Below are positions 1 through 64,000 of a stretch of DNA of 64,000 nucleotides, in pieces. The stretch lies in NCBI RefSeq assembly GCF_022201045.2, contig NC_068564.1, positions 32,827,001 through 32,891,000 on the forward strand, given 5' to 3'. The DNA comes from Citrus sinensis. Lineage: Eukaryota > Streptophyta > Magnoliopsida > Sapindales > Rutaceae. Each line of letters opens with the position of its first letter. Position 1 is the stretch's first letter. A model generated the notes under the pieces. That model saw only the letters and a program-made list of their open reading frames with translations. It did not search any database and was not told the DNA's origin. The position numbers and the translations under genes were made by a program.

Positions 1-846
1 CTAAGAGGGAGAGCTGCACCGCTCTTTATTTCCCACAAAATGCAGAAGAAAACTGTCTCTAACCGTTCCTACTCTGAGAATGTGATTCTTTCATTCAAAC
101 TTTTCGAAGAAAAGAACTGGGGAACAGCTTGTGTTTATCCGTTCACAGCAATATCTCCGCCCAAACTCATGCATGAGGATGTATGCATGCTTGCACTTGA
201 CAAACTTGCATCCATCGTAGTGCTTCCATTTCATCGAAAATGGTTTATTGATGGATCCATTGAATCAGACGACAACACAAAAAGAGCCTTGAATTGCAGT
301 GTCCTTGAACGAGCACCTTGTTCTGTAGGGATTCTTATTGACCGTGGCCGCATAGGAAGATTTATTTCCAGCGAATTATCATTAGGCTCATCTTTCAGGG
401 TTGCAATGATCTTCTTAGGAGGCAGTGATGATCGTGAAGCATTAACTCTGGCCAAACGCATGAGCCAGAACACGAGCATCAATCTTACTGTGTTCCGTTT
501 CATCGTCAAGACTGATGAGATGATAAGCACAAATTGGGAAAAAGTGCTTGATTCTGAGGTGCTAAAGGAAGTTAAACCTGAGAATAATTTCAATCAACGA
601 GTAAAATATGTGGTAGAGATGGTGAACGAGGGGCAGGAAACACTGGCAAAGATTCAATCCGTGGTACCTAAATATGATCTTGTAATTGTTGGAAGGAGAG
701 ACAATACGGAAACCCCACAAACATCAGGTCTTGACAGATGCAGAGAGTTCCCAGAGCTCGGAATTGTAGGCAACTGTCTCGTTACAGAGGATCTTCCCGG
801 ACGATATTCAGTATTGGTTGTGCAACAACAGCAGACAACGGTTTAA
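1..846 (+). CDS. Cation/H+ antiporter (CHX family), C-terminal part, 5' end outside window
   Basis: The reading frame is open from base 1 to a TAA at 844-846 (281 codons), so this is the last exon of a gene that starts upstream of the window. The residues match the cytosolic regulatory tail of plant CHX exchangers (CPA2 group), which move K+ or Na+ against H+ in endomembranes or the plasma membrane. Recognisable family blocks are the F-T-A-I-S-P-P stretch near residue 47, the E-R-A-P-C-S-V-G-I-L-I-D-R-G block near 105-118, the F-L-G-G-S-D-D-R-E-A-L block near 138-148, and Y-D-L-V-I-V-G-R-R near 224-232, typical of the USP-like fold. The membrane exchanger domain is not in the window. Which CHX number it is cannot be told from the tail; it looks closest to the CHX3/CHX4 type. 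The first ATG in the frame (base 40) is internal, not a start. Confidence 0.95.
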   Translation, partial: LRGRAAPLFISHKMQKKTVSNRSYSENVILSFKLFEEKNWGTACVYPFTAISPPKLMHEDVCMLALDKLASIVVLPFHRKWFIDGSIESDDNTKRALNCSVLERAPCSVGILIDRGRIGRFISSELSLGSSFRVAMIFLGGSDDREALTLAKRMSQNTSINLTVFRFIVKTDEMISTNWEKVLDSEVLKEVKPENNFNQRVKYVVEMVNEGQETLAKIQSVVPKYDLVIVGRRDNTETPQTSGLDRCREFPELGIVGNCLVTEDLPGRYSVLVVQQQQTTV

Positions 847-1350
847 CATGAAGATTTAAAAATGATGCAGCTCATACTGAAGAGATGATGCGGAAAGATT
901 TGAAAAGTGATTCACTATACTCAAGAAGCTGGAAAATTTGTAATGATTCTTGAGCACATATCCATCTTCTCCAACTTCATAGCAGTAAAATTTGTAGGAA
1001 TTACAGCATACAACATCTTCCAACTAGAACATGAAAGGATTTCTAGTATTTTCAGACATTTGATCAAAATCTTTTTTAGTTAGTCATTCTTCTATTATAT
1101 AAGGAATTGTACATAAAAGTTCAAATTCAAATGTTTGGCATATAGTGATTCTTTTGTAGCGTTCTTCTTCTTCTTCTTCCGTTTCGATTGTTTCATATAT
1201 CAAAGGGAACTGAGATTTTTCAAATCAAAATTCAATTCAGTCATCATATACTGTTAAGCGAAGCTTTACATTTAGAACTCAAGAAAGACTTAATTGCTAT
1301 AAACATGTATCAATAACATATGAAGAATTCGAAGAAAAAAGGGTATAAAA
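847..1350. other. Convergent 3' flank between CHX and GNAT genes
   Basis: About 500 bases between two converging stop codons. It holds AT-rich 3' flank and a short CTT microsatellite near 1166-1180. I see no ORF or RNA gene in it. Confidence 0.6.
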
Positions 1351-3649
1351 TCACAAGTCCTTTGTGCCTGGGAGACCAATCCATAGTAAAATCCTCCGAG
1401 GCCGGTCTAGAAACCTTGCATGCCATGCAGGCTCATCATTTTCAAAGATAAAACCATTCTTCATGTACAACTTCTTAGCTGGTTCATTGTCAAAGGCGAC
1501 ATGCACATAGAGATCAGATATGCCTGCAAAATGGTGCAAGAACAGATGCAGCCAGATTAGCTTACTTTAACCTCTTCCATAAAAACTAAATTAATAATTA
1601 ATGTTCGTTCTAAAAGAGGAAGGAAAGAAATGATGAACCCATCATTTTCTATAGATAAAATTCGCCTCTTCTACATAAGCTACTCGTATTATCTTGTACG
1701 GTGTGGTAGTGGTACAAGATTGAGAGCAGCAAGAAATACAGAGTATTCATGACCAGAGTTCAATAGGCAACCGGAATTACCAACACAATAGACATCAAAA
1801 GAAGAATAAAGTTAGCTAAGTTGTTACCCCATCCTTGAGCAACTAGCTTTGACTTTGCAACAATTTCGTAACCCAAACCATTTCTATGCAGTTCCTTGGC
1901 TACACATACATTGCTCAAGTATGCTCTTGCAAAATCACCTCCAATCCCCTGTTAAAAAGTATAAAAGTTGCTCATTTTCATTATTACTGAGTTATTTTTT
2001 CTGTCATAAACCATGCTTGAAAATTCATATGTCAACCTACTTGCATAGATTTGTATTGAGCTGTAATATTACACGTATCCTGTGCATAAATAATGATCTC
2101 CATTTATAGAATATAGAAAGGGAACAGGCAAGCTAGACAAACAGAATCGTTTGCATGCATCTGAATTCAAATAAAAACATCAAACACCATTCAGCTGAAT
2201 GTGAGGGGAGTCCTAGATAACTGCACTACCAATTTAAGACAGCAGATCATTGAAATGGCTTCGAATCAGCCACTCACGGGTTAAAGATTAAAGACAGCAC
2301 AAGAGATAAAAGATTAGCTTTTACACAAGCCCTAATCTGTTATTCAAAACCAAAAATGCCATATACGGTGTATAGCACATAATTTAGCTATTATAGTGAA
2401 GGACACTTAACATCTAAAAACAAAAGTTCCAAAATCTCATAAATTACCTCAGGTTTCTTCCCTGTAATTTCATCTGGAAGCCTGTAACACTGATTAAGAT
2501 CAAGGGTCCCAACGACCACTCGATCTTCTCCGTCATCAGTGAACTACAGGAGAGTTGGGTAATAATATCAGAATGCAACAAATGAAACATCAAATTAACA
2601 TGTCCAAAGTCCAATCATATGCGAATTAAGATACTAGAAAATGGGAATCGTCCTTTTGATCCAATGAAGAAAGCAAACAAACCTTACATTCAGCACATAA
2701 CTCTTCTGAAACACTCGATATCTGTGACAAAGGAAGAGTGGCATTGATGCAAGCAACCGTTCTAAACTCTTTCCTCTTTCCTGCGATTCGTTCCTTCATT
2801 GCTTCAAACTCACGCTCGGCCAAGTGCTTTTTATGATCCTAATAGAACTTTGACAAAAGCAAAATACCATCAGTATCATATTTATAGAAGAAAACACTTG
2901 CGAGTAAAAGACTAAACGCTGTGCTCATCAGCTTATTTGTAACTTTTGATATTAATTGAGCAAGTAATGCTGGAATCATAACCTGATGTGACATAATACT
3001 ATTGATTTGATAAGCACATCACATCACATGTATTCATTTCTCTATTTTTTGTTTCTATTCAATCGATAGTATTCTGTCACGGTAATTTGTAATTGTAGCA
3101 TTGCACTGATGAAACGGATATGATCAGCTAAATTATTAAATAAAAGCACATTCTATACGGTTGACTTTTAATTCCCAGATGAGTTGGGTTGACTTTTTTT
3201 TTTTCCTTCTTCTCTCCATTCTCATTCTTCTTTTGCATTTTTGGAAAAAAAAATAATAATCCGAAGCAAATAAAAAGGAATAAATAAGAGAAATGTGACT
3301 CATGTTTGAAAAAAAAATGAAAGAAAGAAAGAAAAATGCGACTGAGTGGACTCACTGGGACGCCAAAAGAGTCGGGATCAAACTGATGGAATGATCGGAC
3401 GCGGAGGACAGCGGCGGCCCAGAGCTGGTCCTCCGCCGTTGTTTCGTCGACGACTAACGACGACTTGTCGATCGAGAGAGAGTCTTCTTGGTGAGGAGGG
3501 GTGCACACGTGTAACAGGTTGATTGGACGCAATGGAAAGCGGAGAGAGAGCGTAAATGCAGAGAATTTAGAGCGGTTGTGTTTGTGATTGAGAGAAATGA
3601 TACTAGTTGTTGAGCATGAGATTGAAGATGAGAGGACCGCGACCGCCAT
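1351..3649 (-). CDS. GCN5-related N-acetyltransferase, chloroplast type, five exons
   Basis: Five exons join in frame on the minus strand: 3649-3356, 2838-2683, 2543-2448, 1948-1828 and 1523-1351, giving 279 residues from ATG to TAA. Every intron is GT-AG. Residues 1-60 are rich in Ser, Arg and Leu with few acids, as expected of a plastid transit peptide. The GNAT fold follows: the V-C-V-A-K-E-L beta strand near 196-202, the acetyl-CoA loop H-R-N-G-L-G at 203-208 (the usual R/Q-x-x-G-x-G/A, with His in the first position), and motif B near 229-247 with N235, A238, L241-Y242 and G246-F247. The family acetylates protein N-termini and lysines in plastids. It resembles the Arabidopsis GNAT10 group (At1g72030), but that assignment needs a search. 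The gene is convergent with CHX. Confidence 0.94.
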
Positions 3650-3726
3650 TTTTTCGTTCTGCGGGTTTATCCTCTTTTACTTTTGACTCGAGTCTTCTTA
3701 ATATACGATTCTAATTGTTTTATTCT

Positions 3727-3759
3727 TGGGCCTTAGTGGGCCGGGCCTTTCATGGCCCA
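3727..3759. promoter_or_regulatory. Cluster of TGGGCC/GGCCCA (site II-like) elements upstream of GNAT
   Basis: TGGGCC occurs at 3727-3732 and 3737-3742, and GGCCCA at 3754-3759, about 80-110 bases upstream of the GNAT ATG on the minus strand. Site II (TGGGCY) elements are typical of TATA-less promoters of plant genes for organelle and housekeeping proteins, which fits a plastid enzyme. The promoter role is inferred. Confidence 0.55.
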
Positions 3760-4066
3760 TTTGTATTAGTGATGCTCAATGCCCCTCTTGAATTCAGAAA
3801 TTAGATAGAAAACCTCAGCTTTGTAGAATGGAATCGTCGTCATAACCTCCTTTAAGCTTTTCAGGACCATTTTGGTTAACAAAGATGAAAAGATTAATAT
3901 GCCTGTTCAAGTATTAATTAAATAAAGGTTGTGCACATATATCTCGACTCAGAATTACAATTTTCAAATTTTAAAATTATTTATGAAGTAATTTCTCGAT
4001 TACAATATATTCCCAGAAAAGACAACACAAGCCAATATTTGAAAAAGTGGGAAAAAAAAAAAACTA

Positions 4067-4072
<6 letters not shown>

Positions 4073-4101
<29 letters not shown>

Positions 4102-4103
4102 TT
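4073..4103. repeat. (ATT)n microsatellite
   Basis: About ten ATT units in a row, preceded by a poly-A run. It lies between the GNAT promoter and the predicted minus-strand transcript. Confidence 0.9.
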
Positions 4104-4605
4104 GGGTGACAGATCACCGTGATATATGTTGCACACGGCACTAAACGAATCAAACCGAAGGAAGCAGAAACTATGAGTCTTTAAATTCGCAGTTAACAGA
4201 AAGAAAGACGCACAAACTACACAACAATAATATCGAAAGATCATATAGCATTTCAGGGCATCACATTACATATTCATCTTCAGTACACCAAATACAATAT
4301 TTGGTGTCATTACATAAAGCTCAGGAGGAATAGACGAAGAATAAGAAGAAGGAAAGAGTAAGGGAGGGGAAATCAAAGAGGAAAGTCACGATGGGAGAGT
4401 TGATCAAAACAAAGAGAATAATTATTAACTAATACGGAGTAGAGGACGGCCACAAAAACAATGGCAAACATAAAAAGTCTTGCAAGGTCAAGAAAAAAAT
4501 TAAAAAAAAAAAAAGAGGAGAGGAAAATGAAATGGATATGCGAACTGAAAGAGAAAAAAGAAAAAAAAATAAAACAAACAAAGCTCAGTCAGGATAACAC
4601 CATCT

Positions 4606-4755
4606 TCAAAGGCTACACGTTTTGATCTTTCTCCATTCGTCATGGATCCCAAGATTCACATTTTCCCTCGGCAAGGATAAGCAGATTTCTTTTGAACCAG
4701 CATAACCAAAAGCAATAGGAAGAAAGGGAGGCATGGAGCGAGCTGATGAGGGCAT
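4606..4755 (-). CDS. Possible 49-residue small protein in a TATA-driven minus-strand transcript
   Basis: An ATG at 4755-4753 opens 49 codons ending in TGA at 4608-4606; a stop lies in frame just upstream (4773-4771). A TATATAAA sits about 100 bases upstream at 4863-4856, which would place a start of transcription near 4830. The second ATG of that transcript starts this ORF, with A at -3; an earlier ATG at 4771-4769 has a weaker context and opens an overlapping ORF of about 43 codons. The peptide has a Pro-rich start (S-M-P-P-F-L-P), one each of two Cys, a basic tail (W-R-K-I-K), and no signal peptide or membrane segment. I recognise no family. It may be a small protein or a chance ORF in a non-coding RNA. 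Confidence 0.3.
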   Translation of the reverse strand: MPSSARSMPPFLPIAFGYAGSKEICLSLPRENVNLGIHDEWRKIKTCSL

Positions 4756-4855
4756 TTTCGTTTTGTTGCATTAGGGTTTTTGATAGCTGTGTGTGAGGAG
4801 TTATCCAAAGAGGAAACTAGAGATGCTTTGCGTTATAAGGAGACTGCTGATGGGG

Positions 4856-4863
4856 TTTATATA
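4856..4863 (-). promoter_or_regulatory. TATA box of the predicted minus-strand transcript
   Basis: TATATAAA on the minus strand, followed downstream by a pyrimidine/purine mixed leader and the small ORF at 4755. The DNA directly upstream (4875-5400) is the copy that recurs at 8400-8910, so the promoter rather than the ORF is what was duplicated. Confidence 0.45.
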
Positions 4864-4874
4864 GTGAAAGAAGG

Positions 4875-5400
4875 AAGGGAAATTAATGAGAAGGAGAGAA
4901 TGCTGACATTCCAAAAGTATGTTTAGTTTCAGAAAAGAGTTAAAGAAAGCATCAGAATTGTGGCCCCGATGACAAGAAATGAAAAACAATTCTGAAAATA
5001 TTAATTAAGTCTAGGATTATTAATCAGCAAATGAGTACAAGAATAGCAGCATATATAGAGATAAGAGAGCAAGTAATTCGACGTAACAATTAGTACTGAA
5101 TCACTGATCATATTTACTGTAGCCGTCATCATTATCAAAACATATCTCTCATCTGTCTCACATCTTTTGCCTTCTCAGTTACGTAAATTCGGAAGAATAA
5201 GATGCATGGGGACTCTAACGAGAGAGAAAATGAAGGGGATTCAAAATATTCAACAGTTTAATTAATTAGTAGCACGTTGTAATGAATACTTTTGAATTTA
5301 AATAGTAACATTGCAGAGTCTGACACTGTATGTTTTTCTCTCAGTTTCCTGTTTTGTGCAAGACTACCTTCTTCTTTGACTTACAACATTTGTCTTATAT
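4875..5400. repeat. Diverged duplicated segment, copy A
   Basis: Collinear with 8400-8910. Shared landmarks in order are T-T-C-C-A-A-A-A-x-TATG, T-T-G-T-G-G-x-CCC, a highly similar block at 5153-5204 (TCTGTCTCACATCTTTT then TTACGTAAAT), TAACATTGCAG-like, and TTGACTTAC. Identity is patchy with indels, so the duplication is old. Confidence 0.6.
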
Positions 5401-7350
5401 AAAATCTTCATAACCATTACACAGTTATAACTATGACGCTATGAAGTATGAACAAAAGTTTTTCACTTTGCTAATTCTTATTGGATATTTATAGAGTTTT
5501 ACCATTACTTCTTTAATTAACAATATATTTTATAGGAACCACTAATTAGTGAGATTAAAACTTATATTTATTTCCACATATGTGATAAAAGGTTCAAATA
5601 CGTAAATCTACATATGTGAGATAAATGTATAAGGTCATAATAGAGAACATGTGTGTGTGTAAACAGTGTGATCTTGTGAAATGTGAAATTTTCTTTCGCA
5701 TTTTGTGAAATAGGCATTTAAGCATTAAGCAATAATAATGGATACAAGTTATTCATTTTGACTGGTTAACACCATGATGATCCAGTTCATTCTAGGTGTC
5801 CTATGTATGTATGATAAACAATTAATGATTAATATAGAAGATAAGGGTAATTTTCAGTATGTGAACCGACATTTCATTCAATTTAATTTGTCACGTTTAA
5901 AGAAATAAATGCTATCTAATAGTTGTAATGATGGCTTCAAAACAAACTTTGTTTCAACACTTCATTTTTTACGGAAAGATGACATGTCAAAAAGAGATAG
6001 TGGAAATGATTTTGGCCCAAAAAAATATTTATGCTACACCATTACTATTGATTATAAAGACTTCAAAAATATTAAAATTAACTATAAAACACTTCAATGA
6101 CTGGAGATTTGATTCTAAACTTCCGCTTTTAATTTTTTTGTGCATGATATGTTTCTATTTGAAAATCATACTTAAGTATGCTTACATCCATTCCATTAAA
6201 ATCTTGGTTAACTTTAACAATTTCAGTTATCGTTTAAATTAAATTTGCTTTAAGTACTAAATTACCCATCATAACTCAAACGAACTTAAAAAATGAAAGT
6301 TTATTATAATAAATGAAATATATCCTTTTAATAAATAGGATTTATTTTATTTTCATGCAAAATTTATTAATATAATGAAATGAATAAGTTTGTATAATAG
6401 GACAATAACAACAAAAATCAAATAATAAAGTAAACCCAGAACTTCATCTTCTTCTTCAGAAAAGTAAAATAAAATAAAAGGAAAAAAAAAACACACGAGA
6501 GCATCAAATCTCATTTCCCGGTATCCACCATAGCAACAGAACAAAAGAAAATTTGATCAGAAAGCACAACAATAACAACAACAAGAGCTTCAATTTTATG
6601 CACAAAAAAAAAAAATTATTTCAAATAAATCTCCTGAACCCAAAAACACAATAAAGAATAATATGCAAAACCAAAAATATTAGGACTTTGATTTTACTGC
6701 TGCCAATCTCAGACGCCGCGCCTGCCGGCAACAGCCCAAACCAGTGTCTTGCTTGTGCTTCTTGTTGCAGTGCAAAATTGAATTCTCGGTGTTTTTGTTT
6801 GTGGGAACTGGGCCACTGGCTTTATGATTCTTCTGTTGGGAATGGAGAGGGCATGAATGGAGAATGAAGAAAATGAGGTTGAAGGAAGGAAAATGAGAAA
6901 AAAAATACCATTTTTTATTATCTATAAATGAAAAGGAAAATGAGAAGAAAAAAAACTTATACCACTTTTAATCATCCATAAATTATATTTATTATTCTAC
7001 CCTTGCAACTATTAAGTTAACGGCACTGTTTAACGAAAGGGGTGTGCAGGGATAGTTGTTGAAAGAAGTAGGTGCACAATAAAATTTATCGATTCTTATG
7101 GGGTTGGCGAAAAATAACCCTAAATGATTTGGGATGTGATTATTCTACATACAAAAAGCTGAGTGAATAAGGGCTCGTGCATGTATCCGGAATGCGTGCA
7201 TGACCAGACAACAAGTAATTGAATTTCTCAAACATCAGCTTAGGAATGACAACTGAGCACACAAAGACCAAAGTTAGATATATACTGCCAAAGAAAATCC
7301 ATTGATGCATTTTCTTTTGAGAACTGAGAAAAACACTAAACAGCTTTGTG
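5401..7350. other. AT-rich intergenic DNA, no gene recognised
   Basis: Short ORFs here (for example 5909-6242, 6353-6544) are AT-rich, low in complexity and match nothing I know. A GC-richer patch at 6690-6800 on the minus strand reads through about 70 codons with four Cys and a basic tail, but it lacks an ATG and I do not call it. An imperfect repeat of a GGAAAATGAGAA motif lies near 6889-6960. Confidence 0.5.
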
Positions 7351-7900
7351 AGAAAACACTTCCCCTAGAGTAGTGGCTAGGGTTGGCCTGTTGCTTACAA
7401 CTTTTTTGAGGCAAGGAGATAAGAAAAAGCAATCATTCCATTTTGACAGAAATCACTATAAGTGGGGAAACATTTGGTTTCACTCTCGACGGAAGAAAGT
7501 GCACTAAAAAAATGAACAATCACTTCAGATATTATAGAGAGTGGTGAGAAATGGTAAGAATTGAGAGTGGGCAAGGCAACAAAGTTAGGATCTTTTACTG
7601 CTGGCAAGAGCTTTTAATCTTGGTAATCATCAATCACATGGCTGAGTGATTTGACAATACATGGTCAAGTCTACTAGTCTAGCTAGCTAGCTGCTAAAAT
7701 AATGCTATTGCTATCTATCACCCCTCTTTCTTCTTTAAAGTTGAAAATTTGCCTACGTAAGACTAAGATTGTGAACATGCCGCTACAAGCCATGGGTGTG
7801 TACCATGATATCAGGATACCGAGCTAGCTGCAAGCTGCTGGTCCAGCTTCTGTGTAAAATGGATGGCTGCAGAATTATTTAATGGTTTTTCAGTTGGGAG
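7350..7900. repeat. Segment weakly similar to 13340-13780
   Basis: Shared landmarks in order are GCTAGGGTT, TTGAC(A/T)ATACAT, a CT-rich run, AAGACTAA, TGCC(G/A)CTACA and CCATGAT. The similarity is loose, and both copies lack long ORFs, so this is an old duplicate of non-coding DNA or an exon of a non-coding transcript. Confidence 0.35.
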
Positions 7901-8399
7901 ATGAAGATCGAACTGTTCATATTTATTGATTGTAGAAGAGGACAGGCATACAAAACAAACAAACTGAATTTTTTTCAACACGCATAATTTGAAATGCAGG
8001 CCCGTCTGTCACCTGTGGAGCTCCTGTTATTTTCGCATTCTGTAATTGATCGTGTTTCTTGGAACAGGAATATGTTACGTGTAGATAAGTACTGGATAAC
8101 TGCATGAGCCATAGGGAATAATATACAAGAGAGATATAATTTGGAGGTTAGGATAACAAAAAAATCTTATATCTTATATATAATGTAAGAGACATCTCTC
8201 ACATGAATAATATGTAGATCCTACACATATACTGTTTATGTGAGGGGTGATATAAAAATTGTCTAACAAAAATCATTAAAAATGGCTCTGGTACATGCTA
8301 CGTAATAGAATTTCTCCGAGAAGTTGAGAAGAACACATTTGATTATAATTATGAATATTGGAAAAATTTAAAGATACATACGACTCTTCTACATCAAAT

Positions 8400-8910
8400 T
8401 AAAGAAAGGACAGTAAATGAGATACAGAAAGTCAGCACTTTCCAAAATATGCTTGGTTACAGAGAAGAACTAAATAAATGTATGAGATTTGTGGACCCAA
8501 AAAAAAAAAAAAAGCCTTGAAAATATCGAGGGAATAAGAAGTGTAGACTCCGCCTGCCACTATACAATGAGTGTAGGGTTTTAGAGGAGATAGGGCGAGA
8601 GAGTACAACAATTGACATGAGGGTCAATCCCGAAAGCAAAGTGTCATTGCTGGGTCTCTATCGTCTGTCTCACATCTTTTACCCCCTCATTTACGTAAAT
8701 ATGGAAGCATTGTAACTAAGCATGGCGACATGGATTTTTCAAGTGCTTTAGAAAGAGAGGGCCGACTTCAATCCAAGAGTAGCATGGGCTGCAATGAATA
8801 CAAATGAAGAAAATGGTAACATGCAGTCTGGCTTTGTCTTCTTCTCAATTTCCTTGCTAGTAGAAGGCTTTAATTCGTTGACTTACTCATCTTTAATTAA
8901 TAAATTTTCA
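8400..8910. repeat. Diverged duplicated segment, copy B
   Basis: Matches 4875-5400 in the same orientation. The best block is 8664-8707 (CTGTCTCACATCTTTT then TTACGTAAAT). The TATA box and small ORF next to copy A are not present here. An A-run interrupts it near 8500. Confidence 0.6.
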
Positions 8911-10380
8911 CTTTGTTCGAGCGAAAATGTTATTAAAATATTAAAAAATTAAAAGTGCGTTTAGTGTTGTTTTTCAACTAGTGTTTTTAAACTATTTTTA
9001 AAAAAATGATGTTTAAAGAAATATTTTATTAATTAAGGTTTTTTGAATAATAACATTATATTTAGTGAGTTTATGCTACAATTATCAAAATTTGCGATCC
9101 GTCATATATATATTTCTGTTGTTCATGTTGATATTTAAAAAAAAAACATATAAAAATACGATATTATTGTCTTATAAACATACAAATATATATATCTACC
9201 TATGTATATCTATTTATACAAAAGAGTGTAAGATAAAAGAGTTTTATCATCTCATGATAATTCTTAATCATAACTTGCCATCAAAAAATTAAAATCATTA
9301 ATTTATTTTAAAACACAAAATAAAAGTTATATTAATTATATAAAATTAAGTTATTTTAAAATATATTATTCATGTGAGTGGGTGTAAGGTATATAAAATA
9401 TAACTTAAGGAGATCCTGAAAAATATTATAAAGTCACTTTCTGCTTTTCTTCACAAAAAGTGAAGAATGAGAACATCTCGTTCTCATCAAAAATTGTAAT
9501 AGCGCATGAATAAGGGTTGCCAAGCATATTTTCTTAATTTTTGTTTTTGAAAAATAAAAAACACGGAATGAAAAATGTTACCAAATGGATCCTTAAATTT
9601 TTTGATGCATTAATTTTTTTTATTTATTAATATATTAAAATTTGTGTTTTTTTTTATTTGTTAACAATATTTGTACCTTACTAAAATAAAAACGTCTTTG
9701 TTAAAAAAAAATCTCTATTATCCTACTTATAATTTTTATTAAAAAATATTCATATAAGCACTACTCCGTCTAAATCCTATTGAGATAAATTTTTCCATTA
9801 CTTATAAAATAGAAAAAGGACACCCACACTTGATGTATTTGTTTTACCATGAATATGAAGCGCCGACATTTTAGAAATAGAAACAGATTCTTGTATTGTA
9901 TCTTCTCATAAAATTGATCACACAATGTAGATCTTGGGGGGAAAAAGTACCAAAATATAATACGTTCAATATTCTAAATAAATGAAAAATACTAACAAAA
10001 TGAGGTATGGCCATTCTTAATTAAAAACATTAGAGATGATTAACTACATCGTGCTAGACTTAGGGGAGTGAGGTATCCTTTTTCCGGGTTTCACTATAAG
10101 CTATGATAGTACAATTGTGTTCTAATTACATGCAAAACGCAATTATAATGATCAATTAATCCACACACGTATCTCATAATTCACGAGAGAGAATTAAGAT
10201 AGTGAGTACACACACCCCAAAATTAATATCATGTATTAATTTGCTGCCTCTTTTGGTTTACGAAGAAACAGAAAACCCTTCGGGCCTGTTCGGTACCGTC
10301 GTTTTTAAGGCTTTGTTTTCATTTTTGTTTTAAGAGTACAAACATAATACATGTTCGGTGAGATGAACCCAAAAATAAAT
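8911..10380. other. AT-rich intergenic DNA with tandem hairpins
   Basis: No gene seen. Two perfect back-to-back hairpins occur at 9447-9467 (TTCTTCAC / GTGAAGAA) and 9468-9486 (TGAGAAC / GTTCTCA). A GGGCCTGTTCGGTACCG stretch near 10282 looks like a MITE terminus, but I found no partner end. Confidence 0.5.
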
Positions 10381-10388
10381 TATAAAAC
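10381..10388 (+). promoter_or_regulatory. Likely TATA box of the membrane-protein gene
   Basis: TATAAAAC, followed from about 10430 by a CT-rich stretch up to 10800 that looks like a plant 5' leader. Confidence 0.4.
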
Positions 10389-10809
10389 AAAGAATTCGTA
10401 TTTTCCAATAATAAACCTCAAAACAAAATCTAAACGTTATCTTTCTCCCCCCAAAATCTTATCCCCTCCCTCTCGTTATCTCTTCACAGCTCTCCCTTCT
10501 TCGTGGTTAATACTTCTCCTTCAACCACAACCCACCTGAACTTTGCACATATCTCTCTCTCTTCTTCCTCTTTATCCAGGTCTACTTCATAGCTCTCTCC
10601 CTCTCGGTGGTTGTTACTCGTTCGTCAACAGCAATCCACTGTCACCACTCTCGCTCTCCGTGCCCAACATTGACTGCTGCTCCATCTCCGTTACTACTGT
10701 TGCTCCGTCTCTGCTCAATCTGGCTACTGCTCCTGCTGCTCTTTGCTTCGTCTCTGCTACCATCTCTGCTCGCTGGTACTAGTCTTCAATTTTTCGATTT
10801 GAGTAAATT

Positions 10810-11946
10810 GTGAGTGTGGTTCTTTTAGTTTATTTTAGATCCAAATCATGTTAGACAAATAGGATGGTTGTTTCTTGAGCTCTGCATTTGTATCTTATTT
10901 GAGGACTGTTAGAGAAAGGAATGATTTGCTATTGGCCCGATTTGTGAGAAAAGAAATACATATCTATTTAGATGCCCCTATGAGAAATATGACAAGGAAA
11001 GAAATTTGGATACTTGTCGAATGAGTTACAAAATTCTGTGCTTGGTGGCTCCATAAAAGTAGTTCAAATTGAAATTTGATAGGAAAGCCTTTAATGGGAA
11101 TTGTGCGACAGAGGAAATAACTTTTTTTCTTAGCGTTTTTTATTTTTTTGACTCAAGAGTCTATGGATCCTAATTCTTATTTCCTATATGAATTGCAGAC
11201 AACTTTGTTTAGTTCTCTTACTTGTATTCTCATTGACTAAAAGGGTATGAATTTGATTGAGAAGTGTTCGGCTCTATGAAAAAATAATAATAATAAAGCA
11301 AAATAAGCTGCTCAATTATTATAATAAATGGTGTGCAAAATTCTGTTTGTTCTGGTGCATCTGTGCATAGCTTGTCAAAAAAATTCTGTTTGTTTAGCTG
11401 GGTGAATAACCCTCACTAGGTTACTACTTTACTTGCTTCGTAATAGGTAACACATTAGAATTTCCTTGTTGAAAATAAACTACTAGTTACCAAATTGAAA
11501 AGTAGTACCAATCATCGCTGCACACACTATTAGCTTACCAGTTTCATTGTTGGGTTTGCTGGTTATATTATTGTTGCAAAGTATGTCTTGATATTACTTA
11601 ATTTGTAGAGAAGAAAAAGGTAGCTTAGAGTTCCTTAAATGTTACGTTAAAATTAAGTACGATTATCAATTAGCCTTGAATTTACAAACTTCAAATTGTT
11701 AAAAAGAAAAAGAAAAGAAGAGCTTACAAACTTGAAACCTCTATTTTCAATGATTAAATTCCATGAGTGCTTTTTGTTTGTTTATGACAGGGTGATGTCT
11801 CATCACGGTTTTGTTGCTGCAAGTGCATTATTTTCTTTGTAGTAAAGTGAATCTTTGATGTATTTATTAAGTTTAATGGAGCAATCCTAGTTAATTTTGA
11901 TGATTTATACATGCATTTAATTTCATTTTTAATAATTCATGTGCAG
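10810..11946 (+). other. Probable 5'UTR intron of the membrane-protein gene
   Basis: A GTGAGT donor at 10810 follows a CT-rich putative leader exon (about 10412-10809), and a GTGCAG acceptor ends at 11946, 14 bases before the ATG at 11961. The intron body is T-rich with no ORF. An alternative donor GTAAAT lies at 10803. Confidence 0.5.
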
Positions 11947-11960
11947 CATATCAACACATC

Positions 11961-12917
11961 ATGTTTATGCTTATGGAATCTGATATGATGTTAGGTTTTG
12001 TGGGGATTCTAAGAGAAACCCCCAAAATCTTCAGCAAAAATGTGCGGCTTATGGCCTCTCTCACCTTGCTAAACCTCTTGCTTTTCTCCTTACTCTTCTT
12101 GTCCAATGTCTTCTCCACCAAACCGTTCATCCCTGACTTGGTTACCAAGGCATTTCTTATTCCTGTCACAGACCCCAAAAGCACAGAATTCGCCTATCTT
12201 CTCATCGGTTTGATGCAAGATCTTCGAGTCTTTATTGGATTGGAATGGACATATGCTATCGTCATCACTGCTACCTCCTTATTCCTTTCAACAGCTACGA
12301 TAATTGCATCAGCTGCAATGCATGGTGGAGAAAGCTTGTTCTTCAAGGAGCTCTTGCTGTCAACTCTTAAATCATTAAAAAGGCCATTCTTTACTTGGTT
12401 TTACATAACCCTGCTGGTTTTGGGTTATAGTTTCCTTGTCTTGGAAAATTTACTTCCTATGATGCTCATCATTCAACAACCAATCGCCTTGAAAGCGTTA
12501 TTGATCACAATTGGAATCTTAGCTTCTATTCTCTACAATTACTTGGCTGTTATATGGGCTTTGGCATTTGTAATTTCAGTTCTGGAAGAAAAATGTGGAA
12601 TTGAGGCTCTTGGGAAGGCAGCACAAATTGTTAAGGGCATGCAGCTTCTTGGTTTTGGGCTGAATATCGTGTTTACAGTATCAAGTTCCATTTTATTCCA
12701 GGCTTTGAGGTTGATGACTATTAAACAATCTATGGTGCTTCCTATAGTCATTGGATTGCTTGTTGTAAATTCTATCTGCCTGGTTAAAATGTTTTGGTGG
12801 ATGGCATACACAGTTTTTTACTATCAGTGCAAGGAAACACACGGAGTAGAGGTTGAATTACAAGACAGAATTTTGTATAGCAAAGTACCAACTGCACCGA
12901 TTCTCAATGAACCATGA
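11961..12917 (+). CDS. Multi-pass plant membrane protein of unknown function, 318 aa
   Basis: One uninterrupted ORF of 318 codons. It has about six to seven hydrophobic segments, near residues 30-50, 100-120, 140-160, 165-190, 195-210, 235-255 and 260-290, and a short hydrophilic C-terminus. The N-terminal L-G-F-V-G-I-L-R-E-T-P-K-I block followed by a helix recalls a plant-specific family of uncharacterised transmembrane proteins (relatives of At1g69430, At4g19950 and At5g44860), sometimes annotated as polyadenylate-binding-protein-binding proteins. The subcellular site and activity are not known to me. ATGs at 11961, 11970 and 11976 are all possible starts; I give the first. The single coding exon with a 5'UTR intron is inferred from splice sites upstream. 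Confidence 0.85.
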   Translation: MFMLMESDMMLGFVGILRETPKIFSKNVRLMASLTLLNLLLFSLLFLSNVFSTKPFIPDLVTKAFLIPVTDPKSTEFAYLLIGLMQDLRVFIGLEWTYAIVITATSLFLSTATIIASAAMHGGESLFFKELLLSTLKSLKRPFFTWFYITLLVLGYSFLVLENLLPMMLIIQQPIALKALLITIGILASILYNYLAVIWALAFVISVLEEKCGIEALGKAAQIVKGMQLLGFGLNIVFTVSSSILFQALRLMTIKQSMVLPIVIGLLVVNSICLVKMFWWMAYTVFYYQCKETHGVEVELQDRILYSKVPTAPILNEP

Positions 12918-14313
12918 TAAAGAATCTCTGTTGACGTAATTGAATTCTAAATTGTTGTGCTGTAGCAACATTGTATTTTCCATTCTGATAATAAATCGTT
13001 TTCTTCTCCTAGCATTTGAATGTCTTTTAGGCTCTGATTAGAATTGGGGAAAGCTCCCTCAAATTGGCAAAGCAAGATTCCATTGACAATGAAGTGATGG
13101 CTTTCAGATCTATAATTGTGCTTGAATGAAAAGCTTTTGCATGCCTTGACTGACAATTCATCGTACAATTAATGTCTTGGAGAAGTATGAAATTGAATAT
13201 TTATACAATCCTATTCTTCTCCCACAAATTTTTCATGATAATTGACTGTCGTTCAACGAATGAATTTAACAAGAAATGATGTACCAGAAACATGTCTCAT
13301 ATATTTGACAAATTTAAGATTTTATCCTCTTTTCTATTGTGCTGAGAGCAGCAGCTACGAGCTAGGGTTTTTCCTTGTTTGATTTTTTCTTTTTTCTTTT
13401 TTGGCACAGAGAGATGAAAAATGGGGCAACTAATTCCAGTTCTACTTACAATCTCCATAACACTCAAGCTTTGTGATGATGTGACTATACATCGTTAACC
13501 AAAGTCTCTCTCTCTTTCTTTCTTTTTTATTGTAATAAAATTGCTACAAAAGACTAAAATATGAACGTGCATGCCACTACAGCTCTACATCCATGATACA
13601 TCATGACAATTAATTTCTGAGCCTGAGGGACAGCTAATTACCCCATCTTGCTAATTAATGCTATCTTTTTCTTCTTCTTGATTTAAGCTTAAGTTCGCAC
13701 TGGCGCTGGCCTATTGAGACATTAAGGAATCAATGAATTATTGCCCATTTTGGTGTTTCAACTGTGAATGTGTGGGTGAGTAGCGGTAGATTTAGGCTTT
13801 TGGTTCGCTGGGCCATATTATAGAAACGTCAAACTTTAAGGGTCATAAAACAATAACTGGAAACATGAGGGGTCATAAAATCATTTTCTCTGAAAATGGT
13901 ACGGTGATACTAGATCCACAATTGCCATGCAGATCCGTTTGAATATTGATCATTCAATTGATTAAGGTATACACAATTTTTCTGTATAAACGTATCTTTA
14001 ATGAAAGTGCTTCCTCCAAAAGCATTTGGACAATTTATGCCGAAAGAAATTATGGGTGAACTTGAAAAAACGACAGTATAATCTGATACAATTCAATGTC
14101 CAGTTCATTACATACAGATGTTGGGGAGGCTGAAACCCAATGGATTCATTCCTGGCAACAGCATAAATAATTAATATTTACAAACCCAAATAGGATCATT
14201 GATCAGAGTCATGAACAATAGAATTCTCTATGAATAATATTACATGAACCAAAAAGGAGGTGGGAAAAAATATGTATTTTGATATATGAATAAGGAAAAG
14301 AAAACCAAAACTG
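12918..14313. other. Convergent intergenic DNA between membrane protein and XBAT32
   Basis: No gene seen. The part from about 13340 to 13780 is loosely similar to 7350-7900. Confidence 0.5.
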
Positions 14314-17300
14314 TTAGCACCCACTGCCCGTAGTTACATATTGATTGAGTGCTGAGAACCACGACCTTCTACGGTCAGTGTTGGAAACCGACCGTCTAAA
14401 GTTCATTCTTGAACATCCAACGAGCTTGTCTCGGAGATTCCGGTTGCATGGAACTAAAGAAGAGCTAGTTTCTGGATCTCCCAAGCAGAAGCTGGAGTTG
14501 AGTTTTATTGATGGGAACTTCTGGCAGCTTAAGCTACGGAAAGAAGATCCCAGTGGGGAAATTCGGGTGCAATGGAAACCAGGCTTGCAAAGTCCTGTTG
14601 TTAGTGAAGTGGACTCTTGTACTTGATGATCAACAGAACAGGTGCAAAATGTCAGGGACAAACTACTTGTTCTTGTAATTTCCTTGATAGGTCTCGTCCC
14701 TGGTAGTTTATCGAATGAGACTATGCCATGACGGCAGAGTGGACAAGGAATTGAGCCAATAGGCCCTTTGGCAACAGCACAGGAACTGTTTGTAGAGCAG
14801 AGGTATAAGGCACATTGTGTACAGAACTCGTGATCACAGCCTGCACCACAAGATATTATGGATCATTGTCTTGGCCATGCAAGGATTTGTAAAGCGATGG
14901 CTATTATACCTACATTAGAACAATTGATGGTGACATAAAGAGTAAATTAAACACAATAGAGATGCAAACTACCAATCAAGCCTAAAACTAGATTGTTCAA
15001 ACTTAAAAAATGAAAAATCCAGGTCAGTGTCACCTCCAGTTCATAGAGTTTTTAACACAAAATTCAGCTTGGTAATGAGATAAATGTAAATAAAGTACTG
15101 CCTCAATAAACATACACATATTTGTATGTATGGATGAATGCACATCAGTCCTTTACCCATTTTTTGAGGAGGATCCTGTAAATTTCTATTACACTGCACT
15201 AAAATTTCCACTATAATATAGATGAAAATTGTAATAGAAACATTACAGCAACAAAAAGGATCCAAGATGTCAAAGAGAATCTCTTTGCATCACCAACTCC
15301 TCTTTCCAGTTTAGTTGTAATGGATCTTAACTTTATAAAGAGAGATAGAGAACTGCTTATAATGATTATAGGTCAATCGTAATTACCTTTTGCAGCCACT
15401 GTGCACTTTCTTTCCAAACAAACAACACAAGGATCAGGGCATGTGGATAAAGAATCACTATTCCGCCATCCACATTCTCTGCAGAAGACAAAAAAAAAGG
15501 TAAACAACTAGATTTATCTAACATGTGATGGCCCTATGCCTTTATGTGAGAAAGAGAGACATAGAAGGATTTAACACCACTACAAAACAGACGACCAGAA
15601 ATCCACCAGAAGCAAAACCTAGACTACCCAAAAGTTGTTAACATGAATACCATAGTACATCCAATATCAGTTGTTCAAAATTTCAAGCTGAGATACCTAA
15701 GACCACCCTCTAGTAGTTACCAATCATATGAGATTATTTGGAAATGAATGAAAAAAACTCTTGAATGACACGAAGTGGATCTTCCATGTTTAGTCATTTC
15801 TCACAGATATTCCATTCAGATGATAAAAAGTATCTTAGACATATGAAAAACCTTTTGTTGAGAGTGTAACATTCATTGGGCAACTGAAAATACATACTGT
15901 AGTTTGATCAGAACAAAATTATAATTCAAAGTTACTGCCATGAGAACAACATATGCTAGTGCAGTAATATGGAGTAAGGCAAAATTTAATCACCTAGCAA
16001 TTTTGACAATGCTCATGAGGGGGAGAGCAAGATACGGTGAAGGAAGAACCTCAAGTCGGCCTTCTGGCTGCGTGCTAAGAATGTCCTCAAGACCTGTTCT
16101 ATGCCATGAACGAGCAACCATCAAAGGAGTCCATCTGCAGCAAATTGAAACATTACAAGGAGTCAACGCCTTTAGCTTTCTAAGAGAAAAAGAAAGGCAT
16201 ATCTCCAAAGAGTCTCCCTGAAGATCATAAAACTAATAGATCTTGACCCAACAATGTCTTGCATCTGTAATCTATATCATCTGTAGGAAAGCATAGTTCC
16301 AATTTTTCAAATAAGAATTTTTTCAGAAAAGTAGACTAACTAGAATGAAAAACTTTGGGAACTATTGACATCTTAGGAAAAACTTCTTAAGAGACTCTAT
16401 GCACATGCAATATCAGACTTAAGAATGCAGATCCTCTGCCTCTTAAATCCCATTCCTCCATATGCCTCAGGGATATATTGAAACATTATCAAAATCACAA
16501 AGCATCCAGAACCCACTACGCAGCAAGCTCCATGAGTTCTTGGAAAGAAAAGCTAAGAGCAAATACTTGTGTAACCATCCAAACAGCGGGTTAAAATCCT
16601 ATAGATTAAATGGCTGAAATCAGAGCATCAAATTGATCTTTCAAGGAGTTAAAAGTACTCAAATCAGGGACCATCCTCTCAATGAAATTAGAGGTTTGGA
16701 AATTCACGAAGCATCACCAGCTTCTCTGTTTCCATTTCATAAGATTAGTGTCAATCTAAGGCCCCAGTGTAAGACAAAGGACTATGTGATCATTGTATTA
16801 TTCCCCATTTAGAATATCATATATAATTAATACCTCAGAACCTCAATCCTTTTGTTTTCACATAAGGAATTGAAGAACCTTGGTTCTCACTTGATCAAGT
16901 TCACAGTTGATTTCATACATTTTTTGACTCAGCGATCATATCAAGGACTAGCTGTCTAGCTCACTGCACCTTGAAAAAGCTTCATTGTGCCTCCTATTTT
17001 GTCCACTTTAATTGGATCACTAATACAGTTTTTACTGTTAGAGCTCTGTAGTTCCAAGGGGGAGTAGGGAAGGGATAGAGGGCTTCCTTCTACTGTGTAG
17101 ACTACTGAAGCAGTCAATCCTCAACTGGTCAATAGTTTCTAGAAGTTAGAAACCTCACCTCTTCCCCCTTTTCCTGACATATTCACACAAACACATAAAA
17201 CTAAGAAAAAGAAACAATAAGAACAGAAACCAAGTGGTGCAACAGCATCAAATGATAACATTTCCCGAAGCTTACTTGAATATGAAACAAATAAAAGTCA

Positions 17301-19873
17301 CAGTTAAATGGAAAACATAACACACCCAAGTGAAAATCTACAACAATATAAATTTTGAATATTACAAGAACAGAGGATACATAAAAGTCATACCCATTTG
17401 CATTTTCAGCAGTCAGACTAGCACCCATGGCAATCAAAATCTGGACCACAGTTCATTTAGAAATTGTAAACTTCAGCATAGATACAACAAAATCAAAATG
17501 CAGATATTAGTCAAATAAACATACTTGACAACATTGCGCATTTCCACCACATGCAGCATAATGAAGGGATGTGCTTCCAGCGCCTGAAACAGACAAGTAC
17601 TATTACAGAGAATGGAACACAGAAGCAAATAAAACATTCCGACAATTGAAAAGGTTTAGAAAGTATTGATCATCTGAACATATCTTTTAGAACAAGTGGG
17701 TATCTCGTTTTCTAGTTAAAATGAGGTCAATTGACTTAAAAGATGAAATCACACCAACCATAAATGTGCTATTGTTTCTGAATCGCAAAAAGGCTTAAAC
17801 TGAAAAGTTTCCATGAATGGAATATCGGTCTGGTGAACCCATCAAATGTTCATAATCATACTATCCTTCAATTATATGCTGCCAAATTCATGCATTTCCA
17901 GCTGAAATAAACCTAACTGATATGATATCCGTGATCAATTAATAAAGAATTAACAGTGAACAGTGAAATTACTTGTACAGAATCAAATTCATGCTAATAT
18001 GGCAGAAGAAGCAGAAAAGGTGCCACTTCGGCCTTGGCCGAAGTGGTGGGCTGCTGCCCTCACAAGCATTGTGAGGGCAGCGGTTCTAGCCCCCACAAAA
18101 GCATTGTGGGGGCTAAATGTTCTTTATATTTAAAAATCCTTCTCCCTTGCGAAATGCAAGTGGAGAATGGACATCCCTCTCCTGTGAGGGGTTATTTGTC
18201 TGGGCATGTACTTCATAGAATTCATTGTAATAATGTAAGTCCCAGTCATGTATATCTGATTGTAAATATCAGTGTAATATCTCTACTACAATAAGCAGTT
18301 GTTGTAAATATCTGTGTAATGCAGTAATCTGATGATTAATCAGTATTAAAAAAAAAAAAAGCAGAAAAGGTAAAAATGTGCAAGAGCACCAAATAGAGTT
18401 GCTTCTTTTTCTTTTTTTTATTTGCTTGGGCCTTCATTAAAATGGGTATCATCTAAAAGAAGTATATCTGTGTAACGTATCTGCTTATTGTATAGAAAAG
18501 ACACGATACAGAAAAATTGAAGAGAAGAATGAGCAATGATAAGAGTTCAGAAATTGAATCTTTATTTATCAAAGTGAAATGAAGGGAAGAGAGAGGAGAG
18601 GGCAGGAGGATCAAGAACAGATTCAGAACAAAATATCAAGATTAGGGCAAATTCTAACACTGACAAATAAATGTAGAGCCTTTGCTAACAGATTATAGGA
18701 CAAATATCATCACTCATAAAAAGCACAAGCATAAGGGATAACCTATTAGATCAATTGTTGTTCCATCTTCTATGGTGACCTCAGAAACAGAAGCTCCTAA
18801 GTCCAGGAGTAATTGCACGCTTTCAACATGTCCGTTTAGTGCTGCCATATGTAAAGCAGTAACTCCTCCATCAGCCGGTCTGTTAATTACCTCACGAAGA
18901 GTACTGGTGCATGCAAAATGGCAGAAAAAGTAAATCAGAACGAAAAAACTCAAGCTCACTTAAGTGTAAGAGGACTTCAAGATGAAAATACCTTTCATCA
19001 AATTCTAAGATCGACCCAGTTTTATTTGACTTTTTCCTTAACCTGTTCCACGCGTTGGGCACACTAGGAATATAATCTGCAAGAAGTAACCTGATACATC
19101 GAGAATGGCCATTTAAAGCAGCCAAGTGGAGTGCAGTACCCCCGTTCAGATAATCTGCTCTGTGAATCTAAGAAAAAATAAAAATTCCCAGACGCTCGTC
19201 ATACAATGTTAGCTACTAGTCTTTGTAACACTGATGGTTAATGATCTAAAGTAACTAGGTCATAGTAAATGCCTTACATTGGCTTTATAAAGAATTAAGG
19301 TTAGAACAACCTCCCAGTGACCATGCTGACAAGCTTGCATCAACGCAGTCTGTTCACCAATAAGATAAACAAAGTTTTCAACTATCATAGAAATGATATA
19401 TTGATTTCAAGATTCTAAGTAAAACAAGGTTTAAAATAGTAGCATCACAACCAAAATTTGATCAAAATAAACCAAAATTTCAATGAGACATAAATTAAAT
19501 TGTACCTGACCACGATAATTCCTGAGATTAATATCAACACCAGACTCGATCAAGAGAGAAACTATCTAAAAACAAGAAAGAAAAGTAAATCAATAGTTAT
19601 AAAAGTGATAATTCAGAAAATGCAATTAATCATTTAATACAACATTTTTCAGCTCAAATTGAAAATTGTATAGAATACCTCATGGTGGCCCTGAGCAGCA
19701 GAATAATGAAGAGGTGAATTTCGAACACCAAAAGTAGAATATCTCACCAGTCTTGGGTTGTATTCCAATAAAGCCCTGGCCTCTTGAAGATCACCATCTC
19801 TTGCAGCTGAAACTAATCGCTCCCCAGAAGCCGAACAACCAAAAGAATTACCCACAATGCTCAGAAATTTCAT
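14314..19873 (-). CDS. XBAT32: E3 ubiquitin ligase, ankyrin repeats plus RING-HC, XBAT32 type
   Basis: Ten exons join in frame: 19873-19679, 19565-19506, 19349-19278, 19167-18992, 18903-18743, 17583-17525, 17440-17394, 16134-15994, 15478-15387 and 14840-14314, giving 509 residues, close to Arabidopsis XBAT32. Five or six ankyrin repeats lie between about 51 and 275 (for example [14 protein letters not shown] and [11 protein letters not shown]). A C3HC4-type RING follows with C321, C324, C336, H338, C341, C344, C367 and C370. The tail [14 protein letters not shown] is the XBAT32-like end and favours XBAT32 over XBAT33/34. The family member XBAT32 ubiquitinates ACC synthases and so limits ethylene and promotes lateral roots. 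The start is the first in-frame ATG; the frame runs open upstream without another ATG. Intron 5 (17584-18742) carries a SINE. Confidence 0.96.
18022..18360 (+). mobile_element. tRNA-type SINE with three tandem perfect hairpins, in XBAT32 intron 5
   Basis: The element is flanked by a 12-base direct repeat AGCAGAAAAGGT (18010-18021 and 18360-18371) and ends in a run of about 13 A, the mark of LINE-driven retroposition. A box A-like TGGCCGAAGTGG lies at 18035-18046 and a box B-like GGTTCTAGCCC at 18082-18092, 47 bases apart start to start, as in tRNA-derived SINEs. The head folds into three perfect hairpins in a row: 18023-18046 (11-base stem, 2-base loop), 18053-18081 (13-base stem, GCA loop) and 18087-18115 (12-base stem, AAGCA loop). 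Hairpins 2 and 3 share a CACAA...GCATTGTG core. It sits antisense to XBAT32. No coding capacity. Confidence 0.8.
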
Positions 19874-20344
19874 TTTCTGGTTTCGGAAAATCCTCTGAAT
19901 TACTAATAGTTTGAGCAGTTCAAAGGACTTTTGATCCTCAATCTTGAAACAATCCAAAAAGTAAACTTTTTTGGTACATAAAGCTCCTCATATCCACCAA
20001 ACTTGCAATTGATGAAATCTCTCACTTGCTTTGTTGCTTATTGAAATCAAAAGAGGGAGAGGCTCACTCACGAATAAACAAGAAAATGAACCACTCCCTC
20101 TTTAACTATGCATTAACAATTTGACCTTGATGTGACACTTATACAGATTACTTCAAAATCTCGTGAACTTCGAGGAAGCTCAACAAACACACGAATTAAA
20201 AAACAACTCAAAATCTCTCTCCATAAAAGATCAAATTCAGTTCTTTCACCAACCAATCACAAGTTTTCATCAAATCAAAAACTCTCAAAACACCAACACC
20301 CTGTTCATATCTTTCATTGAAGAATCAAACTGATCGATCCCCAA

Positions 20345-20435
20345 CTGCAAAATAACATTTCAAGAATAAAAAACTCCACTACCCACATCAAAAAAAGAAA
20401 AATTCTAATCTTGCAATGGCCAAATTAATACATAC
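20345..20435 (-). other. Probable 5'UTR intron of XBAT32
   Basis: On the minus strand CTGAG|GTATGT at 20436/20435 and TTTTGCAG|TTGGGG at 20345/20344 define a 91-base intron ahead of the leader exon that runs to the ATG at 19873. The leader holds at least one short upstream ORF of about ten codons starting near 20320. Confidence 0.45.
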
Positions 20436-20439
20436 CTCA

Positions 20440-22305
20440 GACGGCGGTAAGTTCAATAGGATATGGGTCAACTATCTCCATGATTGAAACCTTCGATCAG
20501 GATTTTCACAAAGATATTGACCAAGAAAAAAATGACAAAATAATGCACGACACAATATATTAGCACTGGCTAAAAATAGAAGTATCGTGTAACTGAAATT
20601 TGCCAAATATAAACGAGAAAGATAAGGTGAAATGAAAAAGTAAACAAACAAATAAATAAAATATAAGAGAAGGTAAAAAGTGGAAAGTGACTAATTAATT
20701 TAAGACAGCGACCTTTTAGTCTTTTCCTGTAAAACCTCAACCAACAAATAAAGCTTGCGTCTTCATCGTTGGACATTATTATTTCTGTGAGCATTTAGCA
20801 TTTTGTCTAGTCAACTTCTTGCTAGTTGCCTTTGTGTCTCTGTCCCTCTTAAGATGGAAATTCATCAATCATAAATCATAATAAGCCTCACACTGGTAAT
20901 CATAACTAATAGTCAGCCCTTGTTGCAATGTTCGTAATGTGTGTTCTCACTGGTTGTAAATTATGAGATTGAAAGACTTTTGTTCTTTTATATATTTTGT
21001 ATAACTCACAGATATATTTTGTATGGGGATAAATTTTAATTAATCCTCAAGATAGAATGATAATTTTTAATTTATTTTTTAAAAATTATAAAAATTTCAA
21101 TTTATTTTTTTTTTCATAAATAGGACATGTTGATGCATTTTTTTTTCTTAATAGTAAAAGAAGTTAAATTAATATTTTTCTACCTTCGTTTGGTAATGCA
21201 TTTTCCAAACCACCTGAGTGCATTTGTAATAATAGAGAAAAGTCAAGAAGAGTGCATTTGTGTTGGCAATACGTAACACCAACAACAAAGCATATATAAT
21301 TAAAAATAAGCAAATAAATGGCCGCCCACGATTAAAGTAGGAATCATGCCTGCTGAATTATGTTATTAATACTGCATGTTAATGTAGAATAATTAGCTTA
21401 CAAGATGTGTTGTTTGGTTCTGTAAGTGGGCCTCTTGGAATCTAATTCCATTTCTATGTATTCTTTCTTTTACTTTTTATATACTGTGTATTTATTTCAT
21501 GTAATGTTGTACTAAGCACTAAAGATTGGTTAAAGTCTGCTAACTACTTTTAACACTATTCCAAGAAAGTTAATTACATGTTTCTGATTTGTTTCAATTG
21601 GAAGCACTTTTTTAGTCTAATGTTGATTGTGACTTATAACTTATTTATACTACTCAATCGTGTTTATAGATTCTTTCAAGATACAGAGCTTATAAATTCT
21701 TTTTAAGATGTACTTATTTGATGTCTAAACTCGCTCCTATATCATACTATTAAGTGGGTCTCAATAATTGAGTAATGTTGGGTTTAAATAAATGAAAGGA
21801 AAGGACAAGAAATAAACAAGAATTAAATAAAGAAAGAAAAGATGATTTTATATCAAACTAAACAATGAAATTGAGATTGACCTCTATTTTTTTTCCTCTC
21901 TTTCCTTCCATTTCTTCCAACCAAACATGCACTTAAATCTTAATTATACGATCTTAAAATTGTAGATGACAGAATACTGATTTTACTAATAATAAAATTC
22001 ACTGTAAAATAAATGAATGACACGTAATAATTCAGACTCAATTATTGTGATCTCTAAAATTATTGTATATTATAACAATTTTAAATCCTGAACTCAAAAT
22101 CATTTATTAAATGTACTTTTAAAAAATGAAAACTAAATAATTTAATTGAGCCTACGTCTTTATACAACTTATTTTACTCGACAAACCAGCAGAAGATAAT
22201 AAAATCGGTGCATTCGTGATTCGTTTATAAATAGTTGAATTATTCTTCTCTTGTATAAATTATACAAATTATCAATGCTTGCTTCAATCTATACGATTTC
22301 ACAGC

Positions 22306-22369
<64 letters not shown>

Positions 22370-22608
22370 TGAAGTATAAAATAATAAATAAGAGTTGTCC
22401 TTGGTTGAATTATTTCTTCATTATATTTTGTTAGTGTATTAATTGGAGTTCGAGACTTGGCCAGCAAAGACCATAAAATATAATTGGTACTTGCTCTCTA
22501 GAAATAAATAGATTTTGTGTGGAGCTGTCAGTGGATTTGCACATCAAATTTAAACCATGTACAGTTGAAACACCCAAATTTTATGTGACGTAACCGAGCC
22601 CATTTAAT
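20440..22608. other. XBAT32 upstream region and intergenic DNA, no gene
   Basis: AT-rich DNA without recognisable coding sequence. A long (AAT)n tract occupies 22307-22370; the poly-Leu ORF that reads through it is an artefact of the repeat. Confidence 0.6.
22307..22370. repeat. (AAT)n microsatellite, about 21 units
   Basis: An uninterrupted AAT run of 64 bases. Confidence 0.95.
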
Positions 22609-22936
22609 TAGGGGTGGGTAATTCGGGTTTGAATCAGATTCGGATAAACTCAATCGCATTTTGGGTCAATTGAATTGGAAAAAATATAATCCCAACTTAA
22701 TTCCAAACATGAGATCTGATCCGAACATATTCGGATCGAATTGAAGATTTGTGTTTGTTTTAGCTTAAATTTTTTTTTGGATTTTCGGATCGAATTGGGT
22801 CAAGTTCGATCCGATCATGATTCGATCTGATCGGGTTGGCCAAAATCCAACCCAATCGGATTATATCATTTATCAAAATCCAATCCGAACTCAAATTTTT
22901 CAGATCAATTCGGTTCAGGTCATTTACTCACCCCTG
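22609..22936. mobile_element. Short TIR element (hAT-like MITE)
   Basis: The ends are inverted: TAGGGGTGGGTAAT on the left and, read from the right end inward, CAGGGGTGAGTAAATG. The body is a low-complexity array of GGATCGAATTGG-like words. The 8 bases on either side (CATTTAAT and CATATGAG) agree at only 5 positions, so the target-site duplication is decayed. No ORF. Confidence 0.6.
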
Positions 22937-23164
22937 CATATGAGCATTTGACCACTTCAATAATCCCCACCTTTTTTACACTTTTTAAAAATTTTCTGGA
23001 AAAACGAAAATCAATAAAATACCCACTTGACATACAGACTCTCAGGGGAGTGTGCTTTTTTTTTTTTTTTTAAGTTAATGAAAAATCCACTCCCACAACC
23101 GCATGCAGGAAGATATATAAGATCTTGGCATATTTATGATCGTAAATACCAATTTATTGACTTC

Positions 23165-23201
<37 letters not shown>

Positions 23202-25904
23202 ACTTTCCTAAATCATAATGTAGCTGAGAAATGGGTGTGCAGCGGTCCACTTAGAAATACATATACAGCGAGACAAATTTGGGTTCATAAGAGTAACCCA
23301 AGAGCGTAGCCCAGCCTGGAAGCTACCCAAAAAATGAGAAGTACAACATTTGGGTTCTCACACACCACAAAAGCCCTCTTCAGAGTTTACAATTTTAACC
23401 TGAATGGAAATTACAATAAAAGACAAAGGCAAAGGCATAATTTCTTGTTAATTATGAAACTTTTTCACAAACCATATCTTCTTTACACGACGACGACGCT
23501 ATGCTATGCTATGCCATGCTGTCTACCAATTGTGCAAATAATTGAGTAATTGACGAATACTCTGCTCTTCATTTTTATTTCAATTTCTTACGCAAGAAGG
23601 GAAAGCAAGTAATATAAGGCTTTTATGAGGAAATTTTTTTTAAATTTCTTTTATAGGCTATCTTTGGGAGAGGGCTTTTATCAGGAAAATTGAGGGGTGC
23701 TAAAAGCTCAACCAAAAGTAGTGGCCATTGGGTTGTAAAACCTCGGGCTGGGCCCATCCCATTTGGTCCTTGGACTCATTAATTTTAGAAAAAGTAAAAC
23801 TTTTTATATTGATGAAATCCATCAAACCGGTTTCGGGTAATTTAATAAAGTTTAAGTCATCATTAAATTATAACCAATAACAAGGAACTGTAGCACACTG
23901 TTGAATTCATCAAAAGGTATACACGCACGCACGGTGTAAAGTCATGTGGGTCGAGAGTTGAGAATCAGATAATTCTAAGGCTGTTTAAACAGAAAATAAT
24001 AATAAAAATTACTGTTGAGATCCTACGAATGTGGAAACTTTTGAAATGGTCTTAATTTTTTTTTTATTCTAAAAGATTTTGCTTGTCACTTCTTGGAATC
24101 GTGCGTGTGAGTGTATATATATATATATATATATATATATGGGAGAGGGATTGAGAAACCCCATGTGCATGATGATTAATTTCAAGAACCTAATCATAGT
24201 CTTTTTGGTTTGAAATTGGGATCTCTCAATACTTTTTATATATAAATTCGGGTCAAAGTTTTTTTTGTTAAATAAAAAGAAAAAAAAAAAGAGATAATAA
24301 CAAATTGATACGAAACCCCATGGCTGCGACAATTTCTTTCTCAAATCTTTGACATTTTAATTTTCATACTGAATATGTTATAAGACGAAAGCGCTAACGT
24401 TTGACATAAAACCACTTAAGACAAAAAGGACTACACGATCATGAGGCAAATAGATTGGATTAGTTATGCATAATCTTCTATTTTCAACGCCTAGAACAAG
24501 GAAAAATTATAAAAAAAAAAATTAAATCTCTCTCTCCCTTTATCTTTTACCTAATCCAAAACTAATTTTGACATTTTAATGATGATGTTTTAAGTAAAAT
24601 AAATAAACGAATGAATAAAATGAAATAAAAGTGAGTAAGTTCTTTCATATTACTATTTTGGTTTGGATATTTATCATTCACACAGATTTATTGACTCGGA
24701 TAATTTTATCACCCTTCTTTTTCCTCCCTTAGAATCATACAAAGTTGCTATTTGCTATGAACAGTCACAATCTATGGAGTCTAGGGATCTATCTCTAAAG
24801 ATTTTTTTTGGTTCACCTTGTTAATTAATTCCTCTAAAAAAAATAAATAAATAAATAAAAAGTAGTAGTAATAGCTGATAAAATCAACTAAGGCCATGCA
24901 AGCATGATTGTCCTCTCTATTTACAAATTAAGGCCATGCAACGAATTATTGCCCTTCAATTTACACGGTTACACCTAACTCTAATTTACTTTTTTGGGGT
25001 AGGTTGAGATGTTTTTTTTGTTTTCATTGTGCCGGATTTGCAATTATTCTGCCGTTTAAGATGGAATAAATATAATAAAACCCAGCTATCATTTTCATCT
25101 TTTAATTAGATACGCTTCCTTTGAATTTTCTAATACAACATGGATACATTAATATTGATCATAGTCATATTGCGTGATGGAATTAGACTCTAATAAGTTA
25201 AAGCTTGGTTGAGATAACTTGTAATAACAGTTTTGCTCAAACATTTTTTTGCAGATCATCCATTAAAGAGTTATATTATCTGAAACTACATCGGTAAAGT
25301 CCAGATCATGGTATGCACGGCTGGAATTTATTTAAGCACACATGGGGAGTGACATCAACCTATTCAAAGACAACATTTTTCTATTTTTTGAGACTTGGGT
25401 GACGCATACACCAACATTTCATATATCATATTTTTGTACGAGCATTCATGCATGCAACTGTTTTGTTGATTTTCTAGAATCCTAGGTTGCAGAAATTGTC
25501 TAAAGGGCTAAACACAGTCCTCTGCGTGTAAGACGTTCACGTTTTTTCTCGGGAAAAACTAGCCAAACACACCAAGTCAACAGTGGGTGTGATTGGGTAG
25601 AAATAACAAAAACCTTATAAGCTCTTGCTGCTTTCTCTGAAATAGAAAATTGTTCCTGACACCAAATTCTAACAATTGCAAATTTGGGGCCGTCTCTTAT
25701 TTCAATAACGTAAGTTTTATATAGGTCGTAGGTATCCATTTCCTTGAATGCTTTTCCGTTTTGACGAAGAATCAATTTTTAGTAAAATCTATGGAGTAGC
25801 TATAGAGTTTTGACTTTTTAGGAGACAAAGAAACGGCTACTTGCAGGTATCCCGGATCGATCCAGTGTGGGAAAAAATTACACCGTTGACTAATGCATTT
25901 CCAT
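22937..25904. other. Intergenic DNA with microsatellites
   Basis: Holds a (TTA)n run at 23165-23200, a (TA)n run at 24113-24140, and an ORF on the minus strand at 25500-25775 that opens with TTG, not ATG (first ATG near 25739). Its composition is protein-like, but I recognise no family and see no splice context. No gene called. Confidence 0.55.
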
Positions 25905-26856
25905 TAGGGATGGTAAAAATCTCCACGGGGACGGGTACCCTCAGGGATTTTTCCCATTCGGAGAGGGTATAGGAATAATTTCATACCCAATTTCTTATTC
26001 GGGGAGAGAACGGAGAAATTTTTTTACCCAATTTTTTATTCGGGGTGGGGGAGGACGGGGATGAGGTGGAATCCCCATCCCCTACCCATTTTCCCATTTT
26101 AATTTTTTAAAATTACTAGTAAATAAATAATAAAATTTAAATTATAAAATTATAAATATTGGTAAAAATAAAAAATATCAAAATATTTATATTATTAAAC
26201 TTTTAGGCCTAATTAACTAATTGAAGTCCTAAATTTTTATTTAGGACATTAAAAAGACCGAGTAGATTTTAATAGCCAAACATTTTTTTTAATTTTAATA
26301 TTCTTTAAATATTTTAAACTTAAATCTATTTTTATTTATTTTTAGATGTTATAATTGCCCACAATGAATCACAATTTTAATATCTAATCTAATCTAATCT
26401 AATATTTGCTTTTGATTTGCTTCGATTTAACTATTGTGTTGTAAAAGGAATAATCCACATTTATAAAGTGCCCACGCCACCATTGAAAAAGTTAATTTTG
26501 AATCTAAATTCGATTTTATTTGTAACAATTTTGTATTAGACTATTAATTTGTTCATGATAGTTTGTAAAAGAAGTTTGTATCCCTTGTATGTTGCGTTAC
26601 TTACTAATTTAATGTATGTGACTTTTGTAATAAATATTAATGTAAGATATATTTCGAACTTTACTTTTATTTGAATTTTTTATTTTAATATAATTAACTC
26701 AAAATCGAAAAAAAAAATGTATTAGTTATTCGGGAATCGGGAACTCTCGGGGATCCCATGTTATTATTCGGGGAGGGGACGGAGACATACGCAAAATATC
26801 GGGGATGAGTACGGGGAGATCGGTCCCCTCCCCTCCCCTCCCCATTGCCATCCCTA
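25905..26856. mobile_element. Non-autonomous hAT element with 8-base target duplication
   Basis: Flanked by a perfect 8-base direct repeat ATTTCCAT (25897-25904 and 26857-26864), the size made by hAT transposases. The ends are TAGGGATGGTAAAAA on the left and, read inward from the right, TAGGGATGGCAATGG. Inside both ends are G-rich words (CGGGGA, GGGGACGGGG) and an AT-rich centre with no ORF, so it depends on a transposase elsewhere. Confidence 0.85.
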
Positions 26857-26864
26857 ATTTCCAT

Positions 26865-27384
26865 ACAAGATCATAGAGTTTTTCCTTTTTTTTTTAATCT
26901 ATTAAATTTAATCTTTTCAAAATTAATTCTTCTAATTTTGACCTAATAAGTGACATTGTTCTTGTCATGATGAGCAACATCGCTCAATTAATCAATGGTT
27001 CAATTCTATTTGTGAGATATTATACATTTGAGTATATTAAATAATCCTTACTTTTAAATTAAGTTGCGATGCTTAAATGTTGATAATCAAGTTCTAATTA
27101 ATCCACTAATTAATCTCCACCATTTTGGACTAATACTAACATGGCATTATCCTTGATAAAAGAGACTCACAATTTCTTGGTGACCATAGCGAGAAAAATA
27201 TCTCCTTAGTTTTGAAGATTGGTGGCAATATTTCAGCTCACATCTTTACAAGCTTTGATGCTGTTGTCACCATCTTTTTTGCTGTTCCTTTTTTTTTTAA
27301 TTTTTTTTTTATGAAAGGTTGTTGTTCATTTTTTTAAGTTGAAGAAATTGCTTCAGTTGATTGTGTTACTCAATGCATGCGTGC

Positions 27385-27415
<31 letters not shown>

Positions 27416-27900
27416 AAGTGACAAATATTCAGACATTATGACTGGGATGGCGTGCTCGTTGTTCTTAATTTAATTTTATTGGCACAATGAACAAATAAAC
27501 CCTTCAATAAATTTTTCTAACATTGAGTCTTTTGCAATTTCTTCTAGTGTAAATTCCACAATTTTTGCCTCTTATTTGCATTTTAAGTTATATTTCTTAT
27601 CTTTGAATCAATTACTTTCCAGTTCCCAAAAGCTATGGCAAGTCACTTACGGTTAAATCTTCCTTAAATTAGAGCCAGTTATTTAGAACAGACTCATCCC
27701 ATATCACTCTTATAAAAAAATTACTGGTTTTCCCTAGAAAGGGAAGGGCAAAAGAAGGAAGAAGCAATTTTGAGTGCCAAGCACTTTCAAAATCTTGCAC
27801 ACATGCTTAAAATTCACCTTTTTCGAAAAGCACTCGAATCTAAATTCTCAATCCATCCCGAGGAGACATAAAGCAGGGAATATCAAGAAAAGTGCTTCTT
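26865..27900. other. Intergenic DNA, (AC)n microsatellite
   Basis: No gene seen. (AC)n at 27384-27410. Confidence 0.6.
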
Positions 27901-27909
27901 CCATTTAGG

Positions 27910-28061
27910 GGACCTTGCTACGTTACAGATTCTGTATGTAACGCAGCAAATGAGGAGCATCCACGCGTTGCAGGAGAGAGGAAAAGTTGTTGGAACTTAG
28001 CTGATACAAGACTAATTTCTATTGAGCTGTTACATACAGAGTCTGTAACGTAGTTTTGTCC
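27910..28061. mobile_element. 152-base Mutator-like MITE with 9-base target duplication
   Basis: The perfect direct repeat CCATTTAGG flanks it (27901-27909 and 28062-28070); nine bases is the Mutator size. The terminal inverted repeats are about 37 bases each and share CTACGTTACAGA and TCTGTATGTAAC with only a few mismatches. The ends read GGAC in both directions. No coding capacity. Confidence 0.85.
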
Positions 28062-28070
28062 CCATTTAGG

Positions 28071-29472
28071 TGTTTGGTTCCATCAAAGTTCAAACTTCCG
28101 AAAAGAAAATCCCAAAATCTATGAAAAAGCTGGCTCAAAAAGGAAAAGTTATCAAAAGCTCCCGTAAGATGATTGAAATACCCTTAAGTGTGAAGTTACA
28201 TACTTCCACATTTTGATGGTCAAAATCATTGTACAATGGTATTTGGTAATTTCCCTAGGGGTTGCCGGGTTGAGGACCTATTTGACATTATGGGTAAACT
28301 GTACCTTTATATGAGAAAACATAAGAATCCAGGGATCCAAATGTTATTTACTACTCAGACATACCGAGCTCAAAAGACTCATTTCAACGGGGTTCGGGAC
28401 CTCTTTGATACAAATAAAAAAACTATGCATTGTTTTTTGAAACTCACAAAATAGGGACGCGCAAATGTTATTTGCTCGAATACCAAAGTCTATGACAAAG
28501 TTGGCCAAGAGATGGGGGCGTCAAAGAAAAAGAAAAAGAAAAAGAAAAAGAGAAAAAAACGAGGAAAAACTGATTGTCTTTTGAATCGCCAGAGAAAGCT
28601 CCGTATCCGATGCTTTCTCAAAATTCCTTTCCAAATACTCTTATATCTCTCTCCGTAGACTTTGTAACTTTCACTAGTGCTGTGTGTCTTCTCCTGTCCT
28701 TGCTCACCACAAGAAAGAGCGATCTCTGGTACCTTGTCTACAATGTTACAAGTGTAACAGAACTATTAAACATGAAAAAGAAAGTGATCAGAACAAATGC
28801 AAAAGTAGTAAATAAGAAAACAGAAACAGAAAAATCAGTAAAAATAAACAAAACGAAAAACCCCATTTGAAGATTTTATTATCTTTTTTTTATAATCTTT
28901 TTATTTGCACTGAATAGTTTAGTCTGGGGAATTAAATGGGCATTGGGGTTGATGTAGATCAGCTAATGGTTTCTTTAAAGTCAACCCAAATGAGAAAGAG
29001 CCTTGTGTTTGATGGAAAATGAAGCAAAACAAGTCATCTTTCTAGTTTTAACCGGTGTGTATATAAATGAGAATTTGACTGTGATTCTGCGAAGGTTTTT
29101 ACAGCAAATGAGATTGTTGTGATCATTTTAAAAACACATTTATTTTTCTGTATTGTTGGTAGATTTATTTATTGGTTGCTGGTAGTCATCAATTTTGTTT
29201 TTTTTGAAAGCTCAACTTCTGTCACCATTTATATCGAACTCCTTAAATTCGCATTCAATTCTCTCTCTCTTTCTTTGGTCATTTGACTTGCAGTTTCCTA
29301 TTGCAGTGATAAAAATTCAATTTTTATCCCATTCACATGATATTAAATCTTGAAACAGCTTCTGGGTATCTTTGTTTTTGCTTGTTGCATATCAAATGGG
29401 ATGCGTGATAAAGTTGCAATCTTGGTGAGTTTTTCTTAAATCTTCTTTGGCAAAAGAAAAGGGAAAAAACAA
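28071..29472. other. ATL gene upstream region with an imperfect 122-base repeat
   Basis: Two loosely matching units start at about 28267 and 28389, each opening GGGTT(G/C) then GGACCT, TTTGA, and later GGGA..CAAATGTTATTT. An (AAAAAG)n stretch lies at 28525-28550. A TATATAAAT at 29060-29068 could be the promoter of the RING-H2 gene, giving a leader of about 380 bases. Confidence 0.45.
29060..29068 (+). promoter_or_regulatory. Possible TATA box of the RING-H2 gene
   Basis: TATATAAAT, about 405 bases upstream of the ATG at 29473. Position and context fit a promoter with a long leader, but the start site is not shown. Confidence 0.4.
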
Positions 29473-30957
29473 ATGGCTTGGTTTTTCCTTGAAATTAAGG
29501 AAAGTACCATCGTTTCTCCTTCATCACAGCCAAATTTTCTCCCACAGCCGCCTCCATCTCCACAAAACGTTAATGATGGGTTTAATTTGGACAATAAGGT
29601 CAGCCCTAGTATACTTCTTATCATTATAATTCTTGCTATCATTTTCTTTGTTTCCGGTTTGCTTCATCTTTTAGTAAGGTTTCTTTTGAGGCCAACAAAT
29701 AGAGACCCAGAAGATTTAGATAATGTGACTGCACTTCAAGGGCAGTTGCAGCAACTCTTCCATCTTCATGATGCTGGTGTTGACCAATCATTTATTGACA
29801 CTTTACCTGTGTTCTACTACAAAGCCATTATAGGACTCAAGAACCCTTTTGATTGTGCTGTTTGTTTGTGTGAGTTTGAGCCTGAGGATGAGCTCAGATT
29901 GTTACCGAAATGTAGCCATGCGTTTCACATGGAGTGTATAGACACATGGCTCTTGTCTCACTCTACTTGCCCTTTATGTAGAGCTAGCTTGCTTCCTGAT
30001 TTCTCTTCAAGCAATAGCTGCTCACCCGTTGTTCTAGTCCTTGAATCTGGGAGTGAGAGCTCAAGGGAGATTGGTGGGGATAGAGACAATCTAGGCAGAA
30101 CCAATTCAGTTCTGAGAACAAGTACCCATCTTGGGTGTCGTGGAAGCAGTGAATTTGGTTCATCCCACATTGATTATACACACAAGTCTTGTGAGATTCT
30201 ACCAAAAGAAGATGCAGTTACCTCACCGACAGCAGTGTTAGATTCAGGGGAAAAAGTTGTGCCTGTTAAGCTAGGCAAGTATAGAACTGTGGATGGAGGT
30301 GAAAGTAGCAGTAACAACAATATTGATGCTAGGAGATGTTTCTCTATGGGGTCTTTTGAGTATGTAATGGATGAAAATTCTTTGTTGCAAGTAACAATTA
30401 GAACACCAGTGAAGAAACAGTCCAGCAAGAAGCCCTCTTTGCCATTGACTCCTGGTCACAGGCTAGCAATGTCTGAATGTGATTGTGAATCAAGAAGAGA
30501 ATTCAATGGCTTTGACACAATTAAAGGTATTGGAAGTAGTTTTGGTTCTAATATTAGTGCGGGCAAGGGCAATGATATTGGTAGAAGCAAAACAGATAGC
30601 TTCTCCATATCAAAAATTTGGCTTCAAGGTAAGAAGGAGAAGCATAATTTGCCGGAAGATCCATCGAGGAGAGCTTTTTCCTTCCGATTTCCAGTCAATA
30701 GAAATGCTGCTGCGGTTGGCGATGACCGGGATTTGAAATCGAAGAATGGCAATGTTGGTACTAGGAGGACTATATCAGAGATTGGCATTAGCAGGTGGGA
30801 ATATGGAAGGAGTGAATTGGGTTGTGATGAAGAAAACCAAAGCTGTAGCAGATCGGATTTACAAACAAAGACACCATCCTTTGCGAGGAGGACTCTCCAT
30901 TGGCTTATGGGGAGACAGAACAAGGTTGTTCATTCGTCCTTTACACCCAATGTCTAG
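29473..30957 (+). CDS. ATL-family RING-H2 E3 ubiquitin ligase, 494 aa
   Basis: One intronless ORF, as is usual for ATL genes. A short luminal or outside N-terminus is followed by one membrane segment at about 46-72, a basic patch, the GLD motif (G-V-D-Q-S-F-I-D-T-L-P-V-F at 102-114), and a RING-H2 with C128, C131, C147, H149, H152, C155, C166 and C169, plus the W-L-L-S-H-S-T-C-P-L-C-R signature at 159-170. The Q-L-Q-Q-L-F-H-L-H-D block before GLD and the long Ser-rich tail are typical of the ATL13/ATL46/ATL47 subgroup. Proteins of the family are membrane-anchored ubiquitin ligases; the substrate is unknown. The tail has many Ser and basic clusters. ORFs in other frames and on the minus strand here are shadows. 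Confidence 0.95.
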   Translation: MAWFFLEIKESTIVSPSSQPNFLPQPPPSPQNVNDGFNLDNKVSPSILLIIIILAIIFFVSGLLHLLVRFLLRPTNRDPEDLDNVTALQGQLQQLFHLHDAGVDQSFIDTLPVFYYKAIIGLKNPFDCAVCLCEFEPEDELRLLPKCSHAFHMECIDTWLLSHSTCPLCRASLLPDFSSSNSCSPVVLVLESGSESSREIGGDRDNLGRTNSVLRTSTHLGCRGSSEFGSSHIDYTHKSCEILPKEDAVTSPTAVLDSGEKVVPVKLGKYRTVDGGESSSNNNIDARRCFSMGSFEYVMDENSLLQVTIRTPVKKQSSKKPSLPLTPGHRLAMSECDCESRREFNGFDTIKGIGSSFGSNISAGKGNDIGRSKTDSFSISKIWLQGKKEKHNLPEDPSRRAFSFRFPVNRNAAAVGDDRDLKSKNGNVGTRRTISEIGISRWEYGRSELGCDEENQSCSRSDLQTKTPSFARRTLHWLMGRQNKVVHSSFTPNV

Positions 30958-31720
30958 AATATTTTTTTTTACCTTGGATTCTTCTCCAGGAATGTTTTCT
31001 TATAATGTCTCCATTATGGAAGAAAGATTTGGATGATATGTAGCAGGAAAACGAAAGGGAAAGCTAAATACAGAATTGTTGCATTCTCCATATAAAAATG
31101 CTCATATTTTCACAGCCTATTAGGTGTTCAAGATTGCTCTATAATTTGTTATGTCTATCTTGCTTTTTTTTTTTTTTTAATTGTATAGGTTTGTTTTGTC
31201 TATCTTATTTTTACATTCTTGGACTTTGCTAGCTAGGAGCAGTTTCAACATTTGAAATCAGGCATAGTTATTGATCTTTCTTATTAGTGTCTTCAAATTC
31301 AATGTCAAAATAAGTTAGGTCTACACATTTCATTTTCTTGGTTCATTGGCTTTTTATGTTAAATGTGACTATTGATCTGAAAGAATTTTTAATTTATTTG
31401 TAAGAATTTCTAGTTTATGCTTTCATAATCATGGATATGACAATATGCTGTTGTTAGGTAACAAGTAGATTGAAACCATTAGTGTGAGATGGAGACTTGA
31501 GTCCCTGTATGGAGGTCCCAACTCCCAAATACATTGTGTGGCAAATTCTTTCAACTACTTGCTTTTATCATCTCAATGATTTATTTCAATAACTTTACTT
31601 CCTTCATTTTTAATCTAATTTTGCTGCATTTTTCTTTCACTATTTTAAAGTAAAATCATCTAACAACTACAAGAAGATGATAATGATTCTTTCCATTTCT
31701 CTTCTATAAACTGTAGTATG
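30958..31720. other. 3' flank of the RING-H2 gene
   Basis: AT-rich; a T-run at 31165-31178. No further gene. Confidence 0.6.
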
Positions 31721-31724
31721 ATCT

Positions 31725-31980
31725 GTGAGAAAAAGTAAATGAATTCAAATAACCATATATAATTATAAACAAATGATCGAATTCCCCATAGCGAGTTTTT
31801 TATTTTTTTATGAGACTATTGCTCGTGATATTTACAATCATACAAATTACTGAACCAATTCGAGTGTGAGAGAAAGTGAATGAATTTAAATAACCATATA
31901 TAATTATAAACAAATGATTGAATTTTCTATAGTGAGTGTTTTTTTTTTTATGAGACTATTGCTCATGATATTTACAATCA
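31725..31980. repeat. Tandem duplication of about 140 bases
   Basis: Copy 1 starts near 31725 and copy 2 near 31865; both contain ATATATAATTATAAACAAATGAT and then TATGAGACTATTGCTC. I judge roughly 90 percent identity by eye. The second half of each copy is the 3' end of the SINE next door, so target DNA plus SINE tail was duplicated together. Confidence 0.75.
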
Positions 31981-32153
31981 AATCAACTCTACTTCTGGAA
32001 TAAGACTTTACTTCACTTATGAGATAAAACTGTCTTCATTTAAGTTTTGAGAAAAAAAATTTAAATTAAACCCTCACAATGCATCTAGAGGGATTCAAAC
32101 CACTTTCCTCACAAGTAGGGAATGACTCTAGCCACTGAGCTTGGCCCTAGTGG
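31937..32153 (-). mobile_element. tRNA-derived SINE, minus orientation
   Basis: On the minus strand the head reads CCACTAGGGCCAAGCTCAGTGG; AAGCTCAGTGG is box A-like and GGTTTGAATCC is box B-like. It ends ATTGTAAATATCATGAGCAA, TAGTCTCAT and an A-run. A diverged 19-base target duplication flanks it: TTGAATTTTCTATAGTGAG at 31918-31936, and TTGAATTTCCCATAGCAAG from 32154. About 217 bases, non-coding. Confidence 0.75.
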
Positions 32154-32205
32154 TTGAATTTCCCATAGCAAGTTGAATAATACATTTGAGTAATAGAGAA
32201 AAGAA

Positions 32206-32404
32206 CCATTAAGATTTGGTCCAGTAGTTAGAGCCACTCTCTCACAAGTGAGGGAAGTGGTTCAAGCCCATATAGATACATTGTAGGAGTTTTATTTAAA
32301 TTTATTTATAAAGCTTGAGTAAATACAGTTTTCGATGATTAAAATTTTGCTCTCAATAATTATATGGTTGTAAATATTTTGAACAATAATCTCATTAAAA
32401 AAAT
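32206..32404 (+). mobile_element. Second copy of the same SINE, plus orientation
   Basis: Shares with the neighbour the order CAGTAGTTAGAGCCACT, box B-like GGTTCAAGCCC, ATAGATACATTGTAGGAG, then TTGTAAATATTTTGAACAAT, AATCTCATT and an A-run. Flanks TAATAGAGAAAAG (left) and TAATAGAAAAGG (right) look like its target duplication, so the exact 5' end is uncertain by a few bases. Confidence 0.7.
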
Positions 32405-32407
32405 AAT

Positions 32408-33439
32408 AGAAAAGGGAAACGGAAAGGGGAATCCAAATTGAATTGGGAATTTGAAATGCTGACAAGTGCACATTAATTATCATTTCAATTTTAGCAGAAG
32501 CTGCCAATTGAGGTCAGTATGGTCACAGGCTGTTGCAATAAATATAGGCAAACTTTTAAGTGAACTACAGAAGACGTTTGATTTTTGAGGGATGCTAAAC
32601 ATTAATGGTAGATGTTAATAAGGGCCAAGGGAATGGTTGAGGTGCCGTTTTCTGGTGTTATTTCAGACACCCAACGACCATCCATCCTTTGTCATGTGAT
32701 TGTCCCTACTTGAACTATTAATTGATTTAATTGATAATATTCTTTTTTGCCTAGTTAAAAATACTTGGAGTTCAAATCATGCTCACATTAAAATTCGGAA
32801 AGGAGTTTGATTTTTTTTTTAAAAAATTTATATAATCTCATTAATGTTAATTACCAATAGCGATACTTTCATGACCTTTTCGGATGTAGTTTGATTATGT
32901 AGCTAACCTCAAAGAATAATAGTAAAATTCTTTTATTGGCTTCTAATAACAACTATTGTATGTTAAATAGAAATGGGTACATGATCAATAAAATTAGTTG
33001 CTATATAAAAGTGAACGTTTGTATTGTGCTGCCGTACAACGAATTCCGAAAAACAACCAGTGAAAACACGATCATTAAGAATGATTTTGGCGAAAATGTT
33101 TTTGTTTGAGGTCCGAGGATTAAGTACAAATTAGGGGTACAACAATGCAAAACAAGAGTAGAAGATTTCTTCATTTGGGCCCGAGGGCTTCTCCATCGTC
33201 TAGGTCCACTGGGCTTGCTTTTTGTTAATCATTTCATCTTTGGGCCAGTTATTCGTATTAATTTTTATTAGACTAATCACATATATGGATCCTGAGCGAA
33301 TCACAAGAAAGTATAGAGCTTAGGACTTTGTTTTGAGGAAATGGTCAGTGAGATGTTTTTGACAATTTCAATAAACTGAACTGACGTTCGGTTGTTCAGT
33401 TCAGACTTTAGTATCCACGGACACAGAAGACACAACACA
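32408..33439. other. Upstream region of the APTG1 gene
   Basis: No ORF. TGGGCC site II-like elements lie at 33176-33181 and 33241-33246, with TGGGCT between them, about 200-265 bases before the ATG. No clear TATA box, which fits a housekeeping promoter. Confidence 0.5.
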
Positions 33440-36400
33440 ATGAGACAAAGACACAGAGCTGTTAACACAAACAGTAACATATCTGAGGAAGAACAAAACA
33501 AACACTCGAAATCTCTTTTTTTCTCGTCGGAAAAAAGAATCTTTGGGATTTGTTTGGCTATAAGAATCGTCAATGCTTTGCTTATACAAACTTATTTCAA
33601 CCCAGATGAGCACTGGCAAACCCTTGAAGTTGCCCATCGCATCGTTTTTGGGTAATAACAAACACCCATTATGCCGACACACACACACACACACACATAT
33701 GGGTTTTTATTATTTATTTTGAGCAAAGTAGAGGCTTGTTTGGTTTAGGAAACACTGAAAGTGCTTCCACATTCATTGTCAATAGGAAACTGCAACTGTG
33801 TCTGTGTTTTATGTAGCTTAGCGTTTCCGAATTGCTTATTTGGATTTTTGTAAAAGTGGATATAATGAGTGTTTGTCATTTCTGTTTCTTGTTAATCATC
33901 TCTCGTTTGACAAAAATGGTGGAAAAGTTTGATTTTTGGAAGCACTGAATTGCTTTGTAAGTGTGTTTTTATCTCTCTTTTGTTTTATTTCATTTAGCTG
34001 TGCTGAAGCACTTGTTCCTTGGGGTAATGGGTGTGAGGTATCGGTTAACGTAAATGGGAATTAAAGTCATGGCGGTTTCTGATTTTGAAAGCGGTGGAAG
34101 TTTTTTTAATGTGAGTTAATGGTGCATGGTTGAGTTGTGCTAATCATACTTTTTTTTTATTTATCAAATTGGTAGGTATGGTCATTTGACATGGGAATGG
34201 AAGAAGGGAATCCGAAGCTACTTGCATCCAATGCTGTTTGCTCTCCTTTACAAAATTCTTGTTTTTTTGCATCTTGATACTCCCTTTTTCATGGTAAATA
34301 TAGTAATGTGTGTTTGGGTTTGGGTTAGATGTATATAGAATTAGTAACAATTAAATACTGATAGAGGGATTATATAGCTTGTCTTTTTTGTTTATTTTAA
34401 GACGCACTTATATACCCTATTTTATGCTTCATAGATAAAGGCTCCACGGCTGCTGCAGTCCTTATTTTCTGCGGTTGGTGATTTATACTTGTACAAGTTT
34501 TCTCGTGTCCTCTTTGGTGATCATGTCGCAAAGTGGGCAGTATCCTTCTGTTACGAGTTTTTACCGGATTATTCTAATATTATTTATCGATTTTACTGCT
34601 ATTTTTCCACTTCATATCAGAGATTATCATTTCTTTTTATTGAAATGCAAGACACTGTAATTTTCATCCTGACATTGATGATAGTTGATGTCCTTAACTG
34701 TACTGCAGTTGTTTTCTCAATTGGCAAATTGGTTCATGTTTTTCTGTTTCAATCGTACATTTTCAAATAGTTTGGAGACTGTTCTTACCCTTGTGGGTCT
34801 ATACTATTGGCCTACTTTGAGAGTTTCTTCGAGCAAATTTCCCTCTGTTTCAAGGAAATTGGGTTTGGCTTTGGCAGCATTAGCTTGTGCTATTCGACCA
34901 ACAAGTGCTATTACGTGGTTGTATGTTGGCCTTCTTGAGCTAATTTTTGCACGTGATAGATTGCAATTTATATTTCTAGAGGCAGCCCCTGTTGGGTAGG
35001 TAGTAATGCATGTATCTGCCTTTTTTGTTCCTTTGCTTATTAATGGTTTTCAATTCATTGATTTTCTTATCCATACCTCATTCTCCTGTATATAAATGGA
35101 ATCATTAACAGCCTGGTGAATTTGATAAAAATGTATTCAAGCCGGATATTTTGATATTCATGTGCTAAAAGACAATCTGGAGATATTGGTATTTTAAAAG
35201 GACGACTATTATGCACAGTGGCATCTTTAAATCCATTGTGTCAACATTTCTAATGATCCTTATATGCTGAATGTTCTTCCTTACTGATCTATTTAGAAAA
35301 TGATGCAAATCCGTTTTCTTTCTATACATGTTTGTTCTTTTATTCTTCTTAATGATGGGGATTATAGGCGATCTGAGGGGATTGTAGTCTGTGATAATTT
35401 CTGGATTTCAATTCTTTAGAAAAGTAAGGTTGAAACAATCTCATTCATCTTTGTAATTTTTCACAGATCGCTTAAACAACTCATAGTCACATTGAAACTA
35501 ACTCAAATTGCAACTAACACACACAATGTACACTCTTGCTAAATTATATGGCCTTGGCCTGTCAGATATTCACATGGTTTCGGGCATTGTCCTTCTGTGA
35601 AAAGTGATCATTCCTTGAAAATGGAGTTTTAGACAGCCACACCAGTTATTTATGTCATTGCATTTGCCACCTGTACTGCTGGGTTAACTGCAGAAACCAT
35701 TTAACAGACCAAACGTATGCGAGCATGCTAAAATAATTTTAGGCGTTTATCTCTTCTTGATTCCTTACACTTTTACTTATGGTATCAGGGTCCTGGTGCT
35801 TGGACTTACGTGTTTGTTGGATCGTTTGATGTATGGCTCGTGGGTTTTAGTACCTCTTAATTTTCTGAAGTTCAATTTTCTTTCTTCTGGTGGAGATTAT
35901 TATGGAACTCACAAGTGGCACTGGTACTTCACTCAGGGATTCACAGTCATGGTCTTCACTTTCTTGCCATTTTCAATAGCTGGCATCATCAAGTCTAAAC
36001 ATTGGAAGCTCAGTGGTCTAATTGCATGGGTTTTAGGACTTTACAGTGTATTAGGCCATAAGGAATTCAGGTAAACTCAATCTCTATTGGAATCATTTTG
36101 TGAGGATTTGCAATAGAAAATTCAATTTTGGACCTTTGGTCTTAGTTCATAAAGGCTGCCCTTTAATTATTCCATCACCTACAGGTTTGTCCTTCCTGTG
36201 CTTCCGATAGCTTTGATGTTCTCTGGATATTCATTAGCGGTGATGGAAAAAGCTGATTATTTAGAAAATAAAAGGAAAGGTTCTTTAAACACTCGTTCCA
36301 AATGGCTTTCTAAAACTCGATTTGCCATCTTCTTCTTGCTTGTTACCAACATTCCAATGGCATTATACATGAGTTTGGTTCATCAGGTAAATTAACTTCC

Positions 36401-37240
36401 TTGTCTAGAAGCTACTTCTTACATTTCCTCAATAGACACAACTGCGTAACAACTAACAAGCTCTATTACTCGCGCGCATGATGTTTCAGTTCCTTTTCAA
36501 AAGTGATTAAAATAAAATTTCTCTATTATTCTTCTCATTTTCTTTGTTTTGTATAACTGTAGTTAAGTAAAGGTTATTGTGATGTGTTCTAATTCTCTTT
36601 TGGCTACTACTTACCTTCAATCCTGCTTGACAGAGAGGAACTGAAGATGTAATGAACTATCTATCTAAAGAAGCCCTGAATGAGAAAGTGAAAAGTATCC
36701 TTTTCTTGATGCCCTGTCATTCCACACCTTACTACTCCGCTCTGCATCGCAATCTGCCCATGCGTTTTCTGGACTGCTCACCTAGGTCTGATCTTTGGGT
36801 TTTCAGTTGGGTTAATCTTTAAATGCCGCTTGATATGCAATTACCCTCTTAATATTTTTGTTCTGGTTTTTGCTCACCAGAGAAGAGAAAGGAATCCTAG
36901 ATGAGTCAGACCGTTTCATGAAGGACCCTGTTGCATTTACATCAGAAATTACAAAAAATGGTTCTCTACCTAGTCATGTTGTATTATTTGGTTCAGAGGA
37001 AATATTATTGAGGGACTTACTTAAATCATATTCCTTCAGAGAGGTACGTGCTAAAACTTACCTTCTAAGAATAGTTTCATTATACTTTATTTTGTTTATT
37101 TCATTTTCAACTGTAGCTCATTCTACTTTCTGAATGAAATCTCATCATCATGCCAGATACGTAGGTTTTTCCATGCTCACTTCAAGGTGGACCGTGATCT
37201 TCAAGCATCAGTTGTTGTATATGCTTTGACTAGCAAGTGA
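33440..37240 (+). CDS. APTG1: GPI mannosyltransferase 3, PIG-B/APTG1 type, nine exons
   Basis: Nine exons join in frame: 33440-33651, 34176-34293, 34435-34539, 34709-34995, 35789-36070, 36185-36386, 36634-36785, 36881-37043 and 37157-37240, giving 534 residues. All introns are GT-AG. It belongs to the dolichol-phosphate-mannose-dependent GT22 family: an early N-P-D-E-H-W-Q motif (D56, E57) in the first ER-luminal loop, then many hydrophobic segments and a Pro-Cys-His-Ser-Thr-Pro block near the C-terminal third. PIG-B adds the third mannose to the GPI anchor in the ER. The Arabidopsis homologue ABNORMAL POLLEN TUBE GUIDANCE 1 is needed for GPI-anchored protein targeting. The frame is open further upstream to a TTG at 33392, but the first ATG is 33440. 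A (CA)n tract sits in intron 1. Confidence 0.95.
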
Positions 37241-39375
37241 CAGTTCTGCTATTTGCAAACCTGTTTTTGTAATCTAATCTTTCCCTCGCTTTCTTAAACT
37301 CTTCTGTATTCTGCCCTCATGAAGAGTTAGCCATTTGTTTATGAAAACACAATTCGAGTGTCATCCGAGATGAAATTATGAATGTCCCTGTCACCAGCTA
37401 ATTTGCTGTAACTTGAACTAAATGGATGTCTTTGACTATGCACGCGATAGTATAACATGTGAAAGCCTTAGAGAATATTCTACTGGTTGAATGTAATAAG
37501 ATGATAATTAATTTCAATGTTAAAAATATTTTCTTTTCTAAATTTGTCCAGAGTAGAAGTACTAATAAGCCTATGTTCTCTTTTCTCTTCCATTTTGAAC
37601 TCAATGAGCATTATAGAAAGGATGATATTGTTCTTACTCTGCCATTCTAAAATGTGATTAATGGCATATATCCAGAAATATGCTGTTAATTTATAAGACT
37701 TAGGTCCCATTTTATGGTATTTTCTTTTTAAAAATGTTTGGTGGACACTTGCTGTTGTGGTTTGGAAGTCAAGATGATTTGAACCATGTTTTTATGATGA
37801 AAAATTTATAATATTTTTATTACTTTTAATTTTATCAAAATCATTATTTAAATGTTATATTTACTATACATTATCAACTTTTATTCCATAACTTTATTTA
37901 TTTATTTTTTTTCATAACAGCTGTAGTTTTAAAGTTACAATAACATAAGGAAAAGTAGCTGAGCATTCTGTTAGAAATATTGTTGCCTAGACCAAGTCAT
38001 CAACAATGTGTATAAACTCTGACGTAAAATATGAAGTGAGAGCAGGATTACTAGGGCATTACAGAGGCTACTAATGGTATATAAACTGGACTTTCCGTAT
38101 TTATTCAAGCTCCTTATTTAAGAAGGAATTATTACATGCAATAAATATCATAGAAAATGCATATTCCTTAAGACTGAGCATTCTGTCAGGGATTTTGGCT
38201 AATAGTACTGGCTACTTTGCATGCTGGCTCAATATTTGTATTTCATACTGGCTACGATGTGGTACTGGCCGAGTAGTAGTATTTCAACTTTCATCCTAGA
38301 TGCAGTGCATGAAGTACCTGCAGTTGCTCTTGCAAGTTGGCGTACTTTGGGTCGGTAGCCACATTCTTTGAATTCTGGCCCTATTGACATAAAGTTCAGT
38401 TACACTTTGCCTTGCCCATAATGAAAGGACTCATGGCTTATCCTTTCATCCTGGAAAACTATTGTCCAATAACGCAGCCTAATATCTACACTTGTTTCCC
38501 GGGATAAGTAAGACCCACATGCAGCCAAAGCCAAATTAATTAGGTATCTAAGGGGAGAAAAAAAGTTGGAAAAAAAAAAAGATGTGTGTGGACAAGTTAA
38601 TCTGTTGACATTCTAGGGTATGTTTTGGGCCGGGCGTTTGTGATCGGTTCAAAGACTAACTTACTAGGTTGACACTCGTTCATTTTCTTTTCAGAGTGAG
38701 GCTGACATTTGTCACATAAGAAAGAGACTTGACATGTCAAGATTCAGGCTTCTTGCTTGCGCATGGATAGATGAGTCCATAGAAGTAGAACAAAAGCTTG
38801 ATTATCAGTAGGTTGGTTGATTGATCAATATCAGAAATGGGCTAAGCCAGTCTTTTTCTGAGAAAGGAAAAACGAAGAACACTACAGAATGAGAAATGAC
38901 ATGATCAGGAGACAAAGAACTAGAAGAAAGAGCCCCACCAACTCAACCCGCTGTCACCATCCATGCTTCTGAAAAGCTTGCATTATCAACTTTCCACTGC
39001 TTTGCTATCTATCTCTCCACACAATACTTCCCCCAGGCATCAACCAGTAACCGATATAAAAATAACAGCTTACTGAGATGATTCTATTGTTAAGCAGAAT
39101 ATTTCTACTAAATGAATCCCTTTGTTTTGTAAGCACTTTAGTTCCATAATAAAATTGGGTCTTCAGGAAGCTGTATCTTATTTTATCCATTTAATTACAA
39201 GTGTTATGTCATAGTTTTCTGAAAAGCAAAGGCTAGAGCTTATCATTTAGCTGATGTGCATGACAACAAGAACATAATGACAGCTGAAAATGACTACCAC
39301 AGCCATATTGCTCCATATCTACCCCATCTTTTGCTTTAAATTCCAATAGTGTCTCCACTTGTTGTAACCCATTAC
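37241..39375. other. Intergenic DNA, no gene seen
   Basis: About 2.1 kb between the APTG1 stop and the small HLH gene promoter. Only short AT-rich ORFs; no repeats that I can delimit. Confidence 0.6.
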
Positions 39376-39384
39376 ATATAAAAA
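39376..39384 (+). promoter_or_regulatory. TATA box of the first small HLH gene
   Basis: An ATATAAAAA stretch about 65 bases before the ATG at 39447, giving a leader of about 35 bases. Confidence 0.55.
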
Positions 39385-39446
39385 CACCTTGGCTGACTTG
39401 AAACTTGAAGCCTTAAAATTTCATTGAATTTTGGGATTGGGGCTAC

Positions 39447-39698
39447 ATGAGAAGAGCTAGCTTGTTGATCATGAATAGAAGAAACAAAAAGACGAAGATG
39501 GGCAGTTTGGGAGTGAGAAAGAAGGTGAAGCTTGTCAACTTTTCAGTTCAAAGAAATCTTTCTACTCTGCGAAGGATCATTCCTGGCTGTGATCGGGCTG
39601 ATGTTGATACCTTGATTCTGAAGTCTATTGAGCAAATGTTAAAACTACAGTTACAAGTTTCTGTTCTCAAAAGCCTCTCAAATTACTTTGGGATATAA
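39447..39698 (+). CDS. Small atypical HLH protein, 83 aa
   Basis: A single-exon ORF from ATG to TAA with a TATA box at the right distance. The first 35 residues are basic (R-R-N-K-K-T-K and R-K-K-V-K). Residues about 38-80 form a helix-loop-helix: L-S-T-L-R-R-I-I-P in helix 1, a C-D-R-A-D-V-D loop, then helix 2 with L-K-L-Q-L-Q-V-S-V-L-K-S-L-S. The ordered basic E-box-contacting residues (H-E-R pattern) are missing, so it probably acts by pairing with other bHLH proteins, like PAR, UPB or IBH1 proteins. Its end (S-L-S-N-Y-F-G-I) closely matches the gene at 61 kb (S-L-S-T-F-Y-G-V). I cannot name an orthologue. It is convergent with the VAN3-binding gene. Confidence 0.75.
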   Translation: MRRASLLIMNRRNKKTKMGSLGVRKKVKLVNFSVQRNLSTLRRIIPGCDRADVDTLILKSIEQMLKLQLQVSVLKSLSNYFGI

Positions 39699-40128
39699 TA
39701 TGAAAGGGTTATTCAGAGCAACTCAAATGTTGTATCAAATGTAAGTTTCATTCACTTGTAAGATTAAGTTTCCTATGTGTATTGTGCATCTACTTTGTGT
39801 TTTAGACAAACAATAATTTAATAACTATGGTTCATAATTCTGATTTGACTGCTCAATGAGTCGATATCATATATCTTTTCTATCATTTCATCCTTCTGTT
39901 GTTTTGATTAAGCATTTTGTCGCCAATGTATTTGATCTCTTCTTGTGTATGCACACATCTTTAGCTACGAATTCACATTTTGTGACATACTGAAATAGAA
40001 GAGTGAAATTGAAGAGAAAGCAGTTATAATCAAGCTCATAGTTGTAATACTATAGTTTGATCATAATTACACAATATATGAAGTACAGATACGCAAATTA
40101 CTATTGCTCATAAAAGCACAACATTACT
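39699..40128. other. Convergent 3' flank, no gene
   Basis: AT-rich 3' sequence between the small HLH gene and the VAN3-binding gene. Confidence 0.6.
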
Positions 40129-42208
40129 TCACTTTTTGTAGTAGTGAAGCTCATATTTTGTGAAAGAAGCAGAAAGCATAAGCATGTGATTAATGGTTGT
40201 TGCCCACATCTTGTACCGCTGATAATCATCTCCCATGTCCAGCTTAATCGTCCCCAGGTTTGTAGTCAACACGAGAAGATAGCATGTATCAGTCTCTCGA
40301 ACATCAGCATCTGAATCTTTGTACAACTCAGCGTGCAAATCTAGTATGACACCTAACATTTGAATCAAGACTTGTTAATATAGTTAATTCTCATTTGCAC
40401 ATGGACATACTTTTCTTAAAACAATAGACATGATTACTGGAGTCTTAATACACTTATTTGTACAAGATTAGCATTAAATAGAGGGAAAAGGGGAAAAGAA
40501 GAAGAGTGAAACATACTTTCTTTCTTGCTTTTCAACAGATTAAGCTTCTTTAGTATCAGCACAACCTGTAAAGTTGGAATTATAATCATAGATTAGGCTA
40601 AAGCTGCAGCAAAAGTTCACATAGGAATCATCTGCCTTTTCTATTTTCCCTTAACATTTTATCTCTAAGGTTCAATTTACACTCTGTTTGGTTGCTAGGA
40701 AAATTGTAAATAGATAGGAAAACTTATTGTTAGATAACTCAGACCTTAGAGTTGCTGTTTAAGATGATGGACACTGATCTCATAATGTAATCCCCTGTTT
40801 GCGTAAAATTCAAAAACAGAAAAAGAAAATTTGAGACACAGTCTAATGGAGATGAGAATCATGAAACAAACTACGAGAGTCCAGAAAATGTGTAGTTGCC
40901 AAGTGAGTGATACATAGAACTTGAATGAAGATTACGAATCCATCTACCATCTGATGTTTCAATGCCAAGCTCAATGCCTTTGGCAAGTAATAATCTACAC
41001 TTCTCAAAGTCGAAATCAAGATCATTAACGTTGTCTTCAATAGGCAGCACGGGAGTGCTACCATTTAATATGTTCTTGCATCTTGATCTTGCCTTAAGTG
41101 TTTCGGCTCCTTTCAGTGCTGAAAAAATTAAAAAAAAAAAGCAAAAACATCAATTATTTGTACGAGAAGTAACATGCATTATTAGTTCATGTGTGTAAGT
41201 GCAGAATGATGATTTACATGTTGTAGCTGCAGCCGTGAATGTTAAGATGTCACTTGCACTTGTACCACTCATGGCTGAGCTTATGACACTACTAAGCTGC
41301 TCTTTCTTAGCACCCATTCCTTCAGCAACTTTTGCACATTGTGCCGCAACCAAAGCAGCTGCAGAGGCCACTGCAGCCTCCTTGGATGTGCTAGAATCGT
41401 CCCTTCTTGCATTTTCCGCTGCAATTGCAGCTAGTGCAGTTGCTATCCCTGCCACTGATATTGCTGCATGCACTTCAGCTCTTTGTAACCTGTCTTCTTC
41501 TTTTCGCTTTTGCTTGAACTCTCTCAACCATTTCTTGATTGAAACAATCTTAAACGGCTTTATCTTCCATGGTAGCTGCATTAAGAATAGTGATCAGACT
41601 TCTAGTTTGAAGCATGAGCAAAAATTATCAGCATTCATATGGACTTTTCTTATGGTTGTAAAATATAGGTAGCATATGTGGATTCCATACCCATTTCTTT
41701 CGGAGACAGCTGCCGTAGTTCAACTCAGGATGCATAGCTTGTTGCATCCATATCCAGGACTGAAAACAATCAAGGAAATATTATTCATGAATAAGTCTTC
41801 TGTTCAACCAAAACACGAAAACAATGATCATATTAGCTATGCAGCTTGAAATGATTTGCCGTTACCTTCACATCATTGGATTTCCATGGCGGTAGAGACT
41901 TGAAATCTGTATCATCCATTTTTACGCTATTGTCCATCTTCTACATGTTACAAAATCTTATTAAATTTCTCTTGTTCATTCAATAAATTAAGTATATCTA
42001 TATGCTTAGCAATTGAACTTACCGTAAATGGCACCTTGGTGTCAGCCTGATCAAACTTCTTAATCGAGTTATCAAGTGGAACAATTGATCTGTCTTGAAG
42101 CTCTGCAGGTTGCAGAGCTTGAACTGCAAAGTTGCACCATGCACGCGAAAGAAAATCCATTGTCTCAGGATGTGCCTCGGAAGGCGTCGGGTTGAAATTG
42201 GTATCCAT
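40129..42208 (-). CDS. VAN3-binding protein / FORKED1-like, DUF828 plus PH-like domain
   Basis: Eight exons join in frame: 42208-42023, 41940-41866, 41759-41691, 41575-41218, 41118-40948, 40794-40745, 40565-40517 and 40352-40129, giving 393 residues. The N-terminal half is the plant auxin-canalisation domain (DUF828): F-L-S-R-A-W-C near 19-25, W-I-W-M-Q-Q-A near 89-95, then W-L-R-E-F-K-Q-K-R-K and an Ala-rich helix (A-E-V-H-A-A-I-S-V-A-G-I-A). The C-terminal exons 5-8 build a PH-like domain (L-L-A-K-G-I-E-L, a lysine-rich loop, M-W-A-T-T-I-N-H-M). Family members bind the ARF-GAP VAN3/SFC at trans-Golgi vesicles and guide PIN1 recycling and leaf-vein patterning. The PH part is more diverged than usual (the tryptophan normally near strand 2 is not evident). 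Short introns, all GT-AG. Confidence 0.93.
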
Positions 42209-43783
42209 GTATTGAGAGAGCTAGCTTGAACTATGTGATATAAAGTCAAAAACAGAGTGAGAAAATTGTACCTAGTTTGACATATATATAACTCTAAACA
42301 TGCATGTACACTTGAGTAAACATTCTAAATCACCATCATGTCAATGTTATAATGTTGCAACTTTAAATATGGTCCATTAAAAAAGTTCAGCATAGAGCTT
42401 TATGTCCCTCTTTGCATCATTACCGTTAGTTGGGTTTGATCAAGATAAGAGATTGCAATCAAATAAGTGATTACAAATTTAAGTTACAGGTTGTGTATGT
42501 CCTTCCAGGCATATACATAAAGTTTTTCTCCACAGAGAAATTAGACAGATGAGATGTTACAGTTGGAAAATGAAATCAAATGTTTATAAATGGAAAAATA
42601 ACCAAAACTTCCTTCTTATTTGACAATTAATCATTTTTGCACCCATGGTTTAAAATCCACCAAAACTGTCACTGGCATAGTGACAATATTGTAATATTAA
42701 ACAGTGGGATATACTTTTTGGAGGATAATTTGATCTTTTTGAAATAAACAAATCAGACAATGAAAAATGGATGGACTTTGCACTAAAATTGAAGTAAAAA
42801 ATTTAATAATTAACGAATATTATTAACGTTAAGAGAGTCGTAATGAGTTGTAAAATATGAGAAGAGAAATGATTAATTTTACCAATCAAGAGGGAGTTTA
42901 ATATATATATAAAGTGGAGCTGCACAAAACAATTGAACAAAAATGGACCTACTGGGAAATATAAGTGTCCGTAGATAGACAGATTTTGATTGGAGGGAGC
43001 CCCTCAAGATTGCAATGAGAGATAACACGTGCTAACCATTATAGAAGCATTAAGAGTTGTAGGATAAAATGATAATAAAGGCAATGAAAAGGTCCAAATT
43101 TCCTTTTGTATCTTTAAATCAAAACCATAACTTGAAGCTAAGTATGGAAAATTTTAGATGAATAAGAGAGAGATTTATTTTCTAGAGCTGTCAAGGGCCA
43201 CCACATTAGCCCCCTCTATGTGCTGCAGCATTATAGCCAAAGCTTGCAGTTGGGGCTAACATTTAGAAAAAGGAAGCAGGCATGTATCATTGAAGCTAAA
43301 CATTCTTTAATTAGAATAAAAAATTTGTGTTATGAACAAACCCTTTTGATGATCATGCTAAAGCTTAACTTTTTGTATTAAATTGAGCAAATGGAAGTTG
43401 GTTGAGTAGCTTTTATGATCAAAATCTAATTAACTTAGTTGTAATCTTTCTAGATGGCCTTATGGGGTCAGATTAATTTGAGAATTTCTGAGCTTTGGAA
43501 ATTTAATTGAAGGTGAGCTCATCATTAGAATCATGTGACCATAGATGCTTATACTTTCTTTAATGGTGATTGTGATCGACCGAACTATCGAATATGAGTC
43601 TCAGGGAAATGAACTTGCTTTAATTAAGTTTCAAAAAGCATAAATCATTCAGTGTTATGTTAACTTCACTCATTTTATGGTAAACAACTAGATTTGTGGC
43701 ATACTTCTATAATTCTCATTACAAGTAATATTTAATTTATTGATTAGTACAATTTATTTATGATAACGTAATTATTTATTAGT
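42209..43783. other. Intergenic DNA upstream of the VAN3-binding gene
   Basis: No gene. The near upstream part (42240-42300) holds the probable promoter of the minus-strand gene (CATATATATAACTC, about 70 bases out). Confidence 0.5.
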
Positions 43784-44704
43784 GAATGGTGATATTTGAT
43801 CCCTCTATTTAAACTATTTATTTCAGCAGTCCTTATTTTTGAAATCATTTCATCTATTTTTAAAATTACCCTCATTAAAAATAAAAGATGTAATTTTTTA
43901 AAACTTTTTCTTTTCTCTATCTTATGAACTCTCTTTCATAAATCACCGCCATACCCACCTTCAATACGACCAAAGTCATTATCAATATTGAGCAACACTT
44001 ATTGTTAGTTATTTTGAATATTTTTCTTTGTAAAAAATAGGGAACAAATGGTTTAATGAATTAAAAAAAAAAAGAAGAGCAAATCCTCAAATCGACTATG
44101 CCTAATGAAAAACAAAGAGAACCCAAGTAAATCGCTATTGTGATTATTTTAATCATGCATTGAAATTATTTTTCCTCAATCATAAAAGTTACCATCCCTT
44201 TAGCAAAGCCTCTACCATCAACTACGGTCTAATTGTTTCCAACTATCAGAGGAACATAATGACACCTTATGGTTCATTTTTTAGTCGCGTTTAGGACAAA
44301 GTAAAGTTTGATTCATCAGTCACCTTTAAACTATAGTTATGCTTATAGCAAGAACATGTGTAAAACTTTCGCTTCTTCCATTCACGATCCAAATATAAAA
44401 CAAGGATTTTAGCTGGCATACAAGGAGATTGGGATTCAGCACTGAGTTTTAATCTTGAATTTGGTTGCATAAAGGCTTCATTCAAATTCATACTCTCATA
44501 AATGTTATTCAATATTTAGTGATTGATTTATTGGTGATGAAAATGGGAACAACTGTGATTGTCGAAAAAGGAAGAAATAATGCAGATGAAAGAGAAAAAG
44601 AAAAAGTTGAAAATTAATTAATTTTTTAAATTTTAAAGAGGGTTTTTTTAGAAATTGATGAAGTAAATTAAAAGGTAAATAGAGGGGTTCGTATATCACC
44701 TCTC
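43784..44704. mobile_element. TIR element of about 920 bases, class unclear
   Basis: The ends are inverted over about 25 bases: left GGTGATATTTGATCCCTC then TATTTA, and from the right GGTGATATACGAACCCCTC then TATTTA. The flanking 9-mers TTTATTAGT and TTTATCAAG share 6 of 9 bases, so a Mutator-type 9-base duplication is possible but weak. A minus-strand ORF at 44291-44512 has two Cys in a W-K-K-R-K-F-Y-T-C-S-C patch, which may be a decayed zinc-finger piece; it is too short to call. Confidence 0.6.
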
Positions 44705-47700
44705 TTTATCAAGTTCAAATTTTGTAAAATGGGAAGGTTTCAGCAGCAACTGATTTGGTGACTTGCCGACTTGCAACTTAACACGAGACGAGGCCCAACC
44801 ATTTAGTACAAAAGTTTGGCCACCTTGCTGTAGTTGGGCCTTAGGCGTCGCTGGCAAGTTCTTTTCATTTAGGATAAGAGTCGGACTATTAGCATCTAGT
44901 CAAAAGTCTATTAAAAACCTCCTCTTGCACATCCACATTGTGTCCCACAATTAAAATTACCTGAAAAGACATTTTCCTGAGATGTACTTGCGAGACCTGA
45001 GATGTTTCTGAATCTCACCGTCAAACCTTGCTTTGTGTTTCACAACTCGTCAATTCATGTGTAGCTGTAGTCAGTCTCACAACCTCAATACAGCTCTCTT
45101 TAAGATTTTGCAAGAATTTTGTGGACATTTTCCTGAAAACTAACTGTTATTTCTGTTCAGAATTCACTTCATGCATTGAAAGAAACTTGTTCTTCGAACT
45201 CAAATCCAAAACACAACCCTTTACGACTTTTATTAAAAACTGCTTACAACCACGTTAAGGAATAAGATACAATTTCAAATAGTAACATTAATGTCTGCCT
45301 TCATTACGAGTAATTCCGCTTGAAAGCTTCCACAATTAAATTTTATAATAATAAAGTCAGATTTCATGATCATGAGCCTGAACCCACAGTCACTGAGCCT
45401 TTAGGGTAGGGCATAAAACTCTTTAAAGCTTGATACTTGACTGAACATGGGTTAGGAGGCTAATTATAAATATAAAACCTCTGGTTCTACAATTTATAGA
45501 GAGTATTATTACAGAAATATGGAAAAGCACCCACATTACATACCAGATTACCAAAAAAATTGTAACTACATAGGCTTCTTGATTTTCTTAATTAGAGGTT
45601 GAAAAAATATATCAAATTTTGGTATCTAAGAAGAATGAGCACCAGCAGTGTGAGAATTTCACCACCATTACTACGGTTTAACAATAGCTTCTTTTTTCTT
45701 TTTTCTTTTTTTAACTAATTAGGGTTATTTGGGAATAAATGGGGTGTTATGATATTGTTCAGTTTCTTTTTAATATTATAAAGTGGTGAAATGAGAAAAG
45801 GGGTTCTAATAGTTCTTTAAAGGGTTGCTAGTAGTTCCACACTTCCACTCTTAGGATAATAACATCTACCTTCTTTAATTTTAAACGGTTTTTCAATCGA
45901 GGATATAAACTTTCAGCTGTTATGAAAAGGTCCCTAATTCATATGGAGTTGACCCAACTATCTTTTAGTGTTATATTTCAGGAGCTTGGCAGCACATTTA
46001 TATTATGGGTCCAACTATATTAGAACCGTTTTACGGTGGAGCACTTTTTCATAATTATATTATACGATCAAAATTATAATATATTTTTTTATTATTTTTC
46101 ACTTTGCGTGTGTTGTTGTGATTCGTGCTGATTAACTCTAAAATAGTCATGGCCTTATATTACACATAAGAAAAAAATAGTAAAATAAAATTTTTTTTTT
46201 GGCGTGTCTTGTTATATTATTCGATATATACATTAATTTCACATTCTCTCTCAGGGCCCAATACAAACCCAACGTGCCCTTGAAGTTTCTGCCCATGGTC
46301 GGTCTCCTTTGGGTATCGGAACAAAAAGATAGCAACTTTTGGGCTAGCGCTGGACTCCATTGACAGTGGCAAAAGACTGCCCAATTGACTAATTGAGCAA
46401 AGTTTTTGTCTGTATCGTTTTAACGCTACTCATTTTCATCGAACATTCCCTGGCCTAACACATATTTACAAGAGAATGGTTCTTTTTCAAACCTGAAGTA
46501 GACGCTATCACGCCGTTGAAGATCAAAAAATATATTACCTCCAAGCATACTTAAATTTGAAATGCAGGCCCAATTTGGGAGGTCTGGACAATTACGTATG
46601 CATGTAGAAGATAGTTTTCCTTGTACTCAATATTCTTGTGGTTTTGATATTTACTAAAAAATCTAATGAGAAACTTTGTTATAAGTATAAATCATGATAT
46701 GTCATCCTCAAAAAACAGTTCAGTTGGTTGATATTTTATTGTGGTAGTAAGAGGCAAAGTGTCGATTCTAAGAAAATACATTAATTGTGGGGTAGGATGG
46801 GGGGAGGTGTGCATAAGAGTAATGTCAAAGTCACAAATTATACTGTATAACTTACGTGACTTAATAATATTGGTTTAATGAAATAAAAAAAATCATGCAT
46901 AACATTTGACATTTTAATCCATTAATATATTGTTATGCCATAATCAATTTGTATAAAATAATTTTTACAAAATAAATTTTGTGTCTCCGACATTAATTAT
47001 TTCTATGAAAATTTAAAAAAAAATGTGTCATGTAAAAATTCTGGAATTGTACTTATCATTTTTAGTTTGTATACAGTAATGTATATCCCTAATATTTTGC
47101 ATAAAAAAGAAGAAAAAATGTTGCATAAGTTTCCTGTTAAAATTTCATTGAAAACAACAAAAATGATTTTCCTCAGCTTATTTTGGACTGTTTTCAAGAT
47201 TATATGAAGAAACTAGTTTATGAAGAATTCCATATAACAGCTTGTGTCTTTTCATATCATTCATTTTGAAACATTAATTGTTTCCTTGTCATGTATATTT
47301 ATGGTTCTAAAAAGTCTATATGAATTAATAAACAGAGTTGAAAACTACCCAACTAAAATTTTCGAAGGGGATTTGCTGTCATCTTATGTATAAATCGGCA
47401 AACATCAACACTCCGATTTTCGGTTGATCATGTTTCAAGAAACTAGAGATAAGAGTAGTTATGATAATGTGATGTGAAAGCTCAGCCAACGAGTGATGAG
47501 AAAATGAGATGGGTTTTGTGTATTCATATGCTTGGATTATTATTAAGATAAGAAAGTGCATTTCACGAAATGATTATTGGTACATATTCTTTTTAATTTT
47601 TTGAAAGAAAAGTTTTGTTTTGATCGATTCAAAATGACGCTGATTCGATCTAATCAAATTGAAACTTATCTCAATAGTGTTTGGGCAATTGTAGTGACTC

Positions 47701-49026
47701 GACAGCTGGGTAAATAAAACCTTGTGAATCCTATTGTGCTACTAGTTACGCTTCATGCTAAATTTCGATAGTATTTAAAATTCATGCAAATGTACGGACT
47801 CTTGAAATTTACGGGCCGGATTGATTTCAACCAGTTTTCTTTGACTTAGCTCATGAATTTAGTTATGGGAAGATAGTAAATGAATGAAATTAATATAGAC
47901 TTGGTCCAACTCATCTTTAATAAAAATGGTGGAATAGATTTAGGGATTGTTTGTTAATCATTTGAAGTCTGAAATTTTATTAGTTTTATATTTTTTTTTC
48001 TAAAATTTACTCTCTTTTTTTGTTACTTATGTATGATTTTTAAACATTTACATCTGAATTAAAAAAATAAAATTTTGTAACTTTTATCAGAATGTGAAAA
48101 GATTTAAATGAGAAGTAAATATTATATTACAAATATCACTATAAAATTATTTATTTCTTCAACTATAATTTTTTATTTATTTATAAGGATGTTAAATAAC
48201 CATATTTAAGATTTTTTTTTAATTTATGAAAACAAACAAGATGCAATTTATATCTAGATATTAAAAAAAATGTCATTAAGTTATTTGTATTCAGAATCAT
48301 TCAGACTTTAGAAAAATTCAGACCCATTTAAATTTTAGACAAAAAAATAAATACTACCTTACACTTTAATGGTTGAATACAAACAAATTGATGTAAATTA
48401 AGATGACAACCAGAATTTAAGAAAAATGAATGAAGACAAAACAAATCATTTGCCATTTAACGATGAAAGGCTAAAGAATTTTGAAGATTTGAAATATGAA
48501 CTGAGAATGTATATACCTATAGTTAAAAGTACATCGATTAAGACAATTCAATGTCGAACTTAACTAAGTAGTTATATATACACACACACGCTATTAACTT
48601 AATTTGAATCTTGGAGAGATACTGAAAATTAATTTAGATTTGCTCATCTCTACTTTCTTTTAAATTAAAACATTAAAAAAGAAATGTAACTCTCCCCAGA
48701 GATCTCTTTCACATACGTATATATGTATGTATATATGCTTGTATACATACATACATACATAAACCATTGTCTATAAGCATACATTTAAATGCTGACTATT
48801 ACAAGGCCATATTCAAGTAAACTTCAAACTTTGCTCTTGTCGCCGTCATATAAATGAGTACACTGCTCAGAGGATTGTGCACTGGTGTCCAATGCAGTTC
48901 AGTTTTATACGAAAACTCATATCGTTTCTTAACCAAAATTAGCAGAGAGAAACAATGAACACAGCTGGGAAATCAATACTTGAAATGTTAAAACATTAAA
49001 TTGCATGCGTTCATACAAGCACCGAT
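44705..49026. other. Intergenic DNA, 4.3 kb, no gene recognised
   Basis: AT-rich. ORFs at 44763-44954, 45028-45258, 46147-46335, 47003-47207 and 47379-47561 are short, unconserved-looking and lack splice context. Confidence 0.6.
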
Positions 49027-49220
49027 TTATTATTCCCCTCAATGCCCTATTCAATCATAAATAAACTCTTGTATTTCTAAAGCAATAACAACAGCTTTAT
49101 ATTCACATAAGGATTGTCATTATTATTCCCCTCAATGCCCTATTCAATCATAAATAAACTCTTGTATTTCTAAAGCAATAACAACAGCTTTATATTCACA
49201 TAAGGATTGTCATTATTATT
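49027..49220. repeat. Perfect tandem duplication, 93-base period
   Basis: Bases 49027-49127 recur identically at 49120-49220 (offset 93). Starts with TTATTATTCCCCTC. Exact identity over the whole unit implies a recent event or an assembly artefact. Confidence 0.9.
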
Positions 49221-49612
49221 TTACCATAATTGCTTCCATGTTCTTAATAGAATTTCATTATTTGATTGTATCCTAGTTGGGGAAAAAAATCAATATCTCT
49301 TTGTCATTTTTGTCTTGAAATTGCAGACAGAAGAATAATCAATGTTCCCCAAAAAATGAAAATTAGTACTTGCAAGCTTAACGCAAGTCATCAAGTACAA
49401 GAAGAGTGAAATAAAAAGCATAGTATTAACTTATTACATTACATATAGTTCATAATTCTGTACATATGCCTTAAGCTTAAGTAACTTACCAGCTTCTTTC
49501 GCCCCATATATATATATATATATATTCTTGCAAAAAGGAGACATTTAAAGGAAGGTAATAATAAAAAGTAACAGAAAATTAAATAAAAACAAATGGTTCA
49601 CCATTGATCTTC
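49221..49612. other. 3' flank of the IBH1-like gene
   Basis: AT-rich; a (TA)n run at 49507-49525. Probably contains the 3'UTR of the minus-strand gene that ends at 49613. Confidence 0.5.
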
Positions 49613-50167
49613 TTAACAGCTCATCATCATCTCAGTAGCATCAGCAAGACTCCTCATTACATCAATTTGAGCTCGAAGAGACAATATATAATCTAGGGTT
49701 TCTTCAATCAAAGACACTTCATCCATGAACACCCCGCCGGGGACTAGACTCTTCAATATTTGTGTTCTTTTATTCACCATTTGCTTTGCAATAGAACTTG
49801 CCACAGCTTTGTCAGGAATCCTTTTCATTCGTCGTCTAATAATAGTTCCAGAGCTCTTCTTCAATATCTTCTTGCATCTCAGCCTTTTGATGCTCGTTGA
49901 AATCTTTGTAAGCCTCTCACAGTCAGAACCCAAAATTTGCTGAACAAAGAGTTTGCCATGATTATCATCTTTCGAAGCACTAGCAATGAGAGCACGGCTC
50001 CAGCTTGTTCTACCATTTCTTGCGGAAGCCATGGCTATGTCTGCCGATAGCTTTATCGCCTTCTTTCTCTCTGAAATAGACATGCTTTTTGCTGAAGAAC
50101 TGCATATTTGTAAGCCCAATATCCATTTCCTGAGAAATTCTTGCTTCAGTGAGCTTGGAGCACGCAT
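49613..50167 (-). CDS. IBH1-like atypical bHLH transcription regulator, 184 aa
   Basis: One coding exon from ATG (50167-50165) to TGA. The N-terminal block K-Q-E-F-L-R-K-W-I-L-G-L-Q followed by E-R-K-K-A-I-K-L-S-A-D-I-A-M-A-S-A-R-N and W-S-R-A-L-I-A is the signature of the IBH1/IBL1 group. The HLH lies near 128-178 (Q-I-L-K-S-L-V-P-G-G, then D-E-V-S-L-I-E-E-T-L-D-Y-I-L-S-L-R-A-Q-I). The basic region before it (R-R-R-M-K-R) lacks the H-E-R E-box contacts, as in all IBH1 types. These proteins repress growth by holding ACE/CIB-type bHLH activators, and are controlled by brassinosteroid and PRE proteins. Closest by eye to IBH1-LIKE 1 (At4g30410). Confidence 0.9.
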   Translation of the reverse strand: MRAPSSLKQEFLRKWILGLQICSSSAKSMSISERKKAIKLSADIAMASARNGRTSWSRALIASASKDDNHGKLFVQQILGSDCERLTKISTSIKRLRCKKILKKSSGTIIRRRMKRIPDKAVASSIAKQMVNKRTQILKSLVPGGVFMDEVSLIEETLDYILSLRAQIDVMRSLADATEMMMSC

Positions 50168-50168
50168 C

Positions 50169-50403
50169 CTGAAGAAAGAAAAAACAAGCGAATTAAATTA
50201 TGAATTATTCGAATGAAAATAAATAATTAGGGTTTACAAGGCTCAATATGGTGCCTATTAAAAATGTTGCACGAAAATAAAACAGCTACCATGTTGCGAA
50301 ATGTTGAGAGCTAGGGTTTTAGTAAAGATTATTATTTGAAAGGTGAAAAATAAGATTTGCTTTGATGCGTATGTAAATAAATTGAATATATGTACGTACA
50401 TAC
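50169..50403 (-). other. Probable 5'UTR intron of the IBH1-like gene
   Basis: AACAAG|GTATGT at 50404/50403 and CTTTCTTCAG|G at 50169/50168, so the start codon lies one base into the second exon. The pyrimidine-rich acceptor is good. No transcript evidence. Confidence 0.5.
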
Positions 50404-53309
50404 CTTGTTCTTGTGTATTAAAATAAGAAGAGATAAAATCATGAGAAGAGTGTGAAACAAAATTAAATTGCAGAGAGTGTTTGCAGCGATTTGCAGATCC
50501 AAGAAAAGTAGTGTGATCAGAATCCAAGAGAGAAGGGAAAAAAAAAAGGAAAAAAGAAGAAGAAAAGAAATAAACAAGAATGAGAAAAAGAAGAATGTGC
50601 CGAAACACAATTTATGTTCTCAAAGGAAGAGAAAATGGTGGGCCTGTGGGAGAAAGACACAGCACATGCGGGCACATGGTGTTTATGGCCCACTACACAA
50701 ACCCTAGAGAATATAATTTTTTTTTAATTTTATATTTTATTATTATTGTTGTGGGATTTATAGAACGAATTAAGGGGTAATGTAATGGAAACCTAACAAT
50801 TTGTAACTTTGTTGTGAATACAAACAAAATTCAGGTAAATGGCGATTAATTTAAATCATGAATATTGTTCATGTGGCGCTGTCGTAACTGTTGCTGTAGT
50901 AGACAATGCACAAGATTGCTGCAAATCAAAATTTCTTAATTATTTACAAAAGGGAAGAGATTGAAGAAACTTTGGTATCCATTTTCCAAATATGTGTTAT
51001 GAAAGATTGCTTGCTACAATGCATGCAGTGTTGCAGTATCCGGAAATAGTTGTATATACACATGAGAAAATAGAAATTACTTTAAAATTGATTACAAAAC
51101 GTTAAAGACTACTGTAGCAATATATTCGAGGAGACAGACTTCTGTTTTTTTTTTTTTTTTAAAATTTGTAAATTTAAGAATCATAATTAGGTTAAGGTTG
51201 GAGCTCGAAGTAAATTAAAATTTCTACGGGCCCAAATTCAAACTTCAAATTTTGAAGTTCTTAAGAATAATAAATTATTAACAAACAAATATTTACGAAA
51301 AAATTGTTACTAGACTATTATTTAATATCAATACAATATAAGAAAAAAATCCATACTTATAATTTATAAAGAAAAATAATTACAAAGCAAAAGAGCATTC
51401 ACCCATACAAAGTTCCCAAGCTTTTTTTTTTTTAAATTTATCTTTATTATTTTGATATTAGTGGGAATTAATAAATTACATTTTCATTTAATATATAAAG
51501 CTGTAGATTAAGGACCCGTTTGTGTGCAATGGTCAATTTAAAATTTTCACACTAACTTTTTTATATTTTCTATAAAAATTTCAAAAGTTTTTCAAATCCT
51601 CCATGTGCAATAACACATTCTTCTTAATATTCCTCCTCCCCTGATTAGGTATTTTTTTTTTCATTGGCATAAAATTATTTAATTATGCTCTATCAATTTC
51701 AAATGCATCATCCTTGGGTGTTGGGAAGTTGCTTAAGTACTGATTTTCTTAATTGGCCCTGAATCCTTTTCGATTTGTAATTTTATTCTCTCTTCATAAA
51801 GCTTCGGCATTTATTTCTATTGTTATTACACCTTGTATTTCCGGTTATTTAAATACAAGCGAGCTAGGTACTCGAGTGGAGGAAAGATATAGATTGAAAG
51901 AAGCCGTAAATCTTGGGCAAAGCATTAAAGAATGAGCTGCCTTTTGAGGCCTTTATTTTTAAGTGAGACAACAATAAATTGACCCTCAAAATTAATTGAC
52001 TAATTAACTATGACTATTTCATTCGTTTTATAATCACCAACACTTTACTTTTCGGCGACCGTTTGAAGAGTTTGAACAATTTTCTTGAGAACGAAATAGC
52101 AGCAGTTTATATTCGAAAGAAAAATAAATACCATAACACTATTTTTTTAGTTAACAGCAATATCTAGCCAGTCAAATTAGCTACAGTTATTGTTCAATTT
52201 ATTCTCCAAGTCTTTCTAATTTATGGATTTTTTCTCAATAAATGCATGATATTTAAATATATCTCAAGGCGTAATGAAGACGAGTTTTTCTACCAAAAGC
52301 TTGATGTCAAAGTGGGTAATGAAGTACTGTGAAATCTGTAAAACATTAAGTGGTTACAATCTTCCAATAATACGCAAAATAAAGTTTTTATTATCATGAT
52401 GTTCGAGCCATGTTTTGTTATTTATGTGAAGAAAATAAATTAGTAATGGGGTCGAGGGTTTTGAGTGTGATGCTAAGTTGAAGATGTTGAAATTGAGAGG
52501 AGAGAGAGTAAAAGAGAATTGGCAGGATCCGGAAAACATGGTGATGCCGAGAGGGCAATAAGAGGTCCCACAAGAAGAGAAATTCTAGGGCATGGGTTTT
52601 GGAAGAAAAAGAAGTCCCCCACATGGTCTCCACATGGGGATTTTAAAACTTTGCCTTTGTGAGGCCTCTCTCAAAGTACAGATTTTGTTCAATACAATTT
52701 TGCTTAGATAGAGATTTTACTTTTCATATATACTTGTACATCATCATTCACTCTTTCTCTTTTGAACTTGGCATAATCTATTTGTTTGCAGTTTGTATGA
52801 GGGTTCAAAATATGAGCCAAAAAAGGGGGGATGGGGTCGTCCAACTATTATACTTCAAACGATTGAAGGAAAGACTAGATACATATACATAACTCATTTT
52901 AAATAATTTGGTGGGATTGATTTGTCAATTCTCTCTTTAAATTTAACATTGGACAAGGTTATGATATAATTTTTATATATCCCTAAAATAAACGAACTTT
53001 ATATAAGAGTGTGTGTGTATAGAGTTAGGACTACTAGACCAATAAGAATAAAATGAAAAAAATTAAGAGTCATTTTGATCATTTTTTTGTTGAACCGTAT
53101 ATATCAATCCAAGATCCTGGATTAATTTGTTAAAATTCAGAAAAAACTATAAAATTGTGGTTTAATAATGTAATAAACATGAAAGCTATTAAACAACCCA
53201 AGCTTTTAATAAAATTCTTTTTTTTTTGCTATTACCATTCTTTTCCTTTTGTTTATCTTAGAATTTTATGATTTTCATGGCTGTTAAAAAAAATCATTGA
53301 TACATACAT

Positions 53310-53399
<90 letters not shown>
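53310..53399. repeat. (CA)n followed by (TA)n microsatellite
   Basis: About 70 bases of CA repeat, one CAAACA break, then about 20 bases of TA. Confidence 0.95.
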
Positions 53400-55379
53400 T
53401 CTTTATCTTCCAATTTGTAATAGCCATTATGAAACTCATTTTGAGAAGTTGAAGACCAAGCATCAATGTTTATTTGAAATTGAAAGAAAAAATTTAAATT
53501 ATCTATAGTGAAAATGAGGAACTGGGAGAGAAAGACATGAATGGTTAATTAAGTAATTTTATTCAAAATTATTTTGAAAAATAAAAATTTAATTTAAAAA
53601 TAGGCTTTAGAGAGAAAATTGATGGGTTCAAATAGCGCCCCACGTAAAAGAAATATCCATATAAAATCTTTTTTTTTCTTTTATAACACATAAATTAAAT
53701 TTCTTTTACTGTGGACGAGTGAGCAAACAAAACCAGAGATTAAAATTATAAATTTATAAAACTTCAATAAAAAAGTTAATTAACTTTATTGTGGAAGTAT
53801 TAGAGTGGTTACATTTTTTACGGTGTTTGATTAGAGGAAAAATCAGGAGACTCTTGAGGGCATGCGCCTCCTTACTTTTTACCATGTATCTTTAATTAAT
53901 AACTAATTTCTTAAGTCCCTACTTTGCCTTTCAAATCTATCTCTCCTTTTTTTATTACCATTCTTTTAAGCATCTAGCTTAGCTTAATTAGTGGCATTGT
54001 TGTTCTATCATTTGAAACAATGGGGCCTCAAATATAAACGGTAAGAAACCGTTGTCCCTATGATGATGTCAATTCCAATTGAATTTGGATCCCTTTATTT
54101 ATTTTTTCCGGGCTTACATTTATATCTGTTCATGCCCCTTACTTTATTTTTTATTTTCTTCAGTACAAATGTTAGTAACGAACTCGATAATAACTTTATA
54201 TAATTCAATGATCATTGAGTCTTGACGATTTATTATAATTATCTCCCTTGTGAAGTCTTATTCTTCAAAATCATCATTCCTAGACTGGTGTTTGATTAAT
54301 TTGTTAAAAAAAAAAAAACAGATTTTCAATTTTCAAACACTTCACTAGATACGCTTAGCTTTTAAATATTTATGACAGTAGGGAAAAAGAGGATTGCCCT
54401 CCTATTATTTGGAGAAAAAAAGTGAAATTTTCTTCATTTTTAAAATAGGTCTAATTTTTCTTTTTGTAATTATAACAGTGTTAACTTTATATGTTAGTTT
54501 ATTATTCTAACCTTAGTCTTGATATTTGTCATACAATTTAAATATTTTGAAAATATAAATCAAGCAAAATAACTTATATACCCTTAATGATTACATTAAT
54601 TTAATAATAAATTATAAATTATGGAGAAATAATACCAACTAAACTCAGACAATCGACATCCCATGCCCCTAAATCAATTTTCTTCCCACCAAAAATTAAC
54701 AAAAACATCTTCGTTACGCGTCTGAGCATAGGAATAATGGAATCAATAGCATCATTATTTTAAGAATATCTCAAATAAAGTAACCTTGAACAGAAGTTTG
54801 AAAATTTTCTTTTGTTCAAAATCATTATTCCAACAAAATCAGATCCTATTTAGCAACCTTTTAGATATGTGATTAACAAAAAATCAGAAATAACAACAAA
54901 AGGTTCAAACTTTTAATACTCATAAACCCATGTGTCAAAAACATAACAGACTCAACCCAATTTGTTTTAGTAAATTTAATAAATAGGCTCATATTTTAAT
55001 ATTATAAATGATTATAAAATAAAAAAGAACTTATATTGACAAATTAATTAATATTTCTCTAAAACTTACTATTTATTATTAAATTAATTTAATCATCAAG
55101 GGTATATAAGTTATTTTACTTAATTCATATTATCTAGAATATCTAAATTTTATGACTAATATCAAGATCAGAGATAGAATAATAAAATGATAAAAAGCAT
55201 TAATACGGTTATAAGTATAGGTGGTTTGAAAATACTTTAAAATACAAGGAAAATTTTACACAATTTCTCTAAATAACATGAGGTAGGTATTCCTCATTTT
55301 TCCTGTGACAGAAAGGTTACTAATCAAAATATAGGAAGTGTCAAAGGAAAATACTATCAAGTATATATGTATATATGTA

Positions 55380-55381
<2 letters not shown>

Positions 55382-55411
<30 letters not shown>
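55382..55411. repeat. (AG)n microsatellite
   Basis: A run of about 15 AG units followed by GGGAGGGAGAG. Confidence 0.9.
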
Positions 55412-55417
<6 letters not shown>

Positions 55418-55769
55418 AGAGAAATTGGATAAACCACAAAAGGACAGGGAAAGAGGGGTCGAAGCAAAGCGAAAACAAGTGAGCCAATGGGTTGGCCCCC
55501 GTGATTTACGGCTAGCCTTGCATCCAATTAATTGACTCACTTCACTTGTCAGTCTACTACTCTGTCAGCTGCGACTACACAATACACATTCTACATGAAT
55601 AACATCAACATTTCCCCTCTTCTTTCTAAAAATAATTCTTGTAGGATTGTAATCTTTACGCTCACTTCATCACACCCACGTACCATGCGCCAGCTGCTAT
55701 CTATACTTATTACACGCGCCTACAAATATTTTGATAAATTTTAACAAGCAAAAGAGACCAAGACTGATA

Positions 55770-56470
55770 CAGTATGTTTACCATACTCAATTAAGATTGG
55801 AATGGGAACAGATTGAAATAGGAATGGTGAATAAAAATTATAATAATTTGTTTACTTGAATTATATAAATGAGAATCGAAATGAGTTGAATTGTTCTTAT
55901 TGTGTTTATATTGTCTTAGAATTGGAATTGAAATGAATTAAATTGTAACAAATTATTTAAAAGTACTTAATGAACTATTATCATAGTTATTATTTTATAT
56001 TTTAATTATTGTGATTATTTATTCAAATACTATTAATAATAATAATTTTTAATAATAATATATTAATTAATTGTAAATTTTTTTATCATTAATGATAATA
56101 ATAATAATAATAATAATAACAACTACTACTAACATTACTATATTAATTATTATTATTTTTATCATTAATAACAATGATAATAACTATAATAATATAATAA
56201 ATTCAAAATACATTAATTAATTATAATAATATTTTTAACTAGGAGAAAATGTGTATTTTTTATTTTGTTGGGGGCAAAATGATCAATCTTGGGAATGAGA
56301 GATTGATCCCACCACCCCCTTGGGAATCAATCTCTCATTCCTTATTCCCAATTCAGGTGGGCTCTACGATTCTAATTCTGATTCCTACCTCCATTTTACA
56401 AAGTAAATACAGTTAATGATTCCGATTTGTGTTCTAATTTTCCAATATGAGAAGTAAATGCACCATTAAT
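55770..56470. mobile_element. Probable MITE with GTTTAC-type inverted ends
   Basis: The left side reads GTATGTTTACCATACTCAAT and soon ATTGGAATGGGAA; the right side, read inward from about 56465, gives GTGCATTTACTTCTCATATTGG. A long inverted repeat sits inside at 56295-56333 (GGAATGAGAGATTGAT against ATCAATCTCTCATTCC). A decayed (AAT)n core lies at 56030-56200. Ends and target duplication are not sharp. Confidence 0.45.
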
Positions 56471-58860
56471 GCCTCCTCAACTCAATATATTACAATATAA
56501 AAAAATTAAAATAATTGTAGCTACCAACTAGTTCAATAAATATTTTTTGTTGTGTTAAAGCAAAAGGTATTTAATTTGAGAACGTGGTTTAATCACTAGT
56601 ATACATGCTCAATTACAAAAAGTATTGATAGTCAGGTGAAAGGAGACTTTAATATTTTTTTCTAAATAGAGTTATTTGATGGATGTGAATTTTGATTTCT
56701 TAACTAATTAGTGTTTGTCTTCTGCTTGCTTTACTTTGTTCAATTTTTTTTTTCATGTATACTAATACTCAGAATACATAACTTAAAGATTGTTATAGGG
56801 TTTCATCATTATGTTATAAATTCTTCAAGTTATGTTTTTATATTTTTCTACGAGTTTTTCCTCTCTTGTAATTAACTCTTTCATTTAATGAATTCACTTG
56901 TATAGTCAAGACTATTTATTAATTGAGGAAAAAAAAAGCATATAATACATAGTGCGATAAACCTTCTCCCGTGAAAAATGATTCACATCGTCTAAGATTT
57001 TCTTTTGATTATTTAGAATCAAATTGGACCCATTCTCGGCTTTAAAGAGGGGAATGGGGCAACTTAGTGTCTGGGAGGAGCGTATAGTCACGCGCCATAA
57101 GAGGAAGGTGAAATAGGAAGACTCATGAGATTGAGTGCAACGGTGAGATTAATTAATTAAGACTGGGGGGACATGCTCGTGCACGCACGCATACACGGTA
57201 ACACACACATGTGCACACATGGATGGGACCCATCAATGTCCTATAAAAGCCTTACAGCCATACAACCTTCAATCATGGGATTTGAGGATTGCGGGTCATC
57301 ACCAACCAAATCACTCTCTTATTTTTCTATTTTTATTTATATAATATGCCCCAAAAGTAGACCGCTAGCCTCTTGTCATTCATAAAAATCTTCCGATTCT
57401 TCCCACTGATTCCTTTTTTTTATTTTTTTATTATTAAATTTATTGTACACCAATTGATTGGGTTCTTAGTTTTCATTGTTAATTTTATGTATATTTTCGA
57501 GCCCCCTTTTTATATGTCCTTTTTATGATATATATATTTTTTTTCATGAACCTCGACCTAGCGAGATATTTCATTAGTAGAAAGAAATTAATTTAAATAG
57601 CATTATCTAGAGATTTGTTAAATAATCTTCATTGATTTTTATTATAATAATAGTTGTTAATTAGTATTAGCATACAACTCACATCATATCGAAAATTTGA
57701 GCTAGAAAGTCAATAAGCTATACATGTGTTTAGAAAATGAACCCAACGTCGTTAATTATTACCATAATTATCAATTCAAATAATGAATCATTATTATATA
57801 TAAATGTGTATCAATTAGCCGATTGTCACAAGTTTTAGGGCATTTAATATTTAAAGAGGTATTTTAGTTTATTATGTATCATGTAAACTTTACAGCCCGA
57901 AGTCCATTAAGGCAATACTTTGTTTTTTCTTGAACAAACCTGAATACAGAGGCGATTTATTACTAAATCATAACAACGTGGAACAGATATAATAAACCTT
58001 ATCCTGCAAAAGGTTTAGAAAATAAAATGTCATGCTGTTAAATAAGGCCTTAAGTAACAATATAATGTTGTTTCGGCGATATGATTCCCTTGAGTGAGGG
58101 GATCGGTCGCTTCTGTCGTACACTTTATAGGGAACACACATGCACGCACCCCTTATATTTTAAGCAAAGTCACGGAACCTCACTTAAGATATAGGAATTA
58201 ACAACCTTAAACAATTAGTCATATGCGTACTATATATCCTAGCCTAATTTATGCAACAATTTTGAGATCAATCAAGAATCCACTAGCTAGATGATAAATC
58301 ATCTCATTTCTCTCGTACATGGTAAAAAAATTGAGCCTTTAGTATGTATTAGTCATTGACAATTGTCTTCCTTGTATTGAAAAGTAGACTAGTCCATTAT
58401 GAGTTCAGATATTTATCCAAGTTGCATTATATCATACCAGATATAATGTAAGAGATCTAGACAGATTTTGATTTGTTATACCAATAGATTTAGGAATGTA
58501 ACATCAAAAAAATAGTAATAACAACTGAGAGAAGTTGTAGTTCAATCAATATAAGTAACCTCAATTTGATTGTTTGCTTGTAATATTAGGTCTCTCGATA
58601 AAAAATAAAAATCTATTTCTTGTGGATTTAAAATTTAAGGACTGAGTAGGTAAAGGGAAAAAAATGTGAGGAAGCCATAGAAGCAAAAGTAACGAAGGCA
58701 TTTATGGATTTTGCATTGCTTTGTTTCTGCTTTCTTTTCCTTTTTCATTTTGATGTATTTATGCGTAGATTCCTGATTAACAGTTTCATAGCTTGTCCAC
58801 TTCAATGTTTCACATTGGACATTTAATAATTCAAAACTGTTCAAAATTAATTAGTTACAG
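56471..58860. other. Intergenic DNA, no gene recognised
   Basis: AT-rich with short ORFs only (57173-57385, 58635-58844). Confidence 0.6.
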
Positions 58861-58865
58861 GAAAT

Positions 58866-59070
58866 GATGTTAATGTGGTGCAGTGGTGGTCACGCATGAC
58901 TAGCAAACCAGTCACATAGGTTCGATTCAATAATTAATTGGGATTATGTTTGCAAAATTCCTTGTGTATGACATGTGCATGGGAGTTCATTGAGCATGCA
59001 AAAATATATATTCTATAAGTGTCATTGACTTTGAATAGAAAAAACCAAAAAACACTTTAGGGTTGTCATT
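58866..59070 (+). mobile_element. tRNA-derived SINE remnant
   Basis: A box A-like TGGTGCAGTGG at 58876-58886 and a box B-like GGTTCGATTC at 58919-58928, 43 bases apart start to start. A tail with A-runs ends near 59060. It differs from both other SINE types here. I could not define a target duplication, and it is too decayed in the acceptor-stem part to be a tRNA gene. Confidence 0.5.
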
Positions 59071-60796
59071 CTCAGTACAATCTATGCATTTGCATGCTGA
59101 ATAATTGGAGAATGGATAGATCGATCATGCAGCTTAGCTAGCAAGCAAATTTTACAATATCATGTGTTAGAGTTGGCCTACCACAATTTGTAATTAATTC
59201 AGTAGTTGAAGTTTACTTCCTTGGACTTAAATGGTGGTTTTGAAAATCAAAGCTTTCATTTTCTCACATCTTTTTAGTTACATAATAGAATTTTTTTTTC
59301 TAAAAATAGTGGATTTTGATAATGTTGCTGTCACTTCTGCCCAAAATCGAACATTTTTTTTTCCCGTTTCTGATATCGTCTCGACAAAATAGTTTATAAC
59401 AACAGTCCTTCCCCCCCAAAAAAAAAATCAGTAATATCCTCTTAACAGTAATGATGACAATGATCACGTTTTTTAAGCTAATGAGGCTAGTTTATTTTCT
59501 TTTCTTCAAAAAAAAGAAAAAAAGAAAAAAATCAGGTTTTTAAAAAATTCCTCTGCTTTATTTATTTATTTATTTATAGTTTTTATAGCCATGCAGAAGA
59601 AGAAGAAAAAGCAATCCCCAGAGGCATGCAGTAGCATTGCAACAAACCCACTAGAGCATAAGTCTGAAAATTTTAATTATCCTTAAAAGAACACATTTTT
59701 CCTTTTGAGGAGAGACTTCAAATCAAGAGTTAATTTCATGAAATGATTTATCTGTACGCAGGCATAAAATCATGTAATTTATATTTATTACAATATTTTG
59801 TCATAAAAAGAAAGACTTATTTGACGGTGCAAACGCCACCATAACCTCAAAACTTTGTTTAATTATATACCCCCAATACTTATTACTAAATTCAAAATTA
59901 TCATAAATACAATAACATGTTAGTGTTGACTTCCGATCATGCTTCCTTCATGATTGATACGAAATGAATAAATTTGCAATTGAGAAATAAATCTAAACAT
60001 TCATATTATAAAATCATAGTATTATGAGAGCGTTTGGGCGGACGCTATATTTAAATAAAATGTACCGTAGATGTTCGTTAATGGGGGGCGCCAAAAAAAA
60101 AAAAAAAAAAAAAAGGAAAAGGAAAGGAAAGAAAGAAAGACTGATCGAAGGATCAATAATAGACTCATTTCAAAGTACCAAAAATTTCATTACAATTTGT
60201 TAACATTGTCAGTCCTCTCTTAGAAAACCCTAGCTAGCTAGCCAGCGAAGTTGAATACGATTCCTTTTCATTACATTTGTTTGGTGGCTGGTTCTTATCC
60301 CACAAAACAGATTAGCAGTTGTTGTTTATCGCATAACAAAATGAAGGGCAGACATTGTCCTCTCTATTTAAATCAATAATTGAGGCCTATTTCGCAATCA
60401 GCAGTCTTTTGTTGCATGCACTTATTATTATTTTCTGTTCATGAATCGTTTTAATGTTCTGTTGTCCTTCACCTAGAGGAACCACACTATATATCTATTA
60501 CAGTGACAACTCATGACAGTTCTGCAAGAATTAAAAGAACAAAAAATAATCATAATAATAATAAAATGAACTCTTAAACTCATCAGTTGGTTGCCCATCT
60601 GCTCATTAATTGGCTGACATAAATACTTCAAAGCAAACAAAGTTCGAAAAGCAAATTTTGAAGCGAACAAACTTTAGAACTTTTTTACAAATTGAAATTT
60701 ATCATACATGCATTTAGTACTAGAACATACTTTTACATCTCAAATAATCTGCAATATAGTCTGCTGAGATATTTTTTTTTTTGGGGTACTCGAATA
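59071..60796. other. Intergenic DNA and 3' flank of the small HLH gene
   Basis: Poly-A and GAAA runs at 60095-60140; no gene. Confidence 0.6.
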
Positions 60797-61021
60797 TCAG
60801 ACTCCATAGAATGTGGATAAGCTCTGAAGCAAACTGACTTTGGCTTGCAGTAAAGAAATGTAATTTGCAGTCATCTGATACAAGGTCTCCATGTTCATTT
60901 CTGAGCAACCTGAAGGAATCATCCTCTTGAGCTGCTTAAGCCTCCTTCCAGTTAAAGATAGTTTCACTCTTCTTTTCCTTCTCATATTCCTCGCTCCCCT
61001 TTTAGAAAACCTTGATAACAT
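60797..61021 (-). CDS. Small atypical HLH protein, 74 aa
   Basis: A single-exon ORF from ATG (61021-61019) to TGA, with a TATA box about 75 bases upstream. Residues 1-30 are basic (R-N-M-R-R-K-R-R-V-K). An HLH follows: L-K-Q-L-K-R-M-I-P in helix 1, S-G-C-S-E-M-N-M-E in the loop, and T-L-Y-Q-M-T-A-N-Y-I-S-L-L-Q-A-K-V-S-L-L in helix 2, ending S-L-S-T-F-Y-G-V. The T-A-x-Y-I-x-x-L-Q pattern of helix 2 is like UPB1 and PAR proteins, which act by sequestering other bHLH factors. It shares its C-terminal pattern with the gene at 39447, so the two are probably paralogues. No E-box-contacting H-E-R residues are visible. Confidence 0.78.
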   Translation of the reverse strand: MLSRFSKRGARNMRRKRRVKLSLTGRRLKQLKRMIPSGCSEMNMETLYQMTANYISLLQAKVSLLQSLSTFYGV

Positions 61022-61094
61022 TCTCAGAATGACGCAACAAATTAGAGAAGCAGAGAGATGGGTACATGGATCAAGGGTTAGACTAGATGATTTT

Positions 61095-61103
61095 TTTTAT
61101 AGG
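61095..61103 (-). promoter_or_regulatory. TATA box of the 61-kb small HLH gene
   Basis: CTATAAAAA on the minus strand, about 75 bases before the ATG, so a leader of about 45 bases. Confidence 0.55.
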
Positions 61104-64000
61104 CAAATTAAATCAGGCACAAAGTTCCCACACGTGTGCGCGCATGCGTAAAGTGGAAATGGATTTATCATTGAAAACTCAATCTATTGGTAAACCAAAC
61201 GAATAAAGATAGAGGCAAATTTTGTTCAAACAGACAATCAATCAATCAATCAACCAATTAATCATTCGACCACACCACTTTTTAGTTTTTATGAACTCTC
61301 ACGATCAAACCATTTAAGCCATAGTCTCACTCTCACCCTCAAAAAAGGAGAGCCGGGTATGCCCTAATCAATTTCTTTTGGATAAAATCCAATCACAGCT
61401 TCAGATAGATGACTGATCAGGGAGGTTTCTTTAGGGTTTCATTCATATCTCTGATTTTATTTCCACCGTCACCTTGCCGACATGACATACTAAGTCTTGC
61501 TTTGTACTAAAAGATTGAATAAAGAATGTTACACTTACCACGAAATTTTCTAATCCAATTATAGATCTTGTGCAGTGATACGTTTGGCAAATATTGGATG
61601 TCAATTTGTTGTATAATAATTGCTTGTCATATAGCGCTTCATCAATATATTATCATGCTAAAAAACTAAAAGTATTGTTATTTGAAGTACGTAATCAATG
61701 CTATTTTTTAACTTCATTACTTTCTCATTTTGTAAAATGATTTGAGGATTGTCCAAACTTTATGTAATCATTAAGTGTAATTTATGTTTTTGTTTGGTCC
61801 TTAATTAGAAAGATAATATGAATCTACTCATGAGTATGTTACGCAATGCAGAAATAATACTAAATTTTATTATAGCAAACATTTTGAATTTACGGAAAAG
61901 ATAGTTGTCAGTAAAAGAAATTTTTTTTAAATATATGACAAAGATAACTAAGAATAATTGGAAAATATTATTAATTAAAAGTCTACTAATAATTAAGAGA
62001 GGTAAATATTTACTTACTCTTTATATTTTAAATTAAATATTTATTAATTTTTATATTTTAAAAATTATTTCAAAGTGAACGAATCTAATAATTAAAGAGA
62101 CTGCTCAGCTGCAATAAAGTACAGCCTCTCACATAAACAATACTTAGACCCACAACTGATACTGTTCGCATGAGAGGGCTGTGCCTTACGGTAGCGGTAA
62201 GGTAGCCCTCCCCAATAATTAATTCTCTTAGCCAATGCAATCATTTGATAGTTTTGCAAGAGCTAGTGAGATATACGGTTTGGCACGTACTTCTTTGACT
62301 GGTAGCTCTTATATTAATTACGATTGTCAGCAAGATAGCCAAGCGCTCGACGGTGTATATGTTTGTTGTATATGGACACATGAAGTCTTTTTCTAACATG
62401 GATGGTGCTCAAAAGAATCCAATAAAACAGCCTAGCCTCGATAAAGATTGACACATGAGTGAATTATCAAATCCCCTCTCTCTCTTTCTGTCATGAAGAA
62501 GGTCTAAATCAAAATTTAATGCCACACACGTGCAAATGTATGGCTAAAGCATTTTTCATTTTAACTTTCTACAGAACTAGTGGACACTGTTTTCCTTCCT
62601 TTTAGGCCCTAGCCATGAGCCAACCCTACGCCATAGGCTCTCACAATGCTCAAGCATTATTTTCGTGTATATGTCTACAATGCTTTGCAATATTATAAGT
62701 TAGAACAGTATAATCGAGCACTCAAAGCGTCGATGACTGAGTTATCTGCCCCTATTTAGCTGCCGTTATACTATTTTCCGATATTAATTTGAAGACAATT
62801 AAGGGTCGTTAAATCAGTCAGAATGGACCAATGGTTGCACGACACATATATGCCTGGATCCTGGGTGTTTTAGGTTTCACAGAGGTTTCTTAATTCCTTT
62901 ATACGGGAAAAAATTACTAGGTATTTTAGTGTGTAATAAGTGATATACCTGTCGTATACGCTTTGATTGCGATGTGAGAGGTTTCTGATTTTAGAATATA
63001 CGTAGGTCTCAATTTTAAATACCGGAACCGAATCAAAACCAACGAGTGCAAAATTTCGCCAACTCGGAACCTGTTTTCGAGTATCAGCAGGTAAGGAAAG
63101 AACTTTTTTTTTTTTTTTTTAACAGTACCAACACATGATATGTAGGGATACCAATGAACAAATAGACTAATGGGTTCTTTCTTTGACGTGATAGTTACCA
63201 TCGGTGAATCATGATCGATATTTTTCATGTTCTATAAATTCTGAAACATACTTCACTGATCGGGGCTCAAGCCATGTGAAGTCAGATGAGCCAGTGAATC
63301 AGAACCACGTGACGACATGAAACAACTTGCAAGGAATAACTTCAAAATTAGGAAAAGAAAGTTTAAATGGTGTGTCCCCCACTATAAACTTGGTGTTAAA
63401 GATTAACACGACTGAAACATGAAATTGGAGCATCACTGAAGTCAAATCTCGAAAAGACCACACAAAACGAAAGGAACAAAAGTCGAACTATTCAGTACGT
63501 CCTTTGATATATCCCATCTTCAGTTACATAAAATGTATCTTCAATCATAGCAACCCCCCATCGCGCCCTGGTCGTTAGCTGCAAAGAATAATAATGTTAA
63601 CCATATTATATGACTCGTCGGATAAAACCAGCTCGTAAAGTTCTGACTCTTGTTAGCGGAACCGTTTAGGTGACACAAACGCTTGAGCTTTAATAGGTAA
63701 AAGCTCACTTCCATAAACAGTCGACTAAGCCCAATGATCAACTACAAATTTGCATGAGAAAAATCAAACCGAAAGCTTATATTGATCATACTATAACAAG
63801 CTCCCATATCATTATTAATAGTATGAACCCTGTGCTAATCTGCTAGACAGGGCTTAACGAATCTCTTAATAATCCAAGCACTATGAGAACCAATTACCCA
63901 AAATTCATCAACAAGCACCTCAATTATCTGCCACCGTTTACATTCTTCGCTTACTTCTAATCAAAGCAACCTCAGGCAAATGTTGACTTGTCAGAACAGA
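61104..64000. other. Intergenic DNA to window end, no gene recognised
   Basis: Contains the competing-hairpin structure at 62121-62210 and a T-run at 63105-63120. Minus-strand ORFs at 62926-63228 and 63541-63741 match nothing I know. The last 250 bases are less AT-rich and could be the 3'UTR of a gene beyond the window, which I cannot show. Confidence 0.5.

Follow-up and report, generated by a model that had tools for sequence, protein, structure and literature searches.

A young citrus SINE family with three abutting perfect hairpins and recurrent loop inversions, for which template switching is proposed

A SINE is found on the + strand at positions 18022-18360 of the window, the stretch of 64,000 nucleotides that was analysed (C9:32827001-32891000, in a searched genome of 299.7 Mb and 11 contigs). 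It belongs to a plant SINE family that is young, has moved recently and ends in poly(A), with motifs resembling box A and box B; template switching is proposed as the probable mechanism behind its hairpins. The members of this family carry target duplications of their own and have moved recently, their head consists of three hairpins, and the loops of these hairpins have been inverted many times independently. The family is unusual in that its stems are perfect and abut and in that its loops occur inverted, the latter being invisible in a single copy. The head is best read as a set of young hairpins that would have been made and recopied by template switching.

The element and its locus

The element is bounded by two direct repeats (Table 1), which give a target duplication of 12 nt, or of 13 nt if one extra A beside the poly(A) is counted. 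TTTT is absent inside the window copy, and likewise in 50 of 60 copies. Open reading frame pieces that appear ankyrin-like by eye are present on the - strand (18714-18959, 18892-19167 and 19260-19406, in the region 17201-19406), and the element therefore seems to be intronic in an ankyrin-type gene and antisense to it. A - strand open reading frame at 14314-14862, with a cysteine-rich stretch that is RING-like by eye, perhaps belongs to the same gene. On the + strand, 29440-30957 encodes a RING-H2 finger protein of 505 aa (Pfam zf-RING_2, E 2.2e-14).

Table 1. Parts of the SINE in the window.
Feature	Position	Strand	Basis
Target site duplication, 5' copy	18010..18021	+	repeat search
SINE element without tail, subfamily S1	18022..18347	+	40 scored genomic copies at 92-100% identity; 287 body matches
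Hairpin 1 (H1), 11 bp, arms 18023-18033/18036-18046, 2-base loop TT (18034-18035), box A motif in 3' arm	18023..18046	+	arms (mechanical search), fold, loop census
Box A motif TGGCCGAAGTG, first base = second base of H1 loop	18035..18045	+	motif scoring
Hairpin 2 (H2), 13 perfect bp at 18053-18081, arms 18053-18065/18069-18081, 3-base loop GCA (18066-18068), five further pairs including three G.U	18048..18086	+	arms (mechanical search), fold, loop census
Box B motif GTTCTAGCC, across H2/H3 junction	18083..18091	+	motif scoring
Hairpin 3 (H3), 12 bp, arms 18087-18098/18104-18115, 5-base loop AAGCA (18099-18103)	18087..18115	+	arms (mechanical search), fold, loop census
Hairpin 4, in body; core arms 18146-18150/18156-18160, covarying between subfamilies	18138..18170	+	fold, copy comparison
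Poly(A) tail, 13 A	18348..18360	+	sequence
Target site duplication, 3' copy; first A shared with tail	18360..18371	+	repeat search

Structure of the head

The sequence-only reading of this DNA had described three consecutive perfect stems, which measure 11, 13 and 12 bp and enclose loops of 2, 3 and 5 bases, and a mechanical arm search recovered all three between 18023 and 18115, with 100% complementary arms. The predicted RNA fold of 18022-18119 has an energy of -75.3 kcal/mol (z -10.76), and none of 200 shuffles was equally stable; for the whole element, z is -10.71, with 0 of 100 shuffles as stable. As single-stranded DNA, each hairpin yields a fold that beats 200 of 200 shuffles in stability. 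In the RNA fold, H2 is longer and occupies 18048-18086 with 18 pairs, of which three are G.U; the three hairpins therefore abut with no spacers, and H1 is modelled as a C(UU)G tetraloop because the RNA model forbids a 2-base loop.

Box A and box B have the consensus sequences TRGYNNARNNG and GWTCRANNC, respectively, from which the motifs of the window copy deviate by 0 and 1 mismatches. As had been proposed, these motifs lie within the hairpin arms, in the 3' arm of H1 and across the H2/H3 junction. Since shuffled heads reach like scores, with a box A of 0 mismatches in 16 of 500 and a box B of at most 1 mismatch in 169 of 500, the two motifs on their own are just suggestive. The supposed kinship of H2 and H3 also held, as the two have in common a 22-nt direct repeat of 86% identity. 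Elsewhere in the genome, one copy (L114, C3:43038310-43038770) has H2 and H3 fused into a single hairpin via their common CACAAG core, and another (L164, C1:11638250-11638313) matches H2 exactly at two places separated by 33 bases, the hairpin having been duplicated in tandem.

A recently mobile SINE family

A DNA search gave 765 candidate places, 40 of which were scored, with 92-100% identity over nearly the full element. The body pattern, with up to three mismatches, had 287 matches in the genome and its reversed control 0. Among 88 copies that match the body pattern exactly, both ends could be read in 60, and in 54 of these the target duplication measures 8 nt or more (median over all 60, 15), against 3 of 294 controls with swapped downstream flanks. 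The copies are short and dispersed, and A-rich tails are visible in those that were aligned. The element had been taken for a SINE with a poly(A) tail and a target duplication, whose perfect pairing might reflect youth, and further genomic copies with the hairpins and with duplications of their own were to be looked for; all of this was borne out.

H1, H2 and H3 are kept in both subfamilies, S1 and S2. The latter has an S1-like head with two G.U pairs in H1 and one extra A-T pair in H3, a diverged body, a box B motif with 0 mismatches (GTTCAAGCC) and a box A motif with 1. In all, 171 unique copies were analysed (142 S1 and 29 S2), a set that includes copies fetched for their loop state. Among the 88 exact-body copies, H1, H2 and H3 were unreadable in 28, 27 and 12, respectively. 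Several partial repeats of the SINE body are found in tandem at one place, C9:4751500-4752180 (L127 and L085).

One S2 copy (L096) sits in a local duplication on C7, whose other two members are without the element. The flanks match at 99% and 100% in the empty paralog at 9661245-9661986, and at 87% and 94% in that at 9692388-9693096. The empty site is directly readable, and the filled site has a short extra stretch beside its 5' end. The empty sites of these paralogs indicate that the family moved recently.

Target duplications that differ from copy to copy and short dispersed copies with A-rich tails place the family among SINEs. A recognisable tRNA origin of the head, which is not required of every SINE, was not found: ARAGORN detected no tRNA in the window, and there was no Rfam match at gathering score for 17900-18500 and four S2 loci, where microRNA matches were far below the gathering scores. 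The contrast that the sequence-only reading had drawn with ordinary SINEs, said to retain a cloverleaf, was not supported. The terminal inverted repeats expected of a MITE were not found, since the repeat search gave none linking one end of the element to the other; the duplications, moreover, vary in length and follow the poly(A). No account of the family was found in a literature searched by topic and sequence strings, represented mostly by openings of abstracts and with few subscription journals; neither "citrus" nor "hairpin" occurs in the text of the AnnoSINE paper (PMC8825457).

Inversion of the hairpin loops

Loops reverse-complementary to the common form were already present among the first 40 aligned copies. 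A census was obtained from whole-genome scans with exact arms and the loop left free, rows being counted by eye among the matches listed; of the 100 matches listed per scan, 68 had exact arms for H1, 84 for H2 and 70 for H3 (remainder 32, 16 and 30). Loop frequencies were taken from these scans alone, because copies had been fetched into the 171-copy set for their loop state. Among the matches listed, the 68 H1 loops were TT (61), AA (6) and TA (1), and the 84 H2 loops, two of which belong to one copy (L164), were GCA (55), TGC (16), GGC (6), GTA (3), ACA (2), GCC (1) and CCA (1). The H3 loops, in the S1 form only, were AAGCA (55), AAGTA (11), TGCTT, AGCTT, TAGTA and AAACA (1 each) among the 70 matches listed. 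H3 is inverted in 2 of these 70, namely in TGCTT and in AGCTT, the inverse of an AAGCT loop one change away from the common one.

The conversion of TT to AA requires two transversions, and that of GCA to TGC three. In the body of the element, by way of control, 1 of 4128 cells with TT or AA had changed to the reverse complement, and the equivalent replacement was seen in 1 of 17986 cells for triples in which it alters every base; adjacent double changes of any kind were seen in 118 of 25415. In the imperfect hairpin 4, the loop is GAAAT in 117 copies and inverted in none. In S2, H3 loops have been inverted from two parent sequences, AGCA (L187) and AGTA (L186). The S2 H1, with its two G.U pairs, has TT in 25 of 25 readable loops, a small number that would fit a need for perfect arms. 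CTTG is present at H1 in 85 of 102 readable S1 copies and in 25 of 25 readable S2 copies.

H2 is fragile, with deletions clustering there: it was unreadable in 16 of 121 copies with readable H1 and H3, and among these cases are deletions of various kinds, one insertion and one fusion of H2 with H3. Comparison of the age of inverted copies gave p = 0.04 for H1 in the set biased by copy fetching and 0.09 and 0.14 in cleaner sets, and p = 0.30, 0.52 and 0.18 for H2. In one duplicated insertion (L103 and L092, C3:47712545 and C3:47966098, about 250 kb apart) the loops are identical. A second candidate pair was discarded, as the match lay inside the element and was not a common site.

Independence of the inversions

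The number of changes was estimated on a tree built from the body alone, with 128 of the 171 copies (only 6 of them S2) and 229 columns; the 43 copies without a usable 150-nt body were left out. For lower bounds, branches were collapsed if either of their two support values fell below 80, and the labels used for the change counts omit rare loops, TACTA being taken as an inverted H3 loop by assumption. The 10 AA copies at H1 require 10 changes (shuffles, 9.72; bound 8) and lie on the S1-full, S1-del13, S1-AATATGT and unassigned S1 backgrounds. At H2, the 17 TGC copies require 13 changes with respect to GCA (shuffles, 15.76; bound 7), and when the rarer loops are included, the 30 copies of that orientation require 15 (shuffles, 26.19; bound 9). 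For H3, three inverted copies correspond to three changes. AA copies are thus ungrouped on the body tree, while H2 orientation is grouped.

Homoplasy by itself is not special, since the H3 loop also shows it for a single substitution, C to T, whose 30 copies require 26 changes (shuffles, 26.47). The special feature is homoplasy that is multi-base and exactly reverse-complementary. The deepest switch at H2 is not necessarily an inversion, because the loops observed lead from TGC through GGC and GCC to GCA by one base at a time. TGC is common in both S2 and S1, however, and a single-change route followed repeatedly hardly explains its scatter over S1 backgrounds together with the presence of GCA in 11 of 22 readable S2 copies.

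Covariation in the stems

Selection on the three stems, to be recognized by compensatory changes, had also been suggested. For each stem pair, changes from the subfamily state were counted in the readable hairpins of the 171 unique copies. H1-H3 have 163 changed stem sites, with C-to-T or G-to-A changes at 116 of them. Three pairs were changed on both sides, two of them to Watson-Crick pairs, where independent changes alone would be expected to give about 1.6 such pairs. This copy-level outcome is the one that the sequence-only reading had itself named as contradicting its proposal, yet dead copies tell little about whether source copies are under selection; as such copies behave in this way, the pattern of stem changes speaks neither for nor against such selection. 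Between S1 and S2, no two-sided change was found in the H1-H3 arms. Substitution rates in stem and body were set aside as evidence because only copies with readable arms were counted.

Hairpin 4, readable in 146 of the 171 copies, behaves differently, as its core pairs three and five differ between subfamilies. T-A is combined with C-G in 47 of 53 S1-del13 and 22 of 38 S1-full copies, T.G with C-G in 11 of 14 S1-AATATGT copies, and C-G with T-A in 27 of 28 S2 copies. These two compensated pairs, one of them via a wobble, are modest evidence that points to selection on the RNA fold of source copies.

Mechanism and alternative explanations

The head is composed of three abutting hairpins, which with template switching would mutate as units. 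A polymerase at a palindrome might switch template and briefly copy the opposite strand, which would create an arm that is reverse-complementary to a sequence already there (box A for H1, the box B side for H3) and restore perfect pairing; a copied stretch that spanned the loop would leave it inverted between unchanged stems. Loops swapped for their exact reverse complement with intact stems, as such events would produce, are what the loop censuses and the body control reveal. Multi-base compensatory stem changes are a further mark of the process, and compensated double changes were not in excess in H1-H3, against the expectation of some from template repair. Since a loop can be inverted only by copying from the opposite strand, the event would belong to a stage with double-stranded DNA, and not to RNA copying; this stage could be chromosomal replication or second-strand synthesis. 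We infer that template switching on double-stranded DNA caused the inversions, and it may also have built the hairpin arms.

Since the box A motif begins at the second base of the H1 loop, inversion of this loop alters its first base. Together with the change of the CUUG loop, this alteration would make H1 inversion a dead end, hence the lack of spread of an AA lineage; AA copies may be read as poor sources because they are ungrouped on the tree while H2 orientation groups. A more far-reaching proposal, which we regard as rather doubtful, is that template switching put the head together and keeps rewriting it, its hairpins being reverse-complement copies of a Pol III box or of a neighbor, its loops flipping at a high rate between two states, and the H1 flip lowering promoter activity. 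If this were true, inversion itself would help to decide which SINE copies can be sources.

Alternatively, selection for an RNA fold that serves retrotransposition, or proteins that bind double-stranded RNA, might preserve the perfect stems while the loops vary unconstrained. This explanation is possible though somewhat unlikely. The strong predicted fold, the preservation of H1-H3 in S1 and S2 and the compensated pairs of hairpin 4 with their intermediate T.G state are in keeping with it, as is the binding of HYL1 by the three stem-loops of SB1 SINE RNA, according to the available part of that report (PMC2408557). Free loops, however, would vary widely, and mainly the exact reverse complement is seen; the absence of two-sided S1/S2 changes in H1-H3 also argues against it.

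The same end product would result if the inversions arose by recombination between arms or by resolution of chromosomal cruciforms, without a polymerase template switch, but with 11-13 bp the arms offer little length for homologous recombination, and the varied H2 deletions better fit polymerase slippage. This route is unlikely, although microinversions at plastid palindromes are known and homoplastic, as far as the accessible text goes (PMC3123225). More improbable still is the spread of loop states among copies by gene conversion or exchange during reverse transcription, with few true inversions. The sharing of TGC by S2 and S1 means that H2 donors exist, and the fused hairpin of L114 also favors such exchange; AA, in contrast, has no donor lineage, each of its copies corresponding to a separate change on the body tree.

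Comparison with known systems

Like the citrus element, SB1 of Brassica is a plant SINE whose RNA, without a tRNA cloverleaf, forms three stem-loops. SB1 RNA binds HYL1, and a trend in the folds of SINE RNAs has been described (Sun et al., 2007, as cited in PMC2408557, of which a part was available). The stems of SB1 are bulged and mismatched, whereas those of the citrus SINE are perfect and abutting, with loops in both orientations. By analogy, the citrus head may act like SB1 RNA.

Loop inversion and the creation of arms by template switching in RNA genes have been reported by Monttinen and Loytynoja (2022), who list 69 "loop inversion only" patterns in rRNA and an enrichment of CTTG loops among one-step compensatory cases (available sections of PMC8794818). 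The citrus hairpins resemble these mutations in their reverse-complement arms, the inversion of loops in place and the CTTG of H1. Those events come from reconstructed histories of microRNA and rRNA genes, in which loop inversion is called rare in the same sections; the citrus hairpins, in contrast, belong to a multicopy retroelement, with inverted loops in 9% of H1 and 19% of H2 hairpins among the matches listed. Template switching as a maker of RNA hairpins has so far rested on reconstructed events, and the SINE family offers dozens of replicate hairpins in one genome on varied backgrounds, so that inversion can be counted, together with its dependence on the loop and on the length and perfection of the stem. 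It thus represents a natural record of hairpin mutation, and also a caution that perfect stems in a repeat are by themselves no proof of selection on RNA structure.

The inversions are also small and independently recurring, like the microinversions of plastid palindromes (PMC3123225) and the homoplastic microinversions of bird introns (PMC2903610). Unlike these, which affect plastid DNA or introns with no stem-loop association in the portions of the reports at hand, those of the SINE are nuclear and lie in perfect stems.
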